NCBI RefSeq assembly: GCF_015356755.1
Contig: NZ_JADFCO010000064.1
Coordinates: 62,001 to 126,000, forward strand
Origin: Nonlabens antarcticus
Lineage (GTDB): Bacteria > Bacteroidota > Bacteroidia > Flavobacteriales > Flavobacteriaceae
Length of the DNA stretch: 64,000 nt
Direction: 5' to 3'
The translations under genes were made by a program, and so were the position numbers. Positions 1 to 64,000 of the stretch are shown piece after piece (position 1 is the first letter of the stretch; each line of letters opens with the position of its first letter). The notes under the pieces were generated by a model. That model was not told the origin of the DNA and ran no database searches. It saw nothing but the letters and a program-made list of their open reading frames with translations.

Positions 1-860
1 GTAAGTGTAGAGTTTTTTTCTGCTGGACTGTATTTCAATACAAGTTCTGTTTTTGCAGCATCTGCTTCTTCTTGAGTGATGACCTCATTTTTTACCATTT
101 GTTGTAAAACGACATTACGCCGGTTGGTTGAATTCTCAGGATTATTTCTGGGATTATAATAAGAAGGTGCCTTCAAAACTCCTACTAAAGTTGCCGCTTC
201 TGTAAGAGTTAGGTTTTCAGGAGTCTTGCTAAAAAACCGCTGAGCAGCCTTTTCGATACCGTAAAGATTTTCACCGAATGAAACGGTATTGAAATAAAGT
301 AGTAGCAATTCTTCTTTTGAATATACTGCTTCTAATCGTTTTGCAATGATTACTTCGCGCATCTTATTAATGGGTGTACTCAAAAACCACAGGTCTTTCC
401 TTCCAAAAACATTTTTGGCGATCTGTTGTGTGATTGTACTGCCGCCACCTTTACCTTGTTGCATAAGGATAGATTTGACAAAAACGCGACCATAACTTCT
501 ATAATCAACGCCTGAATGTTCATAAAACCGGACGTCTTCAGTAGCAACTAATGCTTTTATCAAATAAGGATTTAATTGGGTAGAATCGATGTTACTGCGG
601 TTTTGTAGATAGAAATAAGCAATGGGCTTTTTGTCACTCCCATACACGGTTGAGGTAACCGGGTTTTCTAATTTGGCCAGCTCTTTACCGCTAGGCACAT
701 GACCGAACAGTCCTGCATAAGTGCCCAAGAATAAAAAACCAACAAACGCGATCCCACATAAAACTAAATACCCAGCAAATTTGAACGGGTGATGTTTTAC
801 GAAATTTAAAAATCCTTTAAATCTTGAGTTTCTCTTTTGAGAGTCGGTTGACGGGATCAT
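1..860 (-). CDS. Penicillin-binding protein 1A-type peptidoglycan glycosyltransferase (3' part cut off)
   Basis: Family 51 glycosyltransferase that polymerises lipid II into glycan strands at the outer face of the inner membrane; PBP1A proteins also carry a C-terminal transpeptidase, which would lie outside the window. I translated it by hand from the ATG at 858-860 and the frame stays open to base 1. A basic N-terminus is followed by one membrane segment (about residues 28-52). The catalytic motif EDVRFYEHSG follows (Glu108), then GGSTITQQIAKN and an EVIIAKRLE stretch, all in the order expected for GT51. About 286 residues are visible of a usual 750 or so. It is transcribed away from marC. 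The family is clear; whether it is PBP1A or a related bifunctional PBP cannot be settled without the C-terminus. Confidence 0.9.
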   Translation of the reverse strand, partial: MIPSTDSQKRNSRFKGFLNFVKHHPFKFAGYLVLCGIAFVGFLFLGTYAGLFGHVPSGKELAKLENPVTSTVYGSDKKPIAYFYLQNRSNIDSTQLNPYLIKALVATEDVRFYEHSGVDYRSYGRVFVKSILMQQGKGGGSTITQQIAKNVFGRKDLWFLSTPINKMREVIIAKRLEAVYSKEELLLLYFNTVSFGENLYGIEKAAQRFFSKTPENLTLTEAATLVGVLKAPSYYNPRNNPENSTNRRNVVLQQMVKNEVITQEEADAAKTELVLKYSPAEKNSTL

Positions 861-1008
861 ACTTGTTAATTGTGGCTATCGGTGGTTATATCATCAAAAT
901 TGAACAAAATGCTTTAGGGTTGTCACTTAAATTAGGCAGCATTTTTTAAGCAATTATTTTGATCTTCTTAGTAATATTAAAATACTGGTTTGAATTGCCT
1001 GAATTTAC

Positions 1009-1022
1009 GCTTTCGCGAAAGC
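1009..1022. repeat. GCTTTCGCGAAAGC palindrome, copy 1 (intergenic)
   Basis: Exact 14-bp palindrome in the PBP1A-marC intergenic region. It is one of 14 exact copies in the window. Confidence 0.9.
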
Positions 1023-1319
1023 AACATAAACTAGTATATCAATAAATTTCTTTAATTATGTAAATATAACGCCGCACTGTGTAAAGTTTATATAAAATGA
1101 AAGCATGTTGTGTAAACCTCTTTCGATCAGTATTTTATACAGGTTTTATTTTTTAGTAGAGTGTGAAATGTTTTAAAACTTAAAGGAATCGTACTATTTA
1201 GAAGCGGGTTTAGAGGATTGAATTATTGGTAAATAGGATTATTATTCAAAACGAAAAATAAGCCCTAAATAACACTTCAACAACAAAAGTTAAATCGCGA
1301 TTTCGTCTGGCCATAATAG

Positions 1320-1327
1320 TATCTTTG
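1320..1327 (+). promoter_or_regulatory. Possible -7 promoter element of marC
   Basis: TATCTTTG matches the Bacteroidota -7 consensus TAnnTTTG and lies 27 nt before the marC ATG. No good TTTG-like -33 element is present at the usual spacing, so the call is tentative. Confidence 0.4.
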
Positions 1328-1354
1328 CGCCGCTTTTAAATAAAGAAAAAAGCT

Positions 1355-1972
1355 ATGGAGGAATACTGGACTTTTGGATTTAGTGTGTTTACCGGACTTT
1401 TTGCGATTACTAATCCTATCGCAAATGTTCCCGTGTTCTTGGGATTAACCGATGGCGCGGGAAAAATAGAAAAGCATAGGATTAATTCTAAAGCCACGAT
1501 GACGGCTTTTATAATCATAGCACTTTTCACGTTATTGGGTAAATTTATTTTTGACTTTTTCGGGATTACCATACCAGCATTTAAAATCACTGGTGGATTG
1601 TTGATTTTCTACGCAGGTTTCCGCATGTTGCAATCTAAAAAGTCTAATATGAGACATTTAGATGAAGTTGCAGTTGATGAGAATATTGCGATTTCCCCAC
1701 TTGCCATACCGTTAATCGCTGGTCCTGGAACAATCGTAACGACTATGAATTATGTTACGGATGCCTCTTACCTATATATTGCGATTGTAGTTGCGGTTGC
1801 AGGATTGATCTGTTGGATGAATTATCTAGCATTCAGATACAGCAACTTAATTGTGGAAAAGATCGGGAACAATGTAATCACGGTTATCGGTAAGATTATG
1901 GGTTTGATCATTTCTATTATCGGAACAACTATGGTTATTGATGGAATCAAACTAACTATCGCACTAGGATAA
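1355..1972 (+). CDS. MarC family integral membrane protein
   Basis: Small polytopic inner-membrane protein of the MarC/UPF0056 family. Despite the name, these proteins have no proven role in multiple antibiotic resistance; some databases label them NAAT-type transporters. The 205 residues are typical of the family. The N-terminus carries the family signature FAITNPIANVPVFL, where Asn and Pro lie within the first membrane segment, and about six hydrophobic segments can be traced. A second conserved stretch, LAIPLIAGPGTI (about residues 116-127), repeats the NP/GP-like pattern expected of the internally duplicated fold. It appears to be monocistronic, divergent from the PBP gene and convergent with the BNR protein gene. 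Substrate unknown. Confidence 0.88.
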   Translation: MEEYWTFGFSVFTGLFAITNPIANVPVFLGLTDGAGKIEKHRINSKATMTAFIIIALFTLLGKFIFDFFGITIPAFKITGGLLIFYAGFRMLQSKKSNMRHLDEVAVDENIAISPLAIPLIAGPGTIVTTMNYVTDASYLYIAIVVAVAGLICWMNYLAFRYSNLIVEKIGNNVITVIGKIMGLIISIIGTTMVIDGIKLTIALG

Positions 1973-2516
1973 CTTCCGCCGATTTTCTTTATAGATTAAA
2001 TCTAATCTCGTTACAGGAATAGCATTGCTCACTTTATAGAACTAAACCGAAAAGAATCTAGTTTGTATAATTAATACATATTATTTAGATCTTCATGATT
2101 TAAATCTTTTGAGTGGACTATTTTAAAACAACAGATATCCAGATTTTGTTTATCATGAACTCTCGACTTTAAAAGTTTAAAATCAAGAATAGTAGAGTGG
2201 ATAATAGACCCACCTTGAAAACACTTGAATTTTAGAAAACATCGTTTGATTTAATCTTTAAATCTACCCGACCGTGCTATTCTAAATTAGGTCAATTAAC
2301 CTCTGTAGGAAATTAATTTAAATTAAGCTCGCGCATCATAAAAGTATTTTTAGGATTGAAGTCATCGCATGAAATTCTGTATACGAGCAATACGTCGATT
2401 CTGAAAAAAATGATTTACTAGGCAGAGTACCAGATCTTGATCAACATGACCTAAAACATAACATTTCATTTCATATATTGATTTGATCATGTTTTTGAAA
2501 TTGTATCTTGAAATTC
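1973..2516. other. Intergenic region between marC and the BNR protein gene
   Basis: About 540 AT-rich bases between two convergent genes. Apart from the terminator at its right edge I see no long open frame, RNA gene or repeat. Confidence 0.45.
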
Positions 2517-2551
2517 AAAAGCCGCTCCATTTATCTAATGAAGCGGCTTTT
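2517..2551 (-). terminator. Intrinsic terminator of the BNR/sortilin-like gene
   Basis: Perfect 10-bp inverted repeat, AAAAGCCGCT and AGCGGCTTTT, 18 nt past the stop codon of the minus-strand gene. The stem is GC-rich in the middle and ends in a T-run on either strand, so it could work in both directions. Confidence 0.75.
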
Positions 2552-2569
2552 AAAGATGCTGGAAATAAT

Positions 2570-5500
2570 TTAATCCTCCTTTTCAATCACCAAGTAATCT
2601 AGCTTGAGCGCGTTAAATTTAGTATTAAACTCTTTTATATCGTTATTTAAAACAGCGTTGAATTTATCCAATTCTGTATCGATTTGAGCTGTCAATTCGT
2701 TTTTTACACCTGTATCTTGGACGGTAGGTCCAAAGTTACCCATAGTCACAAGCGAGTTGAGGTGCGCCAATTTATTAGTTAATCTAATCGGGAAATTTAA
2801 AGGATCCTGTCCACTGCGGTTTTGCGTCTGATACAAGGCTTTCTCTACCTCTTCAAATTTTGTTTTCATGGAATCTGCCATAGTTAGCATTGCTTTAATT
2901 CCATCATCTTTACGGTCTCCATAAACCGTTTTGAAAGCAGATAGTTTTTTATTGAAAGCACGAATGTTCTTCATGGATTTATGTGCCTTATCAACTGTCG
3001 CGTTCACTTCATTTACAAAAGTAAATTGAGCTTTCATGTCTTCTACTGTAGCTTCACTTACCGGTGTTCGTTTTATAATTATAGGTTGAGATTGTTTGAC
3101 ACCATTCAATTCTAATTCTACCGTGTAACTCCCAGGAACAGCTTTGGGTCCTGATAAATCTGCCCACCATAATATCATTCCATCTAATTTTTCAGCACCA
3201 TCGTATTGAGTATCCCAATTGAAGGAGTTAGCTCCAGTTTTAGGTTTGATTTTATTGTCCTTAGAATATGTGGCATATTCTTTAATCAACGTATTGCTAG
3301 AATCTAAGAATCTAATTGCTACGCTATCTTTCTCCTTAACCTCTGGTAAAAAGTAGTTTATCCTCACGCCTGATGGGTGATTTGTTCCTGCAGTTAGGGA
3401 ACTACGGCCGCCGTAACCATCCATTCGATAGGATTCTTTAGGCTGGAAGAGTTTGAACTCTTTGTAGGCTCCTTTGTTTCCCTTATTATTGGCTGCCATT
3501 GAAAGTCCCTGGCGTACAATAGCAAGGTCATCGTGAATCCACAGACTACGTCCTTGAGTCGCGATTATTAGATTATCATCTTTCACGGCAAGGTCAGTTA
3601 TTGGAACAATTGGTAAATTCATCTGAAAGGATTTCCAAGAATCTCCATCATCATTACTAATGTATAGGCCAGTTTCAGTTCCAGCGTAGAGCAATCCTTT
3701 TTGCTTCTTGTCCTCACGCACTACTCTTGTAAAATATTCGTCAGGAATACCTTTAGTGATTTTTTCCCAGGTCTTACCGTAATTTGTAGTCTTATATAAA
3801 TATGGCGTGAAATCTCCTAATTTATACTTTGTAGCGGCAATGTAACAGGTAGCTGGGTCAAATTTGCTGGGTTCAATGCTGTTTATCTGTGCCCATTCAG
3901 GAAGACCTTTGGGTGTAATGTTACTCCAGTTTTTACCACCATCCTTAGATAAATGCACGAGTCCATCATCACTACCTATCCACAGTTCACCTTCTTTTAA
4001 AGGCGATTCCGCAGCTGCAAAAATGGTACAATAGTATTCGACACTAGTGTTGTCCTGGGTTATTGGACCACCACTAGAACCTAATTTAGTAGGATCATTT
4101 CTAGTTAGATCCGGAGAAATTGTTTCCCAGCTTTGGCCTTCATTACTTGTCACGTGAACGTTGTTTGAAAAGGCATATAATTTATTATCACCGTGTTTAG
4201 ATATGAAAATCGGGAAGTTCCATTGAAATCTGTATTTCATGTCTTCGGCACCATGACCCATGGGGTTATCTGGCCAGACATTGATTCCTCGTTGTGATTT
4301 TGTAGCGTGGTTGTATCTTGTTAGAAATCCGCCATAACTACCACCATAAACGATATCATTATTGTTGGGATCAACGGCTATGTGAGCACTTTCTCCACCA
4401 GCAGTTTCTTCCCAATCTGTGTCTGTAATAGATCCTCCATTAGTACGGTGTGGAATTCTCACCGTGCTATTGTCTTGTTGCGCGGTATAGATTCTATATG
4501 GGAAAGCATTATCTGTCGTAAGTCTGTAAAATTGCGCTGTGGGCTGATTGTGATAGGTACTCCATGTCTCGCCGCCGTCATATGTAATTTGCGCGCCACC
4601 ATCATCTGCAATGATCATCCTGTTAGAGTCTTCGGGAGCAATCCATAAGTCATGATGATCACCATGCGGTGCATTAGAACTCGTAAAATTACGTCCACCA
4701 TCGGTGCTTTTGTGGTAGGAAACATTCATAACATAAACAGCATCTTCATCCTGTGGATCTGCATAAATCCTAGTGTAATACCAGGCGCGTTGTCTTAAAC
4801 TTCGGTCGTCATTTGTTTTTGTCCAGGTCAAACCGGCATCATTGCTGCGGTAAAGTCCACCCTCATCTTTATTTTCTACAATAGCATAAAGTTTATCAGA
4901 ATTCATGGGAGAAACGGTGATACCCATAATTCCCAAAGTCCCTTTAGCAAAGCCCTCATTTTTTGAAATCTCTACCCAGTTTTCTCCATAATCGGTACTT
5001 TTCCAAAGAGCACTGCCGTCCCCACCGCTGCTTAAACTATATGGCGTGCGTTGCAATCTCCAGGTAGAGGCATATAAATTACGTGGATTACTGGGATCAA
5101 TTATTAAATCAACTGCACCTGCTAGATCATTTGTAAAAAGTGTTTTTTTCCAACTCTTACCACCATCAATCGATTTATAAACGCCACGGTTTTCAGTGCC
5201 TTTATAAATGTTTCCCATGACCGCAGCATAGACTATATTGTGGTCATTAGGATCTATTTCCAGACGTGAAACATGTCTACTGTCTGGTAATCCAGCTTGT
5301 TTCCAGCTTTTACCAGCATCTACAGATTTCCATATTCCATAACCGCTAGACACATTCCCGCGAACGGTTTTTTCACCACCACCTACATAAATGACATTGT
5401 GGTCACTGGGAGCAACGCTAACGACGCCAATACTGCCACCAAAGAAACCATCAGAAATGTTACTCCAAGTGCGACCGCCATCCATTGTTTTCCAAACACC

Positions 5501-5707
5501 ACCGCCTGTACTTCCAAAATAAAACAGATTTGGTTTCCCGGGAACTCCAGTAACTGTAGCACTACGTCCTCCACGGAAAGGTCCCAGTAATCTAAATTCC
5601 TGTGATTCATAATATTTCTCTGCCTCAGGTGGGTCTGGAAGTTGTTGGGAGTTCGCTTTCGCGAAAGCGAAAAAACTGAGAATCGCAAGAGCATAATATA
5701 GTTTCAT
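2570..5707 (-). CDS. Secreted BNR/Asp-box beta-propeller protein (sortilin/VPS10-like)
   Basis: Protein of 1045 residues with an N-terminal signal peptide (about residues 1-20, cleavage near ANSQQ), so exported. Most of its length (about 40-720) is made of beta-propeller blades marked by repeated Asp-box motifs: TMDGGRTW, SVDAGKSW, SIDGGKSW, STDYGENW, SNDAGLTW, TYDGGETW, SKDGGKNW and SNDDGDSW. The last 300 residues look like a beta-sandwich followed by a helical tail. Family members are often annotated as glycosyl hydrolases because sialidases share the Asp box, but I see no catalytic glycosidase signature, so a binding or scaffold role is equally possible. Codons 13-18 of the signal peptide (FAFAKA) are encoded by a copy of the palindromic repeat. 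Monocistronic. Confidence 0.8.
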   Translation of the reverse strand: MKLYYALAILSFFAFAKANSQQLPDPPEAEKYYESQEFRLLGPFRGGRSATVTGVPGKPNLFYFGSTGGGVWKTMDGGRTWSNISDGFFGGSIGVVSVAPSDHNVIYVGGGEKTVRGNVSSGYGIWKSVDAGKSWKQAGLPDSRHVSRLEIDPNDHNIVYAAVMGNIYKGTENRGVYKSIDGGKSWKKTLFTNDLAGAVDLIIDPSNPRNLYASTWRLQRTPYSLSSGGDGSALWKSTDYGENWVEISKNEGFAKGTLGIMGITVSPMNSDKLYAIVENKDEGGLYRSNDAGLTWTKTNDDRSLRQRAWYYTRIYADPQDEDAVYVMNVSYHKSTDGGRNFTSSNAPHGDHHDLWIAPEDSNRMIIADDGGAQITYDGGETWSTYHNQPTAQFYRLTTDNAFPYRIYTAQQDNSTVRIPHRTNGGSITDTDWEETAGGESAHIAVDPNNNDIVYGGSYGGFLTRYNHATKSQRGINVWPDNPMGHGAEDMKYRFQWNFPIFISKHGDNKLYAFSNNVHVTSNEGQSWETISPDLTRNDPTKLGSSGGPITQDNTSVEYYCTIFAAAESPLKEGELWIGSDDGLVHLSKDGGKNWSNITPKGLPEWAQINSIEPSKFDPATCYIAATKYKLGDFTPYLYKTTNYGKTWEKITKGIPDEYFTRVVREDKKQKGLLYAGTETGLYISNDDGDSWKSFQMNLPIVPITDLAVKDDNLIIATQGRSLWIHDDLAIVRQGLSMAANNKGNKGAYKEFKLFQPKESYRMDGYGGRSSLTAGTNHPSGVRINYFLPEVKEKDSVAIRFLDSSNTLIKEYATYSKDNKIKPKTGANSFNWDTQYDGAEKLDGMILWWADLSGPKAVPGSYTVELELNGVKQSQPIIIKRTPVSEATVEDMKAQFTFVNEVNATVDKAHKSMKNIRAFNKKLSAFKTVYGDRKDDGIKAMLTMADSMKTKFEEVEKALYQTQNRSGQDPLNFPIRLTNKLAHLNSLVTMGNFGPTVQDTGVKNELTAQIDTELDKFNAVLNNDIKEFNTKFNALKLDYLVIEKED
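5655..5668. repeat. GCTTTCGCGAAAGC palindrome, copy 2 (in a signal peptide)
   Basis: Exact copy, extended to a 20-bp palindrome at 5652-5671. It lies in the signal-peptide codons of the BNR protein and reads FAFAKA. Confidence 0.9.
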
Positions 5708-5999
5708 AGGTGCATAGTTAGACTCTAAATATAACGAATCAAATAGACTATCAGAATAGGGTAAAATGGGAAATGTTACTGTGAACGAAGGCTAACTATT
5801 AAGCTCAAATGCACGCATCTTTGTCTCATCACTTTCTTAAATTTTTTCACGAGCTTACTTAATGTACCTAAAAGAGAAAAAATAGTTTTGCCGACTCTAA
5901 AATGAATCATGAATGGATTTTAATCTTAATGCATCCATTACTTTTAATGTAAACATCTTAGAAATCAACCTCGATTTTGGAAATTTCCAGCGTCATTTT
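5708..5999. other. Intergenic region left of the AhpD-like relic
   Basis: Nearly 300 AT-rich bases upstream of the BNR protein gene, which must hold its promoter. No clear -33/-7 pair, RNA gene or repeat was found. Confidence 0.4.
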
Positions 6000-6370
6000 C
6001 AAATAAAAAACTACAGGTTGTAAATCTTACGGTTAGCCAGGTGAGTGGTTGTGATTATTGCCTTGTATTATCTGCAATATTAAAGAAAGGAGCAGGTTTG
6101 TTAGAAGATCAGATCTTAGGCACTTTTACATCAATTCTTACCGATCATGAAACATTAAAAGCGCTCGATGTGTTTATAAAAAACCTTACAGAAAATCGCC
6201 ATTCTACAGATCGCGATATTATTATAGTGCATGCTGCATTAAGTGAATTCTAGTCAATACTTTAATAGTAACCGACTTAGAATGATACGCAAATAGTGTT
6301 CATATTACGGCGAAGTTTGATGCAGAAATCTCATTCACCAAAGCAGTGTGCCTTATTAAAAATATATTTT
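6000..6370 (+). pseudogene. Relic of an AhpD/carboxymuconolactone decarboxylase-family gene
   Basis: An open frame from about 6000 to 6253 reads VVNLTVSQVSGCDYC, followed by a helix and an ALDVFIKNLTENR segment. This is the order of the AhpD-like core: the CxxC redox pair, then a helix, then an F.K.LxE.R stretch. The only ATG-started part is 70 residues (6041-6253) against about 150-180 in the family, and it begins inside the motif. The N-terminal third is missing or eroded. After the stop at 6253 another frame contains ANSVHITAKFD, which faintly resembles the NHI-containing C-terminus and would imply a frameshift. Best read as a decaying copy of a peroxidase-like gene. The core is convincing; the continuation past 6253 is speculative. 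Confidence 0.55.
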
Positions 6371-6391
6371 AAATGATGGTTTTTAAAACAT

Positions 6392-6426
6392 AGCTCAATT
6401 ATTTTTATAATAATTGAGCTTTTTTT
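6392..6426 (+). terminator. Intrinsic terminator at the end of cphA, oriented plus
   Basis: AGCTCAATTA and TAATTGAGCT form a perfect 10-bp stem followed on the plus strand by a run of seven T. The T-run overlaps the cphA stop codon. It is oriented to stop transcription coming from the relic side; in the cphA direction the trailing sequence is less T-rich. Confidence 0.65.
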
Positions 6427-9064
6427 AGGACTGGGCATAAATAATTTCTCCGCTTGCTTCTTTATCACGCAATTCTGAAACTAAATTTACCGCATCAGGA
6501 ACAACGTCACTACAGCATACTATTAAGCATCCTTTTTGGGCATTTTCCACAGCATGCATAATCGCTTTTTGCTCTGAAGGAATCACGGTGATCTTTATTT
6601 TAGAATTCTTTTTTTTGATTCCATCTTCTAACATTTTAATCAATTCTTCCTCCGTTTTGCCTCGCAATTGCTTGTCTTGCCTGATGATAATCTCGTCAAA
6701 CATTTCTGCGGCAATGCCGCCTATTTGATTGTTATCTTCAATTCGTCTGTCACCTATTCCTGCTATGATCCCTACTTTGTAAGTGTTTTCAAAAGTGTCC
6801 ACAAAATCTTTTAAGGCATACATTCCGGCTGGATTGTGAGCATAATCTAATAAGACATCGAAATTCTTGAACTTGAACATGTTCAATCGGCCAGGTGTAG
6901 TTTGCGCTGATGGGATGAAGCTCTCTAAGGCAGCTCTCATATCTTCAATACTGATTCCCTGTACATTACCAGCGATTACTGAGGGTAATATGTTCTTAAT
7001 CATAAACTGGGCTTTACCGCCGTAGGTCAACGGTACATCCTCAGCCTTTATAATGCGCATTTTCCACTGTCCTTTACATAGAGTTATGAATCCATTTTCA
7101 TAGACTGCTGTGATCCCACCCAGTTTTTGCAACGCTTTGATACGCGGATTGTTTTCATCCATTGAAAACAGAGCCAGATTACAATTAATTGTTCTGCGCA
7201 TTTCATATACGAGATCGTCATCTGCATTTAAAATGGCATAACCTTCTGGTAATACCGTTTCTGGAATTACACCTTTTACTCGAGCTAGTTGCTCAATCGT
7301 ATGAATACCTTTTAATCCCAAATGGTCTGCACTGACGTTAGTCACGATACCTATGTTACATTTTTTAAAGCCTAATCCAGAACGCAACAAGCCGCCGCGA
7401 GCACTCTCTAAAACTGCGAGGTTTACTGTAGGATCACGTAAAACAAATTCTGCACTTCCTGGACCGGTGCAATCACCGGACATGAGTAAACGGTTTTGAA
7501 TGTAGACTCCATCACTAGTAGTGTATCCTACTCGATAGCCTTTAAACTTTGCCATGTGCGCTATTAAACGACTGGTGGTCGTTTTTCCATTTGTTCCTGT
7601 AATGGCAATTATAGGAATGCGTCCCGTGTCTCCATGCATAGGGAATAATTTATCCACTACAGGAGCCGCTACATTTCTAGGTAAACCTGTGGTGGGCGAT
7701 AGGTGCATACGGAATCCAGGTCCGGCGTTAACCTCGATAATAGCGCCATCAGTGTCTGTAAGAGGTTGGCTTATATCTGTGGTCATCATATCGATACCGC
7801 AGATATCTAAATCTATAATTTTGGAAATGCGCTCTGCCATTGAAACGTTGGCAGGATGAACAATATCTGTTACATCCTCAGCAGTACCGCCAGTACTTAG
7901 GTTAGCTGTGTCTTTTAAAATCAAACATTCGTCCTTAGGCAGAATACTTTCTAATGTATAACCAGAGGCTGCAATAATAGTTTCTGTAAGAGTGTTAATT
8001 GAAATTTGTGTCAATACATTCTCATGACCATAACCACGCCGCGGATCTTTATTAACCGTGTGAATTAAATTTTCCACAGAGTCTTTACCATTACCTATAA
8101 CATGAGCTGGTGTTCTTTTAGCCGCTGCTACCAAAACGTTGTTTATAACGAGCAGCCTGTAGTCTGAACCTACTACCATTTTTTCAACAATGATGCGACT
8201 GGAAACTTCTTTTGCTTCTCTAAAAGCCACTAGAGCTTCATCGTAACTATTAATATCTACTGTAATGCCGCGACCATGATTACCATCTACTGGTTTTATA
8301 ACTAATGGAAAACCTACATAATTGCAAGTAGCTTCTAGCGACGTCTCGTTGCGCAGAATTTCTCCGCGCGGTACGGGAACTTCCGCTTGTTGTAAAAGAT
8401 ATTTAGTATCCTCTTTATCGCAGGCTAATTCTACTCCTATACTGCTGGTTTCACTGGTGACCGTGGCTTGAATTCGCTTTTGGTTAGCTCCATATCCCAA
8501 TTGACACAGAGAATATTTATTTAATCTTATCCATGGAATACCACGGCTTTCTGCCTCTTCTACTATAGAACCTGTACTTGGTCCCAATCGGGTCGCTTCT
8601 CGCAACACTCGCATTCTTTGAATGTCTGGATCTAGATCGTAATCTTCAGCACTAATCAATGCCTCACAAATACGTACTGCTGCGGTGGCGGCATAACGTC
8701 CCACCTCCTCTTCCATATAGGAAAACACTACATTGTAGACCCCTTTTTCTCCAAAATCTCTAGTCCTTCCAAAACCAGTATCCATGCCAGCCATTGTCTG
8801 AATTTCTAGGGCGATATGCTCAATGACATGCCCCATCCATGTGCCGTCCTTAACTCTCATAAAAAAACCACCCGGACACCCTTCAGAACAGCGATGCGTG
8901 TACATACCTGGTAAAAGCCTTTCTAAACGCTCACCAAAGCCATTGATTTTGTTAGTAGGAAACTCCTCCATCTTTTCCAGATCTAATACCATGACAATTA
9001 ATTTATGGCGTCTAATGGACCAGTAATTAGGTCCGCGCATGGTATTGATCTCTCTGATATTCAT
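6425..9064 (-). CDS. cphA: Cyanophycin synthetase
   Basis: Makes the storage polymer cyanophycin by ATP-dependent, alternating addition of Asp to the backbone and Arg to the Asp side chain. The 879 residues match the family length. Domains run in the expected order: an N-terminal domain (about 1-160), an ATP-grasp domain (about 215-480, with the metal-binding EVNAGPGFR at 444-452) and a Mur-ligase-like domain with the P-loop GTNGKTTTS at 490-498. The Mur-ligase C-terminal motif LLDYAHNP is also present. The start is the only ATG that gives the conserved MNIREINTMRGPNYWS beginning. It is divergent from cyanophycinase (90 bp apart), with an isoaspartyl peptidase next to that, so synthesis and breakdown genes sit together. 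Confidence 0.95.
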   Translation of the reverse strand: MNIREINTMRGPNYWSIRRHKLIVMVLDLEKMEEFPTNKINGFGERLERLLPGMYTHRCSEGCPGGFFMRVKDGTWMGHVIEHIALEIQTMAGMDTGFGRTRDFGEKGVYNVVFSYMEEEVGRYAATAAVRICEALISAEDYDLDPDIQRMRVLREATRLGPSTGSIVEEAESRGIPWIRLNKYSLCQLGYGANQKRIQATVTSETSSIGVELACDKEDTKYLLQQAEVPVPRGEILRNETSLEATCNYVGFPLVIKPVDGNHGRGITVDINSYDEALVAFREAKEVSSRIIVEKMVVGSDYRLLVINNVLVAAAKRTPAHVIGNGKDSVENLIHTVNKDPRRGYGHENVLTQISINTLTETIIAASGYTLESILPKDECLILKDTANLSTGGTAEDVTDIVHPANVSMAERISKIIDLDICGIDMMTTDISQPLTDTDGAIIEVNAGPGFRMHLSPTTGLPRNVAAPVVDKLFPMHGDTGRIPIIAITGTNGKTTTSRLIAHMAKFKGYRVGYTTSDGVYIQNRLLMSGDCTGPGSAEFVLRDPTVNLAVLESARGGLLRSGLGFKKCNIGIVTNVSADHLGLKGIHTIEQLARVKGVIPETVLPEGYAILNADDDLVYEMRRTINCNLALFSMDENNPRIKALQKLGGITAVYENGFITLCKGQWKMRIIKAEDVPLTYGGKAQFMIKNILPSVIAGNVQGISIEDMRAALESFIPSAQTTPGRLNMFKFKNFDVLLDYAHNPAGMYALKDFVDTFENTYKVGIIAGIGDRRIEDNNQIGGIAAEMFDEIIIRQDKQLRGKTEEELIKMLEDGIKKKNSKIKITVIPSEQKAIMHAVENAQKGCLIVCCSDVVPDAVNLVSELRDKEASGEIIYAQS

Positions 9065-9123
9065 ATTAAAGGCTTTAAGTAAGATGATAGCTTCTAAATG
9101 TAGGCCTTTCTGTGTACAAAGAG

Positions 9124-9131
9124 TATTTTTG
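9124..9131 (+). promoter_or_regulatory. Possible -7 promoter element of cphB
   Basis: TATTTTTG fits TAnnTTTG and ends 22 nt before the cphB ATG, inside the 90-bp divergent region shared with cphA. The -33 match is poor. Confidence 0.4.
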
Positions 9132-9153
9132 TAAATGCTAAAAAGCGTTAAAA

Positions 9154-10008
9154 ATGAATATTAAAGGAACACTAATTCCTATAGGTGGTAACGAGGATAA
9201 AGGAACAGAAGAACAGGAAATCTATACTCTTGAGTTTATTGAGGAGGGAATTTTAGCGCGCGTCGTAGCCGAAACAGGTGGAACAGATGCCTGTATTGTA
9301 ATTATTCCTACTGCAAGTCAGATTCCAGTAGAGGTTAGCGAGAACTATTTAAAAGCTTTTGGTAAGTTGGGTTGTAAAAATGTTCATATTATGGATATAC
9401 GAGAGCGAGACGACTCTCTTAAACCGGAATATTTAGAATTAATGCGATCTGCAAATTGTGTCATGTTTAGCGGTGGTAATCAATCACTTATAACTCAGAA
9501 GATAGGAGGTACAGAGCTGCACGAAATTATTATGGACAAGTATAAAAACACCTCGTTCGTTATTGCTGGAACCAGTGCCGGAGCGATGTGTATGTCTGAA
9601 CAAATGATTACTGGCGGTAGTGCCAAAGAGTCATTTGTAAAAGGAGCGGTAGGTCTGGGATCAGGAATGTCCTTTATCCCAAGCTTAATAATAGACTCCC
9701 ATTTTATAAGACGCGGGAGATTTGGACGTATGGCAGAAAGTGTGGCAACATTTCCAGATCTACTGGGAATAGGTCTTGCAGAAGATACAGGACTGATTAT
9801 TAAAAATGGTAAAACTATAGAAGTTATAGGCTCAGGAATGATCATCATATTTGACCCTAGAAAGATCAAACATAACAACTTGCCTTACATAACAAAGGGT
9901 GACAATCTATCGATCACAAACATGCGAACGCACGTTTTGTCAAACGGCGATGTTTTTAATATCAAAAACCGCAAGCTTGAAATAGTTCCTGCGTCGGTAC
10001 ATAATTAA
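9154..10008 (+). CDS. cphB: Cyanophycinase
   Basis: Serine exopeptidase of the S51 class I glutamine-amidotransferase-like fold that releases beta-Asp-Arg dipeptides from cyanophycin. The 284 residues are normal for the family. The nucleophile elbow GTSAGAM places the catalytic Ser at residue 141. The N-terminal LIPIGGNEDKG and the MFSGGNQ motif (about 104-110) are family hallmarks, and DSHFIRRGRFGR follows the nucleophile as usual. There is no signal peptide, so it is cytoplasmic and acts on the organism's own polymer. It is divergent from cphA and convergent with the isoaspartyl peptidase that should split the dipeptide it releases. Confidence 0.95.
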   Translation: MNIKGTLIPIGGNEDKGTEEQEIYTLEFIEEGILARVVAETGGTDACIVIIPTASQIPVEVSENYLKAFGKLGCKNVHIMDIRERDDSLKPEYLELMRSANCVMFSGGNQSLITQKIGGTELHEIIMDKYKNTSFVIAGTSAGAMCMSEQMITGGSAKESFVKGAVGLGSGMSFIPSLIIDSHFIRRGRFGRMAESVATFPDLLGIGLAEDTGLIIKNGKTIEVIGSGMIIIFDPRKIKHNNLPYITKGDNLSITNMRTHVLSNGDVFNIKNRKLEIVPASVHN

Positions 10009-10045
10009 TGTTTTAAAAACTGATTCCAGAGAGTTTTCAAGGCAC

Positions 10046-10981
10046 TTATTCGTCCTTATATATAGATATCGTTTTGGGAGAGTTCGCTTTCGCGTAAGCG
10101 CGGTACATGCCAGCGGTATTAAATGGTAGAGATATATTGCCTTTAGCATCCACAGCAATCAAGCCGCCATCGCCCCCTAATTTCTTGATGCGGTTATGGA
10201 TGACCTCATTTGCAGCATCTTCCAACGACATATTCTTAAACTCCATCAAAGCACTAACTTCATAAGCGACAACACCTCTAATAAAATACTCGCCACTGCC
10301 GGTACAGCTCACTGCACAAGTTTCATTGTTAGCATAATTTCCAGCACCTATCATGGGACTATCGCCTATACGGCCCCATTTTTTATTAGTCATGCCACCG
10401 GTAGAAGTGGCCGCGGCTAGATTACCTTGTTGATCCATGGCTACAGCGCCAACAGTGCCAAATTTAGAATCTTTTTTTACTGAATGATCCAGCTGGAAAT
10501 TGTCACTGTCCTTTATAGCCTGCCACTGGTCATGTCTCAATTGATCAAAGAAATAATCTGGATCCTCTAAAGAATAATCTCTTGATTTTGCAAATTCCAT
10601 GGCACCATCACCTGCTAGAAATACGTGTTCACTATATTCCATCACGTCTTTAGCAAGTTGAACGGGATTTTTTATTCCCGTAATAAGAGACACTGCACCT
10701 GCGTTCAATGCCTTGCCTTCCATAATCGCCGCATCCATTTCATGAGTTCCCTGTGCGGTAAACACACTGCCTTTCCCAGCATTAAATAAAGGGGAGTCTT
10801 CCATAAAAGATACCGCAGCTGCTACAGTATCAACAGCGCTTCCACCATTTTCAAGAATTGTTATCCCATGATTTAAAGCTTGACTTAATGCCTCTGTGTA
10901 TGACTCTTCTTTTCGCTCGGTCATATGCTCCTTAAGCAACGTTCCTGCGCCGCCGTGGATAGCGATGGTATAATTTTTCAT
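10046..10981 (-). CDS. iaaA: Isoaspartyl peptidase / plant-type L-asparaginase
   Basis: Ntn hydrolase that splits beta-aspartyl dipeptides, here probably the beta-Asp-Arg released by cyanophycinase. The self-cleavage site and catalytic Thr lie in KFGTVGAVA (Thr176 counting from the chosen start). IAIHGGAG at the N-terminus and GSGEYFIRG are family motifs. I chose the ATG at 10979-10981 (MKNYTIAIHGG) over an upstream in-frame ATG at 11006-11008 because family members begin just before the HGGAG strand. There is no signal peptide, which suits a cytoplasmic role. The last coding stretch (AYAKANS) is a one-mismatch copy of the TTTCGCGAAA palindrome. The gene converges on cphB and completes a cyanophycin-use cluster. 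Confidence 0.9.
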   Translation of the reverse strand: MKNYTIAIHGGAGTLLKEHMTERKEESYTEALSQALNHGITILENGGSAVDTVAAAVSFMEDSPLFNAGKGSVFTAQGTHEMDAAIMEGKALNAGAVSLITGIKNPVQLAKDVMEYSEHVFLAGDGAMEFAKSRDYSLEDPDYFFDQLRHDQWQAIKDSDNFQLDHSVKKDSKFGTVGAVAMDQQGNLAAATSTGGMTNKKWGRIGDSPMIGAGNYANNETCAVSCTGSGEYFIRGVVAYEVSALMEFKNMSLEDAANEVIHNRIKKLGGDGGLIAVDAKGNISLPFNTAGMYRAYAKANSPKTISIYKDE

Positions 10982-11061
10982 TTTATGGGTTTTATAGTTG
11001 GCGAACATGTGTGATTTCGATGCTCGCTAAATTGATTTTTACAATGAAACCTAGTGATTTT

Positions 11062-11439
11062 CTAATCGAGTTTTATAAATTGAAGCTCTGAATCAATAAT
11101 ATCGCTTTTAGCTTTAACAACAAAAAGACTGTCCTGCACTTTTATAATATCGCAATTTATTTTCTTCCCGATCACAGAACTCACATCACCTGGGTAATTC
11201 TCAATATTAGTGTAGGTCATTTCATAACTGCAGTCAGAAGTCCATTTGATGGAAGAAGTCACAACAATATTATTCACAGGGTTCGTTTCTATTTGTGAGG
11301 TCTCTGTTCTCACGATAATTTCAGGTCTGCTTCCACCTGTATAGATAAAATTTCCTGTTTTTAAATCTGAACAATCATTTTCTTGGGAGCAACTAACTAA
11401 GGTTAATACTAGCATCGCTGATAAATACAAATACTTCAT
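11062..11439 (-). CDS. Putative lipoprotein, unknown function
   Basis: Protein of 125 residues with a short hydrophobic signal and a lipobox ending LVSC (Cys17), so probably lipidated and carried to the periplasm or outer membrane. The mature part has two further Cys (in NDCSD and SDCSY) and is rich in beta-strand-like Val/Ile/Thr patterns. I do not recognise a family. It lies alone between the isoaspartyl peptidase and an AraC regulator, all on the minus strand with modest gaps, so co-transcription is possible but not shown. Confidence 0.6.
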   Translation of the reverse strand: MKYLYLSAMLVLTLVSCSQENDCSDLKTGNFIYTGGSRPEIIVRTETSQIETNPVNNIVVTSSIKWTSDCSYEMTYTNIENYPGDVSSVIGKKINCDIIKVQDSLFVVKAKSDIIDSELQFIKLD

Positions 11440-11463
11440 AAACTGACTTAAGCTGGGTATTAA

Positions 11464-12300
11464 TTAAAATTCATTTTTTCTATACTCTAGAGGAGTTCTT
11501 CCGGTTTGTTTCTTAAAAAATTTAGAGAAATGGCTAGGTTCGCCATATCCTAAATCGTAAGCGATTTCCTCTGCAGTCATTTCTGAATTTCGCAATAAGC
11601 GTTTTGCCTCTAATGCGATGCGTTCGTTAATGACTTTAAGTGGAGATTTTACATCATGTTTTCTGAAAAAATTCGACAGTGTTTTGGGAGACTTAAAAAG
11701 TAAATCGGCATAGTCTGCTACTTGATGTTTTTCTTTAAAATGCTGCTCTACTAGAATGTTGAATTTTCTTATCAAATCTACCTGCTTAGTACTAAGGTTT
11801 TCTTGATGTCGATCTGTTTTAATCAATCGAGTTGCTGTTATCAACATACGCTTGAGCATTGCACGCAACATTTCACCTTGAATGTGATCCTTATTCTCGA
11901 ATTCTTCTTGAAAGAGCACCAGCATAGCACTCATACTATTTTGCTCTCTCAATAAAAGATCAACCACAGGTGCGTTTGAAGAACCATAAAACAGGAGCCC
12001 TAAACAAGAGACTTCCGCATCTTGATTTTGAATACAGTAGAACTCTCTATTAAATATATAGGAAATCAGACCATAATTGTCTTTCGGTATATTGACAATA
12101 TTATCTGGTGTACAAAATAACACCTGATTTGCTTTGAGAATTACATCATAGCCATCTACGGTTAATTCTTGTTCGCCAGAAACACACCACACTATTTTAT
12201 AAAGGTCCTTTTCGGTTAATAAATGAAGCGATGGACCGCACTGAAAACTAGTGACGATAAAAATTCCCTCATCTCTAATATTGTGATAATCGAGTTTCAT
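11464..12300 (-). CDS. AraC family transcriptional regulator
   Basis: DNA-binding regulator of 278 residues. The N-terminal half (about 1-150) looks like a cupin-type sensing domain with strands such as KIVWCVSGEQELTVDGY. The C-terminal 100 residues hold two helix-turn-helix units, the second with the family signature AEEIAYDLGYGEPSHFSKFF followed by a GRTPLEYRK end. No ligand can be read from the sequence. It is followed 24 nt later by a small lipoprotein gene and preceded by a rhodanese gene, neither an obvious target. Confidence 0.88.
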   Translation of the reverse strand: MKLDYHNIRDEGIFIVTSFQCGPSLHLLTEKDLYKIVWCVSGEQELTVDGYDVILKANQVLFCTPDNIVNIPKDNYGLISYIFNREFYCIQNQDAEVSCLGLLFYGSSNAPVVDLLLREQNSMSAMLVLFQEEFENKDHIQGEMLRAMLKRMLITATRLIKTDRHQENLSTKQVDLIRKFNILVEQHFKEKHQVADYADLLFKSPKTLSNFFRKHDVKSPLKVINERIALEAKRLLRNSEMTAEEIAYDLGYGEPSHFSKFFKKQTGRTPLEYRKNEF

Positions 12301-12332
12301 GCCTTAAAAATAAGTAATTAGGCAAGATAACC

Positions 12333-12638
12333 TCATTTGTTAGCGATCTGCTTCTTGACGTTTTTAATACCGCCGGCATTGACAACTTTAAATCCATTTG
12401 CTTTTAATTGTGCTGTCGCAATAGCACTGCGTCCTCCCATTGCGCAGTAAACGATGACAGGCTTGCTTTTATCAACTTCTGACATGCGCTGGTCAATGGA
12501 TTGCACCGGAATATTTTTAGATGTTTGTAGGTGTCCAGTGTTGAATTCAGAAGACGTACGAACATCTAGTAGCGTAGCACCTTGATCGAGGTACTTTTTA
12601 ATTTTGCGATTCTTACTGTTATTAAAAATTCCAAACAT
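12333..12638 (-). CDS. Single-domain rhodanese-like protein
   Basis: Rhodanese domain of 101 residues, a fold that carries a persulfide on an active-site Cys. The active loop is VIVYCAMGGRSA with Cys65, and the domain starts with the conserved LLDVRTSSEFNTGHL. It has no signal peptide, so is probably a cytoplasmic sulfur carrier or sulfurtransferase of the PspE/GlpE type. The physiological acceptor cannot be inferred. It precedes the AraC gene by 32 nt on the same strand. Confidence 0.87.
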   Translation of the reverse strand: MFGIFNNSKNRKIKKYLDQGATLLDVRTSSEFNTGHLQTSKNIPVQSIDQRMSEVDKSKPVIVYCAMGGRSAIATAQLKANGFKVVNAGGIKNVKKQIANK

Positions 12639-13007
12639 ATATAGGGTCTAATCTTGTTGCTAGCAACTTAGGGAGATTGCTTTTTGATTGAGGCATGAAA
12701 GTTAAAAAAGGCTACTCTCCTGCCGCTCAATGGTAGTCGAAATGATAAGGTGTTCCTTAATTAACGTTACTTCGAAAATTCTTTTTTAATTCTTACAATT
12801 GACTTTTCAAACATTAAAACCATAGAGGTTTAACTACAATCTGATTGATGGTGAAAATTTGCTTTGACTATGCACGAGTCAAACGGTAGATGTTGTTTTT
12901 AGCTCATATTGAGATCACAATTTATCATTTGCAACAAATTTCAGTAATAAATTCAAAAACAACATCATTTTAATACTGAAGAAGGAGCTGCATTTGTTAA
13001 ATGATAA
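12639..13007. other. Intergenic region with a degraded repeat
   Basis: About 370 AT-rich bases. At 12722-12746 there is a degenerate match to the TGAGCGnAGTCGAAGTG repeat (CTCAATGGTAGTCGAAATG). No coding frame or RNA gene is evident. Confidence 0.45.
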
Positions 13008-14660
13008 TTACTCAAGCAGTTCTTCAATCTCTTCTACCAATAACCATTCTTCAGGGAAATTTTCTAAAATCTCAACTTTTAGTTTCTGGAGCAACGGTTC
13101 ATTGATTTTATCCTGCTCGCGATAATCACGGATTTTTTGATATAACCCATGAACAGCCTGCTCTCTTTTAGAAGGCTTGGGTTTCATCATTTTATCATCG
13201 CTTTCATGAAATACCAGGTCAAAACTGTGGTAATCTGCTGGGCCTGCATAAGCGCTAACGATCTCTTTCCCTACAGCGAGATGAAGAATACCGTCTGCAG
13301 GCGAGAATAGAATTTCGTCTTGGTAGGTAACGGTACAATCTGTAAACTGGATAAGCATGAGTTTACCGTTCACATTACGCATGCCGGTAACATTTAGTCC
13401 TTCAACGCGTATGCCGCTTTCATAGGTGAATTCTATACGCTCGTTATCATAAAAATTATATGCTTGCAAATCACGTGGCCCCATATCTTCAATAGCAAGA
13501 TTGATTCCCTTCAGTTTTCCAATAGGAGATAGAAACCCCTTGTTATGAGTAGCTACACCATGACTAATTAATTCTTTCTCCCTATAAGCTAAAGCCGATT
13601 TCCCGCTGGTTTCAAAATAAATAACTTCATTGTCCTCATTTTTTATCATGCGGGTAAAGACTCCAGAAACCTGCAAGCCCGTACTCAACTCTATCGTCCC
13701 TAGGCTTTTTGAATTGATGAGCTTTTGGAGTCCTCGATGGCCACCTTTGCGCACTGCCATAGTATTTGCAAACTCTTCCAACACCTCGCTCAAATGAGCA
13801 AAATCTGGAGTAACGTAAAGATGAGGTTGCTTGCTGGTAATATCAAAATCTTGATAAGCAGCATCAATGGTATAAGGACGTTTTTCCACGGCTGGATCTA
13901 AGCAGCTTTTACTTTCACCTATGCTAGAAAGCAAGCCAGCACCATAGAGTTTAGGCTTTTCTAGTGTTCCCACAAGACCGTATTCCACAGTCCACCAGTG
14001 TAGATTTCTAATTAAAGACATTTCACTGGGTTCTACTTTTTTATTTTGAAGGCGCTCAATCTCTGCTTCCGCATTTTTGATTTTTTCTTCAAGTGTTTGG
14101 TTTTTTTGCTCGCTGCGTATTTCTTTTAAAATTGAAATCTCGCGCACCGCTTCATACATCTCATGGTCGTGGGAACTGGAAATTGCCTTGCTACCTATTT
14201 CACCAAAACGCCTGAGATATTCCGCATAATCTGGGCTGGCAATAATGGGAGCGTGACCTGCCGCTTCATGGATAATATCTGGGGCAGGAGTGTACTCGAT
14301 ATTTTCCAGCTTCCGAATATCTGCCGCAATCACTAAAATTTTAAATGCCTGAAACTCCATAAAAGCTGCTGGTGGTATGAATCCATCAACAGCAACCGCA
14401 GCCCATCCTATTTCTTTTAGGATACGGTTCATCCCATACATTGACGGAATTTCATCAACAGATATTCCGGTTTTTTTCAATCCATCCAGATAGGAGTTAT
14501 GTGCAACTTTGGAAAGGAATTCTACATTTTTATGCATCACATGACGCCACACGGCTTGATCTTGTGCAGTGTACAATTCATAATTCTGCGGTTTGATAAA
14601 CTGCTTCAAATGAGGTGGCAAACGATCAATTAATGGGTTCGTTTCTATGTTCTTTGTCAT
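13008..14660 (-). CDS. Aromatic amino acid hydroxylase (phenylalanine 4-monooxygenase type)
   Basis: Pterin- and iron-dependent hydroxylase that probably converts Phe to Tyr. The iron-binding motif DIIHEAAGHAP gives His131 and His136, and the third ligand Glu lies in the DYAEYLRRFGE stretch. The protein is about 550 residues, longer than the 260-300 of the usual bacterial PhhA, with an extra C-terminal domain of about 200 residues that is typical of the Bacteroidota version. I start at the ATG 14658-14660; an in-frame TTG two codons upstream is less likely. A TetR gene is divergently placed 144 bp away. The substrate (Phe rather than Trp or Tyr) is inferred. Confidence 0.85.
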   Translation of the reverse strand: MTKNIETNPLIDRLPPHLKQFIKPQNYELYTAQDQAVWRHVMHKNVEFLSKVAHNSYLDGLKKTGISVDEIPSMYGMNRILKEIGWAAVAVDGFIPPAAFMEFQAFKILVIAADIRKLENIEYTPAPDIIHEAAGHAPIIASPDYAEYLRRFGEIGSKAISSSHDHEMYEAVREISILKEIRSEQKNQTLEEKIKNAEAEIERLQNKKVEPSEMSLIRNLHWWTVEYGLVGTLEKPKLYGAGLLSSIGESKSCLDPAVEKRPYTIDAAYQDFDITSKQPHLYVTPDFAHLSEVLEEFANTMAVRKGGHRGLQKLINSKSLGTIELSTGLQVSGVFTRMIKNEDNEVIYFETSGKSALAYREKELISHGVATHNKGFLSPIGKLKGINLAIEDMGPRDLQAYNFYDNERIEFTYESGIRVEGLNVTGMRNVNGKLMLIQFTDCTVTYQDEILFSPADGILHLAVGKEIVSAYAGPADYHSFDLVFHESDDKMMKPKPSKREQAVHGLYQKIRDYREQDKINEPLLQKLKVEILENFPEEWLLVEEIEELLE

Positions 14661-14791
14661 GTTCAATTAATATGTATCAAAGCTACTTTAAATAATCATC
14701 AAGCAGTGGAAGTGAGTAAGAGGTTGTAAAGAATTAATGTCACTATTTTAATAGCCTAAACCTATAATATCCTATAGAATTTCTTTAATGA

Positions 14792-14799
14792 TACCTTTG
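14792..14799 (+). promoter_or_regulatory. Possible -7 element of the tetR gene
   Basis: TACCTTTG matches TAnnTTTG and ends only 5 nt before the tetR ATG, which would give a nearly leaderless transcript. The -33 element is not convincing. Confidence 0.4.
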
Positions 14800-14804
14800 C
14801 AGTA

Positions 14805-15371
14805 ATGACAAAACGTAAAAATCAAATCATTACCACTGCGGCAGCACTTTTTAAAGCTCGCGGTTACAGTGCCGTGACCATGAGAGACCTTGCGGCATCT
14901 ATGGATATGAAAGCAGCAAGTTTATACAATCATATCTCTGGAAAACAAGAGATCTTGACTCATTTAATTCTTGAAGTTGCCCATAAGTTTACAAAGGGGA
15001 TGAATTCCATTGTGTCTGATGGCGATTCCGCTTTCGCGAAAGCGGAAAAACTTATAGCATTACACATAGAAATTGCCATCCTGCATTCTGACGCACTCGC
15101 GGTATTAAACACCGACTGGATGCATCTGGAAGGAGCAGATTATGATGAATACATCGCTTTGCGCAAAGGATATGAACAGGATTTCAAAAAGATTTTACAG
15201 CAGGGAATTCTAGCTGGCGAGTTTAAAAACCTACATGTGGAAACCATACTTTTCAATTTGCTCAGCACATTGCGATCCATCTACCTATGGATACCAAAAA
15301 AATCAGCTACCGAAGTAGCTGATCTTAAAAATGAATTACCTGAAATTCTTTTAACGGGAATCAGAAATTAA
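14805..15371 (+). CDS. TetR/AcrR family transcriptional regulator
   Basis: Repressor-like protein of 188 residues. The N-terminal 50 residues hold the TetR helix-turn-helix, with ALFKARGYSAVTMRDLA and the recognition region MKAASLYNHISGKQEIL. The C-terminal ligand domain does not identify an effector. The start is the first ATG, 5 nt after a -7-like element. Residues in the linker after the DNA-binding domain (SAFAKAEK) are encoded by an exact palindromic repeat copy. It is divergent from the aromatic hydroxylase and overlaps the convergent ene-reductase by 4 nt, so either neighbour may be its target. Confidence 0.88.
   Translation: MTKRKNQIITTAAALFKARGYSAVTMRDLAASMDMKAASLYNHISGKQEILTHLILEVAHKFTKGMNSIVSDGDSAFAKAEKLIALHIEIAILHSDALAVLNTDWMHLEGADYDEYIALRKGYEQDFKKILQQGILAGEFKNLHVETILFNLLSTLRSIYLWIPKKSATEVADLKNELPEILLTGIRN
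15030..15043. repeat. GCTTTCGCGAAAGC palindrome, copy 3 (inside tetR)
   Basis: Exact copy, extended to an 18-bp palindrome at 15028-15045. In the gene it reads SAFAKA. Confidence 0.9.
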
Positions 15372-16480
15372 TTATTTTTTTCTTGCTCTAATGTAGGGTA
15401 ATCAGTGTAACCTTCAAGTCCTTGAGAGTAAAAAGTATCCTGATTCCAGTCAGCAGTTTTTGCTTTAAGTTCAAAACGGTGAACTAGATCTGGGTTTGAA
15501 ATATATAATTTCCCATAAGCTACAAGATCTGCATTTCCTTCCTCAATAACTTTATTACCAGACTCACGGTCAAATTGGTTATTGATCATCAAATTTCCTT
15601 TATAGATAGGACGGTAGTGTTTTGCTATGTCATCTACTAAGAAATCAATATCGCTTACATCGGTAAATGGTTCTGATAAGTGTAGATAGGAAAGGTCGTA
15701 ATCATTCAAGCGCTCGACTAGATAATCAAAAAACGGAATAGAATCTGGAGTACCTTCCAGACCGAATACTTTATTCAAAGATGGGTTTAAACGACAAGCG
15801 ATGAGGTTCTCAGGCCAGTGTTTTTTGATTTCATCCAATACTTCAAAGAAAATTCTAGCTTTATTCTCGTGACTTCCTCCATATTCATCAGTTCGCACAT
15901 TTGAATTGCTATTGAAGAATTGATGTAATAGATAACCATTAGAACTGTGGATTTCTACTCCGTCAAAACCTGCTTCTTTAGCATTTGCAGCCGCTTGTCC
16001 ATATTCTTTTACGGTTTGCGCAATTTCCTCTTTTGTCATTGCGTGAGGAGTTACTGTAGGGTGTTCTTTTCCATCAGGGCCTACCATTTGGATATTTGGA
16101 TTGATGGCACTAGGTGCCCAGGTCTCTCCATCTTCATGATAAACAGGTAAAGAATTACGACCTACGTGCCATAATTGCATAAATATTTTTCCACCTTCAT
16201 TGTGGACACTTTCTACCACTTTTTTCCATCCTGCAATTTGCTCCTTATTAAATATTCCAGCTACATAAGTGTAACCTCTTGATCTTCGAGATATTTCTGC
16301 ACCTTCAGTAATAATCAATCCAGCACCAGCGCGCTGTGTATAGTATTCTACATGTTTTTGTTCAGGAGACTGAGTTTCATTAGTAGCTCTAGAACGGGTC
16401 ATAGGTGCCATTACGACACGGTTTTTTAATTCAACTCCGCCTATGGTTATAGGCTGCAGTAGTGGTTGTGTAGTGCTCAT
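15368..16480 (-). CDS. Alkene reductase of the Old Yellow Enzyme family
   Basis: FMN-dependent, NADPH-using TIM-barrel reductase of 370 residues, NemA/OYE type, which reduces activated C=C bonds. Recognisable motifs are RVVMAPMTRSRA near the N-terminus, MQLWHVGR, and HSSNGYLLHQFFN with the paired His region used for substrate binding; DEYGGSHENKARI follows. It is presumed cytoplasmic. The gene is convergent with tetR (4-nt overlap at their stops). TetR regulators often control such reductases, but the tail-to-tail layout gives no direct support here. Confidence 0.92.
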   Translation of the reverse strand: MSTTQPLLQPITIGGVELKNRVVMAPMTRSRATNETQSPEQKHVEYYTQRAGAGLIITEGAEISRRSRGYTYVAGIFNKEQIAGWKKVVESVHNEGGKIFMQLWHVGRNSLPVYHEDGETWAPSAINPNIQMVGPDGKEHPTVTPHAMTKEEIAQTVKEYGQAAANAKEAGFDGVEIHSSNGYLLHQFFNSNSNVRTDEYGGSHENKARIFFEVLDEIKKHWPENLIACRLNPSLNKVFGLEGTPDSIPFFDYLVERLNDYDLSYLHLSEPFTDVSDIDFLVDDIAKHYRPIYKGNLMINNQFDRESGNKVIEEGNADLVAYGKLYISNPDLVHRFELKAKTADWNQDTFYSQGLEGYTDYPTLEQEKNN

Positions 16481-16626
16481 GTGTTGTTCTTTTCTACAAA
16501 GTTATTGTACATACAAGCAATTGCGGTTAACGTGGCGTTAATTGAGAAAAGTTTGCAGTTTAGAGCTGAGGATTCTAGAACTTAAATGAGCTTTGAAGCT
16601 CCCGTCAAATAGTCGTTAGTTGACGA

Positions 16627-17295
16627 TTACTGGTGTCTTTTCGCGAGTTCTTTTTCAATATCTTTTAAGGAAAATCCTTTAGCTTTAAGCAATACAAGAT
16701 AATGGTACATCAAATCGCCGGCCTCATAGATAAAGTCTTCTTCGGTTCCATTGATGGCGTCGATTACAGTTTCTACGGCTTCTTCGCCCACTTTCTGAGC
16801 AACTTTATTGATTCCTTTTTGGATCAGAGAATAGGTGTAGGAACCCTCCGCTTTATCGTCGATACGCTGGTGGATCGTTTTTTCTAGATCGGCAATCGTA
16901 AAACTTTCGTTTATTCCGCTTTTGCGAAAGCGAACTTCTTCTCCAGTTTCTGCACTATGCGGAGCCGAGGCATGGTCACTGAGCGGAGTCGAAGTGTCAA
17001 AACAGGAAACAGAACCTGTATGACAGGTTGGGCCGTGGGCATTTGCCATAACCAGAATAGTGTCTTGATCACAATCGATTTTCATATCAACCACGTCGAG
17101 ATAATTATTTGAAGATTCTCCTTTAGTCCAAAGGCGCTGCTTGCTGCGGGAGAAAAAAGTCACGCGTTTTTCTACTTTTGTTTTTTCAAAAGCTGCGGCA
17201 TTCATGTAGCCCAGCATTAAAACTTGTTTGCTGGTATTGTCTTGAACGATCACGGGTAAAAGGCCGTCGGTATTTTTATTAAAGTCAGGTTGCAT
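16627..17295 (-). CDS. hisIE: Bifunctional phosphoribosyl-AMP cyclohydrolase / phosphoribosyl-ATP pyrophosphatase
   Basis: Carries out steps 2 and 3 of histidine synthesis. The HisI part (about 1-98) holds the zinc-related motif GPTCHTGSVSC. The HisE part (about 131-222) holds EEAVETVIDAI and EAGDLMYHYLVLL. The linker at 99-130 is unusually long and is encoded by repeat DNA: one clear and one degenerate copy of the TGAGCGnAGTCGAAGTG repeat, then a one-mismatch copy of the TTTCGCGAAA palindrome (reading RFRKS). It is the last gene of the his operon; its start overlaps the PIN toxin gene by 11 nt. Both catalytic halves look intact. Confidence 0.95.
   Translation of the reverse strand: MQPDFNKNTDGLLPVIVQDNTSKQVLMLGYMNAAAFEKTKVEKRVTFFSRSKQRLWTKGESSNNYLDVVDMKIDCDQDTILVMANAHGPTCHTGSVSCFDTSTPLSDHASAPHSAETGEEVRFRKSGINESFTIADLEKTIHQRIDDKAEGSYTYSLIQKGINKVAQKVGEEAVETVIDAINGTEEDFIYEAGDLMYHYLVLLKAKGFSLKDIEKELAKRHQ
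16953..16996. repeat. Repeat family C, tandem pair inside hisIE
   Basis: CACTGAGCGGAGTCGAAGTG at 16977-16996, preceded by a degenerate copy at 16953-16976. They encode the HisI-HisE linker. Related copies lie at 18499-18518 and 18054-18073. Confidence 0.75.
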
Positions 17296-17704
17296 CGTTT
17301 TGTTCTTCTAAAAATTGTTCTGGAGTAAGCACGGGAATCAATGATTTTTTGAATCCCTTTTCATCTCTTGTTATTATGTAATCACATTTATAATCTAACG
17401 CGCTTTGGTATTGCAATGAATCCTCAAAATCTTTCCATCCGCTATTAATAGCTAATTCTGCCTGCTCTTGATCCATCGTGCAAACTTCAGTAAAAGAACT
17501 CATATTTCTAAACCGATTCGTAAAATCAAAAACATCGTGATGAGCAGCTAGAACGTAATCTGCATTTGCCATTGATAGCGGTGTTAAATAAATGATCGCA
17601 TTATTTTCTATATGGTAGGCAAATAATTTGAGCGTGGTTGCATGGTGGAATCTTGCATCAGTTAAAAGGTCGATAAGTATATTAGTATCCCAGAATATTC
17701 TCAT
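17285..17704 (-). CDS. PIN domain toxin (VapC-like ribonuclease)
   Basis: PIN-fold protein of 139 residues, expected to be a metal-dependent RNase toxin. The acidic residues expected in the active site are visible: Asp6 in FWDTNILID, the DFEDSLQY motif in the second half, and ITRDEKGF near the end. It starts at ATG 17702-17704 with an ATGA overlap with the stop of the preceding small gene, typical of toxin-antitoxin pairs, and its end overlaps the hisIE start by 11 nt. It is therefore embedded in the his operon, a most unusual place, and should be transcribed with it unless the antitoxin has its own promoter. Toxicity is inferred from family. Confidence 0.85.
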   Translation of the reverse strand: MRIFWDTNILIDLLTDARFHHATTLKLFAYHIENNAIIYLTPLSMANADYVLAAHHDVFDFTNRFRNMSSFTEVCTMDQEQAELAINSGWKDFEDSLQYQSALDYKCDYIITRDEKGFKKSLIPVLTPEQFLEEQNDAT

Positions 17705-17967
17705 TTACCATATTTCTTCAAAAGATATTCGGCTTTGGATTTTTTATAATCAATGTTCTCATCTGCTTTTTTACCACCTTTAAAACTCAACGCAATTTCC
17801 TTTACTTCTGGCGATAATTCTTCATAGATGTCATAGGACTTAGGTTGGACCCGTCGCCTAAGGTAATCTTCAATAAATTTTGACAAACTAGTACCTTGTT
17901 CTTTAACATATTCCTTAGCCAAATCAATAATCTCCTTATCGAGCTTCAATGTGAGTTTAGTATCCAT
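17701..17967 (-). CDS. Antitoxin of the PIN pair (DUF6364-like)
   Basis: Protein of 88 residues. The N-terminal 40 residues (MDTKLTLKLDKEIIDLAKEY onward, then TSLSKFIEDYLRRRV) look like a ribbon-helix-helix DNA-binding domain; the charged, flexible C-terminal half would wrap around the toxin. It overlaps the PIN gene by 4 nt (ATGA), the usual antitoxin-first order. It lies between hisF and hisIE, with a 160-bp gap after hisF that contains a degenerate repeat copy. RHH antitoxins repress their own promoter, so it might also affect hisIE expression. Family assignment is from pattern only. Confidence 0.75.
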   Translation of the reverse strand: MDTKLTLKLDKEIIDLAKEYVKEQGTSLSKFIEDYLRRRVQPKSYDIYEELSPEVKEIALSFKGGKKADENIDYKKSKAEYLLKKYGK

Positions 17968-18053
17968 GATTTCTCAATTTAATTCAAATGTACGTATAAA
18001 AAATATAATTAGCACGTATGGATATCAGTTTGATATTGTTAAGTCGTCGACTC

Positions 18054-18073
18054 GTTCTGAGCATAGTCAAAAC
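18054..18073. repeat. Repeat family C, degenerate intergenic copy
   Basis: GTTCTGAGCATAGTCAAAAC, between hisF and the antitoxin gene, matches the TGAGCGnAGTCGAAG repeat with a few changes. Confidence 0.55.
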
Positions 18074-18127
18074 AAGAATTGCTTCCCTATCTCATTTAAA
18101 TCTAAATCATCTTGAATAGTCGTATTT

Positions 18128-18991
18128 TTATGTAGAAAGAATTCTAATTTCAACTCCAGCCTCAACCAATTGCCTTTTCAACTCAGGAACCGGCAATTCT
18201 CCAAAATGAAATATACTCGCTGCAAGCCCAGCGCTCGCATGAGTGTCTTTAAACAATTCTTCGAAATGCGCTGCTGTTCCACCACCGCCAGAGGCGATGA
18301 TTGGAATATTTAACTTACGCGAAATCAAGTCTGTAATCTCAAGGGCAAATCCGTTTTTTACACCGTCATGATCCATGCTGGTCAACAATATCTCGCCAGC
18401 GCCACGACGCTCGCACTCTTCACACCACGCGATGGTTTCAAGGTTAGTTTCTATCCTGCCGCCTGCGACAAATACTTTATTCGTCAAGCCGTCGGCCTGT
18501 GCTGAGCGTAGTCGAAGTAAGGACGGCTTCGCTTTGTCGTTTATCTCAATTTTGTTTATATTTCTTCCATTATCAGAATCATTCTGAACTCTCTTTGTAT
18601 CCACTGCCACCACCACACATTGACTTCCCAGTTCTGCCGCCAGTTCGCTTATTAGCTCTGGTCGTTTAACCGCAGCGCTATTGATGGCTACTTTGTCAGC
18701 ACCGGCTTTAATAATTTCTTTAGCCAGCGTCACGTCATTAATCCCGCCACCAACGGTAAACGGAATATTCAATACTGCCGCAATTTCCCTTACCAATGGA
18801 ACGAGTGTATCACGCTTCTCAACAGTCGCTGTGATATCGAGAAAACACAATTCGTCAGCACCCTGCGCTGCATATTGTTTGGCAAGTTCTACTGGATCGC
18901 CAGCATCTCGCAAACCAACGAAGTTGATTCCTTTTACGGTTCGTCCATCCTTGATATCAAGGCATGGTATTATTCTTTTTTTAAGCCCCAT
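18128..18991 (-). CDS. hisF: Imidazole glycerol phosphate synthase cyclase subunit, with repeat-encoded insert
   Basis: TIM-barrel subunit that uses the ammonia made by HisH to form imidazole glycerol phosphate and AICAR. Length is 287 residues against the usual 250. The catalytic Asp are in PCLDIKDG (Asp12) and [10 protein letters not shown]. The extra residues sit at about 135-171, between VAVDTKRV and [11 protein letters not shown], where homologues have only a few residues. The DNA there (18484-18540) is a family B repeat with a family C copy nested in its loop. The start codon (ATGGGGCTT at 18991) is also repeat-derived: it belongs to a family A copy. The barrel core looks complete, so the enzyme may still work. 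Confidence 0.93.
18484..18540. repeat. Repeat family B with a family C copy nested inside (within hisF)
   Basis: The arms TCAAGCCGTC and GACGGCTTCGCT match the copies at 20743 and 22681, but the short GCAG loop is replaced by about 30 nt containing GTGCTGAGCGTAGTCGAAGT (18499-18518). It encodes much of the extra HisF segment. Confidence 0.75.
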
Positions 18992-19022
18992 TGTCCTGCG
19001 GACATTTCCCCAAAAAGGGAAA
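18983..19022. repeat. Repeat family A, copy at the hisF start
   Basis: AAGCCCCATTGTCCTGCGGA followed by CATTTCCCC and a G-run. Nearly identical to 20678-20717 and 23940-23978. The hisF start codon lies within it. Confidence 0.8.
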
Positions 19023-19099
19023 CTAATTTTAATTAATATTTCGTTTTCAGCCTCACACTCTTTAACTATTATGCTCCTTTTGCGAGCGACTTGAGATCG

Positions 19100-19159
19100 G
19101 AATTAGCTTTGCTAATTCTGACCTAGGACATAAGACTAAACAAAAAATAGTCTTATGTC
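19100..19159. repeat. Two adjacent hairpins upstream of hisF
   Basis: GAATTAGC/GCTAATTC (8-bp stem, 3-nt loop, 19100-19118), then GACATAAGACTA/TAGTCTTATGTC (12-bp perfect stem, 9-nt loop, 19127-19159). Further CTTATGTC fragments follow to 19199. There is no T-run in the operon's direction, so they are not obvious terminators. They lie between the GNAT gene and hisF. Confidence 0.65.
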
Positions 19160-19273
19160 TTATGTCAGGCAATGCATAGCACTGCCAAATCTTATGTCGT
19201 CTCTATAAATTCTCTTAATAGTTATACTCAAAATTAGAAAATCAACCAGCTAAATTATTGCCCTGATCAATAA

Positions 19274-19804
19274 TCACTTTTCCCACTCTTCCCTTAACAA
19301 TCCAAATTCAAAATTATCACTCCATCCAGATTTTAATGGCAGGTTCTGTCGTTGAATTCCTTCCTGAACGAATCCGCATTTTTCTAGAACTTTTTTTGAG
19401 CCATGATTTTCAACGGCACATCCAGCTTCAACCCGATGTAATTCATCTCTTGTAAAGCATTGTTTTAAAAAATAGTTCAACGCCTCTGTTGCATAACCTT
19501 TATTCCAAAATTGCGGATCAAACTTGAACCAAACCTCTGCTTTTTGATATTTTGCATTGGAATATTTAATTCCGAAAATGCCTATGAATTCATCCGTTTT
19601 TAATTTAATCGCATAGGTTCTACTTATTCTCTCTTCTTTATCATTTTCAGTAACCCAATTGTTTAAAATCTCTTTGGTTACTTTTTCGTCCTCAGGTATT
19701 CCCAGCGCATTGAATTGATCGACTTCTGGAATAGAATGCAATCTGTGGACTGAATCTAAATTCTTTGCTTCCAGCAATCGATATGTTAATCGCTCACTAT
19801 ACAA
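19274..19804 (-). CDS. GNAT family N-acetyltransferase (RimJ/RimL-like)
   Basis: Acetyl-CoA-dependent acetyltransferase of 176 residues, type 3 GNAT pattern: [15 protein letters not shown] at the N-terminus, [20 protein letters not shown] for the acetyl-CoA loop, and [17 protein letters not shown] near the end. These are usually acetylases of protein N-termini or small molecules; the substrate is not readable. No ATG fits; the frame starts with TTG at 19802-19804, overlapping the hisA stop by 8 nt, which suggests translational coupling. It sits between hisA and hisF, which are normally neighbours, so it is an insertion into the his operon. Confidence 0.85.
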
Positions 19805-20567
19805 ATTCTCTCAATTCTTTAAAACTTATTCGACCTTCATAGAATGCTTTTCCCACGATAGTTCCCTCACAACCCATCTCTTTCAAACGGTGTAAATCCT
19901 CCACAACCGCAACGCCACCAGAGGCAATGAGCTTGATGGGGTGCTCAATACTGATATTATCTAATGAAAACATCGGTGTCTCAACCACATCAATTTTATT
20001 CAGGTTTAAAATACTTTTATACAGCTGATAGCTGGGTCCAGCAAGCATTCCGTCTTTTGCTATGTCGGTACAAACGACGTACTCAATTCCTTTCTTGTTC
20101 CATTCGTGAATGAATTCTATAACTTCGAGCTCGCTACTTTCTAGCCAACCGTGGGTTGCGATCATTCCATCCTTAGCATCTGCGCCTAATATTATTTTGT
20201 TGCTTCCATACTTCTCAATCCAACCATCAAATGTTTCAGCATCCTTAACCGCAATACTTCCACCAGAAACTTGCTGGGCACCGCTTTCAAAAACTGTTTT
20301 GATGTCGGCATCCGTTTTCACTCCACCGCCAAAATCTACCTGTAAACCAGTCTGACCCGCAATACGCTCCAATACCTTCCAATTGACCACGTGCGCACTT
20401 TTAGCCCCATCCAGATCCACTAGATGTAAATGCTTGATTCCGTTCGCCTCAAATTCTTTAGCCACCTCTAATGGGTCTTCGTTGTAAACCGTTTTTTGGT
20501 GGTAATCTCCCTGGGAAAGCCTCACGCATTTCCCGTCTATTATGTCTATCGCTGGTATTATTCTCAT
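19797..20567 (-). CDS. hisA: Phosphoribosylformimino-5-aminoimidazole carboxamide ribotide isomerase
   Basis: TIM-barrel isomerase of the fourth histidine step (ProFAR to PRFAR). The 256 residues are close to normal, with a modest extra stretch near residue 200 ([14 protein letters not shown]). Catalytic Asp are in [17 protein letters not shown] (Asp8) and the CTDIAKDGM motif. Unlike its operon neighbours hisF, hisC and hisIE it carries no large repeat-derived insert. The start ATG is clear. It follows hisH after a 263-bp gap packed with four repeat families, and its stop overlaps the TTG start of the GNAT gene. Confidence 0.96.
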
Positions 20568-20830
20568 AGTGCATTCCTCTCATTTCGCTCCGCTCATTCG
20601 TCGGATGCAGGCCGTAGGCGGAGATCTCTACGATTCCAACGCCTACGACTGATTTATTTGTTTTACTCACAGGGCGCAAGCCCCATTGTCCTGCGGACAT
20701 TTCCCCAAAGGGGAAAACCTCAGTTGATTATTTTTGTTAGTGTCAAGCCGTCGCAGGACGGCTTCGCTAAGTCGTTTACTTCAAAGTGCAAATCTGAAAA
20801 CCAATTAAAATCCCTTCCGCTGGAAGGGAT
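20568..20830. repeat. Mosaic of short repeats between hisH and hisA
   Basis: A TTTCGCTCCGCTC block (20582-20594), a family A copy (20678-20717), a family B copy (20743-20778) and the start of a family D copy (20811-20840) are packed into 263 bp. A nominal open frame over this stretch is only a read-through of these repeats. Confidence 0.75.
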
Positions 20831-20840
20831 TTAGGGCAGG
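20811..20840. repeat. Repeat family D, copy ending hisH
   Basis: TCCCTTCCGCTGGAAGGGAT followed by TTAGGGCAGG. It supplies the stop codon (20831-20833) and the last residues of hisH. A second copy lies in the hisD fusion junction at 24396-24426. Confidence 0.75.
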
Positions 20841-21427
20841 TCTACAAAATTCCTCAAAATCCTTTCCCCAACTCCCGCGCTCTTCTCTGGGTGGAATTGC
20901 GTTGCATAAAAATTATTCTTCTGCAATACGCTACTAAATGGCAATATGTAACCACAAGTTGCTACAGTATCATCGCAAATCTCTGCATAATAGGAGTGGA
21001 CATAGTAAACGTCTGCTTCCTGCGGTAATTCTTTTAATAATTCAGAATCGAGAATTCTAAATTCTGAATTAAGCGAGTTCCACCCCATATGAGGCACCTT
21101 AAATTCTTGTGATTTGAATAATTTTACATGAGTATCAAAAATACCAAGACATTTTGTATCTCCTTCTTCACTGTGATTGCACATCAATTGCATGCCCAAG
21201 CAAATGCCTAGAAAAGGTTGTTTTAAACTGATCAAGACTTGATCCAGTTCTCGCTCGCGCAAATATCTCATTGCCGTTCCAGCCTCGCCCACACCTGGAA
21301 AAATCACTTTATCGGCAGCTTGCAATTCTGCAGGATCGTCTGTGACTTTGTTTTCGATTCCTAAACGGTTAAGCGCGTTTGTAACACTACCTATATTTCC
21401 CGCATTATATTTTACGATCGCAATCAT
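20831..21427 (-). CDS. hisH: Imidazole glycerol phosphate synthase glutaminase subunit
   Basis: Class I glutamine amidotransferase that feeds ammonia to HisF. The nucleophile is in [11 protein letters not shown], and the His/Glu pair is in TQFHPEKS. At 198 residues it is near normal length. A short extra stretch, [11 protein letters not shown], is encoded by AT-rich inverted-repeat DNA (21034-21075). The last residues and stop codon come from a family D repeat. It overlaps the hisB stop by 4 nt (ATGA). Catalytic residues appear intact. Confidence 0.96.
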
Positions 21428-22533
21428 AGCGTTCCTTTGGTGCTAGGCAACTTGCCGTCGCCGGTTTGCTTGACGGCCATTTTTATCGCTTTTGCAAATG
21501 CCTTGAACAACGATTCAATCATGTGGTGCTCATTATCGCCTTCCACCTTCATATTCAGGTTGCATTTTGCCGCATCACTGAAGGATTTGAAGAAGTGGAA
21601 GAACAATTCCGTAGGCATATCGCCCACGTATTCTCTCTTAAATTCTGCTTCCCAAACGATCCACGGTCTTCCTCCAAAGTCCACCGCAACTTGTGCTAGC
21701 GAGTCGTCCATAGGTAACAGAAAACCATATCTATTGATGCCTTTTTTGGTGGATAACGCTTTCGCGAAAGCATCTCCCAGCGCAATTGCGGTATCCTCAA
21801 TAGTATGGTGCTCATCGATTTCCAGATCGCCATTGACTTTTATATTAAGATCCAAAGAGCCGTGACGCTGCAGTTGTTCGAGCATATGATCATAAAATTT
21901 CAAGCCGGTATCAATCGTTCCATTTCCAGAACCATCAAGGTTTAATATGATCTTAATATCGGTTTCATTTGTTTTCCGACTAACCGATACTAAGCGTGGC
22001 TGACCTCTCAAAAAATTGAAAATTTCTTTCCAAGAGTCTGTTTTTAAAACAACCAACTCATCCTCAAAAGTCGAGCTGTCGGTAATAGAAGGCAATTGAA
22101 TTCCCTTACAACCCAGGTTTTTAGCAAGCTCCATATCGCTATTGCGATCGCCTATCACAAAGCTGTTGGCTAGATCATAGTTGCCTTTAATATAATGAGT
22201 CAATAGGCCCGTTTGCGGTTTGCGGGTTGTTGCATTTTGCTCGGGAAAAGATTTGTCTATCAAAACTTCGCTAAAAGTCACACCTTCAGATTCGAGCACA
22301 TTCATCATTAAATTATGCACTGGCCAGAAAGTGTTTTCTGGAAAACTATCTGTTCCCAGTCCATCCTGATTAGTTATCATGACTAACTCATAATCCAGTT
22401 CTCTCGCAATGCGGTGCAATTGCGTGATAGCTTGCGGCAAGAACTCCAATTTTTCAAAACTATCCAGTTGATAATCTGTTGGTGGCTCTTTGACGATAGT
22501 ACCGTCCCGATCTATAAATAATACTTTTTTCAT
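21424..22533 (-). CDS. hisB: Bifunctional histidinol-phosphatase / imidazoleglycerol-phosphate dehydratase
   Basis: Fusion catalysing two histidine steps. The HAD-type phosphatase (about 1-165) begins [13 protein letters not shown] with its nucleophilic Asp. The IGP dehydratase (about 175-369) has the metal motifs [14 protein letters not shown] and [14 protein letters not shown] take the ATG at 22531-22533. An in-frame ATG at 22558-22560 would add nine residues read from a GCATTCCCGCGAAGGCGGGA-type palindrome and is less likely to be native. An exact palindromic repeat reads DAFAKALS in the dehydratase. It couples to hisH by a 4-nt overlap. Confidence 0.95.
21758..21771. repeat. GCTTTCGCGAAAGC palindrome, copy 4 (inside hisB)
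   Basis: Exact copy in the dehydratase half of hisB, read as DAFAKALS, just after a conserved metal-binding segment. Confidence 0.9.
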
Positions 22534-22559
22534 GCATTCCCGCGAAGGCGGGAAACTCA
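22534..22559. repeat. CCCGCnnnnGCGGG palindrome at the hisB start
   Basis: CATTCCCGCGAAGGCGGGAA is an inverted repeat immediately upstream of the likely hisB start. It gives an alternative in-frame upstream ATG. Confidence 0.55.
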
Positions 22560-22680
22560 TCCCGCAAACGACTTTATTTGATTAAATGCCTAATTTTCAT
22601 TGGGTCTTAAAAAGGCAGGAATCTCTGTGAATTCTACACCTGCATTAAATTTATGCCGTTAACTAGCGGCTACTTTATTG

Positions 22681-22706
22681 TCAAGCCGTCGCAGGACGGC
22701 TTCGCT
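22681..22706. repeat. Repeat family B, copy between hisB and hisC
   Basis: TCAAGCCGTCGCAGGACGGC followed by TTCGCT, a hairpin identical in its arms to 20743-20768. It lies 11 nt before the end of hisC. Confidence 0.75.
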
Positions 22707-22716
22707 TCATACCTAC

Positions 22717-23934
22717 CTAAATACTTTTATACTCTTTCAACGCTTCCATCAACGCCTCACACTCATCTTTAGTCCCCACCGTAAATCTCAAAGTATTTGG
22801 AATTTGACTACTGCGGTTTCGTATGATCAAGGATTTATCCTTGAGGTAATTATAGACTTTGGTCGCATCCTGAACCTCCGCCAAAACAAAGTTAGCCTCA
22901 CTAGGAAATACTTGTTTAACGAAATCAAGTTGTTGTAAATCGGCTATGAGGATTTCTCTGTTGTCGATGATTTCTTCTACCTGCAATCTAGTGTTGTCAA
23001 TATTATTTAAAGCAGAAACTACGGCTTTTTGCGATAATTCATTGACATTATAGGGTGGCTTGGTCTTATTGAACAATGCAATAATTTCTTTGGAGGCAAA
23101 AGCAAAACCAGTTCGCGCACCAGCAAGACCGTGCGCTTTGGACATGGTTTGTAGAACCACCAGATTTTGGTAATCGGCGAGTCTGCTTATGAAACTTTGG
23201 TTTTCCGTAAAGTCTTGGTACGCCTCATCAACGATAACTATTCCATTGAACCCACCGATCAATTGATCCATCAACCGTTGATTTTCCTTCAATTCCTCCT
23301 CAAATTCTGGAGCATAGGGCATGTCCATCATTCCGCCTTTGGTATAATTCTCTGCCTGCCAGTCGTGTTCTAAGTCGGCTTTTAGGAGAACGTTTCCTGT
23401 GGGGTTGTTGGGCGAGCAGATCCATAGGAGTTTCGCCTTTGCAAAAGCGTTACTCTTCAAAATCCCGTCGACATCAAGGTCAAATGTGCTGGTCAAGGGA
23501 AATTCTACCACCGCAACATCATTAATCGCTGCGCTCACTTCATACATTCCATAAGTTGGCGGACATGTAATAACTTGATCATTTCCAGGCTCACAGAAAA
23601 TTCTATATAGCAAATCAATCGCCTCATCACTACCGTTACCCACAAAAATCTGATCTGCATCCACACCTTTCTGCTCACACAAGATTTCCTTGATCTCGCT
23701 CTGTAATGGGTCGGGATACCTATTTAAGTTAGGAATTATGAGTTCAGAATTCAGAATAGACGGATCATTGGGGTTTTCGTTCGCATCTAATAATGTGAGC
23801 CCCATTTTTCCCGAAGGAGAATTTCTTGCTGTAGACACATCGCCATAAAGCTTGAATTCACTTCGCGCGCTGGAGTAGGGCTTTAGCTCCCAGATATTTT
23901 TGCGTACTATATTTTTTAGATTGAATTTACTCAT
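22717..23934 (-). CDS. hisC: Histidinol-phosphate aminotransferase with two extra segments
   Basis: PLP-dependent class I/II aminotransferase of histidine synthesis. The family core is present: LDANENP, PTYGMYEVSA, CSPNNPTGN, DEAYQDF and the PLP lysine in LQTMSKAHGLAGARTGFA. The length is 405 residues against about 350. One extra piece, at about 31-47 (GDVSTARNSPSGKMGLT), replaces a short loop and is encoded by repeat-like DNA at about 23795-23845. A second, at about 188-225 between NVLLKADLE and NGIVIVDEAY, is also absent from typical homologues. A degenerate palindrome encodes NAFAKAK. Downstream of hisD after an 85-bp repeat-filled gap. Confidence 0.93.
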   Translation of the reverse strand: MSKFNLKNIVRKNIWELKPYSSARSEFKLYGDVSTARNSPSGKMGLTLLDANENPNDPSILNSELIIPNLNRYPDPLQSEIKEILCEQKGVDADQIFVGNGSDEAIDLLYRIFCEPGNDQVITCPPTYGMYEVSAAINDVAVVEFPLTSTFDLDVDGILKSNAFAKAKLLWICSPNNPTGNVLLKADLEHDWQAENYTKGGMMDMPYAPEFEEELKENQRLMDQLIGGFNGIVIVDEAYQDFTENQSFISRLADYQNLVVLQTMSKAHGLAGARTGFAFASKEIIALFNKTKPPYNVNELSQKAVVSALNNIDNTRLQVEEIIDNREILIADLQQLDFVKQVFPSEANFVLAEVQDATKVYNYLKDKSLIIRNRSSQIPNTLRFTVGTKDECEALMEALKEYKSI

Positions 23935-23939
23935 ATGCT

Positions 23940-23978
23940 AAGCCCCATTGTCCTGCGGACATTTCCCCAAAGGGAAAA
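23940..23978. repeat. Repeat family A, copy upstream of hisC
   Basis: AAGCCCCATTGTCCTGCGGA then CATTTCCCCAAAGGG, 5 nt upstream of the hisC start and just past the stop of the hisD-DUF559 fusion. It is followed by a TCTCGCTGCGCTCG block at 23987-24000. Confidence 0.8.
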
Positions 23979-24019
23979 CAGTTCTGTCTCGCTGCGCTCG
24001 TTATATTTTTTTGAATTCA

Positions 24020-25711
24020 TTATATTTTACTTTTAATAGATTCAATGACAGCCTCTTTATCTTTTAAGACTTCTATATCGGTAAATCGTAAAAATTCAAA
24101 ACCTTTAGATTCTAAAAATTCCTGTCTTCCTTTATCCTCATCTATTTGAATACGATGAATTCCTCCATCAATTTCTACGATAATTGATTTTTCAATACAG
24201 GCAAAGTCAACGATATATTTATCAATGATGTGTTGCCTTCTAAATTTGACGCCCAATTTTTTATTTCGTAATTCTTGCCAAATAAGATCTTCTGTTTCGG
24301 TTGGATTTTTACGCATTCTGGAAGCTCGTTCCTTCAAGGTTCCATAAATAGTTTTGCGAGCCGTTTCATAAGAATACTTTTCTCGACCTAGAGAGGTCCC
24401 TTCCGCTGGAAGGGATTTAGGGTTGGCTTGCAGATGTTTCAATCGAACACTTACCGCACTCTTATGAGCATCAAGTCCCTCAGCTGCAGCCATGGTTTCA
24501 ACCGCAGGCCCTAGATTTTGCAAACCTTGTGCTGTAGCTTTTTGATAAGTCACTTTATTTACAAAACTATCAACAGAAACGCCGCTATAATTGCGCGCAT
24601 AGCCGTAGGTAGGCAGCGTGTGGTTAGTGCCGCTGGCATAATCACCCAAACTTTCACAAGTGTAAGCTCCTATAAATATGGAACCCGCAACCTTTATCTG
24701 ATCTGCGATTTCTTCAGAATTCTGTGTATTGATAATCAAATGCTCTGGTGCATAAACGTCAGACCAATCAATACATTCTGCGATACTGCTCAATACAATG
24801 ACTTTGCTATTTTCCAGTGCTGCAAATGCCGTCTCTTTTCGCGAAAGCGATTTGATTTGTGCTTCAATCTCTTTATTCACTTCGATAGCCAATTCCTGAG
24901 AATTTGTCAATAAGATAACCTGAGAATCGTGTCCGTGTTCTGCCTGCGCCAGCAGATCTGCAGCTACAAACGCAGGATTAGCAGCGCCATCTGCAATTAT
25001 TAAAACCTCAGAAGGTCCAGCCGGCATATCGATAGCAACACCTTGTTGCTGGGCTAACTCTTTAGCCCGAGTCACAAATGCATTTCCAGGACCGAAAATC
25101 TTTTGAACAGCTGGAACGCTTTCAGTTCCATAAGTCATCGCCGCGATGGCTTGAGCACCGCCCACCTTATAAATTTCAGTAACTCCACATAGATTTGCCG
25201 TGTAGAGAACTACCGGATTAATGTTCCCATCAGCATCGGTAGGACTGCAGAGGACTACTTGTTCATTTCCAGCGATTTTAGCAGGGATCGCCAGCATTAA
25301 AACCGTAGAGAAAAGAGGAGCAGAGCCTCCAGGAATATATAATCCTACTTTCTGAATAGGCAGCGACTTTCTCCAGCAGGTAATACCAGGCGTGGTTTCA
25401 ACTACGGGATAATCCTTAGTGAAACAGGCAGCGTGAAATTTAAATATGTTGTTGTAAGCAACTTGTATTGCTGCTTTCAAATCGGCATTTACTTGTTCAG
25501 ATGCTTTTTGAATCTCTTCGGTAGTCACTTTAAGGCTGGATAATTTGGCATTATCAAACTGTTCTGCAAAAGCGATTAGAGCATCATCACCATTTTCTAC
25601 AACGAGCTGGATGATATCCTTAACAGCGCTATCGACTTCTGATCGCTGTTTAAGCGGTCTCTCTAGCAAAGAAGACTGGTGAGATTGCGATGGGTTGAGA
25701 ATGATTTCCAT
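24020..25711 (-). CDS. hisD: Histidinol dehydrogenase fused to a DUF559 nuclease-like domain
   Basis: Residues 1-428 are a full HisD, the zinc enzyme oxidising histidinol to histidine. It has [38 protein letters not shown] and an ordinary end at [10 protein letters not shown]. Instead of stopping there, the frame continues for 135 residues. Residues 429-456 are read from a family D repeat ([18 protein letters not shown]). Residues 457-563 form a complete DUF559 domain of the Vsr/PD-(D/E)xK type, with [31 protein letters not shown] and the acidic motif VEIDGGIH. The start overlaps the hisG stop by 1 nt. Whether cells make one fused protein, a processed one or a nuclease from an internal start is unknown. 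Confidence 0.93.
24396..24426. repeat. Repeat family D at the hisD-DUF559 junction
   Basis: GGTCCCTTCCGCTGGAAGGG then ATTTAGGG, the same palindrome as at 20811. It is read in frame as the linker between HisD and the nuclease-like domain. Confidence 0.8.
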
Positions 25712-26562
25712 CAGACGATTAGTTTTTCAATAGGACTTACTAATATTCCTTGCGCACCAGCTTCTTTCAATTGGTCAATGACATTCCAAAAGTCGTTTTC
25801 CTCAATCACACTGTGTAAACTGCTCCAGCCTTCTTCTGCGAGTGGAAGTACCGTTGGGCTTTTCATCCCGGGAAGTAGCGCAGTGATTTCCTCGATTTTA
25901 TCGTTAGGTGCGTTAAGCAATATATATTTACTCTTAGCAGCGTTCATGACGGCCTCCATGCGGAACATTAATTTGTCCAGCAATTCTTTTTTTTCATCGT
26001 TCAATGAGGGGTTTGATATTAAAACGGCCTCACTATACATTACCGTTTCAACTTCTTTAAGACCGTTCATGATTAAGGTAGAACCGGTAGAAACAATATC
26101 ACAAATACCCTCTGCAAGACCTATTCCTGGGGCGATTTCAACACTTCCACCTATTTCTTCTGTAGTGGCATTAATCCCTTTTGCTTCAAAGAATTTTTTG
26201 ACAATATTAGTATAGCTGCTCGCAACGCGCTTACCGTTAAACCATTCAAGTCCAGGATAATCAACGTCTTTTAAAACGGCAAGGCTCAACCTACAGCCCG
26301 CAAAGCCCAATTGTTTGATCACATCTACTTTTTGATCTTTTTCCTCAACCTCATTAAGGCCGAGAATTCCAAGATCTGCAACTCCCTGAGCAACATATTG
26401 CGGGATATCGTCATCTCTTAAAAATAAGATCTCGATGGGAAAATTCTTTGCTTTGGAGCTCAATTTCCGGGTTCCGTTGTCAAATTTGATCCCGCAATCC
26501 TTTAATAATTGAAGAGACTTATCACTAAGTCTTCCTGATTTCTGTACTGCTATTCTAATCAT
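25711..26562 (-). CDS. hisG: ATP phosphoribosyltransferase, long form
   Basis: First and committed enzyme of histidine synthesis, condensing ATP with PRPP. It is of the long type, with a C-terminal regulatory domain (about residues 205-283) that in homologues binds His for feedback inhibition. Recognisable motifs are MIRIAVQKSGRLSDKS, VADLGILGLNEV and the PRPP-binding EGICDIVSTGSTL. I start at ATG 26560-26562; an in-frame ATG at 26577 would add five residues of no family pattern. It is the first structural gene of the his operon and lies about 80 nt downstream of the attenuator terminator, so its expression should follow His supply both by attenuation and by feedback. Confidence 0.95.
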   Translation of the reverse strand: MIRIAVQKSGRLSDKSLQLLKDCGIKFDNGTRKLSSKAKNFPIEILFLRDDDIPQYVAQGVADLGILGLNEVEEKDQKVDVIKQLGFAGCRLSLAVLKDVDYPGLEWFNGKRVASSYTNIVKKFFEAKGINATTEEIGGSVEIAPGIGLAEGICDIVSTGSTLIMNGLKEVETVMYSEAVLISNPSLNDEKKELLDKLMFRMEAVMNAAKSKYILLNAPNDKIEEITALLPGMKSPTVLPLAEEGWSSLHSVIEENDFWNVIDQLKEAGAQGILVSPIEKLIV

Positions 26563-26633
26563 AATTTTTGTTGTCATTCCGCACTTAATGAGGAACTTTT
26601 TAGATCTCTGTCAAAGCTGTTTTTTGCATCAAT

Positions 26634-26669
26634 AGAAAACAAAAAACCCGCCTTGAAAAAGACGGGTTT
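26634..26669 (-). terminator. Attenuator terminator of the his operon
   Basis: On the minus strand, AAACCCGTC pairs with GGCGGGTTT around a short T-rich/AAG loop and is followed by a run of six T. It lies between the His-rich leader and hisG. The leader itself holds a second CCCGTC (26711-26716) that could pair with the GGCGGG arm, and GGCGAG that could pair with the CCCGTC arm; either would act as an antiterminator. Confidence 0.85.
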
Positions 26670-26699
26670 ATAAATATGTTGAGTTACATCAATACATTC

Positions 26700-26756
26700 T
26701 TAGCTCGCCTGACGGGAAGTGTTGGAATGATGGTGATGTAAATTTGTGTTTTTCAT
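26700..26756 (-). CDS. hisL: Histidine operon leader peptide
   Basis: An 18-residue frame reading MKNTNLHHHHSNTSRQAS, with four consecutive His codons, followed 31 nt later by an intrinsic terminator and then hisG. A ribosome waiting for His-tRNA would stall at 26727-26738 and leave the downstream pairing segments free; with ample His it would run to the stop and let the terminator form. The ATG lies exactly 7 nt after the -7 element TACATTTG, so the transcript is probably leaderless or nearly so. The arrangement is classical his attenuation with a different leader sequence. Too short to be found by ordinary gene callers. Confidence 0.9.
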   Translation of the reverse strand: MKNTNLHHHHSNTSRQAS

Positions 26757-26763
26757 TATTATG

Positions 26764-26794
26764 CAAATGTAAGTGGTGTTTCGCTTTCGCGAAA
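26764..26794 (-). promoter_or_regulatory. his operon promoter
   Basis: TACATTTG (26764-26771, minus strand) matches the Bacteroidota -7 element. A TTTC at 26791-26794, 19 nt upstream, could serve as the -33 element. The -33 region falls inside the exact TTTCGCGAAA palindrome, so a protein bound there would compete with RNA polymerase. Confidence 0.75.
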
Positions 26795-26796
26795 GC
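26783..26796. repeat. GCTTTCGCGAAAGC palindrome, copy 5 (his promoter)
   Basis: Exact copy, extended to a 22-bp palindrome at 26779-26800, overlapping the -33 region of the his promoter. Confidence 0.9.
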
Positions 26797-26826
26797 GAAA
26801 TTCTAAATAATCACGTTTATTTAACG

Positions 26827-27279
26827 CTAGCTTCTTTTAAGGCGATGATCAAAAGTAAATGGCTGAACGTCCTTGATCAGCATCTTTTCCAAATTTTTGT
26901 GTTTTGGATTAATCAAAATATTGTGCTCGCCTGGAACAACGTAACTGGGTACACGCAAGCCGAAGAGAATTGGATTCATCACAAATTCATCGCCCAGTCG
27001 TTGTGTAGCTTTTAAATGATACTCCCGTATATCCTTATCCAGAACAGCTTCATTAACTCTTTGATTATTGGGTATATGTAAGGTAACCATCATCATATCC
27101 TGCGGCAGATCCCTAAGTTTAAGGTGTACAAAAACCTCTGCAAAAGCAAGGGCGCGGTTTTGAGCCGTATACAACATAGGAACACCCATAGAGTTCCATC
27201 TGGACACGGGACTTAAGGATGCGCCATAGCCTGATAAGTCCCGTACGTATGGCAATCTGGCCAATCTATAAACAATCAT
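26827..27279 (-). CDS. RES domain toxin
   Basis: RES-fold protein of 150 residues. Characterised members act as toxins that consume NAD+ by an ADP-ribosyl-transferase-like mechanism. The family's conserved polar positions are visible: Arg5 in MIVYRLAR, SRWNSMG (Arg27), LYTAQNRALAFAEVFVHL (Tyr and Glu) and SYVVPGEHNILINP towards the end. It overlaps the upstream Xre-type gene by 4 nt (ATGA), the usual antitoxin-toxin order. The stop is only about 30 bp before the his promoter region. Nothing separates the pair from the trp operon except a 74-bp gap, so some read-through from trp is likely. Confidence 0.9.
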   Translation of the reverse strand: MIVYRLARLPYVRDLSGYGASLSPVSRWNSMGVPMLYTAQNRALAFAEVFVHLKLRDLPQDMMMVTLHIPNNQRVNEAVLDKDIREYHLKATQRLGDEFVMNPILFGLRVPSYVVPGEHNILINPKHKNLEKMLIKDVQPFTFDHRLKRS

Positions 27280-27728
27280 GCAAAAACACCGTGATTGATC
27301 GCGTGAAGCTCGCCTATTACAAGCTCCTTTCCATAACTATCCCTAATAAGATCGATAGGTGGAATATTATTTAAGGCTGGCATGCCATCGAGACACCAAT
27401 CGTGAAACTTATCTGGATCGCCGAAGGTCTCAATACCCAACTCACACACTTCAACAATTTCAAGGATGCGCTCACTATGAATCAATTTGAAAATATGCGT
27501 GCCTTCTTTATCATATCGTTGAAGGGACTTTAATGACATATCCAGCAATACCGACCATTCCTCGTCAGTAAAGGGAACGGTTTTACGCAATTCCTTGAAT
27601 ACAACATAGTGGATGCCGTCACGAATTAACCTGACCTTATCCATGATTGACCGGTTGCCGTTCAAATAGTTGATTGCTGGCTCGCGTAATTCTATGGATG
27701 AATTGTTACTAATTTTGTAGGTTTTCAT
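27276..27728 (-). CDS. Antitoxin of the RES pair (Xre/MbcA/ParS family)
   Basis: Protein of 150 residues. The central part (VPFTDEEWSVLLDMSLKSLQ) resembles the degenerate Xre-type helix-turn-helix, and the C-terminal part (SERILEIVEVCELGIETFGD, then FHDWCLDGMPALNNIPPIDL) is the MbcA/ParS toxin-binding domain (DUF2384) in which a conserved Gly-x-Pro-type loop contacts the RES active site. It is translationally coupled to the toxin gene. It probably neutralises the toxin and represses its own promoter, which I could not place with confidence in the 74-bp gap after trpA. Confidence 0.87.
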   Translation of the reverse strand: MKTYKISNNSSIELREPAINYLNGNRSIMDKVRLIRDGIHYVVFKELRKTVPFTDEEWSVLLDMSLKSLQRYDKEGTHIFKLIHSERILEIVEVCELGIETFGDPDKFHDWCLDGMPALNNIPPIDLIRDSYGKELVIGELHAINHGVFA

Positions 27729-27802
27729 AATCTAGAATTATTTCTACAAATTAACGACATATTTCTGATTCTGACAAGTTTCTTTAATACTAAGACAAGT
27801 GT

Positions 27803-28585
27803 CTATTTCTTAATTTCCTTTACAAATGAGGCTACGGTCTGTTTCAAATCAGTCGTTTCTGCAATCTGGCGTATAAACTCACTGCCGATGATCGCTCCAT
27901 CCACGAATGAGCATGCATCCTTGAAGTTTTGGTTATTTTTTATATTGAAACCCGTCAGAACGGGCGTTTTCAAGTCCATGTCCCGCAACTTGCCCAGATA
28001 GTCTGCCGCAGCAGAGAAATCTGCCTTGCTGCCCGTCGTACTTGCGCTGCTCACAGCATAAATAAAACCAGTCGAGTTGGCATCAATCTCGCGGATGCGT
28101 TTTTCTGAGGTTTGAGGTGTGACTAGAAACACATTAGAAATATTATGTTTTTCAAAGGTTGCTTTGAATTCGTGTTCATAGATAAACATGGGCAAGTCGG
28201 GTACGATCAACCCGTCAACACCGACCGAAGCACAGCGCGCACAAAATTTATCGAGGCCGAATTGCATTACTGGATTCAGATAACCCATTAATAAAATAGG
28301 AGTATCTGCTTCAGGATTTTCTTCTCTGTAGCTTTCGAGCTGAGTGAATAATTTCTCAATCGACATCCCGTTTTCAAGCGCAATCTTGCTGCTTTCCTGA
28401 ATGGTAGGCCCATCTGCCAAAGGATCACTAAAAGGAATCCCGATTTCAACAAGATCGACTTTAGCTTCTTCCAAAGCCTTCAGAATAACAGTGGTGTCTT
28501 CCAGTTTAGGATAACCAGCCGTGAAAAATATATTGAGCAAGTTTTTAGGCTTACTGCTGAATAGTTGGGTTAGGTTGTTCTGCAT
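27803..28585 (-). CDS. trpA: Tryptophan synthase alpha chain
   Basis: TIM-barrel subunit that cleaves indole-3-glycerol phosphate to indole, which is channelled to TrpB. The 260 residues are normal. The catalytic Glu is in DLVEIGIPFSDPLADGPTIQ and the Asp in GLIVPDLP. Last gene of the trp operon, 3 nt after the trpB stop, then the RES/Xre pair. Confidence 0.97.
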   Translation of the reverse strand: MQNNLTQLFSSKPKNLLNIFFTAGYPKLEDTTVILKALEEAKVDLVEIGIPFSDPLADGPTIQESSKIALENGMSIEKLFTQLESYREENPEADTPILLMGYLNPVMQFGLDKFCARCASVGVDGLIVPDLPMFIYEHEFKATFEKHNISNVFLVTPQTSEKRIREIDANSTGFIYAVSSASTTGSKADFSAAADYLGKLRDMDLKTPVLTGFNIKNNQNFKDACSFVDGAIIGSEFIRQIAETTDLKQTVASFVKEIKK

Positions 28586-28588
28586 GGC

Positions 28589-29764
28589 TTAAAGTTCGTT
28601 GAGTTTGAGTTCTCGCATATACGTATCCATATCCTTATCGCCACGACCAGAAAGGTTAATAACCACACGATCTGTAGGTTTCAAATCTAGATCTTTCAAT
28701 ACAGAAAAGGCGTGAGCGGTTTCCAGCGCTGGGATAATGCCTTCTAATCGGCTGCATTCTACGGCGGCTTTTAGTGCATCTGCATCGGTTACCGCCATAT
28801 ACTGGGCGCGATCAGAAACTTTTAACCAAGCGTGTGCTGGGCCTATTCCCGGATAATCCAGTCCCGCACTAATGCTGTGTGGCTCAATGACCTGGCCATC
28901 CTTGTCCTGCATCATGATAGAACGGCTGGCGTGTAAAACACCTGGAGTTCCCAACGTTAATGTTGCTGCCGTTTTATCCGTATCAATTCCCAAACCAGCC
29001 GCTTCAACACCTATCAATTTAACCGATGGATCATCTAAGAAATGATAAAAAGCGCCCATAGCATTCGAACCACCGCCTACACAGGCAATGACATAATCAG
29101 GTAAGCCCTGCATCTGTTCTTTGATCTCTTTGGAAATGATACTTTGATAACGTGCTACCATATCTGGATAGGGATGTGGCCCCACCACAGATCCTATGAT
29201 GTAATGCGTGTCCTCTGGATTGTTGATCCAGTCGCGCATGGCTTCGTTTGTCGCGTCTTTCAAGGTTTTAGAACCGCTCATGGCGGGTCGTACTTCTGCA
29301 CCCAGCATCTTCATACGGGCGACGTTGGGTGCTTGACGTTCGATGTCTTTTTCGCCCATATAGACGATACATTTCAATCCTTTCAAGGCACAAACTGTTG
29401 CTGTCGCAACGCCGTGCTGGCCTGCGCCGGTTTCAGCAATGATACGTTTCTTGCCCAGTTTCTGTGCTAGAATGATCTGGCCTACAGTATTATTTATTTT
29501 ATGAGCACCGGTATGGCAAAGGTCCTCGCGCTTTAACCAGATTTCGCCGCCGTATTTTGCCGACAATCGCTTAGCTAAAAATAACGGCGTAGGACGCCCT
29601 ACATAATCTTTCAAAAGCTGGTGAAACTCGGTTTGAAACTCCTCGCTTTTTTCAATTTTGAGGTAGTTTTCCTGCAGCTCTTCAATGTTAGGGTAGAGCA
29701 GTTCGGGAATGAATGCTCCTCCAAATTCGCCGTAAAATCCTTTTTCATCTACTTGATAGCTCAT
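28589..29764 (-). CDS. trpB: Tryptophan synthase beta chain
   Basis: PLP enzyme joining indole to serine. The PLP lysine lies in [15 protein letters not shown], and [10 protein letters not shown] is the phosphate-binding loop. At 391 residues, with the TrpB1-type N-terminus [14 protein letters not shown], it is the standard partner of TrpA. It overlaps the trpF stop by 4 nt (ATGA). Confidence 0.98.
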
Positions 29765-30399
29765 TTTCTCAATTTTTCTATGAAACCTTTAATCATTTCA
29801 ATATTCTTCAATCCTGGGGTATCCTCAAACTGTGAATTGAGATCCACACCCAGAAATAGTTCGTGTTTTATGCTTTTTATTGCCGCCGCATCTTCACTGG
29901 AAATACCGCCACTTAGCAAAAATGGCACCTGTCCTTTATAGGAGTCGAGCAATTGCCAGTTAAATTTCTTGCCGCTGCCACCGTAGTTTTTGGTCGCCGT
30001 ATCAAACAGGAAAAATAGCTTGCCTGGAAACTTTTCGGCAAGTTGTTCCCATTCTTTTAAGCTGTCAAAATCAAAGTCTTCCTTGATTTGAAATACCTTA
30101 AATACTTTGAAGTCTAATTCTAATATCGCTTTGGCGAAAGCGGGCTCCTCATCCCCATGCAACTGCACTACATCTAACTGCAACGGAATGATATCCTGCA
30201 GGATTTCTTGAAAGGTTGCATTGACATAAACGCCCACGGTTCCCTTATTCATGGTCAGTTGCTCAATCGCTAATTTTTGCTTATCGTCCACAAACCGTTT
30301 GCTTTTAGGGTACCTAATGATCCCCATAAAGTCAATGTCCAACTCCTGTAGTGCGTTGATGTTGTCCGATTCTCGCATTCCACATACCTTAATCATCAT
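29761..30399 (-). CDS. trpF: Phosphoribosylanthranilate isomerase
   Basis: TIM-barrel isomerase of 212 residues. The catalytic Cys is in IKVCGMR and the Asp in [13 protein letters not shown]. Two adjacent ATG codons occur at the start; either leaves the family N-terminus intact and overlaps the trpC stop. A one-mismatch copy of the TTTCGCGAAA palindrome at 30128-30141 reads AFAKA. Confidence 0.96.
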
Positions 30400-31199
30400 A
30401 GTGTGGTCTCTTTGATAAATTTAGTACAGCTGCGACCAGGATCGTTAGTTTTCATGAAGTTCTCGCCGATTAAAAAACCGCGATAACCCAAGTCTTGTAA
30501 TTCGCGTACAACTTCTGGATTTGAAATGCCGCTTTCACTTATCGCCAAAACTTTTTTAGGAAAATGCTCCAATAAATCTTTACTGATCTGTATATCTGTT
30601 TTGAACTTTTTCAAGTCCCGATTATTCACACCGATGACATATCTACTGGATTTGAAATCCTTTGAAATATTTTTGATGCGTTTCAATTCTTCGAGATCAT
30701 GAACTTCAAATAATATGTCCAGATCTAGGTTGAGCGCTTCCATCGAAAGCGTTGTCAATTCTTCATCATTCAAGCAGGCGGCAATAAGTAAGATGGCATC
30801 TGCGCCATAAGCTCGTGCCTCGTGGATCTGATAAAGATCTACGATGAAATCTTTCCTTAATATTGGGATTTCAACAAAACTCCTTGCATCCTCAAGATCT
30901 TGAAGCGTACCGCCAAAAAAGGGTTCGTCCGTCAAGCAACTGATAGCGCTTGCGCCAGCTTTTTCGTAACCTTTGACCACCTGTTCCAGAGTTGCAGGAC
31001 AGTTGAAAGAACCTTTGCTGGGACTCTGGCGTTTATGCTCTGCAATGATGCCGCTACCATTTTTGATGGCATCGTGAAACGAAATCGTTTCGCGTGCATA
31101 CCCAGGGATCGCTCGCAGGTCAGAAAGAGTTCTGATTTCTTTTCTGATCTTGAGATCGGCGCGTGTTCTGTCGGTTATTTTTTTTAGTATGTCTTCCAA
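30396..31199 (-). CDS. trpC: Indole-3-glycerol-phosphate synthase
   Basis: TIM-barrel enzyme closing the indole ring. Typical motifs are IAEHKRQSPSKG (catalytic Lys), LRKDFIVDLYQIHEA and VIGVNNRDLKKFKTD. The 267 residues are normal. The frame begins at a TTG codon (31197-31199), since no ATG gives the family N-terminus EDILKKITDRT. An 87-bp gap with a perfect 30-bp palindrome separates it from trpD. Confidence 0.95.
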   Translation of the reverse strand: MEDILKKITDRTRADLKIRKEIRTLSDLRAIPGYARETISFHDAIKNGSGIIAEHKRQSPSKGSFNCPATLEQVVKGYEKAGASAISCLTDEPFFGGTLQDLEDARSFVEIPILRKDFIVDLYQIHEARAYGADAILLIAACLNDEELTTLSMEALNLDLDILFEVHDLEELKRIKNISKDFKSSRYVIGVNNRDLKKFKTDIQISKDLLEHFPKKVLAISESGISNPEVVRELQDLGYRGFLIGENFMKTNDPGRSCTKFIKETTL

Positions 31200-31241
31200 G
31201 GTAGTATTAAGTATTTAGTACAAGGTATTAAGGCTTCCTTA

Positions 31242-31271
31242 CCTAAGGGTGGACTTAAGTCCACCCTTAGG
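31242..31271. repeat. Perfect 30-bp palindrome between trpD and trpC
   Basis: CCTAAGGGTGGACTT followed directly by its exact reverse complement. RNA from the operon would form a strong hairpin with a very small loop. There is no T-run downstream, so it is not an ordinary terminator. Confidence 0.85.
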
Positions 31272-31286
31272 AAAATGAACGTGTTG

Positions 31287-32279
31287 TTATTGTATGCTCA
31301 GTAGTTTTTCAAAACATTTCAGAGCCTTTCCAGATTCTAGCGATTCCTTTGCTTGTCCTACAGCTTCTAGTAGTGAAATTTCTTGTGATACTGATATCGC
31401 CGTAGCGGCATTTGCAATAACGACCGACTTTTGTGCTTCAGTCGCTTTGTTATGCAAAACGTTTCTGAAAATAGTAGCGGCTTCTTCAATAGTATTACCC
31501 CCAGATATTTGTTCTAGTGTTAATTTTGGTAAATTGAAATCAGTTGGTTTTACGTCTGCAACTCCATTGTTCCCTGCAATTCTGGTTTTTCCCGTTAAAC
31601 TGACCTCGTCATAGCCATCGTGAGCATGGAGGATTGCGTAACGTTTTCCTTCTTCATTTTGGAAAAGATACTCATAGTTGCGGGCTAGTTGCAAATTGAA
31701 AACACCAACGCTTTGCAATTTAGGTCGGGCTGGATTTACTAATGGCCCTAACATATTGAAGAAGGTTTTTATTCCCAGCGCCTTTCTAATGGGCGCTACC
31801 GCTTTCATAGCTGGATGGAATAGGGGAGCGTGTAGGAAACAGATGTTGGCTTCATCAATCTGCTTTTCCAGGGTTTCGAAATCATTCGTAAACTTAAATC
31901 CCATCGATTCCATAACATTACTGGAACCGCTGACAGAACTCACGCCATAATTACCGTGTTTTGCTACTTTGACACCTGCACCAGCGGTTACAAAACTTGC
32001 GAGCGTACTGATGTTAAACGTATTTTTTCCATCACCGCCGGTACCACACAAATCGATAGGATTGTATTTATCCAGATCGATTAATAACGCCTGTTCCAGC
32101 ATTGCATCTCTAAAACCTGCCAGCTCATCCACGGTAACACTGCGCATTCCATAAACGGTAAGGAAGGCAGCGATCTGTGAATCATTTACCTCGCCTGCTG
32201 TTATTGCAGTAAGGATGTCGTGAGCTCGCTTTCGCGAAAGCGTCTTATGTTCAAATAATTCGTTTAATATTTCCTTCAT
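31287..32279 (-). CDS. trpD: Anthranilate phosphoribosyltransferase
   Basis: Transfers the phosphoribosyl group from PRPP to anthranilate. The 330 residues contain the PRPP loop DLCGTGGDGKNTFNIST, the anthranilate-side KHGNYGVSS and GPLVNPARP. An exact palindromic repeat encodes TLSRKRA near residue 15. The ATG lies 2 nt after the trpG stop, so translation is tightly coupled. Confidence 0.97.
   Translation of the reverse strand: MKEILNELFEHKTLSRKRAHDILTAITAGEVNDSQIAAFLTVYGMRSVTVDELAGFRDAMLEQALLIDLDKYNPIDLCGTGGDGKNTFNISTLASFVTAGAGVKVAKHGNYGVSSVSGSSNVMESMGFKFTNDFETLEKQIDEANICFLHAPLFHPAMKAVAPIRKALGIKTFFNMLGPLVNPARPKLQSVGVFNLQLARNYEYLFQNEEGKRYAILHAHDGYDEVSLTGKTRIAGNNGVADVKPTDFNLPKLTLEQISGGNTIEEAATIFRNVLHNKATEAQKSVVIANAATAISVSQEISLLEAVGQAKESLESGKALKCFEKLLSIQ
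32228..32241. repeat. GCTTTCGCGAAAGC palindrome, copy 6 (inside trpD)
   Basis: Exact copy near the 5' end of trpD, read as LSRKR. Confidence 0.9.
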
Positions 32280-32280
32280 T

Positions 32281-32856
32281 CTAAAGTGTCGCTAAAAAGT
32301 TCTTAAGCATCAATTTTCCCTGCGGCGTCATGATACTTTCTGGGTGGAATTGAACGCCGTAAATAGGCAGTTCTCTATGTTTCAATGCCATAATCTGCTT
32401 GTTTTCATCACGGGCGGTGATTTGCAATACTGCAGGAAAGTCTGACTCCTGAGCATTCCAGGAATGGTAGCGGCCCGCCTCAAACTTCTCATCGACTCCT
32501 GTAAAAAACGGACTGTTATCATGTTGCATGGTAGTTGCGATACCATGATATACTTTTTCAAGATTCACGATGGTACCACCGAAAGCTTCTGTAATCGCCT
32601 GATGGCCTAAACAAATTCCAAGGATAGGAACATGAGCTTTTACGGTTTCTATGATTTCCATCAATCTGCCAGCCTCAATAGGAATTCCAGGACCAGGAGA
32701 AAGTACGATGGCGTCGTACTTTAAACATTCTGACGGTTCAATCTTATCATTTCTAACAATGGTAACTATTGCATCCAGATCTTCCAGATAGTGTACAAGA
32801 TTGTATGTGAAGGAGTCGTAGTTATCTATGACTAAAATATTAGGAGACTTTTTCAT
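32281..32856 (-). CDS. trpG: Anthranilate synthase glutamine amidotransferase component
   Basis: Class I glutaminase supplying ammonia to TrpE. The nucleophile Cys is in ILGICLGHQAI and the His/Glu pair in VQFHPESI. The 191 residues are standard. Its ATG overlaps the stop of the small lipoprotein gene (ATGA), so that extra gene is built into the operon's translation coupling. Confidence 0.97.
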   Translation of the reverse strand: MKKSPNILVIDNYDSFTYNLVHYLEDLDAIVTIVRNDKIEPSECLKYDAIVLSPGPGIPIEAGRLMEIIETVKAHVPILGICLGHQAITEAFGGTIVNLEKVYHGIATTMQHDNSPFFTGVDEKFEAGRYHSWNAQESDFPAVLQITARDENKQIMALKHRELPIYGVQFHPESIMTPQGKLMLKNFLATL

Positions 32857-33344
32857 TCCTTTATGAATTTACCATATTCATCGACATAGGCGATTTCAAC
32901 TGTTCCATCGCAGATTGTTTCAATTCTTAGATCGTCGTTAAGTATTCCGGTACAATCGATATCGTTAGTGTTACTTGCCATTATATAAGAATCTATAATT
33001 TTAAAATCTTTGCTAAATGAGCGCAGGACAAATTCATAAGATTTCCCATCTGCGTTTGAGTATGTTCTTAAAATTACACGTATCTGAAATTTATCCGACT
33101 TATAAATTTGTTTGCCTTTAGAAATTGAAGCGACTAGAACTTTTTTATAATCTTCATTAGTAAAATATTGATAAGCACTATCCTGGATGATCTCAAAAGG
33201 CATGTTAGGAACGAATTGCACTACCTTTTCTTCATTTTTTTTAATGATATCTACCTTAAATAATGGATCGTTATCGGCACAGGAAATTGTTCCAATAATT
33301 ATAAAACAGAAGGAGAAAAAGAGCACTATTTTATTTTTACACAT
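32853..33344 (-). CDS. Putative lipoprotein inserted between trpE and trpG
   Basis: About 163 residues starting MCKNKIVLFFSFC, a signal peptide ending in the lipobox GTISC, so probably a lipoprotein. I chose ATG 33342-33344, which overlaps the trpE stop by 8 nt; an earlier in-frame ATG gives an N-terminus without a signal peptide. The mature part is polar with two later Cys (NDIDC and ETIC). I do not recognise a family. TrpE and TrpG work as a complex and their genes are usually adjacent, so this gene is out of place; a role in tryptophan synthesis is unlikely for an exported protein. Confidence 0.75.
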   Translation of the reverse strand: MCKNKIVLFFSFCFIIIGTISCADNDPLFKVDIIKKNEEKVVQFVPNMPFEIIQDSAYQYFTNEDYKKVLVASISKGKQIYKSDKFQIRVILRTYSNADGKSYEFVLRSFSKDFKIIDSYIMASNTNDIDCTGILNDDLRIETICDGTVEIAYVDEYGKFIKE

Positions 33345-34740
33345 GGTTTGCTTGTTGAATCGCCTTTCTAAGGGCATTAGTTTTATTAAATACTTCTTGA
33401 TTTTCGCTTTCAGGATCGCTTTCTACAACTACTCCCGCACCTGCCCTAAATTGTATAGTGTTATTTCTGGAAAGAATGGTTCTAATAATAATGGCGTGGT
33501 TAAAACTACCATCAAAACCTAGGTAACCTATTGCACCACCATAAAATTCACGAGCAGATTTTTCATATTGATCAATTAATTGCATAGCGCGGTATTTAGG
33601 CGCGCCGCTTAAAGTTCCTGCAGGAAAAGTATCGCCTATTAAGGGTATTCTATTTTTAGCCTCAATGGTTCCACTCACTTTACTCACCATGTGGATGACA
33701 TGGGAATAAAAATGAATATTTTGATAGTCAGTAACTCTAACCTCGCGAGCGTGACGGCTCAAATCATTTCTGGCAAGGTCGACCAGCATCACGTGTTCTG
33801 CGGTTTCTTTGGGATCTTTTTTAAGTAGGGTAGCTGCTTCTAAATCTGCGGCATCATTACCTGTTCTTTTGTAAGTTCCCGCAATGGGTTGAATGCTTGC
33901 GGTATCCTTTTTAATTAATAACTGTGCTTCTGGAGAGGATCCGAAAATTCTAAAATTCCCATAATCAAAATAGAAGAGATAGGGACTGGGGTTAATGGCT
34001 CTCAATTGACGGTACACATTAAAATCATCACCCTTGTATTGCTGTGTGAATTTCCTGGAAAGTACCATTTGGAAAACGTCACCGCGCTTGCAGTTTTCTT
34101 TTCCTTTTTCTACTAATTTTTTAAAATCCTTATCAGTCATTTCTGATGCTTCAGCTCCATCTGTAGAAAAATCATATTTGGCAATGTCTCGGTGTTGGAT
34201 ACTGTTTAAAACGGGTTCCATTTTTGAAGAACCACCACTATAAACATGATCAAATACATAAAGCTGATTGTGATAATGATCAAAAACTAATACATTTTGA
34301 AACACCTGGTAATGCACTAAAGGAATGGATTCGTCATCCATAACTTTAGTTCTATCAAACTCAATATTTTCAAAAAGCTGTACGGCATCATAGCTTAAAT
34401 AACCGAATAACCCATTTGTAGGAAATGGAAAGTCAGCGGTTCCAGGATCAAAACGGTTCTTGAAAGTTTCCAGCCCCTTGACAAGGTTATAATCGGTAGA
34501 AAACGCTTGTTGTTCCACAGATCCATTTGGTGCTGTGATTGTAATGCTAGAATAATCAATCTCAAAAGTAGCCACAGGATTGCAACATATAAACGAGTAA
34601 CTATTGCTGCGCTGCCCGTATTCATTGCTTTCCAGTAGAATACTTCCGGGATATTTGTCTCTTAACCTCATGTAAATGCCCACCGGTGTCATGGTATCTG
34701 CAAGGATTGTGGTGAGAGAGGTATCAGGTTTATAAATCAT
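33337..34740 (-). CDS. trpE: Anthranilate synthase component I
   Basis: Chorismate-using subunit of anthranilate synthase, 467 residues. The N-terminal LLESNEYGQRSNSYSF corresponds to the LLES tryptophan feedback-binding motif. The catalytic region has GDVFQMVLSRKF, SPYLFYFDYG, PIAGTYKR, DLARNDLSRHA and GAPKYRAMQLID. First structural gene of the trp operon; its ATG lies 33 nt after the attenuator T-run, so expression is probably set by both Trp attenuation and feedback inhibition. Confidence 0.97.
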   Translation of the reverse strand: MIYKPDTSLTTILADTMTPVGIYMRLRDKYPGSILLESNEYGQRSNSYSFICCNPVATFEIDYSSITITAPNGSVEQQAFSTDYNLVKGLETFKNRFDPGTADFPFPTNGLFGYLSYDAVQLFENIEFDRTKVMDDESIPLVHYQVFQNVLVFDHYHNQLYVFDHVYSGGSSKMEPVLNSIQHRDIAKYDFSTDGAEASEMTDKDFKKLVEKGKENCKRGDVFQMVLSRKFTQQYKGDDFNVYRQLRAINPSPYLFYFDYGNFRIFGSSPEAQLLIKKDTASIQPIAGTYKRTGNDAADLEAATLLKKDPKETAEHVMLVDLARNDLSRHAREVRVTDYQNIHFYSHVIHMVSKVSGTIEAKNRIPLIGDTFPAGTLSGAPKYRAMQLIDQYEKSAREFYGGAIGYLGFDGSFNHAIIIRTILSRNNTIQFRAGAGVVVESDPESENQEVFNKTNALRKAIQQANHV

Positions 34741-34772
34741 GTAATTTCAAGTTATAATAAAAGCTTAAAAAC

Positions 34773-34800
34773 AAAAAAGGTCTGCCGTTAAGCAGACCTT
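34773..34800 (-). terminator. Attenuator terminator of the trp operon
   Basis: On the minus strand AAGGTCTGC and GCAGACCTT form a perfect 9-bp stem with a 6-nt loop and a following T-run. The leader segment CAGCCGT (34827-34833), at the leader stop codon, can pair with ACGGCAG (34782-34788) of the loop and 3' arm with one mismatch, a candidate antiterminator. Confidence 0.9.
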
Positions 34801-34824
34801 GTATAGTTAAACATACGGGTGACT

Positions 34825-34878
34825 TCACGGCTGTTGAGCTATGTTATTCCACCACCATGTATGATTTGTTCCTTTCAT
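34825..34878 (-). CDS. trpL: Tryptophan operon leader peptide
   Basis: A 17-residue frame reading MKGTNHTWWWNNIAQQP with three consecutive Trp codons, followed 25 nt later by a strong intrinsic terminator and then trpE. Stalling at the Trp codons (34849-34857) would leave the CAGCCGT segment at the stop codon free to block the terminator; a ribosome reaching the stop would mask it. The ATG lies exactly 7 nt after the -7 element TATCTTTG, as in the his and asn leaders, so a leaderless transcript is likely. Confidence 0.92.
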   Translation of the reverse strand: MKGTNHTWWWNNIAQQP

Positions 34879-34885
34879 TGAGGTT

Positions 34886-34917
34886 CAAAGATAATTCCGC
34901 TTTCGCGAAAGCGCAAA
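34886..34917 (-). promoter_or_regulatory. trp operon promoter
   Basis: A textbook Bacteroidota promoter on the minus strand: TTTG (34914-34917), 20-nt spacer, TATCTTTG (34886-34893). The whole GCTTTCGCGAAAGC palindrome fits inside the spacer, so a protein bound to it would occlude RNA polymerase. Confidence 0.88.
34899..34912. repeat. GCTTTCGCGAAAGC palindrome, copy 7 (trp promoter spacer)
   Basis: Exact copy lying wholly between the -33 and -7 elements of the trp promoter. Confidence 0.9.
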
Positions 34918-34933
34918 CTTTACAGCATCCATT

Positions 34934-36595
34934 TTAATATCCATCATCATGTACTCCCGCAACCGCTCTGCCAGAAGGGTCGTTCATGTTTTTAAACGCC
35001 GCATCCCACTCGAGTGCAATAGGAGTAGAACATGCTACAGATTTCACGGAAGGTACGCAACTTGCAGCAGCATCGCTGGGAAAGTGATCGTTGAAAATAC
35101 TACGGTAGTAATATTCTTCCTTACTCTGTGGTGGATTGATTTTGTATTTATAAGCCGCCGATTCCATCATGTCATCAGTAATTAAACCGTCAACCGTTTC
35201 TTTTAAGGTATCGATCCAGTTGTAGCCCACGCCATCGCTAAATTGTTCTTTTTGCCTCCAAGCTACACTCTTAGGCAGATAATCCTCAAACGCTTCACGC
35301 AAAATGTGCTTTTCCATTTTACCGTTACCACACATTTTGTCTTTAGGGTTCAATCGCATTGCAACATCCATGAATTCTTTATCCAGAAATGGAACGCGAC
35401 CCTCAATTCCCCAAGCCGCCAGCGACTTATTAGCTCTTAGGTTGTCATACAAGTGTAACGTGTCTAGTTTACGAACGGTTTCCTTATGGAATTCCTCAGC
35501 AGATGGTGCCTTATGAAAATAAAGATACCCGCCGAAAATCTCATCACTGCCCTCACCAGAAAGTACCATCTTTATTCCCATGGATTTAATCACTCGAGCG
35601 AGTAAATACATAGGCGTGGAGGCGCGTATAGTGGTCACATCGTAAGTTTCTAGGTAGTATACAACATCTTTTATAGCATCGAGACCTTCCTGAATGGTGA
35701 AGTTGACACTATGGTGCACGGTGCCTATATGGTCTGCAACAACCTGAGCGGCGGCAAGGTCAGGACTTCCCTCTAGGCCTATCGCAAAGGAGTGCAGTTG
35801 TGGCCACCAGGCGTCTGTATTATCGCCAGATTCAATTCGTTTTGCTGCGTATTTTTTTGCGACGGCGCTTACAATGGAACTGTCCAGCCCGCCAGAAAGA
35901 AGAACACCATATGGAACATCGCTCATCAGGTGTCTGTGGACGCTCTCTTCCATGGCCTTGCGCAATTCTGAGACAGAGCTGGTGTTATCTTTAACCGCAT
36001 CATAATCTTTCCACTCGCGATCATACCATTTTGTGAAGCTCTTGTCTTCACTGTAATAGTAATTCCCAGGAGGGAAAGGAGCGATCTCATTACAAGTACC
36101 TTCAAGAGCTTTTAGTTCGCTGGCAACATAAAACTGACCCATCTCATCTCTACCATAATACAGTGGAATAATTCCTTGATGATCTCGCGCGCACAAGAAT
36201 AGATCCTTCTCAGAGTCATAGAGCGCAAAGGCGTACATTCCTAGTAAATCATCCATAAAGTCTACGCCCTTATCTTGATACAGGGCAAGAATTACCTCAC
36301 AATCAGATTTGGTTTTGAAATTATAATCAGGATATTTTGCCCTGATTTCCTGGTGGTTGTAGATTTCTCCGTTGACAGCAAGTATAACCTTACCATCTGG
36401 GCTGTATAAAGGTTGTCCACCAGATTGTGGATCAACAATAGTGAGACGCTCGTGAGCTAGAATAGCATTTTTGCCACAATAGATCCCTGACCAGTCAGGT
36501 CCTCTATGTCTCAGTTTTTTTGAAAGCTCAAGTACATCTTCTCTTTGTAAAGCACTTTCTTTTTTCAGTTCGAATACCCCTACGATTCCGCACAT
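34934..36595 (-). CDS. asnB: Asparagine synthetase B, glutamine-hydrolysing
   Basis: Makes Asn from Asp, Gln and ATP. The N-terminal glutaminase starts MCGIVGVFEL with the catalytic Cys2 and contains RHRGPDWSG and AHERLTIVDP. The synthetase half has the PP-loop GVLLSGGLDSSIVSAVAKK and LSGEGSDEIFGGY. The 553 residues are standard. The ATG lies 18 nt after the T-run of an attenuator terminator, with no Shine-Dalgarno sequence. It is a single-gene unit placed just upstream of the trp operon, and its leader contains seven Asn codons, so it appears to be controlled by charged Asn-tRNA. Confidence 0.97.
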   Translation of the reverse strand: MCGIVGVFELKKESALQREDVLELSKKLRHRGPDWSGIYCGKNAILAHERLTIVDPQSGGQPLYSPDGKVILAVNGEIYNHQEIRAKYPDYNFKTKSDCEVILALYQDKGVDFMDDLLGMYAFALYDSEKDLFLCARDHQGIIPLYYGRDEMGQFYVASELKALEGTCNEIAPFPPGNYYYSEDKSFTKWYDREWKDYDAVKDNTSSVSELRKAMEESVHRHLMSDVPYGVLLSGGLDSSIVSAVAKKYAAKRIESGDNTDAWWPQLHSFAIGLEGSPDLAAAQVVADHIGTVHHSVNFTIQEGLDAIKDVVYYLETYDVTTIRASTPMYLLARVIKSMGIKMVLSGEGSDEIFGGYLYFHKAPSAEEFHKETVRKLDTLHLYDNLRANKSLAAWGIEGRVPFLDKEFMDVAMRLNPKDKMCGNGKMEKHILREAFEDYLPKSVAWRQKEQFSDGVGYNWIDTLKETVDGLITDDMMESAAYKYKINPPQSKEEYYYRSIFNDHFPSDAAASCVPSVKSVACSTPIALEWDAAFKNMNDPSGRAVAGVHDDGY

Positions 36596-36613
36596 AATTA
36601 AATTTTTAAATGA

Positions 36614-36643
36614 AAAAAGGTCTACTGTGAAGTAGACCTTTTG
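36614..36643 (-). terminator. Attenuator terminator of asnB
   Basis: On the minus strand AAAGGTCTACT and AGTAGACCTTT form a perfect 11-bp stem with a 4-nt loop and a T-run. GGTAGTCC (36661-36668), immediately after the leader stop codon, can pair with the GGTCTACT arm at 7 of 8 positions, forming the alternative antiterminator. Confidence 0.9.
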
Positions 36644-36668
36644 ATTTGTTTTAAATACCAGGACTACC

Positions 36669-36716
36669 TTACATACGTAAAGAATTATTGTTCCCGATAT
36701 TATTATTGTTTGTCAT
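36669..36716 (-). CDS. Asparagine-rich leader peptide of asnB
   Basis: A 15-residue frame reading MTNNNNIGNNNSLRM with seven Asn codons in runs of four and three. It is followed by a putative antiterminator segment, a perfect terminator hairpin and then asnB. A ribosome short of Asn-tRNA would stall upstream of GGTAGTCC, letting it pair with the terminator's first arm; a ribosome reaching the stop at 36669 would cover it. The ATG is 7 nt after the -7-like TACATTTA. Codon content, position and RNA pairing all agree on an Asn-responsive attenuator. I know of no well-described Asn leader of this kind. Confidence 0.88.
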   Translation of the reverse strand: MTNNNNIGNNNSLRM

Positions 36717-36723
36717 GATGAAG

Positions 36724-36754
36724 TAAATGTAGATAATAAACATTTATAATACAA
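36724..36754 (-). promoter_or_regulatory. asnB promoter
   Basis: TTG (36752-36754), a 20-nt spacer and TACATTTA (36724-36731) on the minus strand fit the Bacteroidota -33/-7 pattern with A for the last G. Unlike trp and his it contains no palindrome. Confidence 0.75.
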
Positions 36755-36910
36755 GCAGTTGTAAATTTTAAAAACTGTGCTTAATTACTTCTGCAAAAAA
36801 TTAAGTTTCATTTTGTCATGATTGAACCTATAGACTTTTATCAAAAGCAGTTTTTGTGTTCATTTAATTTTAGTTATTCTACCATAAATAAACCATCTAT
36901 TAGCAACACA

Positions 36911-36943
36911 ATAAAAGCCTTTACACATTGTAAAGGCTTTTAT
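36911..36943 (-). terminator. Terminator of msrA
   Basis: ATAAAAGCCTTTA and TAAAGGCTTTTAT form a perfect 13-bp stem 15 nt past the msrA stop codon. T-rich tails on both strands make it potentially bidirectional. Confidence 0.8.
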
Positions 36944-36957
36944 TTTGCTTTATAATT

Positions 36958-37611
36958 TTAGTGACTCACACCTTCTTTAATAACATTAGGCATTTTTGCC
37001 GCAAATTTTCTCCATCTAGGTATAGAAACATTTTGAATGTAGCCGTTGCTGGGGTTTAACTCCGCATAATCTTGATGGTAATCTTCTGCTACCCAAAATT
37101 TTGAAAAAGGTTGTACTTGCGCAGCTACTGTAAGACCTTCAGCTTCTAGTGATGCAATTTTATCATCAATTATTTTCTTTTGAGTGTCATTCTGATAAAA
37201 AATAATACTTCTATAAGATTCACCTCGATCTGGACCCTGGCCCATCACTTGTTCAATATTTTGAGAAGCAAAATAAACATCTACTAATGTTTTAAAAGAC
37301 ACCACTTCTGGGTCATAGATAATCTCATTAGCCTCTGCGTTATCTCCATGGTCCTGATAGGACGGGTTTTGAGACTCACCGCCGCTGTAGCCTGAAATAG
37401 CTTCTTCCACACCATTAACACTTTCAAAAATCTCCTCTACACACCAGAAACACCCGCTGGCAAAATATGCTTTTTCTGTTCCTTCAGGTGACATGGGAAC
37501 TTGAACTGGATCGTTCATGACAACCGTTTCATCTTGACTCATTTTTTCTTTAGGCTCTTGATTGCAGCTATTGGCAATAAATAGAACCATTAAAATGCTT
37601 AAAATTTTCAT
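36958..37611 (-). CDS. msrA: Peptide methionine-S-sulfoxide reductase, probably a lipoprotein
   Basis: Repairs oxidised methionine. The catalytic motif SGCFWCVEE (Cys54 nucleophile) and GYSGGESQNPSY are diagnostic. The 217 residues include a leading signal peptide whose lipobox ends IANSC (Cys16), so the enzyme is probably a lipoprotein acting in the periplasm or cell envelope, where it protects proteins from oxidants. The C-terminal catalytic domain is complete, ending YIQNVSIPRWRKF. Monocistronic, with its own terminator. Confidence 0.95.
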   Translation of the reverse strand: MKILSILMVLFIANSCNQEPKEKMSQDETVVMNDPVQVPMSPEGTEKAYFASGCFWCVEEIFESVNGVEEAISGYSGGESQNPSYQDHGDNAEANEIIYDPEVVSFKTLVDVYFASQNIEQVMGQGPDRGESYRSIIFYQNDTQKKIIDDKIASLEAEGLTVAAQVQPFSKFWVAEDYHQDYAELNPSNGYIQNVSIPRWRKFAAKMPNVIKEGVSH

Positions 37612-37675
37612 GGGGTTTTATTTATTGTAAATGTAAAAGCGCCTGACGCTCATTCTATTAAAACCTAGTTAAAAG

Positions 37676-37711
37676 AAAAACCCTCCTAGACTAACTTGCC
37701 TAGAAGGGTTT
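37676..37711 (-). terminator. Terminator of the zinc-ribbon-like protein gene
   Basis: AAACCCTCCTAG and CTAGAAGGGTTT form a 12-bp stem with one mismatch, 25 nt after the stop codon. A T-run follows on the minus strand. Confidence 0.75.
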
Positions 37712-37735
37712 CAATATTTTAATGAATGACCGTAT

Positions 37736-38515
37736 TTACATTTTATCAAATGTTGCACTCATTTTTTCAGCTTGTTCGTGAGCGAGAGCTGCATCTACAA
37801 GAATACGTCCTGAATGTTCATCAGTAATGACTTTCTTGCGACTTGCAATCTCTACTTGAACTTGTGGTGGAATGGTAAAGTAAGAACCACCTGAAGCACC
37901 TCTTTCAATCGGTACAACGGCAAGTCCGTTTTTCACACTCTTTCTAATCTTATTGTATGCCTTAATCAATCTAGGCTCAATAGAATTTGCATGATCTCCA
38001 GACATTTTCATCAAGGCTTGCTCTTCCTTCTCAGTTTCCTTAAGGATTTCAGCTAGCTCATCACGCTTATGTTTCAAGTGATCGTTACGTTTTTCAACGC
38101 GCGCTTTACTTTCTGTGATAACCTCATTCTGTTGCTCAATCTGTGCTTTGAATTCACGTATGTGCTTTTCTGCAAGTTCGATTTCTAACTCTTGAAACTC
38201 AACTTCCTTAGATAGGGAGTTAAATTCACGATTGTTACGTACGTTCTTTTGTTGCTCAGAATATTTCTTGATGAGGGTTTTAGCTTCCTCTATCAAATTT
38301 TTCTTACCCTTAATCTGCTCATTGAGATCCTCAAGATGCGTATCAAGTTTGGTTAGGCGTGTATTCAATCCTTCTACTTCATCTTCAAGATCCTGAACTT
38401 CTAATGGCAATTCACCACGTACGTTACGGATCTCATCTATCCTAGAATCGATTAATTGTAGGTCGTAAAGCTCTCTTAACTTGTCTTCTACAGTTGCCTC
38501 GGTCTTTTTTGCCAT
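37736..38515 (-). CDS. Coiled-coil protein of the C4-type zinc ribbon (DUF164) family, zinc site lost
   Basis: Protein of 259 residues. About 10-180 form a long antiparallel coiled coil rich in Glu, Lys and Leu; the rest corresponds to the family's C-terminal zinc ribbon. In typical members the ribbon reads CxxC...CxxC. Here the matching positions read GASGGS and DEHSGRILVD, so all four Cys have been replaced, though the surrounding pattern (FTIPPQVQVEIASRKK) is kept. It should therefore not bind zinc in the usual way. The molecular role of the family is uncertain; nucleic acid binding has been proposed. It lies 3 nt after a Nif3-like gene, a common pairing. Confidence 0.82.
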   Translation of the reverse strand: MAKKTEATVEDKLRELYDLQLIDSRIDEIRNVRGELPLEVQDLEDEVEGLNTRLTKLDTHLEDLNEQIKGKKNLIEEAKTLIKKYSEQQKNVRNNREFNSLSKEVEFQELEIELAEKHIREFKAQIEQQNEVITESKARVEKRNDHLKHKRDELAEILKETEKEEQALMKMSGDHANSIEPRLIKAYNKIRKSVKNGLAVVPIERGASGGSYFTIPPQVQVEIASRKKVITDEHSGRILVDAALAHEQAEKMSATFDKM

Positions 38516-38518
38516 CTG

Positions 38519-39610
38519 CTATATATAATTTACAGGGTTTGTTTGCGTCTGTGCGCAAAGGATTGCAAAATTACTAAATTTTTCACTAAGATATTCGTGT
38601 AAAAGGTTTTTTGTAAACTGTTCACTCTCATAATGTCCCACATCGCAGAGTAGTATGTCGTCTCCTTGAAAAAAATCATGGTATTTTAAATCGGCAGTAA
38701 TGTAAGCATCAGCTCCTGATTGCTTTGCGTTTTTAATAGCAAATGCTCCAGAACCACCTAATACCGCTACTTTTTGAATGGTTTGCTTTCGCGAAAGCGA
38801 ACTTCTCACAACTCCGCAATTGAAAGTTTGCTTCACAGTTTTTAGAAAATCGTCTTTGGACATTTCTTTTTCCAACTCACCGATGGCACCCATTCCTATG
38901 TGTTGATAATCGTTTTCTAAGGTAGAAATCTCATAAGCGATCTCTTCATAAGGATGATTTGAACGCATAGCCTCGAGTACTGCAGACTGTAAATGGGGTA
39001 AAAATGTCATCTCTAGAACACTTTCTTTTATAGTAGATCGAACCCCAGCTTGACCCGTGTAAGGTTGACTTTGATTATTTCCCTTGAATGTTCCAGTACC
39101 GTCAAGTGTAAAACTGCACTCTGCATATTTACCTAGGTGTCCACCACCAGCTGCAAACATTGCTTCTTGCATTTTGGACTTATCATCTTCCAAAACGTGT
39201 ATGGAAATCTTCTTAATTAGATTTTTCTCTGGAATGAGTGTTTTTACATTTTTAAGTTTGAGTTCCTGCGTCATACGGTAGCTTACGCCGCCTTGTGCCA
39301 TATCCAGCGCAGTGTGCGTGGCATAGATGGCTATGTCATTCTTTATTGCCTTTACAACAGTACGTCGCACATAATCGCTCTCTCTCAAATGTTTTAATCC
39401 TGAGAAGATAATAGGGTGGAAGGTAATAATCAAGTTGCATTTTTTTTCAATCGCCTCATCAACTACTGATTCTAAACAATCCAGTGCAATCATAACTCCA
39501 GAAACCCCTGCGGAACTATCTCCTACTAACAACCCCACATTATCAAAATCCTGGGCGTAATGCAATGGGGCGAGTTTTTCTAAATAATCTGTAATCTCTT
39601 TAATTTTCAT
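38519..39610 (-). CDS. Nif3-like dinuclear metal centre protein (DUF34/YbgI family)
   Basis: Hexameric toroid-forming protein with a two-metal site; the enzymatic role is still debated. I recognise QDFDNVGLLVGD near the N-terminus, ITFHPIIFSGLKHL and ATHTALDMAQGGVSYRM with metal-binding His, and GDILLCDVGHYESEQF near the C-terminus. I start at ATG 39608-39610 (MKIKEITDYLEKLAP). The upstream alternative at 39664 would add a non-conserved stretch and run into the divergent lpxK start. The 364 residues include the long central insertion of many bacterial members. An exact palindromic repeat encodes SSLSRKQT. Confidence 0.9.
   Translation of the reverse strand: MKIKEITDYLEKLAPLHYAQDFDNVGLLVGDSSAGVSGVMIALDCLESVVDEAIEKKCNLIITFHPIIFSGLKHLRESDYVRRTVVKAIKNDIAIYATHTALDMAQGGVSYRMTQELKLKNVKTLIPEKNLIKKISIHVLEDDKSKMQEAMFAAGGGHLGKYAECSFTLDGTGTFKGNNQSQPYTGQAGVRSTIKESVLEMTFLPHLQSAVLEAMRSNHPYEEIAYEISTLENDYQHIGMGAIGELEKEMSKDDFLKTVKQTFNCGVVRSSLSRKQTIQKVAVLGGSGAFAIKNAKQSGADAYITADLKYHDFFQGDDILLCDVGHYESEQFTKNLLHEYLSEKFSNFAILCAQTQTNPVNYI
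38785..38798. repeat. GCTTTCGCGAAAGC palindrome, copy 8 (inside the Nif3-like gene)
   Basis: Exact copy read as LSRK in the Nif3-like protein, with TTCGC-type extension on one side only. Confidence 0.9.
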
Positions 39611-39658
39611 AAGTGGAGGTAAAAAAGTAAAGATAAAATTTAAGCTACTTTTGGAACT

Positions 39659-40648
39659 ATGCAAGGCTTGCGAATTTTACTCTATCCTTTTTCCATTTTA
39701 TACGATGGTATAACTGGTTTGCGCAATTATGGTTTTGATCGCGGATGGTTAACTTCTACAAAATTTGATATTCCCATTATTGCTGTAGGAAATTTGAGCA
39801 CTGGCGGCACTGGAAAAACGCCTATGATCGAGTTTTTAATCAGGCAGAATACAGGTAAGAAAATTGCTGTTTTGAGTCGTGGATATGGCAGGAAAACTAA
39901 AGGGTACAGAGAAGTTACCATAGAGAGCAAAGCGATCCAGGTAGGAGATGAACCACTCCAGTTTAAAAGTAAATTTAAAGATGAGATAATCGTTGCCGTT
40001 TGCGAAAAACGAGTTCAAGGAATTCAGCGGTTAATTCAAGATCACAATCCAGAAGTCATATTATTAGATGACGCGTACCAACATAGGTATGTTCAAGCTT
40101 CACATTACATTCTATTGACAAGCTATGATCAGCCTTTTTATAAAGACCTCGTATTGCCAGCAGGTAATTTGCGGGAGTCAGTATCTGGTGCTGTTAGAGC
40201 TCACAGTATTATAGTGACTAAATGTCCTGCGGAATTGAGTGACAAAGAAATGGCAGAGATCCGGTCGCAATTAAAACCAAGAGAACATCAACAAGTTTAT
40301 TTTTCTACTATTTCCTACTCGGCAAATGTGATAGGATTAACTAAGGCGATATCCCTTGAAAGCTTGAAGGATCAAAATATAACGGTTGTTACTGGAATAG
40401 CAAAACCTAGCTATTTTGTTGATTTTCTTAAAAAATATATGACTGTAAAACATTTGCAATTTCCTGATCATTACAATTATAAGCAAAAGGATATTCAGCT
40501 TTTCAAGGATCAAAACAATATAGTCATCACTACGGAGAAGGATTATGTAAGGCTCAGGGAATTTAATATATCAAACCTTTATTACATTCCAATAGAAGCA
40601 AGGTTCTTAGGTAGAATGCCCGATCCTAATAAATCTGATAATTTGTAA
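39659..40648 (+). CDS. lpxK: Tetraacyldisaccharide 4'-kinase
   Basis: Phosphorylates the 4' position of the lipid A disaccharide at the inner membrane, so the cell makes a lipopolysaccharide-type outer membrane. The P-loop AVGNLSTGGTGKTPMIEF lies at about 42-59, with SRGYGRKTKG and the LLDDAYQHRYV motif following. The 329 residues are normal. The start lies 49 nt from the divergent Nif3-like gene. Its 3' end overlaps the convergent sensor kinase gene by 23 nt. Confidence 0.95.
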   Translation: MQGLRILLYPFSILYDGITGLRNYGFDRGWLTSTKFDIPIIAVGNLSTGGTGKTPMIEFLIRQNTGKKIAVLSRGYGRKTKGYREVTIESKAIQVGDEPLQFKSKFKDEIIVAVCEKRVQGIQRLIQDHNPEVILLDDAYQHRYVQASHYILLTSYDQPFYKDLVLPAGNLRESVSGAVRAHSIIVTKCPAELSDKEMAEIRSQLKPREHQQVYFSTISYSANVIGLTKAISLESLKDQNITVVTGIAKPSYFVDFLKKYMTVKHLQFPDHYNYKQKDIQLFKDQNNIVITTEKDYVRLREFNISNLYYIPIEARFLGRMPDPNKSDNL

Positions 40649-43046
40649 AAGCCTTTTGGATTTTCTCAAAAAATTCATTCATTTTGAACGGCTTTGGTAT
40701 GATGTCGTCAAAACCTATTTCATAGAACTCCTTTTCTGATTCATCCAGAGTTACGGCAGTCAAGGCAATGATAGGTAATTCACGGTCAAACTTGCGAACC
40801 TCCCTTGTACATTGCTTTCCGTCCATACCGGGCATATGAATGTCCATAAGCACTAGATCGTACTGTGTTTCCTTGATCTTGGCAAGCGCCTCGATACCGT
40901 TATTTGCGATGTCACAATCAAAATTCTTTCCTTCAAGAATCTTCCTTGTTATCATTTGATTGATCTTATTATCCTCAACAATTAAAATCTTCTTTGAGAT
41001 TAAATCTTGTGGGGTGGCGTGTTTTAAAGAAATTATTGGGTTTTCAGCAGGAGATGGTTTTGACTTCTCATCCGTGTTATGAGTTTTTGTAATCGGGTCT
41101 TTTTCAGCTTTGTTTATTTTCTCATCTGATTGCACCTCTTCATTTTTTTCATCTTCTTCTACCTCTGAATTTGATTTTTGAGATGAGCGAGTCAATTTTT
41201 TATGCTCTGGGTATTCTTCTTCATCATTAAAATGATCGTAACCTTTTGTTGAATTTTCCTCATAAAACTTGTTAGTATCTGGTAATTCAAACCACAAGTC
41301 AAAAGTAAAAATACTACCGCGACCTATTTTACTATCCAGTTCGATTTTACTACCCATAAGCTCCACCAGGTTCTTTACAATTGCTAGACCTAATCCAGTA
41401 CCACCATATTCCCTTGTCGTGCTAGATCCTTCCTGAGTGAAGTTATTGAAAATGTCTTCTTGTTTTTCGTCAGAGATTCCTTTACCGTTATCTTCTACCT
41501 CAAAACGGATCAAACACTTATCTTCAATTTGTTTGACTTGTGAAACACGTATCCAGATATTTCCGTTTTTAGTGAATTTGATCGCATTGCCGACAAGGTT
41601 GATCAATATCTGAGAAATCTTAACTGGATCGCCTTCGATTCGGCTTGGAATGTTTGTGTCAAACTCAAGATTTAAGTTGTTGAGTTGATCTTTAGCTTGA
41701 TTTTTTAAGGAAACTGTAATGTCTTCAACACGTTTTTTGAGGTCAAAGGGTATTTTTTCCAACTCAACTTTATTAGCTTCAAGTTTATTAAAGTCAAGAA
41801 TGTTATCAATAAGGGATAGTAGGTATTCTCCAGAAGACTGCAAGGTTTCAAGATGATCCTGTTGATCTTGTCTAGGCTTAGTTTCTAACAATAAATGCGT
41901 CAGTCCTGTAACGGCATACATAGGAGTACGCAGTTCATGGGTAATAGTAGAAAGAAAGTCAGCCTTGATTTTTGCTGCATCTTGAGCCCGGTCTCGTTCA
42001 TCAATCAATGCAGAGTTTTTTACTTCAAGAGTAACATTACTTCTTGCTCGTAATTTATTATTTTTAAATAAAGACAAGGTTAAGAGGGAAAGAAGTGTTA
42101 AAAGAATGAGGAATAGGATGGAGTACATGTTGCGCCCCTTAATGGTACTATCTTGATTTGTTATTAGTTTTTTAAGGTTGGAAATTTCAGCTGTTTGCTT
42201 ATCAATGGTTGATGCAATTTTTGGGTCATTAGTTATTGCATTAGCAGCAGCAACTGTTTTTTCTTTAATTAAGGTATAGCGATTTAAATAATCCCAGGCT
42301 TGTTGAAAATTACCCAGTCCTTTTGCAATAGAAGATTTTAATAGATAACTATCTAGTTCAATGCCTTTAAAGTCAAGAGCATTGGCAGTAGAAATAGCAC
42401 TGGTTACCGCGATATTTGCTTGTTCTAAATTAGAGTTTTTGAAATAAGCTTCTGCTAGATTGTAGGCAGCTTTGGTTTCAAAGAAGAAAAGATTTTGTCT
42501 ATTTAATTGAGGAATGATCCTTTGGTAAATCTCAATGGCTTGCTCAAGATTATTTGTATGCAAGTATAAATTTGCCCGCTGATATTCTAATTGTGTAGCA
42601 AGCTCCTTATTGGAGTTTTCAGCTTTCAAGGTGCTTATCAATTTCAAAGCGGCATCAGCCACAACGAAGTCTCCTTCCTTTATTTTTACATCTGCCTTTA
42701 CAAGTAACAGTTCAATATAAGATGGAGAATCTTTAGATATTATCTTTTCAAGCTTGCTAATGTTTCTATCGGCTTGCTCTAATTGTCCCGTAAAAGAATA
42801 TAATCTAGTTTGAACGATTTGGGCTTTGGCATATATGGCAGAATCTGACGCGATTTCTTTAGCGCTTACAAGAATTTTCTGGGCTTCAATAAATTGATTG
42901 CGTTGGAGTTCAAGATTTGCACGTTCGAGCATGGCATCAACAGCTATCTGCTGGCTTTCTGAAGAAACCGCATGATCTGACTGTTGTGCCATTCCTAAAT
43001 TCCCCAACAAGGAAATGGCTATTGCTATATAAATTGCTCTTAACAC
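40626..43046 (-). CDS. Hybrid sensor histidine kinase/response regulator with TPR-like sensor region
   Basis: Membrane signalling protein of 806 residues. After a signal peptide (about 1-21) comes a region of helical TPR-like repeats to about 265, presumably periplasmic. One membrane segment follows (about 307-327), then a HisKA dimerisation domain with the phospho-accepting His370 in STITHELRTPM. Next is an ATPase domain with N, G1 and G2 boxes (LINLVGNAIKFTKNG, VEDNGKGIS, REYGGTGLGLAIV). A very polar Lys/Glu-rich linker (about 600-680) leads to a receiver domain with phospho-accepting Asp735 in LVLMDIHMPGMDG. No DNA-binding domain, so a further partner is needed. The start codon appears to be GTG. 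Signal unknown. Confidence 0.92.
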   Translation of the reverse strand: MLRAIYIAIAISLLGNLGMAQQSDHAVSSESQQIAVDAMLERANLELQRNQFIEAQKILVSAKEIASDSAIYAKAQIVQTRLYSFTGQLEQADRNISKLEKIISKDSPSYIELLLVKADVKIKEGDFVVADAALKLISTLKAENSNKELATQLEYQRANLYLHTNNLEQAIEIYQRIIPQLNRQNLFFFETKAAYNLAEAYFKNSNLEQANIAVTSAISTANALDFKGIELDSYLLKSSIAKGLGNFQQAWDYLNRYTLIKEKTVAAANAITNDPKIASTIDKQTAEISNLKKLITNQDSTIKGRNMYSILFLILLTLLSLLTLSLFKNNKLRARSNVTLEVKNSALIDERDRAQDAAKIKADFLSTITHELRTPMYAVTGLTHLLLETKPRQDQQDHLETLQSSGEYLLSLIDNILDFNKLEANKVELEKIPFDLKKRVEDITVSLKNQAKDQLNNLNLEFDTNIPSRIEGDPVKISQILINLVGNAIKFTKNGNIWIRVSQVKQIEDKCLIRFEVEDNGKGISDEKQEDIFNNFTQEGSSTTREYGGTGLGLAIVKNLVELMGSKIELDSKIGRGSIFTFDLWFELPDTNKFYEENSTKGYDHFNDEEEYPEHKKLTRSSQKSNSEVEEDEKNEEVQSDEKINKAEKDPITKTHNTDEKSKPSPAENPIISLKHATPQDLISKKILIVEDNKINQMITRKILEGKNFDCDIANNGIEALAKIKETQYDLVLMDIHMPGMDGKQCTREVRKFDRELPIIALTAVTLDESEKEFYEIGFDDIIPKPFKMNEFFEKIQKAFTNYQIY

Positions 43047-43156
43047 AAATAATTTTGAGTACCAAATATAGAATCTACGAGCTAGGTAGTAGAAATTAAA
43101 GCTAAATAAAACCTATTAACTACCTTTTATCGATAATTACAGTAAAATACTTAACC

Positions 43157-44146
43157 TTAGTTTAAAGAATTGAGCTTTATGACCATGTCAATCAGGCGGT
43201 TGGAATATCCACTTTCATTATCATACCATCCTATAATCTTTACAAGATTACCTATTACTGATGTCATCTCACTGTCGTAAATACAGGAATATGGACTTCC
43301 AGAAATGTCAATGGAAACGAGTGGAACAGTAGTATAACTGAAAGTTGTCGGGTGTGCTTGCGAGTAAGCGTAAAATGCTTCATTAACTTCAGAAACGCTG
43401 ATTTCTTTTTTCACATTTATGGTCATATCCGTAAGGCTGCCATTTGGGACAGGCACGCGGATACCACAACCACCAATAACATCATTCAAATGTGGAAATA
43501 TTTTTGTCAGCGCTTTTGCCGCTCCCGTTGTTGTAGGAACAATGGATTGTCCTGCAGCTCTTGCGCGACGTAAGTCTTTGTGGGGTTGATCGTGGAGACT
43601 TTGATCGGTTGTGTAACTATGTATCGTGGTAATATAGGCCTGTTCAACACCACAGATTTCATCAAGAACCTTGATCATGGGGGCTGCATTATTTGTAGTG
43701 CAACTTGCATTTGAAACAATGAAGTCATCAGCATCTAGAATGTCATCATTGACACCCAGCACAACCGTTTTGATATCATCATCAATTGCTGGTGCGCTTA
43801 GAATAACCTTACGCGCGCCAGCTGTAATATGTTTTTGAAGTTCAGCTTTAGTTTTGAACTTTCCAGTAGATTCAATCACGATATCAGCGCCAGTCCAGTC
43901 TAGGTCCTCTAGTCTGGATTCATGTGAAAATTTAATTTTCTTATCATCAATTGAAATAGAGTTGACGCCAGATGTCACATCATTTTTCAATACACCATGA
44001 ATAGAATCGTATTTCAGTAAGTGAGCCATAACCTCAGTAGAGGCTAGGTCATTGATAGCAATTACTTGAATTTCTGGGTGAGTTAGTGCGGTTCTCAAGA
44101 ATGTTCTACCTATCCTTCCAAAACCATTTATCGCTACTTTTATCAT
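43157..44146 (-). CDS. gap: Glyceraldehyde-3-phosphate dehydrogenase, type I
   Basis: Glycolytic dehydrogenase. NAD-binding starts KVAINGFGRIGRTFLR; the catalytic Cys149 lies in SNASCTTNNAAP. The usual bacterial motif is SCTTNCLAP, so the second Cys is replaced by Asn here; that residue is not catalytic. The 329 residues are normal. It precedes the convergent end of the sensor kinase gene by a 110-bp gap and follows lipA by 37 bp on the same strand. Confidence 0.96.
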   Translation of the reverse strand: MIKVAINGFGRIGRTFLRTALTHPEIQVIAINDLASTEVMAHLLKYDSIHGVLKNDVTSGVNSISIDDKKIKFSHESRLEDLDWTGADIVIESTGKFKTKAELQKHITAGARKVILSAPAIDDDIKTVVLGVNDDILDADDFIVSNASCTTNNAAPMIKVLDEICGVEQAYITTIHSYTTDQSLHDQPHKDLRRARAAGQSIVPTTTGAAKALTKIFPHLNDVIGGCGIRVPVPNGSLTDMTINVKKEISVSEVNEAFYAYSQAHPTTFSYTTVPLVSIDISGSPYSCIYDSEMTSVIGNLVKIIGWYDNESGYSNRLIDMVIKLNSLN

Positions 44147-44183
44147 TGAACCACAGAGAATTTCTGAATTTTAAAATCAGAAT

Positions 44184-45056
44184 TTATAAAATATGCTTGT
44201 GTGCCTTGTAAGAACTGCGCACCAGTGCACCGCTTTCTACGTGTCTAAAGCCCATTTCTAAACCTATCGTCTCGTACTTTTTGAATTGTTCTGGAGTGAT
44301 AAACTCTTTAACTGGCAAGTGTTTTTTGGAAGGTTGTAAATATTGTCCTATTGTGACAACGTCCACATTATTATCGCGCAAGTCTTCCATTACCGTTATC
44401 ACCTCTTCTTCTAATTCTCCTAGACCTAACATAATGCCAGATTTAGTTCTATTGATCCCTTGTTGCTTCAAATAGCGCAGCACCTCTAGACTGGTATCAT
44501 ATTTTGCCTGAATACGGACCTCACGGGTGAGTCTACGCACCGTTTCCATATTATGGGAAACCACCTCTGGATTTGCCTTCACAATGCGATCTATGTTTCT
44601 TGTATTTCCTTGAAAATCTGGAATAAGAGTTTCTAAGGTAGTAGTAGGATTCATACGACGAACAGCAGCGACGGTTTCTTTCCAGATTATGCTGCCCATA
44701 TCTTTAAGATCGTCACGATCCACGCTGGTAAGCACCGCATGTTTGATACCCATCAATTTAATGCTGCGAGCGACCTTTTCAGGTTCTGCCCAGTCAACAT
44801 CCTCTGGTCTTCCAGTTTTTACACCACAAAAACCACAAGAGCGAGTACAGGTGTTTCCCAAAATCATGAACGTTGCAGTACCTTCTGTCCAGCATTCTCC
44901 CATATTAGGACAACTTCCAGAAGTACAAATTGTATGCAGGTCATATTTATCAACAACACTGCGCAACTCTTTATATTTTTGTCCCACAGGAAGCTTGACT
45001 CTTAACCATTTAGGCTTTCCTTTAGGTGGCGCAACGGTAGTTTCGGCTGTATTCAT
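44184..45056 (-). CDS. lipA: Lipoyl synthase
   Basis: Radical SAM enzyme inserting two sulfurs into protein-bound octanoate to form lipoate for pyruvate and 2-oxoglutarate dehydrogenases. The auxiliary cluster motif CTSGSCPNMGECW and the radical SAM motif CTRSCGFCGV are both present, and the C-terminal SGALVRSSYKA contains the conserved Ser ligand. The 290 residues are normal. Confidence 0.97.
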   Translation of the reverse strand: MNTAETTVAPPKGKPKWLRVKLPVGQKYKELRSVVDKYDLHTICTSGSCPNMGECWTEGTATFMILGNTCTRSCGFCGVKTGRPEDVDWAEPEKVARSIKLMGIKHAVLTSVDRDDLKDMGSIIWKETVAAVRRMNPTTTLETLIPDFQGNTRNIDRIVKANPEVVSHNMETVRRLTREVRIQAKYDTSLEVLRYLKQQGINRTKSGIMLGLGELEEEVITVMEDLRDNNVDVVTIGQYLQPSKKHLPVKEFITPEQFKKYETIGLEMGFRHVESGALVRSSYKAHKHIL

Positions 45057-45103
45057 ATAACAAAGTTAAGGATTATGTAGTCGTAAAAAGATCTTTTACC
45101 TGA

Positions 45104-46210
45104 CTACTTCCAGCGCTTAGGTTCGCTACTGGTATTAGAGAAAAAGAGACCCAGCTGACAGCTAATGAGTACTAATTCTAGCACTGGTATAAATGGAATA
45201 AGTTCGCTTTCGCGAAAGCGAGATAAACCGCGTCCTACAACTATCATTACTATTGTATATCTTAAGAGTACTAAAGCAAAAATTGATTCCCAATGCAAAC
45301 CAAAAATAAAACCTGCAATTGCAAGTATCAAAAATAAAAACTGTGAAGTGAAAAATGCTCCTAAAGCTATTTTGTGTTTGCGTTTGTATCGTTTAGCGGT
45401 ACTTACATGACGTTTCTTTTGCGTCCACCATTCACTCCAGGTTTTCTTTGCTTTACTCGTTGTAAAACTGTCTGTATCGAGAGCTACCATGGTGTTTTGA
45501 GAAGTTGCTGCTTCATTGACAAAAAGATCATCATCACCACCCATGACTCTCATGTGACTCATAAAACCGCTCACGTCATAGAATTGTTTTGAAGTATAGG
45601 CCAGATTGCGGCCCACGCCCATGTAGGGATTTCCACGCAGCGCATAACCCAGATATTGCATTCCAGAGAACACCGTTTCAAATCTAATCATCGCATTGAG
45701 AAAAGATTTTGAGATCTTTTCATAACCACCATATCCCAATACGATACTTACAGTAGGACTCAAGGAAGTACTTATTAATTGAAGCCACTCGCTAGTTGCA
45801 GGACGACAATCAGCATCTATAAAAACAAGATGCTCGTTTTTAGCTTTTTTAATTCCTAGAGTAAGAGCATATTTTTTATTACCCCAGAAAGCTTCATTAT
45901 TCACCACTTGAACCATATGGATGTTATGGTGCTGGATCTCAAAAGCTTCAATAACATATTGTGTATCATCAATGCTAGCGTCATTAATTAAAATGATCTC
46001 AAAATCTGGATGATTTTGATTCAGCAATTGAGGGACTAATTGTTTTAAGTTTTCGGCTTCGTTCTTAGCACAAACGATAACTGAAACTGGCGTGTTATTT
46101 AGTTTAGGATTCTCAAGTTTGTAGGAAGTAACTTTTGAGAAATAGAAATAGTAAGCAGTGTTGAGCAATACGCATCCCAACAGGAGGTAAAAAAATAAGC
46201 CTAATTCCAT
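45104..46210 (-). CDS. Membrane-bound family 2 glycosyltransferase
   Basis: GT-A fold transferase of 368 residues. An N-terminal membrane segment (about 5-25) precedes the nucleotide-binding VSVIVCAKNEAENL, the metal-binding Asp in IDADCRP and the acceptor-side GGDDDLFVNEA. The QKKRHVSTAKRYK stretch resembles the QxxRW motif of processive enzymes but is not exact. Two or three membrane segments close the protein. Sugar and acceptor are unknown. The C-terminal RFRESELIPF is encoded by an exact palindromic repeat. It overlaps no neighbour but directly follows (0 nt) a small Cys-rich membrane protein gene. Confidence 0.9.
   Translation of the reverse strand: MELGLFFYLLLGCVLLNTAYYFYFSKVTSYKLENPKLNNTPVSVIVCAKNEAENLKQLVPQLLNQNHPDFEIILINDASIDDTQYVIEAFEIQHHNIHMVQVVNNEAFWGNKKYALTLGIKKAKNEHLVFIDADCRPATSEWLQLISTSLSPTVSIVLGYGGYEKISKSFLNAMIRFETVFSGMQYLGYALRGNPYMGVGRNLAYTSKQFYDVSGFMSHMRVMGGDDDLFVNEAATSQNTMVALDTDSFTTSKAKKTWSEWWTQKKRHVSTAKRYKRKHKIALGAFFTSQFLFLILAIAGFIFGLHWESIFALVLLRYTIVMIVVGRGLSRFRESELIPFIPVLELVLISCQLGLFFSNTSSEPKRWK
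45206..45219. repeat. GCTTTCGCGAAAGC palindrome, copy 9 (inside a glycosyltransferase gene)
   Basis: Exact copy, extended on both sides, near the 3' end of the gene. It reads RFRESEL, the same words as in birA. Confidence 0.9.
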
Positions 46211-46417
46211 TTAGGAAGCTTTTGCAGTAGAGTCGCAATTACCTTGCTGTTCTGGTAATTTACCGCACATACCACAGGCATCTCCGTTTTTATTTAAATA
46301 AGGGTTTTGGCTGGCACAGGTACCAGAAAATTTACCATCTTTTTTTCCCCAGATTTTAATGGCGATACCACCAAAAGCTAGCAACAACAAACCGAATGTA
46401 ATGAGTAGTAATTCCAT
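46211..46417 (-). CDS. Small Cys-rich membrane protein, unknown function
   Basis: Protein of 68 residues with one N-terminal membrane segment (about 3-24) and a C-terminal tail holding four Cys in the order C..C.xC..C (GTCASQN, DACGMCGKL, GNCDS). The Cys pattern might bind metal or form disulfides. Similar small proteins occur next to glycosyltransferases in related bacteria, as far as I recall, but no function is known to me. Its stop abuts the glycosyltransferase start, so the two are probably co-transcribed. Confidence 0.75.
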   Translation of the reverse strand: MELLLITFGLLLLAFGGIAIKIWGKKDGKFSGTCASQNPYLNKNGDACGMCGKLPEQQGNCDSTAKAS

Positions 46418-46463
46418 ATTGCAAATTTACAAAATCAACCGCTTGATTGTTCCTATAATGATG

Positions 46464-47495
46464 CTAATTCTCTATGAGGTTGACCTCTGTTTCTATGACA
46501 ATCCCGAAACGTAACTTCACAGCTTTCTGGATATTCCTGGCCACCTCTAGAATCTCTTTTCCTGTCGCTTTTCCATGATTTACTAAAACTAATGCCTGTT
46601 TGTCATGGACGCCGGCATCACCGTAACGTTTTCCTTTAAATCCCGATTGATCGATCAACCATCCCGCTGGAATTTTAACACGATCTTCATCCACCTCGTA
46701 ACATGGTAGCTGTGGATGCATTCTAACTAAATCATCATATTCTGATCTCAGGATAATAGGATTTTTAAAGAAACTACCACTGTTACCGATAATTCTAGGA
46801 TCTGGAAGCTTATTGGTTCTTATATTAATTACGGCTTGTGCAACCTTATTAATATCGTTATTTCCAGGCAGTTGATTCATTTCTTCTTGAAGGACACCAT
46901 AGTTTGTATTGAGCGTGTATTCTTGAGTTACATTCAAATCCTTCAATTCAAATTTTACAGAAGTGATAACATATTTACCTAAAGCTTCATTTTTAAAAAT
47001 AGAATCTCTATAACCAAATTTACAATCGGCTTTTGAGAGTGTAGATTCCTTACCCGTGGAAACTTCCATAACATCACAGGAGTAGAATACATCTTTGAGC
47101 TCTACACCATAAGCTCCTATGTTCTGGATGGGAGCGGTTCCAGTATTTCCGGGAATTAAAGCTAAGTTTTCTATTCCAGCAAAATTATTTTGAATACAAA
47201 AAAGCACTACCTCGTGCCAGTTCTCTCCGGCCATGACCTTGAGAATAACGGTTCCATTTTCCTGCTTTTGAACTTCTGTGCCTTTGAGCATTATATGAAC
47301 TACTGGTCTTTCAAGATCATTTATGATCAACATATTGCTACCGCCACCTAGAATAAAAAGTTCTTGCTCACAATAAAACCCTAGAACTTCTCTCAATTGC
47401 TGCAGAGAAGTTACTGCAGAGTACGCTTTCGCGAAAGCGGAAACACCAAAAGTGTTGTGCTCCTTGAGTTGATAATGGTGCTTGATTTCTATCAC
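46464..47495 (-). CDS. murB: UDP-N-acetylenolpyruvoylglucosamine reductase
   Basis: FAD enzyme completing UDP-MurNAc for peptidoglycan. Type I MurB of 343 residues. FAD-binding ILGGGSNMLI and GNTGTAPIQNIGAYGVE are clear, and the catalytic Ser lies in IIGNSGSFFKNPI. The frame starts with GTG (47493-47495), 4 nt inside the stop of the upstream aminotransferase gene. An exact palindromic repeat near the N-terminus reads SAFAKAYS. Confidence 0.96.
   Translation of the reverse strand: MIEIKHHYQLKEHNTFGVSAFAKAYSAVTSLQQLREVLGFYCEQELFILGGGSNMLIINDLERPVVHIMLKGTEVQKQENGTVILKVMAGENWHEVVLFCIQNNFAGIENLALIPGNTGTAPIQNIGAYGVELKDVFYSCDVMEVSTGKESTLSKADCKFGYRDSIFKNEALGKYVITSVKFELKDLNVTQEYTLNTNYGVLQEEMNQLPGNNDINKVAQAVINIRTNKLPDPRIIGNSGSFFKNPIILRSEYDDLVRMHPQLPCYEVDEDRVKIPAGWLIDQSGFKGKRYGDAGVHDKQALVLVNHGKATGKEILEVARNIQKAVKLRFGIVIETEVNLIEN
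47425..47438. repeat. GCTTTCGCGAAAGC palindrome, copy 10 (inside murB)
   Basis: Exact copy near the 5' end of murB, read as AFAKA. Confidence 0.9.
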
Positions 47496-48682
47496 GCGTT
47501 GTAAACCTTTAGTGCTTTGTCTAAAATATGTACGGCTTTAACAAGAGATTCCTTTTCAAGAACGTAAGCGATTCTAATCTGGTTTGTTCCCATTCCTGGT
47601 GTGCTGTAAAAGCCTGCAGCCGGTGCTACCATGATCGTTTCTCCTTCATATTCAAAGGACTCTAATAACCATTGTGCAAATTTATCAGAATCTTCAACTG
47701 GCAATTCTGCCACGCAATAAAAAGCACCACCTGGATTTGCCACTTTAACCCCTTCAATATTTTTCAAACTATTGATAAGGATATCGCGCCGCTCGATATA
47801 TTCACCTATGACCTCGTCAAAATAACTTTGTGGAGTGTCAAGTGCTGCCTCTGCGGCGATTTGTGCAAATGTAGGAGGACTCAATCTGGCCTGTGCAAAT
47901 TTCATAGCTGCTGCCATGACCTCTTTGTTTTTAGAAACTATACATCCTATGCGAGCTCCACACATACTGTATCGTTTGCTCACACTATCGATCATGATCG
48001 CATTGTTTTCTAATCCTTTTTGATTCATGACAGAGAAGTGCTCTCTACCATCATAGGCAAACTCACGATACACCTCGTCTGCTACTAGGAAAAGGTCATG
48101 CTTCAAAACCAGTTCTTTTAATTGATCCATTTCTTCCTGCGTGTATAAATAACCGGTAGGGTTTCCTGGATTACAGATGAGAATCGCTTTAGTCTTATCT
48201 GTGATTAATTTCTCAAATTCAGAAACTGGAGGTAAAGCAAAGTTGTTTTCAATTGTAGTGGTAATAGGTTTGACCGTTACCCCACTTGCCGTTGCAAACC
48301 CATTGTAGTTTGCATAAAATGGTTCTGGAATTATTACTTCATCGCCATAATCACAGATACTTCCCATAGCAAACAAGAGTGCCTCGCTACCACCAGTAGA
48401 AATAATTATATCCTCAATGGATAGATCCATATCCAGTTTGTTATAATGGGCAATCAACTTTTCCCTATAACTTTGATTACCCGCACTGTGGCTGTATTCT
48501 AGAACTTCCATTGTTGAGTTCCTTACTGCAGCGAGAGCTTGTTCTGGGGTTTTAATATCTGGTTGACCTATATTGAGCTGGTATATATTTGTACCTCGTT
48601 TCTTTGCAGCTTCTGCAAATGGTACTAATTTACGAACTGGAGAAGACGGCATTTGTCTTCCTTTTTCTGATATCTGTGGCAT
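47492..48682 (-). CDS. PLP-dependent aminotransferase, class I/II (AspC-like)
   Basis: Aminotransferase of about 396 residues with YQLNIGQPDIKTPE, STGGSEALLFA, ICNPGNPTGYLY, ADEVYREFAYDG and the PLP lysine in IDSVSKRYSMCGARIG. This is the pattern of the aspartate/aromatic aminotransferase subgroup Ib/I-gamma; the substrate cannot be set from sequence alone. I start at ATG 48680-48682 (MPQISEKGRQMPSSP) rather than an upstream TTG. It overlaps murB by 4 nt, so the two are translationally coupled, though not functionally related in any obvious way. Confidence 0.9.
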   Translation of the reverse strand: MPQISEKGRQMPSSPVRKLVPFAEAAKKRGTNIYQLNIGQPDIKTPEQALAAVRNSTMEVLEYSHSAGNQSYREKLIAHYNKLDMDLSIEDIIISTGGSEALLFAMGSICDYGDEVIIPEPFYANYNGFATASGVTVKPITTTIENNFALPPVSEFEKLITDKTKAILICNPGNPTGYLYTQEEMDQLKELVLKHDLFLVADEVYREFAYDGREHFSVMNQKGLENNAIMIDSVSKRYSMCGARIGCIVSKNKEVMAAAMKFAQARLSPPTFAQIAAEAALDTPQSYFDEVIGEYIERRDILINSLKNIEGVKVANPGGAFYCVAELPVEDSDKFAQWLLESFEYEGETIMVAPAAGFYSTPGMGTNQIRIAYVLEKESLVKAVHILDKALKVYNA

Positions 48683-48757
48683 GTAATATTTTTTACTTTG
48701 CAAAGGTAAGCAGAGCGCCTCGCAAGCTCAAACAGGATGATGTATATTTAAATATAT

Positions 48758-50092
48758 ATGAGGATAAAATCATTATTAATAACGATTTCATGTTTTGGAG
48801 CCTTATTTACATACGCTCAAAAAGGGTTTCATCTACCTGAAGATGTAGATAGACTAAGTATTCCATTTGCAAAGGTCTTCAATTTGATTGTTGTACCTAT
48901 GGAAGTTAATGGTACACCTTTAAATTTTATTCTGGATACGGGTGCTTCTAAATCGATCATTTTTAATTTAGGAGGAGTGGATTCACTGCTTGTGGCACAA
49001 GGTAAGGTTCTTCAAATATCTGGATATGGAACCAGCGATACTTTTGAAGCCTACTACAGTGAAAACAATAAAATCAATGTAAAAGGATTTAAAAATGATA
49101 ATGCTGAGTTTTTGATAATGGCAGGCCAGGAGGTCAATCTTGCAGAGGTATTAGGACTGAGGGTAAATGGGCTAATAGGTACTGATTTTTTTACTAATTC
49201 CATAGTAGAAATTGATTATGCAAATCAAAAATTAACCATTTTAAAACATAATTCTAGACAAGCTAAAAGATTACAAAGACAACATTCCATTACCATCTCC
49301 TTTATTAATAAGAAACCGTTTATACCTATTGTGGTTCAAAATGAGCAAAGTGAAATCACTACAAGTTTATTAATTGATACAGGTAACGGTGATGCATTAT
49401 GGTTATGGAATATTGAAAGCAATTTCACAATGCCTCAAAAGGGATTTGAGGATCGGGTAGGAGTGGGGATGAATGGAAATGTGGAGGGGTTTCGTTCTAA
49501 ACTTGATCGAGTTTCATTAGGCGATTATCAGTTGAATCGAGTAACCGTTTCATTTCCTAACAAAAACAGTTATAAGACAGATAAAGAAGATCCGGTTATT
49601 AACGATGGTACTATAGGTGGGGAAGTTCTCAGTAGATTTAAAATATTCTTGGACTATAAAAACTCCAAGATGTATCTCGAGCCTAATCGCAGTTATAAGG
49701 ATGGATTTTATTACAATATGGCGGGTATAGAACTTTCAGAAGGTGAAAGTGAGATATTTACAGTTGTTAAAAATAGGGAGTTTGAAGAAGTTGAAAGTCA
49801 ATATGGCGTTGTGAGGGGACAAAAAACCATAAGGACAACTCAAACACAAATAATTAAACTGGTTCCTAAAGTAATGGTGCGTTACGTTAGGCCAAATTCT
49901 CCTGCAGATTTTGCCGGTGTCAAAGCGGGCGATCAAATCACAAGAATTAATAGAATTAGAAACGACAGATTGACACTAAATAATACAGCGTCTAAATTTT
50001 TTAAAGATCCCTATTCAAAAATTCGATTAAGAGTTTTAAGGGGGCAAAAAGAAATTAAAATCAAGTTTGTATTGAAGCCTATCATAGATTGA
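48758..50092 (+). CDS. Exported retropepsin-like aspartic protease with PDZ domain
   Basis: Protein of 444 residues with a signal peptide (about 1-20). It carries two Asp-Thr/Ser-Gly motifs: FILDTGASKS (Asp60) and LLIDTGNGDALW (Asp207). A protein with both halves in one chain could form an active site like pepsin without dimerising. A PDZ domain (about 350-440) begins near VMVRYVRPNSPADFAGVKAGDQI, as in periplasmic proteases that sense substrate tails. It is divergent from the aminotransferase gene (75 bp). Whether it is active or only a substrate-binding relative is not known. Confidence 0.85.
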   Translation: MRIKSLLITISCFGALFTYAQKGFHLPEDVDRLSIPFAKVFNLIVVPMEVNGTPLNFILDTGASKSIIFNLGGVDSLLVAQGKVLQISGYGTSDTFEAYYSENNKINVKGFKNDNAEFLIMAGQEVNLAEVLGLRVNGLIGTDFFTNSIVEIDYANQKLTILKHNSRQAKRLQRQHSITISFINKKPFIPIVVQNEQSEITTSLLIDTGNGDALWLWNIESNFTMPQKGFEDRVGVGMNGNVEGFRSKLDRVSLGDYQLNRVTVSFPNKNSYKTDKEDPVINDGTIGGEVLSRFKIFLDYKNSKMYLEPNRSYKDGFYYNMAGIELSEGESEIFTVVKNREFEEVESQYGVVRGQKTIRTTQTQIIKLVPKVMVRYVRPNSPADFAGVKAGDQITRINRIRNDRLTLNNTASKFFKDPYSKIRLRVLRGQKEIKIKFVLKPIID

Positions 50093-50470
50093 TTACTCCA
50101 CTACAATTCCTTTGAGCTTTAAAGCTATAATGGGCGGAATCATATTCCCTTTTACCGTAAGAGTTTTAACGATAGGGCCTACTTTTTTTGTATCATAAGT
50201 TACTACGATCTTTCCTTTTTCCCCTGGTTTGATAGGCATGTCAGGTTTAGAAACGATATCACAGTTACAAGAGGAGAAGATATTTGAAATTTCAAAATCC
50301 ACAGATCCTGTATTCGTAAATATAAATGTCCGGTTGCCATCGCTACCTTTCTTTATGGAACCATAATCTATAACCTTACTTTCAAATTCTATAGTAGTAT
50401 TTTGATCAGTCTGGGCAGTTGCATTTATATTAAACGCAATCAAGCTAATAAAAAATGCTAGGTATTTCAT
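50093..50470 (-). CDS. DUF1573 domain protein, exported
   Basis: Protein of 125 residues with a signal peptide (about 1-19) and a single Ig-like DUF1573 domain: DYGSIKKGSDGNRTFIFTNTG, then a CNCD pair and PIKPGEKGKIVVTYD. The domain is very frequent in Bacteroidota and is thought to be a periplasmic or surface adhesion or assembly module; no function is established. Convergent with the protease gene, with adjacent stops. Confidence 0.88.
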   Translation of the reverse strand: MKYLAFFISLIAFNINATAQTDQNTTIEFESKVIDYGSIKKGSDGNRTFIFTNTGSVDFEISNIFSSCNCDIVSKPDMPIKPGEKGKIVVTYDTKKVGPIVKTLTVKGNMIPPIIALKLKGIVVE

Positions 50471-50545
50471 AATTTAATCTTTATTTTAAAGGTACTCTTT
50501 GTTCTTAAACCAGCAGCTCATGCTGCTTATGATTTAACTTATAAT

Positions 50546-50553
50546 TACTTTTG
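50546..50553 (+). promoter_or_regulatory. Possible -7 element of valS
   Basis: TACTTTTG matches TAnnTTTG and ends 28 nt before the valS ATG. The -33 match is weak. No T-box or leader peptide is seen before valS. Confidence 0.4.
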
Positions 50554-50581
50554 CAGCTTAAATTCAATAACTAAGCCAAAC

Positions 50582-53215
50582 ATGTCCCTAGCCACAAAAT
50601 ACGATTCAAAAGCTGCTGAAGATAAGTGGTACAACTACTGGATGGAAAACGATTTTTTCACGTCGGTTCCTGACGATCGTGAAAGTTATACCATTGTAAT
50701 CCCACCACCTAATGTTACAGGCGTTTTGCATATGGGACACATGTTGAATAATACCATTCAAGATGTTCTAATTAGAAGAGCAAGACTCAAGGGATATAAT
50801 GCCTGCTGGGTGCCCGGTACAGATCATGCATCAATTGCTACTGAGGCTAAAGTTGTTCAGAAATTAAAGGAGCAGGGTATTGACAAGAATGACCTGACCA
50901 GAGAAGAGTTTCTATCGCATGCATGGGATTGGACTCATGAATATGGAGGCATCATATTAGAACAGTTAAAAAAACTGGGTGCAAGTTGCGACTGGTCAAG
51001 GACTAAGTTCACGCTGGATGATGACATGTCAGCAAGTGTGATTCAGGTTTTTATTAATCTTCATAAGAAAGGGTTGATATATCGCGGTTATCGCATGGTC
51101 AATTGGGATCCTGAGGCACAAACGACACTCAGCGATGAAGAGGTGATTTATGAAGAGCGCAATGGTCATTTATACCACCTAGAATACCCCATCAAAGGAT
51201 CTGATGAAAAGGTGACTATCGCAACGACACGTCCTGAAACAATTTTGGGTGATACTGCAATTTGTGTACATCCTGATGATAAACGATACACGCATTTAAT
51301 CGGTAAAACGGTTCTAGTTCCCATTGTGAATAGAGAGATTCCTGTAATTGCAGATGAATATGTGGACATGGAATTTGGTACAGGATGTTTAAAAATCACG
51401 CCCGCACACGATGAGAATGATAAGAAGATAGGAGAGAAGCACAGTCTTGAAGTGATCGATATTTTTAATGCCAATGCAACGCTCAATAGCTTTGGATTGC
51501 ATTATGAAGGCAAAGACCGTTTCATAGTGCGCAAAGAAATTTCCCAAGAATTAGAAGAGAAAGGCTTTCTCATTAAAAAGGAAAACCACGTACATAAAGT
51601 AGGTACTAGCGAGCGTACTAAAGCTGTGATTGAGCCAAGACTTTCTGATCAATGGTTTTTAAAAATGGAAGATCTTGCGCAGCCTGCTATAAAGGCGGTG
51701 CGCGAGGATATTGTAGAGCTGCTCCCAGCAAAATTCAAGAGTACTTATTTCCACTGGATGGAAAACGTACGCGACTGGAACATCTCCCGCCAGCTCATGT
51801 GGGGACAACGCATACCGGCATACTATTATGGTGATGGCAACGATGAATTTGTTGTGGCAAATTGTATGGAGGAAGCAGTGACGCTTTCGCGAAAGCAAGC
51901 AAACAACAACAACCTGCAAGCTTCAGATTTGAGGCAAGAAGAAGATGTGTTAGACACATGGTTTTCCAGCTGGTTATGGCCTATCAGCGTTTTTAACGGT
52001 GTTTTAGAGCCTGAAAACGAAGAGATTAAATATTACTATCCTACCAGAGACCTTGTAACTGGACCGGATATTTTATTTTTCTGGGTAGCGCGTATGATTG
52101 TTGCTGGTTATGAATTACGTGATGAACGGCCTTTTGATAAAGTGTATTTGACAGGCTTAGTACGTGATAAACAACGTCGTAAAATGTCAAAATCACTGGG
52201 GAACTCTCCAGACGCCCTGAAATTATTAGAAGAATATGGCGCAGATGGTGTTCGTGTAGGTTTGTTGCTAAGCAGCGCAGCGGGAAACGACTTGATGTTT
52301 GATGAAGACTTATGTCAGCAAGGAAAGAACTTTGTCAATAAGATATGGAACGCATTCCGGTTGATACAAGGCTGGGAAGTTGGCAAGACTTTACCACAAC
52401 CTGATTATGCAGCGCAAGGAATTGTGTGGTACCGCAGCCGTTTTGCAGAAGCGTTGACTGAGATCGAGTACCACTATTCTAAATATCGCATTAGCGATGT
52501 GTTGATGGCGAGTTATAAATTGATCTGGGATGATTTCTGTGGATGGTTATTAGAGATCATAAAACCAGAATATCAACAACCTATTGACCCTAAGACGCTC
52601 GCTGAGGTTACAGAGTTGCTGGAGGATAATCTACGTCTAATGCACCCATTTACACCTTTCATTACAGAGGAAATATGGCAATCGATTGCAGATCGTAAGA
52701 TAGAAGAAGCTTTGTGTATCAACACGTGGCCTGAGATTAATACTATTGACAAAACTCTTTTAACCGATTTTGAACTCGTACAAGAAGCGATTTCAGGAAT
52801 TAGAAAGGTTCGCAAGGAAAAGCAGATCAGTTTCAAGAATGAAGTTGAATTGATGGTAATGAATAATGAAAACCTTTCCGCAGGATACAATGAGCTTATC
52901 CAGAAAATGGGAAAAGTTTCTAAAATTGAAATTGTGGAAGATCAAGTGGCTGGTGCCGCCAGTTTCCGTGTAAAATCTAGTGAATATTTCATTCCATTAT
53001 TAGGAGCTGTTGACACAGAAGCAGAACTTGAAAAACTAGCAGCAGAATTAAAGCAGGCTAAAGGCTTTTTAATAGGTGTTCAAAAGAAACTGGGTAATGA
53101 GCGATTTGTTTCCAGTGCTCCAGAACAAGTGGTGGCTTTGGAAAAGAAAAAAGAAGCAGACGCACTTGCTAAAATTGAGACGCTAGAATCAAGTATGAAA
53201 GCGTTAAATTCTTAA
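50582..53215 (+). CDS. valS: Valyl-tRNA synthetase
   Basis: Class I synthetase charging tRNA-Val, 877 residues. The HIGH-type motif is in NVTGVLHMGHMLNN (about 44-57) and KMSKS at 534-538. The editing domain includes TTRPETILGDTA. The C-terminal coiled-coil arm (about 810-877) is rich in Glu/Lys/Ala, as usual for ValRS. An exact palindromic repeat encodes TLSRKQANNNN in the catalytic region, in a stretch that looks like a variable loop. A 29-codon membrane-peptide frame begins 3 nt after the stop. Confidence 0.98.
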   Translation: MSLATKYDSKAAEDKWYNYWMENDFFTSVPDDRESYTIVIPPPNVTGVLHMGHMLNNTIQDVLIRRARLKGYNACWVPGTDHASIATEAKVVQKLKEQGIDKNDLTREEFLSHAWDWTHEYGGIILEQLKKLGASCDWSRTKFTLDDDMSASVIQVFINLHKKGLIYRGYRMVNWDPEAQTTLSDEEVIYEERNGHLYHLEYPIKGSDEKVTIATTRPETILGDTAICVHPDDKRYTHLIGKTVLVPIVNREIPVIADEYVDMEFGTGCLKITPAHDENDKKIGEKHSLEVIDIFNANATLNSFGLHYEGKDRFIVRKEISQELEEKGFLIKKENHVHKVGTSERTKAVIEPRLSDQWFLKMEDLAQPAIKAVREDIVELLPAKFKSTYFHWMENVRDWNISRQLMWGQRIPAYYYGDGNDEFVVANCMEEAVTLSRKQANNNNLQASDLRQEEDVLDTWFSSWLWPISVFNGVLEPENEEIKYYYPTRDLVTGPDILFFWVARMIVAGYELRDERPFDKVYLTGLVRDKQRRKMSKSLGNSPDALKLLEEYGADGVRVGLLLSSAAGNDLMFDEDLCQQGKNFVNKIWNAFRLIQGWEVGKTLPQPDYAAQGIVWYRSRFAEALTEIEYHYSKYRISDVLMASYKLIWDDFCGWLLEIIKPEYQQPIDPKTLAEVTELLEDNLRLMHPFTPFITEEIWQSIADRKIEEALCINTWPEINTIDKTLLTDFELVQEAISGIRKVRKEKQISFKNEVELMVMNNENLSAGYNELIQKMGKVSKIEIVEDQVAGAASFRVKSSEYFIPLLGAVDTEAELEKLAAELKQAKGFLIGVQKKLGNERFVSSAPEQVVALEKKKEADALAKIETLESSMKALNS
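51883..51896. repeat. GCTTTCGCGAAAGC palindrome, copy 11 (inside valS)
   Basis: Exact copy read as LSRK, in a loop just before a run of Asn codons. Confidence 0.9.
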
Positions 53216-53218
53216 ACT

Positions 53219-53308
53219 ATGAATCCATTTACTTTTATAGTTGTGTTTTTTGCCGCCATGATTGTTTGCCTGATTGCGCTTGCGATCTTTATCATGAGAA
53301 AGAAGTGA
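53219..53308 (+). CDS. Possible 29-residue single-pass membrane peptide downstream of valS
   Basis: The frame reads MNPFTFIVVFFAAMIVCLIA and on to a basic MRKK end, the usual shape of a small membrane protein: hydrophobic helix, then positive cytoplasmic tail. It starts 3 nt after the valS stop, so translation coupling is possible. It is too short for ordinary gene finders. I recognise no family, and chance cannot be excluded. Confidence 0.45.
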   Translation: MNPFTFIVVFFAAMIVCLIALAIFIMRKK

Positions 53309-53675
53309 TGGTTAATAACTTAGATTCACCTTAGAAATTCGCGATGTTACTTATATAACAGGTGATCATTTTTCCTGTAATCGTTCCTCAATTTGCACTG
53401 GTTGCAACTGGCAATAGGTGGAGTTGTCACGTTATGTGTATGTCGAAATAATTATCTGACTCTTAAAGATTCAGGGAAGTTCTGCGTTGATTTTTGTAGA
53501 AATATTTTGATGTAAAAATATAGGTTGAATATCTTTTTCGATCTCTATACCTGTATCGGCAAAATTCACCTAAATGGTTCGTCGATATTTAGAAACTGCG
53601 ATACTATTCATTTGTTGTTATACCATTACATGGCACATCAAGGCTAAAAGAATTGTATGCTAGAGAATATTGTAA
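53309..53675. other. Intergenic region between valS and the ACBP gene
   Basis: About 370 bases downstream of valS, between convergent genes. I see no coding frame, RNA gene or strong hairpin. Confidence 0.45.
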
Positions 53676-53954
53676 TTACCACGGTTTCGGATATAGATCC
53701 TCGATGATCTGAATGTAACGTTCCTTTGCTTCTTTCTTTGAAATTTGTTGGACTTGAATTAATGCATTCATCTTGAAACCAGATCTCAAATCATTGGTTT
53801 CAAAACTTCGGTTGCTTACAAAGGATTCATTGATAGCTCTTTTGTAATAAGCATACAAGTGAAGTTGAAGTTCCATGGGAACCTCTGATTGCTCTTCAGA
53901 ACTGGCTTTCGCGAAAGCGGCTTCAAATGCTATATTTAATTCTTCTCCCGTCAT
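53676..53954 (-). CDS. Acyl-CoA-binding protein
   Basis: Four-helix acyl-CoA-binding protein of 92 residues: LNIAFEAAFAKASS at the start, MELQLHLYAYYKRA in helix 2 and ISKKEAKERYIQIIEDLYP at the end, matching the family's LYxxYKQA and KxxAxxxYI patterns. It would carry long-chain acyl-CoA in the cytoplasm and sits next to phospholipid genes. The AFAKA word is encoded by an exact palindromic repeat. Confidence 0.9.
   Translation of the reverse strand: MTGEELNIAFEAAFAKASSEEQSEVPMELQLHLYAYYKRAINESFVSNRSFETNDLRSGFKMNALIQVQQISKKEAKERYIQIIEDLYPKPW
53905..53918. repeat. GCTTTCGCGAAAGC palindrome, copy 12 (inside the ACBP gene)
   Basis: Exact copy in the first helix of the acyl-CoA-binding protein, read as AAFAKAS. 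Confidence 0.9.
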
Positions 53955-54605
53955 CTAGAACGTTGCTAGTATCGACTCTCCACCTTTAAGTTTTTGATTG
54001 AGCTCTACTTTAATGTTTGTATCTAAAGGAAGATAGACATCAACACGGGATCCAAATTTTATGAATCCGCTATCAGTTCCTTGAATGATTTGGTCGCCTT
54101 CTTCTGCATAGTTTACAATACGTTTTGCAAGCGCACCTGCGATCTGGCGATACATAATTTTAGTAGAATTCTTATGGTCAATGACAACAGTAGTTCTTTC
54201 ATTTTCCTCACTAGCTTTAGGGTGCCATGCAACGAGGTATTTTCCAGGGTGATACTTGCTATAAGCCACTTTTCCACTAACTGGATAGCGAGTAACATGA
54301 ACGTTTATAGGCGACATAAAAACGGAAATCATGATGCGTTCCTCATTGAAATATTCACTTTCCATCACCTTTTCAATGACTACAACCTTACCATCAACTG
54401 GTGAAACAACACTGGTGTCATCAAGTACCACACTGCGTTGTGGATTACGGAAAAACTGCAGTATTATTACAACAGTAAATACGGCTAAAGCCAGGAGTAC
54501 AAAATGCAACCAGAGTGGCACGGGTACTGTGAATGCAACTGCAGTTAATGCTGCTGCAACAACTATGGCTATTAATATGGATGTAGTACCTTCTTTATGA
54601 AACAT
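53955..54605 (-). CDS. psd: Phosphatidylserine decarboxylase
   Basis: Pyruvoyl-dependent membrane enzyme forming phosphatidylethanolamine. It is the short type (216 residues) with two N-terminal membrane stretches. PVDGKVVVIE and INVHVTRYPVSGKV are conserved. The self-cleavage that forms the pyruvoyl group is expected at Gly185-Ser186 in IKFGSRVDVY. The start overlaps the cdsA end by 11 nt, linking the last steps of phospholipid synthesis. The ACBP gene starts 1 nt after its stop. Confidence 0.93.
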   Translation of the reverse strand: MFHKEGTTSILIAIVVAAALTAVAFTVPVPLWLHFVLLALAVFTVVIILQFFRNPQRSVVLDDTSVVSPVDGKVVVIEKVMESEYFNEERIMISVFMSPINVHVTRYPVSGKVAYSKYHPGKYLVAWHPKASEENERTTVVIDHKNSTKIMYRQIAGALAKRIVNYAEEGDQIIQGTDSGFIKFGSRVDVYLPLDTNIKVELNQKLKGGESILATF

Positions 54606-55413
54606 GATTGATAATTAAAAATGTCAAATAAGCAAATGGGGCCGCAAAAATAATGCTGTCCATACGATCAAAAATACCGCCGTGACCTGGCATGATGCTG
54701 CCACTATCTTTAACTGCGGCTTGACGTTTGATCTTTGACTGAATCAAATCGCCTATAGTACCAAAAAAGGCTACCACAAATGCAATCGCAGCCCATTGAT
54801 AAACCGTGTAGTCATCAATGCCTGTCGATGCAAGATAATAATGTAAAACTATTCCTGCCACTATTGCCATGATCAATCCACCTACAAATCCTTCTATGGT
54901 TTTTTTAGGGGATATTCTTTTCATTAATTTATTCCTGCCCAGTAATCGTCCGGAGACATAAGCAAAACTATCATTTGCCCAGATGATCGTAAATATTCCA
55001 ATTAACAACTCTGGTCTGTAAGATTCGACAATATCTGGAATAAGAGCTAAGAATAAACTTGAACCTATAAGATACAATAAGGCGATGACATGCTTTTTAG
55101 TATTGAAAAGTGCAATACGATCTACCAAAACGAGATCCCTAATTAAATAAATATTCACTAAAACGGTAGCAATAAGTAGAACATAGATAACATTTTGCGG
55201 TACTCCTTGCCAGACTATAAAATAATATGCAACAGGAAGCATGGGGTAAATGATCCACTGTCGCAAACGAATCATAGGCATAAGCTCTACTAAGCAGATA
55301 AAGGCAAATAAACAAAATAGCAGAATGAAAACGTCTCTGGAATATAAGGCGCTAAGCACCACTAACGAGACATAAAGAATTCCCGAAATAGATCGAACTA
55401 GGAGTTCTCTCAT
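54595..55413 (-). CDS. cdsA: Phosphatidate cytidylyltransferase
   Basis: Integral membrane enzyme making CDP-diacylglycerol. It has 272 residues with about eight hydrophobic segments. The CdsA signature is split between SPKKTIEGFVGG and the metal-binding end GHGGIFDRMDSIIF. It starts 2 nt after the LUD-domain gene stop. Confidence 0.94.
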   Translation of the reverse strand: MRELLVRSISGILYVSLVVLSALYSRDVFILLFCLFAFICLVELMPMIRLRQWIIYPMLPVAYYFIVWQGVPQNVIYVLLIATVLVNIYLIRDLVLVDRIALFNTKKHVIALLYLIGSSLFLALIPDIVESYRPELLIGIFTIIWANDSFAYVSGRLLGRNKLMKRISPKKTIEGFVGGLIMAIVAGIVLHYYLASTGIDDYTVYQWAAIAFVVAFFGTIGDLIQSKIKRQAAVKDSGSIMPGHGGIFDRMDSIIFAAPFAYLTFLIINHVS

Positions 55414-55414
55414 A

Positions 55415-56038
55415 TTATAAATCTTCTAATAAAAGCAGATAGAGTCGCTTGTTGGGAACCATATAATTCATAAGATCTTTTTCTTTTTCCTCTTTTAAAG
55501 CGTGATCCTGAAAGTTTTTGAGAGTTGTAATGTTAGTGGGTATCACTCCTCTACTATTAAATTTTATCCCACGCAAACCCTCACCTATAGATTCCACGAT
55601 CTGGCTGGTACTTGCAAGAACCACAAAAGTATCTGGAAGCTCTTTTGGTTTACTTTCCTTAATTTGATTTGAGGAAAAAAGAATGGCGCCGTTATCTGAT
55701 ATTACGTACTCGCAAGTAGTCAAGAAAAAGCTGCTATTCGATTTTGAGTTGTTATAGTTGAGGTTAAAGTCATGAAACCTATTTTTTAATTGCACATCGC
55801 TACAAAAAACGTCAGTTTCAAAAAAATCATGTTCTACAAGAATGTCTTCAAAATGCTGTTGCACTTCATTTTCATCCACAGCATATAAAAATCTACCGCC
55901 ATGCTGAGTGAAATTATGGATGAACTGCTCATCTAACGGGAGTTTCTCTTCAGGCATATATTTTGATCGATCAGCATCTTTTCTGCTTCGATCATCAGTA
56001 TAGGTTGATTTTTTGAAGATTTTTTTGAATATGCTCAT
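55415..56038 (-). CDS. LUD domain protein (LutC/YkgG-like)
   Basis: Protein of 207 residues in the LUD family, which includes LutC of lactate oxidation. Key patterns are the EYVISDNGAILFSS strand and PDTFVVLASTSQIV. The N-terminal 30 residues are basic and polar. In Bacteroidota this gene is regularly found between ftsH and cdsA, as here, and its role there is not established. I start at ATG 56036-56038; an in-frame GTG directly before it would add one residue. Confidence 0.83.
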   Translation of the reverse strand: MSIFKKIFKKSTYTDDRSRKDADRSKYMPEEKLPLDEQFIHNFTQHGGRFLYAVDENEVQQHFEDILVEHDFFETDVFCSDVQLKNRFHDFNLNYNNSKSNSSFFLTTCEYVISDNGAILFSSNQIKESKPKELPDTFVVLASTSQIVESIGEGLRGIKFNSRGVIPTNITTLKNFQDHALKEEKEKDLMNYMVPNKRLYLLLLEDL

Positions 56039-56103
56039 CACCTACGGTCACCATTATTTAGAGGATTAATGTAAATATAGCTACTTATTTATACGGTAGC
56101 AAA

Positions 56104-58194
56104 CTAATCTTCTTTTGTAGGGTCTGTCGCAGGTTCTGTCGCAGGTTCTGTAGTAGTCGTTTCATTAGATGGTTCAACCGGTTCAATAGGCTCATCAGCT
56201 GGTGCAGGATTAGATCTACTGGAGGATTTAAGTGCAATAGGTTCTTCCTTAATAAAGGCACGTTTACCAAATATCTTCTCTAAATCATCTTTGAAAATCA
56301 CTTCTTCTTCTAGCAATAATTCTGCAAGCTCTGTCAGTTTATCCTTGTTTTCCGTAAGTATTTGAATAGCTCTTTGGTATTGCTCTTCAATTATTTTAGA
56401 AATTTCCTCGTCAATGATAACGGCGGTGGATTCACTATAAGGTTTTGTCATACTATATTCTTGCTGACCGCTAGAATCATAATACGTGATATTACCTACT
56501 TTTTCATTAAGTCCATATATGGTTACCATGGCTCTTGCCTGCTTAGTAACTTTTTCAAGATCACTCAACGCTCCTGTAGATATGTTATTGAAAATAACTT
56601 TTTCTGCAGCACGCCCTCCCATTGTAGCACACATTTCATCCAGCATTTGTTCTGGTCGTACAATCTGTCTTTCTTCTGGCAAATACCACGCAGCTCCTAA
56701 GGATTGACCTCTAGGTACAATCGTTACTTTTACTAGCGGTGCAGCATGTTCAGTAATCCAGCTTACCGTTGCATGTCCAGCTTCATGGTAGGCAATTGTT
56801 TTCTTTTCACTGGGTGTGATTAATTTGTTTTTCTTTTCAAGTCCACCAACAATACGATCCACAGCATCAAGGAAATCTTGTTTACCTACGGCTTTTTTAC
56901 CTTTTCTAGCAGCTATTAACGCAGCTTCATTACAAACGTTAGCTATATCTGCACCACTAAAACCAGGAGTTTGACGAGCTAGGAATTCCGTATTTAATTC
57001 ATCTGCTACCTTTTTGATAGGTCTTAGGTGAACTTCAAATATTTCTTCACGCTCTCTTACATCTGGAAGATCAACATAAATCTGACGGTCAAAACGCCCA
57101 GCACGCATTAAAGCTTTATCAAGAATGTCTGCACGGTTAGTTGCGGCAAGTACAATAACGTTTGTGTTAGTTCCAAATCCATCCATCTCTGTCAAGAGTT
57201 GATTCAGTGTATTTTCTCGCTCATCATTAGACCCAGACATATTAGACTTGCCACGAGCACGTCCTATAGCGTCAATTTCATCAATGAATATGATTGCAGG
57301 GCTCTTTTCTTTTGCTTGTTTAAATAAGTCTCGTACACGACTGGCACCTACACCTACAAACATTTCTACAAAATCAGAACCACTCAAAGAGAAAAACGGA
57401 ACTTTAGCTTCTCCGGCAACAGCTTTGGCAAGTAGGGTTTTACCGGTTCCCGGCGAACCTATTAATAACGCTCCCTTAGGAATTTTTCCTCCTAGGTCTG
57501 TATATTTTTCAGGATTCTTCAAGAAATCGACGATTTCCTGTATTTCTTCTTTTGCTCCTTCAAGACCTGCGACATCCTTAAAAGTTGTTTTTACGTCTGT
57601 TTTTTGGTCAAAAAGTTTTGCTTTCGATTTTCCTATGTTGAAAATCTGTCCTCCAGCACCGCCACCGGCGCCACCTGACATTCTACGCATTAAGAAAATC
57701 CAAATACCAATGATTAGGACGAAAGGAAGAACACTTATTAAAAAGCTAGACCAGCCATCATCTTCTGCATCAAACTTTAACGTGGTCTGCAAATTATCTT
57801 CTGAGATTACCGCGTCTATTTTTTCTTGGAAAAGAGACAAATCTCCATATTCCACACTGTATTGTGGAACGTCACTGCCTGCAAGAACACCGTCTTTTTG
57901 AGACTTGCTGTGCTTTTGAAGCTTTGAAGCATCTTCCGTTAGATACACCTTAGCAATGCTGCGGTTTTTCACAATCACGACCTTGTCAACCTCGCCAGCT
58001 TCTAAGTACTGGTAAAATTCATTAGGAGTTGTTACTTTGGGCGCTGATAACTGGCTAGAAACAAAATTATAACCTATAAAAACTAGGATTATGGGCACCG
58101 CGATCCACCAGATACTGAATTTAGGCTTATTATTTAAAGGAGATCCTGACTTTTTAGGCCCCTTACTTTTTTGGTTTTTATTATCTTCAGACAT
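56104..58194 (-). CDS. ftsH: ATP-dependent zinc metalloprotease FtsH
   Basis: Inner-membrane AAA+ protease that degrades unfolded or regulatory membrane proteins. It has 696 residues. Two membrane segments (about 27-48 and 150-170) flank a periplasmic domain. Walker A is GSPGTGKT (246-253), Walker B IIFIDEID, the [20 protein letters not shown], and the zinc site HEAGH (470-474). An extended acidic/proline-rich C-terminal tail is typical of Bacteroidota FtsH. The gene follows rsfS by 15 nt. Confidence 0.98.
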
Positions 58195-58209
58195 GTAATG
58201 CGTTTGATA

Positions 58210-58581
58210 TTAGTAATTACTCTCGATATTAGTGGTCTTTGCATCGCCCCACAGTCCTTCTAGGTCGTAATATTCACGTATGTGTTTTTGAAATACATGA
58301 ACCACGACGTCTACATAATCCATAAGAACCCATTCTGCAGCAGAAGATCCTTCTACATGCCAGGCATTTTCCTGTAGCTCCTTGCTGACTTTTCTTTGTA
58401 CTGAATTTACGATGGCGTTCACCTGAGTGTTTGAATTACCGTTACATATAATAAAATAACTTGTCACGGTATTTTCAATATCTCTTAGATCGAGAATAGT
58501 AATATTATTTCCCTTTGCATCTTCCATTCCAGCAATGATTTGGGAGATGAGCGCGTCGGGAGAAACTTTTTCTTTAGTCAT
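58210..58581 (-). CDS. rsfS: Ribosomal silencing factor
   Basis: RsfS/Iojap family protein of 123 residues. It binds ribosomal protein uL14 and stops subunit joining when nutrients are short. The family stretches ITILDLRDIENTVTSYFIIC, GSSAAEWVLMDYVDVVVHVF and YYDLEGLWGDA are complete. It begins the rsfS-ftsH-LUD-cdsA-psd-ACBP run. A TAnnTTTG-like TAAATTTG lies about 20 nt before the ATG. Confidence 0.96.
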   Translation of the reverse strand: MTKEKVSPDALISQIIAGMEDAKGNNITILDLRDIENTVTSYFIICNGNSNTQVNAIVNSVQRKVSKELQENAWHVEGSSAAEWVLMDYVDVVVHVFQKHIREYYDLEGLWGDAKTTNIESNY

Positions 58582-58657
58582 TAAAAATTTTTTGTGTCCA
58601 CAAATTTATTCTTTTTTTGAACAAGCTTAACTTTACCGTCTAAACTTGTTCTAATTC

Positions 58658-59371
58658 GTGTCATTCAAACTAGTCAAATTACATGCCACTGGCTCCACTA
58701 ATGATGATTTGAAAGTTCGCTTTCGCGAAAGCGAACTGACTCAACTTACTACCATATATACAGATCATCAAACAGCGGGTAGGGGACAGATGGGTGCAAA
58801 ATGGGTGTCAGAGCCTTATAAGAACCTAACATTCAGCACATTGTTAACTGTTTCTGTGGCTGGTTTAAGCGATTTTGAAATCAACAAATTTGTTACTGTA
58901 GCTTTAGTAGAGTGGTTGCGCAAAAAATTACATGTACACGCAGTTATAAAATGGCCTAACGACATACTGTCAGTAAACCATAAATTGGCTGGATTGCTAA
59001 TAGAAAATATCTACAAAGGATCGACTCGAGAGTGCTCCATAGTGGGAATAGGGCTCAACGTGAATCAAACCGATTTCCAGTCGTTTGCCAAAGCAATATC
59101 GCTTTGTCAGATTACAGGAAAGAAATATGATTTAGAAGAGTTGCTTATCGACTTCTTAACATTATTAAAAACCGAATTGAAACATCCTGAAAAAACGATT
59201 GCACGTTATGAATCATACCTGTTCAAGTTTATGCAAACGTCAATTTTCCGTAAGAATGGTATAGAATTCACGGCTATTGTCAGTGGGACAGATAATCTGG
59301 GAAAACTACTGTTGGATCATAATGGTACACTACATTCTTATGATTTAAAAGAAGTGGAATGGGTGTATTAA
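58658..59371 (+). CDS. birA: Biotin--[acetyl-CoA carboxylase] ligase (no DNA-binding domain)
   Basis: Attaches biotin to the carboxyl carrier protein. The family motif GRGQMGAKWVSEPYKNL and KWPNDILSVNHKLAGLLIEN are clear. At 237 residues it lacks the N-terminal helix-turn-helix of E. coli BirA, so it cannot repress biotin genes. The frame starts with GTG because a stop codon lies two codons upstream and no ATG is available. Near the N-terminus RFRESELT is encoded by the longest palindromic repeat copy in the window, 24 bp. It overlaps the convergent SRPBCC gene by 4 nt. Confidence 0.94.
   Translation: MSFKLVKLHATGSTNDDLKVRFRESELTQLTTIYTDHQTAGRGQMGAKWVSEPYKNLTFSTLLTVSVAGLSDFEINKFVTVALVEWLRKKLHVHAVIKWPNDILSVNHKLAGLLIENIYKGSTRECSIVGIGLNVNQTDFQSFAKAISLCQITGKKYDLEELLIDFLTLLKTELKHPEKTIARYESYLFKFMQTSIFRKNGIEFTAIVSGTDNLGKLLLDHNGTLHSYDLKEVEWVY
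58719..58732. repeat. GCTTTCGCGAAAGC palindrome, copy 13 (inside birA, extended to 24 bp)
   Basis: Exact core within a perfect 24-bp palindrome at 58714-58737, reading RFRESEL in BirA. Confidence 0.92.
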
Positions 59372-59754
59372 AGCTTCTCAATTCCAGTCGCCAGCTGCTC
59401 TATAAATTTATTGATAGGTCCTTTAATCATCATTGCCATCATCGAATTGAAATCCCCATCAAATAGAAGTTGTGCCTGCGACCCAGTGGCCATTTGCTCT
59501 ATTTTACAAGTTAATGTAAAGGACATCTTGTCGCCTAATGAACCTAAAACGACTTTAGTAAATTTTATCGAATCTTTCAGTCCTAATTTAATCTCAGGCA
59601 TTCCTTTAAGACCGAATAAAAACTTATCGGTATCTAGCAACTCAAATTTTGTGTCTTCCGGTAGCAACTGTTTGAAATTCTCAACTTGAGTCAGAAAGTT
59701 GTAAAGTTCTTCTGGTGATTTTTGTGTGTTTACCACACGGCTTTCTAGATTCAT
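59368..59754 (-). CDS. SRPBCC (START-like) domain protein
   Basis: Helix-grip protein of 128 residues with the pattern of polyketide-cyclase/START-like carriers: an N-terminal SPEELYNFLTQVENFKQLLP, several strands, and a long C-terminal amphipathic helix (PINKFIEQLATGIEKL). It presumably binds a small hydrophobic ligand in the cytoplasm. It is in line with pyrE (4-bp gap), with no functional link that I can see. Confidence 0.8.
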   Translation of the reverse strand: MNLESRVVNTQKSPEELYNFLTQVENFKQLLPEDTKFELLDTDKFLFGLKGMPEIKLGLKDSIKFTKVVLGSLGDKMSFTLTCKIEQMATGSQAQLLFDGDFNSMMAMMIKGPINKFIEQLATGIEKL

Positions 59755-59758
59755 AAAT

Positions 59759-60406
59759 TTAAATATTGTGTTTCCAGTTGCTGGGATCTTTTCTCCAGCT
59801 TGTTAGTAACTCTGTTTCTGCGGTGTCAAAATGACCTTGTTTTTCCGCCACTTCAATCAAATGATTGTAGTCGCTCAATGTAGTTAATTCAATCCCTGCT
59901 TCCTTAAAATTATCGATTGCAAAGTCAAAACCGTAAGAGAACAAAGCGACCATGCCTTTCACTTTTGCCCCAGCTTCATGAAGAGCTTTGGCGGCGTTTA
60001 AGCTGCTTTTTCCTGTGCTGATTAGATCTTCAACGATTACTACCTTTTGATCTTTTTCAAGAAATCCCTCTACTTGATTCTGACGGCCATGTTTTTTTGC
60101 CTCTGGTCTCACATAGACAAATGGGAGCTTCATATAATCTGCTACGAGCATTCCTATTCCTATGGCTCCAGTTGCAACACCAGCGATAACATCAGGTTTT
60201 CCATAAAGCTCTTCAATCTGGGCGGCTAGGTGTTCCCGCAAGAAATTCCTTATCGTGGGATAAGAAAGTGTCACCCGGTTGTCGCAATAGATAGGCGACT
60301 TCCAGCCACTCGCCCATGTAAAAGGCTTTTGCGGTTGCAATTTTATTGCTTTAATTTGCAATAACAACTCAGCAGTTTTAATCCCAACGTTTTTATCTCT
60401 GACCAT
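59759..60406 (-). CDS. pyrE: Orotate phosphoribosyltransferase
   Basis: Pyrimidine synthesis enzyme forming orotidine 5'-phosphate from orotate and PRPP. The PRPP loop is VVIVEDLISTGKSSLNAA, and YVRPEAKKHGRQNQVEG is the flexible loop. I start at ATG 60404-60406 (MVRDKNVGIKTAELL), giving the normal length of about 215; a longer frame to 60592 has an N-terminus with no family pattern and overlaps the divergent NUDIX gene. Its start codon and that of the NUDIX gene are only a few bases apart. Confidence 0.95.
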   Translation of the reverse strand: MVRDKNVGIKTAELLLQIKAIKLQPQKPFTWASGWKSPIYCDNRVTLSYPTIRNFLREHLAAQIEELYGKPDVIAGVATGAIGIGMLVADYMKLPFVYVRPEAKKHGRQNQVEGFLEKDQKVVIVEDLISTGKSSLNAAKALHEAGAKVKGMVALFSYGFDFAIDNFKEAGIELTTLSDYNHLIEVAEKQGHFDTAETELLTSWRKDPSNWKHNI

Positions 60407-61016
60407 GCCGCAAATGTATAAAGTTTTTGTCAAAGAAGTCGCTATTATCGTGACGTCAGACAAGGATCTTTTCCCAGACCATGATGTGTTCGAACTTAAG
60501 AGCGTAAACCTAAAAAAACTGGTTAAAGCCGTGAAAAAAGGTAAGGTAGAACGTCCATTGCTGTATTCAAAAAGTGAGGGAAAGCTTCTCAAGCGTCTTC
60601 ATAAAAAATTGCCTTTAGTGCTGGCAGGTGGTGGTCTTGTTGAAAATCAAAATGGGGAACATTTATTCATTCATCGTAACGGTAAATGGGATCTTCCTAA
60701 GGGAAAAACAGAAAGTAACGAAAGTATTGAAGAAACTTCCCTCAGAGAAGTTGCAGAAGAAACTGGTGTTGAAAACCTGGAAATCTCTAAGTATCTAGGC
60801 CCGACATATCATGTTTTTTCTCGCAATGGCAAGATGCGATTGAAACTCACCCACTGGTATTCTATGACTACCAATTATACAGGTAAACTGATTCCTCAAG
60901 AGAAAGAAGGAATCGATAAAGCGGTCTGGCTTGACCCGATAGAAGCAGCCGCAGCTTTAAGGGATAGCTATGCAAATATTAGAGAGCTATTTCCAGAACC
61001 TATTCCTGTTAAATAG
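60405..61016 (+). CDS. NUDIX hydrolase
   Basis: Hydrolase of nucleoside diphosphate-linked compounds. The NUDIX box runs from Gly100 to Val122, with LREVAEETGV as its C-terminal part. The N-terminal 70 residues are an extra domain of the kind seen in Bacteroidota members. Start at ATG 60405-60407, or at a second in-frame ATG at 60414 that begins just before the conserved KVFVKEV; the second avoids overlap with pyrE. The substrate is not predictable. It is convergent with the M14 peptidase gene. Confidence 0.88.
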   Translation: MPQMYKVFVKEVAIIVTSDKDLFPDHDVFELKSVNLKKLVKAVKKGKVERPLLYSKSEGKLLKRLHKKLPLVLAGGGLVENQNGEHLFIHRNGKWDLPKGKTESNESIEETSLREVAEETGVENLEISKYLGPTYHVFSRNGKMRLKLTHWYSMTTNYTGKLIPQEKEGIDKAVWLDPIEAAAALRDSYANIRELFPEPIPVK

Positions 61017-61020
61017 TATC

Positions 61021-62781
61021 TCAATTCAGTTTATAAATAGGATAGGTTAAAAATGCCTTTTCATAATTTTTTGACCGCTCGTGCAACCAGTTTAATTGCG
61101 CATTGTTACTGCGTGCAAAATCCTTATCAACCTTTCTTAGGGAATCAAATTTCTTTTTTAAAATAGGATCCTCCGCGAGCATTTGTTTTGCCGTCGATTC
61201 AAATACATATGCTGAAAACCCTTCTTTTTGTTGTAGAATAGCATCAAAAAAGTTCCATTTAAAAAAAGAGTCAGGTGCCGCGGGCTCCAGGGTTTCGATA
61301 ATATATTTGATGCCAGGCTGTGCCGTAGGTACAAGTACATCACTCTGTAAAAAGCCTGCTTTTTTGCTGGTTTCTTTTACCACTACGTCATTGTGCGGGT
61401 AATGACCTTCATAAGCGCTTGAGGCGGTTTTATAGTCCTTAATTGAATATTCAGAAACAGTCATTATGCTGTCCTTAGTCAGTGGTTTCATAATAATGTT
61501 ATTGAGTCTCAGCAACTCTATAACCTCCCACCGTCCTTGGGGTACTACATAATATTCTGGAATACGAATGGAGTCTTTCGCCTTAAAATAATTGTAGAAA
61601 GGTGTTTTTCTATTATAAGGTTGTGTCCTATCATAGGTGGTTAATTTGTTTCCTGTCAAATCGCTCACTTCATTCAATGATTCATAACCCTTAAAGTTTA
61701 AAGTGTCTGCCTTTGATTTATCGACTTCAAAATTAATGGGGTAATATTTTAAGTTCTGAAAAGCGGTAAAGCTTTCCTGACGTGCCTTTTTGAGGTTTTT
61801 AATATCTGCACTTCCTATTTTAATAACTTCTTCCATTATGGCCTTTGTGCCTAGAACGCGGTCTTGGTAGGGTTTCAACATGTGTGTTTCTACCATTAAA
61901 CCTATAGTGTTCCAGAGTGATGTGTAACCCGTGGAATATCGCGGGTAATCCATAAACTGACTGAACCCTTTATCTGGAGACTGGTTATGAACGTTTACAT
62001 ATGGGGTGATATCAAGTGATCTACTTTCTAAAGCTTGCTCTAGAGCTGGCTGGAAGGAGTTGTGTACATAATTACCTGCTGCTGCGCCCAGTCTGTTATG
62101 CTGTGTAAATAAATGCGTTAGTGTGTATTGATAATCTGCACCGTTACTGACGTGATTATCAATAAAAATGTCGGGTTTGATTTTATGATATACCTGTGCA
62201 AAAGCTCTGGCATTGCGAGAGTCGGCTTTTATAAAATCTCTGTTTAAATCATAATTTCTGGCATTTCCTCGAAAACCATAAGATTCTGGGCCGTTTTGAT
62301 TTGTTCTGGTACTGGAGTTTCTGTTAAAAGAGCCACCTACATTATATATGGCAATGGAACTAAATATTACATTTTTGTCCACTTTTAAAACTCCCGTGGC
62401 AAGATCGCGCATTAACATCATTGTGGCATCGATACCATCGCTTTCTCCTGGATGGATACCATTATTAATTAAGATCTTTACTTTATTCTCATTAGGTGAT
62501 TTCCAGTCTATGGCAGAGTTTGAAAAATGAATCACATGTAATGGTTTTCCGAAATCAGTCAAACCTATTTCTTCAATAGTTACTGACCCAAAATCTGCTG
62601 CCAGAGATTTATAAAAGTCTATACACTCTTCATAGGTTGCGGTCTGATTGCCATTTCCCTTTTCGAATGGGGTTTTATATTCTTTTCTTGCCGTTGCGAT
62701 TTCTTTGGCATTCTTTTGATCGCTTGTACAAGAAACGTTTATCAGTAAAACGGGAATAAGTAAGTATATTAATTTCTTCAT
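61021..62781 (-). CDS. M14 family zinc carboxypeptidase, lipoprotein
   Basis: Exported peptidase of 586 residues. The signal peptide ends in the lipobox LINVSC (Cys18). The zinc-binding HxxE is in NNGIHPGESDG (His110, Glu113), with the third ligand His likely in DIFIDNHVSNG. The conserved Asn-Arg region (NYDLNRDFIK) is present. The catalytic domain occupies about 50-330; the remaining 250 residues are of unknown role. It overlaps coaD by 4 nt (ATGA). Confidence 0.88.
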   Translation of the reverse strand: MKKLIYLLIPVLLINVSCTSDQKNAKEIATARKEYKTPFEKGNGNQTATYEECIDFYKSLAADFGSVTIEEIGLTDFGKPLHVIHFSNSAIDWKSPNENKVKILINNGIHPGESDGIDATMMLMRDLATGVLKVDKNVIFSSIAIYNVGGSFNRNSSTRTNQNGPESYGFRGNARNYDLNRDFIKADSRNARAFAQVYHKIKPDIFIDNHVSNGADYQYTLTHLFTQHNRLGAAAGNYVHNSFQPALEQALESRSLDITPYVNVHNQSPDKGFSQFMDYPRYSTGYTSLWNTIGLMVETHMLKPYQDRVLGTKAIMEEVIKIGSADIKNLKKARQESFTAFQNLKYYPINFEVDKSKADTLNFKGYESLNEVSDLTGNKLTTYDRTQPYNRKTPFYNYFKAKDSIRIPEYYVVPQGRWEVIELLRLNNIIMKPLTKDSIMTVSEYSIKDYKTASSAYEGHYPHNDVVVKETSKKAGFLQSDVLVPTAQPGIKYIIETLEPAAPDSFFKWNFFDAILQQKEGFSAYVFESTAKQMLAEDPILKKKFDSLRKVDKDFARSNNAQLNWLHERSKNYEKAFLTYPIYKLN

Positions 62782-63230
62782 TTTTGAACGGTTTTAGGTA
62801 CCAGCAAACTATAATCTCCATCATTGCGCATGACGTCGCGTACTATGGAAGAGGAAATATAACTGGTTTTTGTACTGGTCAAGAGGAATACGGTTTCTAT
62901 ATCACTTAACAATCTATTCGTATGTGCGATGGCTTTTTCAAATTCAAAATCGGCGGGATTCCTAAGACCTCTCAGTATAAAATGGGCGTCATTTTGCTGA
63001 CAGAAATTGACGGTCAAGCCTTTATAGGTCATAACCTTCACTTTTGGCTCGTCTTTATATAGCTCTTCAATAAAAGAAACCCGTCGTTCCAGCTCAAACA
63101 TATATTTCTTGTCAGCATTGATTCCTATGGCAAGGATAATCTCATCAAAAAGATGGAGTCCGCGATTGATAATGTCGCTATGACCCAAAGTTATCGGGTC
63201 AAAACTTCCTGGAAATACAGCTCTTCTCAT
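62778..63230 (-). CDS. coaD: Phosphopantetheine adenylyltransferase
   Basis: Penultimate enzyme of coenzyme A synthesis. The nucleotide-binding GSFDPITLGHSDII with its (T/H)xGH motif is at residues 8-21, and the ISSSIVRDV motif is near the C-terminus. The 150 residues are normal. It is flanked by ATGA overlaps with ddl upstream and the M14 peptidase gene downstream. Confidence 0.97.
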   Translation of the reverse strand: MRRAVFPGSFDPITLGHSDIINRGLHLFDEIILAIGINADKKYMFELERRVSFIEELYKDEPKVKVMTYKGLTVNFCQQNDAHFILRGLRNPADFEFEKAIAHTNRLLSDIETVFLLTSTKTSYISSSIVRDVMRNDGDYSLLVPKTVQK

Positions 63231-64000
63231 GGTTGGTGGTTTTTGATGGTATCTTCAATAATGTCAGTAAGAACGTTTTGCAACTCAAGTCCCGCGACTT
63301 TTATCTGTTGGGGGATAATACTCTCACGGCTCATTCCTGGATTAGTATTGATTTCAATAAAATGCGGAGTTCCATTATGGAAAATGAAATCTGCTCTAGC
63401 AATTCCTTTTAATTTCAAAATGGAATAGATGCGCTTGCTCAATTCTTGTACGGCAAGTGTTCCAGATTCTGTCAACCTGGCTGGCGTTATTTCTTCGGCT
63501 TTACCCAGGTATTTTGCCTCGTAGTCAAAGAAATCGTTTTCACTGACAATTTCGGTAGGTGGTAACGCTGTAATGGTCTTGCCTATTTTATAAATCCCTA
63601 CAGATACTTCCATTCCATCGAGAAAGGACTCAATGATGATCTCATCGTCCACTGCAAATGCGGTTTGTAACGCTTTCGCGAAAGCGGACTCTTCATAAAC
63701 TTTAGAAACACCAAAGCTACTGCCACTGCGATTTGCCTTCACAAAGCAAGGTAAACCTACTTCATCAATAATGTTTTGAAAAGAAACTTCCTCGCCTTCA
63801 TTCATGTATAAATGCCTGCCCGTGTGGATGCTCCACGGCTTCAATACCGCAATACAATCACGCTTGTTGAAGGTGATGGCAGACTGATAGGAGTCACAAG
63901 AAGTATGTGGAATCTTTAATAATTCCAGATAGGCTTGAAAAATTCCATCCTCACCGGGAGTACCATGAATGGTATTATAAACGCATTCAAAAAGAATCTT
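63227..64000 (-). CDS. ddl: D-alanine--D-alanine ligase (5' part cut off)
   Basis: ATP-grasp ligase making D-Ala-D-Ala for peptidoglycan. I read the frame through an internal ATG at 63842-63844 to the window edge; upstream codons give VYNTIHGTPGEDG and YLELLKIPHTSCDSYQSA, which are the conserved N-terminal motifs. The ATP-grasp core has CFVKANRSGSSFGVSKV, and metal binding is in IEINTNPGMSRESIIPQ. About 258 residues are visible of a usual 310-330; the start lies beyond base 64000. An exact palindromic repeat encodes SAFAKALQ. The stop overlaps coaD. Confidence 0.95.
   Translation of the reverse strand, partial: KILFECVYNTIHGTPGEDGIFQAYLELLKIPHTSCDSYQSAITFNKRDCIAVLKPWSIHTGRHLYMNEGEEVSFQNIIDEVGLPCFVKANRSGSSFGVSKVYEESAFAKALQTAFAVDDEIIIESFLDGMEVSVGIYKIGKTITALPPTEIVSENDFFDYEAKYLGKAEEITPARLTESGTLAVQELSKRIYSILKLKGIARADFIFHNGTPHFIEINTNPGMSRESIIPQQIKVAGLELQNVLTDIIEDTIKNHQP
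63672..63685. repeat. GCTTTCGCGAAAGC palindrome, copy 14 (inside ddl)
   Basis: Exact copy read as SAFAKA in the ATP-grasp domain. Confidence 0.9.

Follow-up and report, generated by a model that had tools for sequence, protein, structure and literature searches.

What controls the transcription of asnB, the gene for the glutamine-hydrolysing asparagine synthase, in Nonlabens antarcticus? The gene lies on the minus strand of the 64,000-nt stretch of DNA analysed here (the window), and between it and the next promoter-like sequence are a short open reading frame, in which seven of the 15 codons specify asparagine, and an intrinsic terminator. Judged from its sequence and that of its relatives, this leader is highly likely to control asnB by ribosome-mediated transcription attenuation, with the supply of charged Asn-tRNA as the signal. 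The basis is the frame itself, the conservation of the frame, three pairings that are either conserved or covarying, and the match between the codons and the amino acid made by the gene product. The parts are the following:

34934..36595, minus strand: asnB, asparagine synthase B (glutamine-hydrolysing); NF006949, 917.6 bits against a cut-off of 499
36613..36618, minus strand: T-run of the intrinsic terminator, from the sequence
36615..36626, minus strand: segment 4, the 3' arm of the terminator, from the fold and pairing counts
36631..36642, minus strand: segment 3, AAAAGGTCTACT, the 5' arm of the terminator and also the antiterminator partner of segment 2, from the fold and pairing counts
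36653..36668, minus strand: segment 2, GGTAGTCCTGGTATTT, directly after the leader stop codon, with segment 1 or segment 3 as partner, from the fold and pairing counts
36669..36716, minus strand: leader peptide frame MTNNNNIGNNNSLRM, 15 codons plus TAA, with the ATG at 36716 and the stop codon at 36671-36669
36684..36692, minus strand: second Asn run, codons 9-11 (AAC AAT AAT), from the sequence and per-codon counts
36692..36701, minus strand: segment 1, AATATCGGGA, within the leader frame, with 36654-36663 as partner, from the fold and covariation
36699..36710, minus strand: first Asn run, codons 3-6 (AAC AAT AAT AAT); the Asn columns are kept and their neighbours vary
36724..36731, minus strand: promoter-like -7 box TACATTTA, ending 7 nt 5' of the leader ATG
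36752..36754, minus strand: TTG, a possible -33 element, upstream of TACATTTA

Several of these parts had been pointed out in a first-pass annotation of the locus. The 15-codon frame with its seven Asn codons (36710-36699 and 36692-36684) is indeed seen on the minus strand, GGTAGTCC does follow the leader stop codon directly (36668-36661), and it can pair with the 5' arm of the terminator at seven of eight positions, G-U pairs being counted. The terminator hairpin and its T-run were borne out as well, except that the hairpin, given as 11 bp, comes to 12 bp in the computed fold (AAAAGGTCTACT-TCAC-AGTAGACCTTTT, 36642-36615). The asnB ATG (36595) is 17 nt past the end of the T-run. Folded as a whole, the leader RNA reaches -28.4 kcal/mol (z -5.4 against shuffled sequences, none of 200 being as low), and this fold holds a 10-bp pairing between 36701-36692 and 36663-36654 together with the terminator. 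At the other end, the labels -7 and -33 follow the Bacteroidota promoter consensus; among 20 Nonlabens leaders, 18 have a promoter-like box that ends 5-9 nt 5' of the ATG. Since the ATG comes only about 7 nt after the -7-like box, the asnB mRNA may be nearly leaderless.

How would such a leader work? From this arrangement we infer that the frame is translated, that ribosomes stall in it, and that the position of the ribosome operates a switch in the following direction. Transcription would start a few bases 5' of the leader ATG. When asparagine is ample, the ribosome would proceed to the stop codon and cover segment 2, leaving segments 3 and 4 to form the terminator, and asnB would not be read. 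When charged Asn-tRNA is short, the ribosome would stall on the Asn codons and cover segment 1, and segment 2, now free, would pair with segment 3, allowing RNA polymerase to continue into asnB. If the leader is not translated at all, segments 1 and 2 would pair with each other, and the terminator would follow. As for asparagine physiology, asnB is the sole match of its kind, an AsnRS is present, and neither AsnA nor GatB gave a match in the genome to which the window belongs. AsnB is thus the only route to asparagine that was found, and the supply of Asn-tRNA should follow AsnB directly.

According to the first-pass annotation, its reading would be refuted if, among other things, close relatives had not kept the Asn-rich frame; nearly all of them have. 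Among 23 Nonlabens genomes, including that of the window, one (G012) was left out with only asnB fragments that lack a start; in 21 of the 22 others, which have a readable asnB start, both leader and terminator are present. The exception, G017, has neither within 1.8 kb 5' of asnB. (In G018 the asnB match is split over two frames and the leader is intact.) These Nonlabens leaders, referred to here as type A, include 19 distinct sequences, 16 of which are of equal length and can be compared codon by codon; the leader in the window is one codon shorter and was left out. Asparagine occupies codons 5, 6 and 10-12 in 15 or 16 of these 16 leaders, while codons 2, 3, 7-9 and 13-16 are variable. Such retention of the Asn codons amid drift of the others is the pattern expected if the control codons alone matter. 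Changes in the type A frames are mostly non-synonymous (604, against 47 synonymous, over 81 pairs that are not independent), a drift compatible with constraint on the control codons alone, although by itself it is no proof of translation. As a separate observation, a hairpin at the stop codon of type A leaders is fully paired in 13 of 21 sequences (12 of them with a 4-nt loop), compared with 0-1 when the arms are slid.

Are the alternative pairings conserved too? They were counted on 21 type A sequences, with columns slid by 1-3 as a control, and each sequence was also scored with swapped partners (20 rows, L106 being left out). The terminator (3:4) is paired in 100% of cells over 10 pairs in the 21 sequences, has changes on both sides at two pairs, and does better with its own partners than with swapped ones (P 0.0006). 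The antiterminator (2:3, six pairs) is paired in 99.2% of cells, against at most 57.9% when slid; its variation is one-sided only, and it gains nothing over swapped partners (P 0.90). Compensatory changes, which the earlier reading had proposed to look for in both of these pairings, are thus present in the terminator and absent from the antiterminator of Nonlabens, which is nearly invariant. The third pairing (1:2) was missing from that reading and completes the classical scheme. It is formed in 84.9% of cells, a share that falls to at most 46.6% under sliding, and sequences pair better with their own partner than with one taken from another leader (z -4.1, P 0.0002). Both-side changes occur at three of its pairs; the covariation score was reached by none of 500 shuffles and the number of such pairs by 41 of 500. 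Of the ten pairs, two are frequently open (in 7 and 11 sequences). In type A, segment 1 sits between the two Asn runs. Taken together, 1:2, 2:3 and 3:4 make up the anatomy of a classical attenuator, and the attenuator reading that had been offered for this leader gains support from the 21 of 22 genomes that keep the frame and from the both-side changes in 1:2 and 3:4. The terminator in the window is the more stable structure, at -12.7 kcal/mol against -7.7 kcal/mol for the 2:3 pairing, so the switch must rest on folding order, that is, on which pairing forms first. The terminator is also retained in the fold of RNA from codon 12 onward.

A second Asn leader, of a different sequence (type B; for example, MVRFNLNNNNNNNGNP), stands 5' of asnB in 38 of 378 Flavobacteriaceae genomes, spread over 25 of 237 genera. 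It was first exposed by a pattern of AATAAT plus a T-run in 397 genomes of the family, where 39 matches comprised 19 type B leaders, four from Nonlabens and others that were neither. A covariance model trained on 21 type B leaders, 20 being from the genomes counted here, matched 95 of the 378 genomes at E <=0.01, with search filters strict enough that weak matches were lost. The 38 strong matches have E values no higher than 6e-11 and are set apart by a gap from the rest, which begin at 8e-7; 18 of the 38 genomes are new relative to the model. Each of the 38 strong matches precedes asnB and has a leader that contains Asn: 34 were recognised by script, three are in G255, G283 and G063, and one is in G111 (L260), where the leader, read by eye, starts with GTG. 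The alignment also holds 38 leaders, from 37 of these genomes plus L035. They are 11-18 codons long (13-18 in 34 of the 38) and contain 3-9 Asn codons (at least five in 36 of the 38), a richness that was partly selected, since the patterns required AATAAT and the covariance model inherits this bias. A TAnnTTTR box was found 15-40 nt 5' of the leader in just one of 21 type B sequences.

In type B, the 2:3 pairing is formed in 97.3% of cells. Both sides have changed in 13 cells, a single pair accounting for 12 of these. The corresponding figures for 3:4 are 99.3% of cells formed and 33 cells with both sides changed, over five pairs. Own partners do better than swapped ones for both (z -5.0 for 2:3 and -9.3 for 3:4, with 37 distinct leaders), so the covariation of 2:3 that is absent from Nonlabens is present in the type B leader. 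Segment 1, on the other hand, is a CAAGT-like sequence complementary to segment 2, just 5' of the start codon; CAAG occurs within 18 nt 5' of the start in 28 of the 38. Pairing of this 5' end comes to -5.5 kcal/mol, compared with -2.8 for shuffled 5' ends (none of 200 as low), and own against swapped partners gave z -3.5 with 37 leaders and P 0.42 with 20. Type B segment 1 therefore appears to be placed outside the frame, just ahead of the start codon, where its role would likely be that of a fail-safe, with the terminator forming whenever the leader is left untranslated. In the three closest pairs of type B leaders, 4 of 4, 5 of 5 and 2 of 4 changes in the frame are synonymous, an indirect sign of translation; overall there are 34 synonymous and 98 non-synonymous changes, over 15 pairs that are not independent, and in the more distant pairs the non-synonymous changes predominate.

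How far do such leaders extend? The 80 best relatives of asnB, like the genus set, form a sample free of selection for Asn. Five of them have a terminator-like site within 150 nt, and four of these five have an Asn-containing leader: two from Nonlabens, the Flavobacteriaceae MAG L035 (MTFNNLNNNNFT) and, weakly, the Bacteroidales MAG L005. This last (MFTTTNSAFNYNPQAD, 3 Asn in 16 codons, with a terminator and asnB) is too weak to claim, and the fifth terminator-like site, in L016, is an AT-rich stem. A T-run pattern 5' of asnB was noisy, with 265 matches in the 397 genomes of the family. CCTTTTT had 10 matches in 395 genomes of the phylum, and the asnB filter was passed by the window and L144 alone, the latter without a terminator. 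Finally, AATAAT plus a T-run had 15 matches in 395 genomes of the class, among which leader and terminator were found together only in the window's own.

Could the resemblance to an attenuator be fortuitous? The hairpin might be an ordinary constitutive terminator, ending an upstream transcript or holding asnB at a fixed low level, with the Asn frame a chance product of AT-rich DNA. The codons in question are AT-rich (AAT repeats), and 76 of the 80 best asnB relatives do without the arrangement. However, a separate hairpin, near 36912, belongs to the upstream gene, and chance rarely yields such frames: in 400 kb of the same contig, one of 2513 ATG-started frames of 12-20 codons (a count that takes in nested starts) has at least six Asn codons, and that one is the asnB leader; two have at least five. 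The same 400 kb contain 71 terminator-like sites, yielding 65 combinations of short frame and terminator; of these, only the asnB leader and its own longer in-frame form have at least six Asn. Moreover, the frame has persisted through the genus with its other codons drifting, both Asn codons are in use in type B (46 AAC and 101 AAT), and the antiterminator segment is conserved where attenuation needs it. A constitutive terminator is thus a highly improbable explanation.

The same is true of a trans-acting regulator or an RNA aptamer that senses asparagine or uncharged tRNA, the frame being incidental. A terminator with an alternative pairing would fit such a device too, and Firmicutes possess Asn T-box riboswitches, which sense tRNA charging in front of amino-acid genes by binding the tRNA directly, without any need for translation. 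Yet no Rfam family reached its gathering score anywhere in the window, and neither a T-box nor a riboswitch is among the 24 weak Rfam matches in the leader stretch. It also counts against an aptamer that almost half of the leader, about 108 nt long, is taken up by the frame, and that the Asn codons are what is best kept within it. It might be asked, finally, whether the leader acts on the translation of asnB, by translational attenuation or reinitiation, rather than on termination. Its stop codon lies 73 nt 5' of asnB, and reinitiation after leader genes has been proposed (PMC4833913); the distances given there for Bacteroidetes peak at 11-14 bp, far less than the 73 nt found here. Every leader counted has an intrinsic terminator, which covaries, and no pairing was found that would sequester the asnB start. 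Action on translation is accordingly rated very unlikely, and transcription attenuation by a ribosome on the leader remains the preferred reading.

Does attenuation by asparagine extend beyond asnB? Six weaker matches to the covariance model (L276-L281) were examined, and five have no Asn leader, L276 being at a contig end. The sixth, in genome G382 (L279, genus g193), has MKHNNNNKSPPQ and a terminator, with an AsnA gene (aspartate-ammonia ligase; PF03590, 335 bits) 32 nt on. No good antiterminator pairing was found in it (-1.1 kcal/mol in one test). AsnA was detected neither in the sole congener of G382 nor in nine other genomes searched. As a single case, this gives a lead that connects a leader containing Asn codons with AsnA, the second asparagine-making enzyme.

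Where might the leaders have come from? The 400-kb screen of frames and terminators also returned, unprompted, two other leaders in the window, which the first-pass annotation had missed and which serve as positive controls:

34825..34878, minus strand: trp leader peptide MKGTNHTWWWNNIAQQP, with a terminator at 34773-34800, before trpE
26700..26756, minus strand: his leader peptide MKNTNLHHHHSNTSRQAS and terminator, before hisG (25711-26577)

Predicted leaders for Asn, Trp and His are thus found within about 10 kb, each matching the amino acid of its gene. The trp and his leaders resemble the asnB leader in having a frame and a terminator, with Trp or His codons instead of Asn, and the distance from promoter box to ATG is the same 7 nt in all three. 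The likeness to trp goes further. With the asnB terminator itself and its reverse reading excepted, none of the 71 sites in 400 kb resembles it as much as the trp terminator does (score 36, the next being 22), 24 of 28 bases being identical; the best of 2000 shuffles of the trp stretch scored 27. The his stretch, on the other hand, is unlike the asnB terminator (score 15). In 21 of 22 Nonlabens loci, the Trp leader is located downstream of asnB, the exception (L102) ending at a contig end. Duplication of the trp attenuator with an exchange of control codons would explain the likeness of the two terminators in Nonlabens.

The AsnB proteins of the two types fall in different clades. In a quick tree of 101 AsnB proteins, the seven type A rows fall into a group of eight (support 100), the eighth member being that of the leaderless G017, and 13 of the 14 type B rows form a clade (support 98). 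The fourteenth, L035, joins these 13 in a group of 17 (support 94), of which three rows have no leader. Types A and B are separated by many genes without a leader, and the deepest forks are weakly supported. This placement, along with the unrelated RNA sequences, suggests separate origins of the two types. A fuller history is offered tentatively, as one possibility that is somewhat less probable than its opposite: asparagine attenuation would have arisen at least twice before asnB in the Flavobacteriaceae, and perhaps once before asnA; in Nonlabens by duplication of the trp attenuator, Trp codons giving way to Asn codons, and in the other lineage with a fail-safe segment 1 outside the frame. 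If so, the specificity of an attenuator has been rewritten by codon changes alone. In any case, unrelated Asn leaders in two AsnB clades would provide a natural series for studying how attenuator specificity evolves.

Is asparagine a new specificity? Neither Rfam nor the open-access literature, among the matches listed, yielded an Asn leader; an older comparative survey by Lopatovskaya, Seliverstov and Lyubetsky from 2010 (Mol Biol 44:128), cited in PMC10272879, may include cases from Bacteroidetes or for Asn. No mention of asparagine or Asn was found in the available portions of PMC1262725 and PMC1183508. According to the part of a 2010 survey that is available (PMC2965389), leader-peptide systems had, to its authors' knowledge, been shown solely in Proteobacteria and Actinobacteria, the exceptions named there being its own case from Firmicutes and the atypical ermC leader. 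Asn apparently represents an undescribed specificity for leader-peptide attenuators, and the asnB leader would add asparagine to the amino acids that have them. None of the Rfam leader families (His, Leu, Thr, Trp, Phe and others) reached its gathering score in the window, where the Trp and His leaders went unmatched likewise; the sole leader family among the weak matches was Thr_leader (17.7 bits, against 55). One flavobacterium would carry predicted leaders for three amino acids (Asn, Trp and His) in about 10 kb. Attenuation at asnB, if it operates, would require a coupling of transcription and translation in Bacteroidota tight enough for the ribosome to guide RNA polymerase, and this on an mRNA whose 5' leader may be almost absent.

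With the classical trp, his, leu, ilv, thr and phe leaders, the asnB leader shares a frame rich in cognate codons, the 1:2, 2:3 and 3:4 pairings, and a terminator before the first gene. It differs from them in its control codon (Asn), its gene (asnB), its flavobacterial host and, possibly, its nearly leaderless mRNA. Types A and B have in common an Asn leader, a terminator and asnB, but differ in AsnB clade and have RNA sequences that are unrelated, and type B departs from the classical scheme by placing segment 1 before the start codon.

Besides the Asn leader, the predicted Asn-rich peptide frame with its terminator before asnB, the window carries leaders for Trp and His, and all three begin at the same distance, exactly 7 nt, downstream of a promoter-like TAnnTTTR box:

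36724-36731, TAnnTTTR box of the Asn leader
34886-34893, TAnnTTTR box of the Trp leader
34773-34878, Trp leader peptide MKGTNHTWWWNNIAQQP and terminator, between asnB and trpE
26764-26771, TAnnTTTR box of the His leader
26700-26756, His leader peptide MKNTNLHHHHSNTSRQAS, with terminator, upstream of hisG and the his operon
25711-26577, hisG, downstream of the His leader peptide

Because of this short spacing, the three transcripts may be nearly leaderless. A separate feature at 24020-25711 is an in-frame fusion in which residues 17-424 belong to histidinol dehydrogenase (PF00815) and residues 459-562 to a DUF559 domain (PF04480).

In the Nonlabens asnB leaders (type A), a small hairpin spans the stop codon of the leader peptide (36668-36683 in the window), and its stem varies along with that codon (TTAC/GTAA, TCAC/GTGA or CTAC/GTAG), being fully paired in 13 of 21 leaders. 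In one Nonlabens genome (G018; loci L106/L098), the asnB match is split over two frames near codon 25, which is a frameshift or an assembly error; the leader there is intact.

A possible Asn leader for asnA, the other Asn-making enzyme, comes from L279, a weaker match of the covariance model built from the sequence-unrelated type B leaders of other Flavobacteriaceae. Here, an Asn-bearing frame and a terminator lie upstream of an asnA gene:

G382:C25, ~28,296-28,404, minus strand, L279 leader with frame MKHNNNNKSPPQ

Loci L152 and L153, in two other genomes of the family, hold genes that encode a glutamine amidotransferase domain (GATase_6 in L152) and look glmS-like by eye. They are preceded by hairpin-like stretches with T-runs, likewise seen by eye and falling below the terminator filter used.

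A Trp leader lies downstream of asnB in 21 of 22 Nonlabens loci. The asnB terminator (36613-36642) and the trp terminator (34773-34800) share 24 of 28 bases, and this identity suggests that one of the two attenuators arose as a copy of the other.
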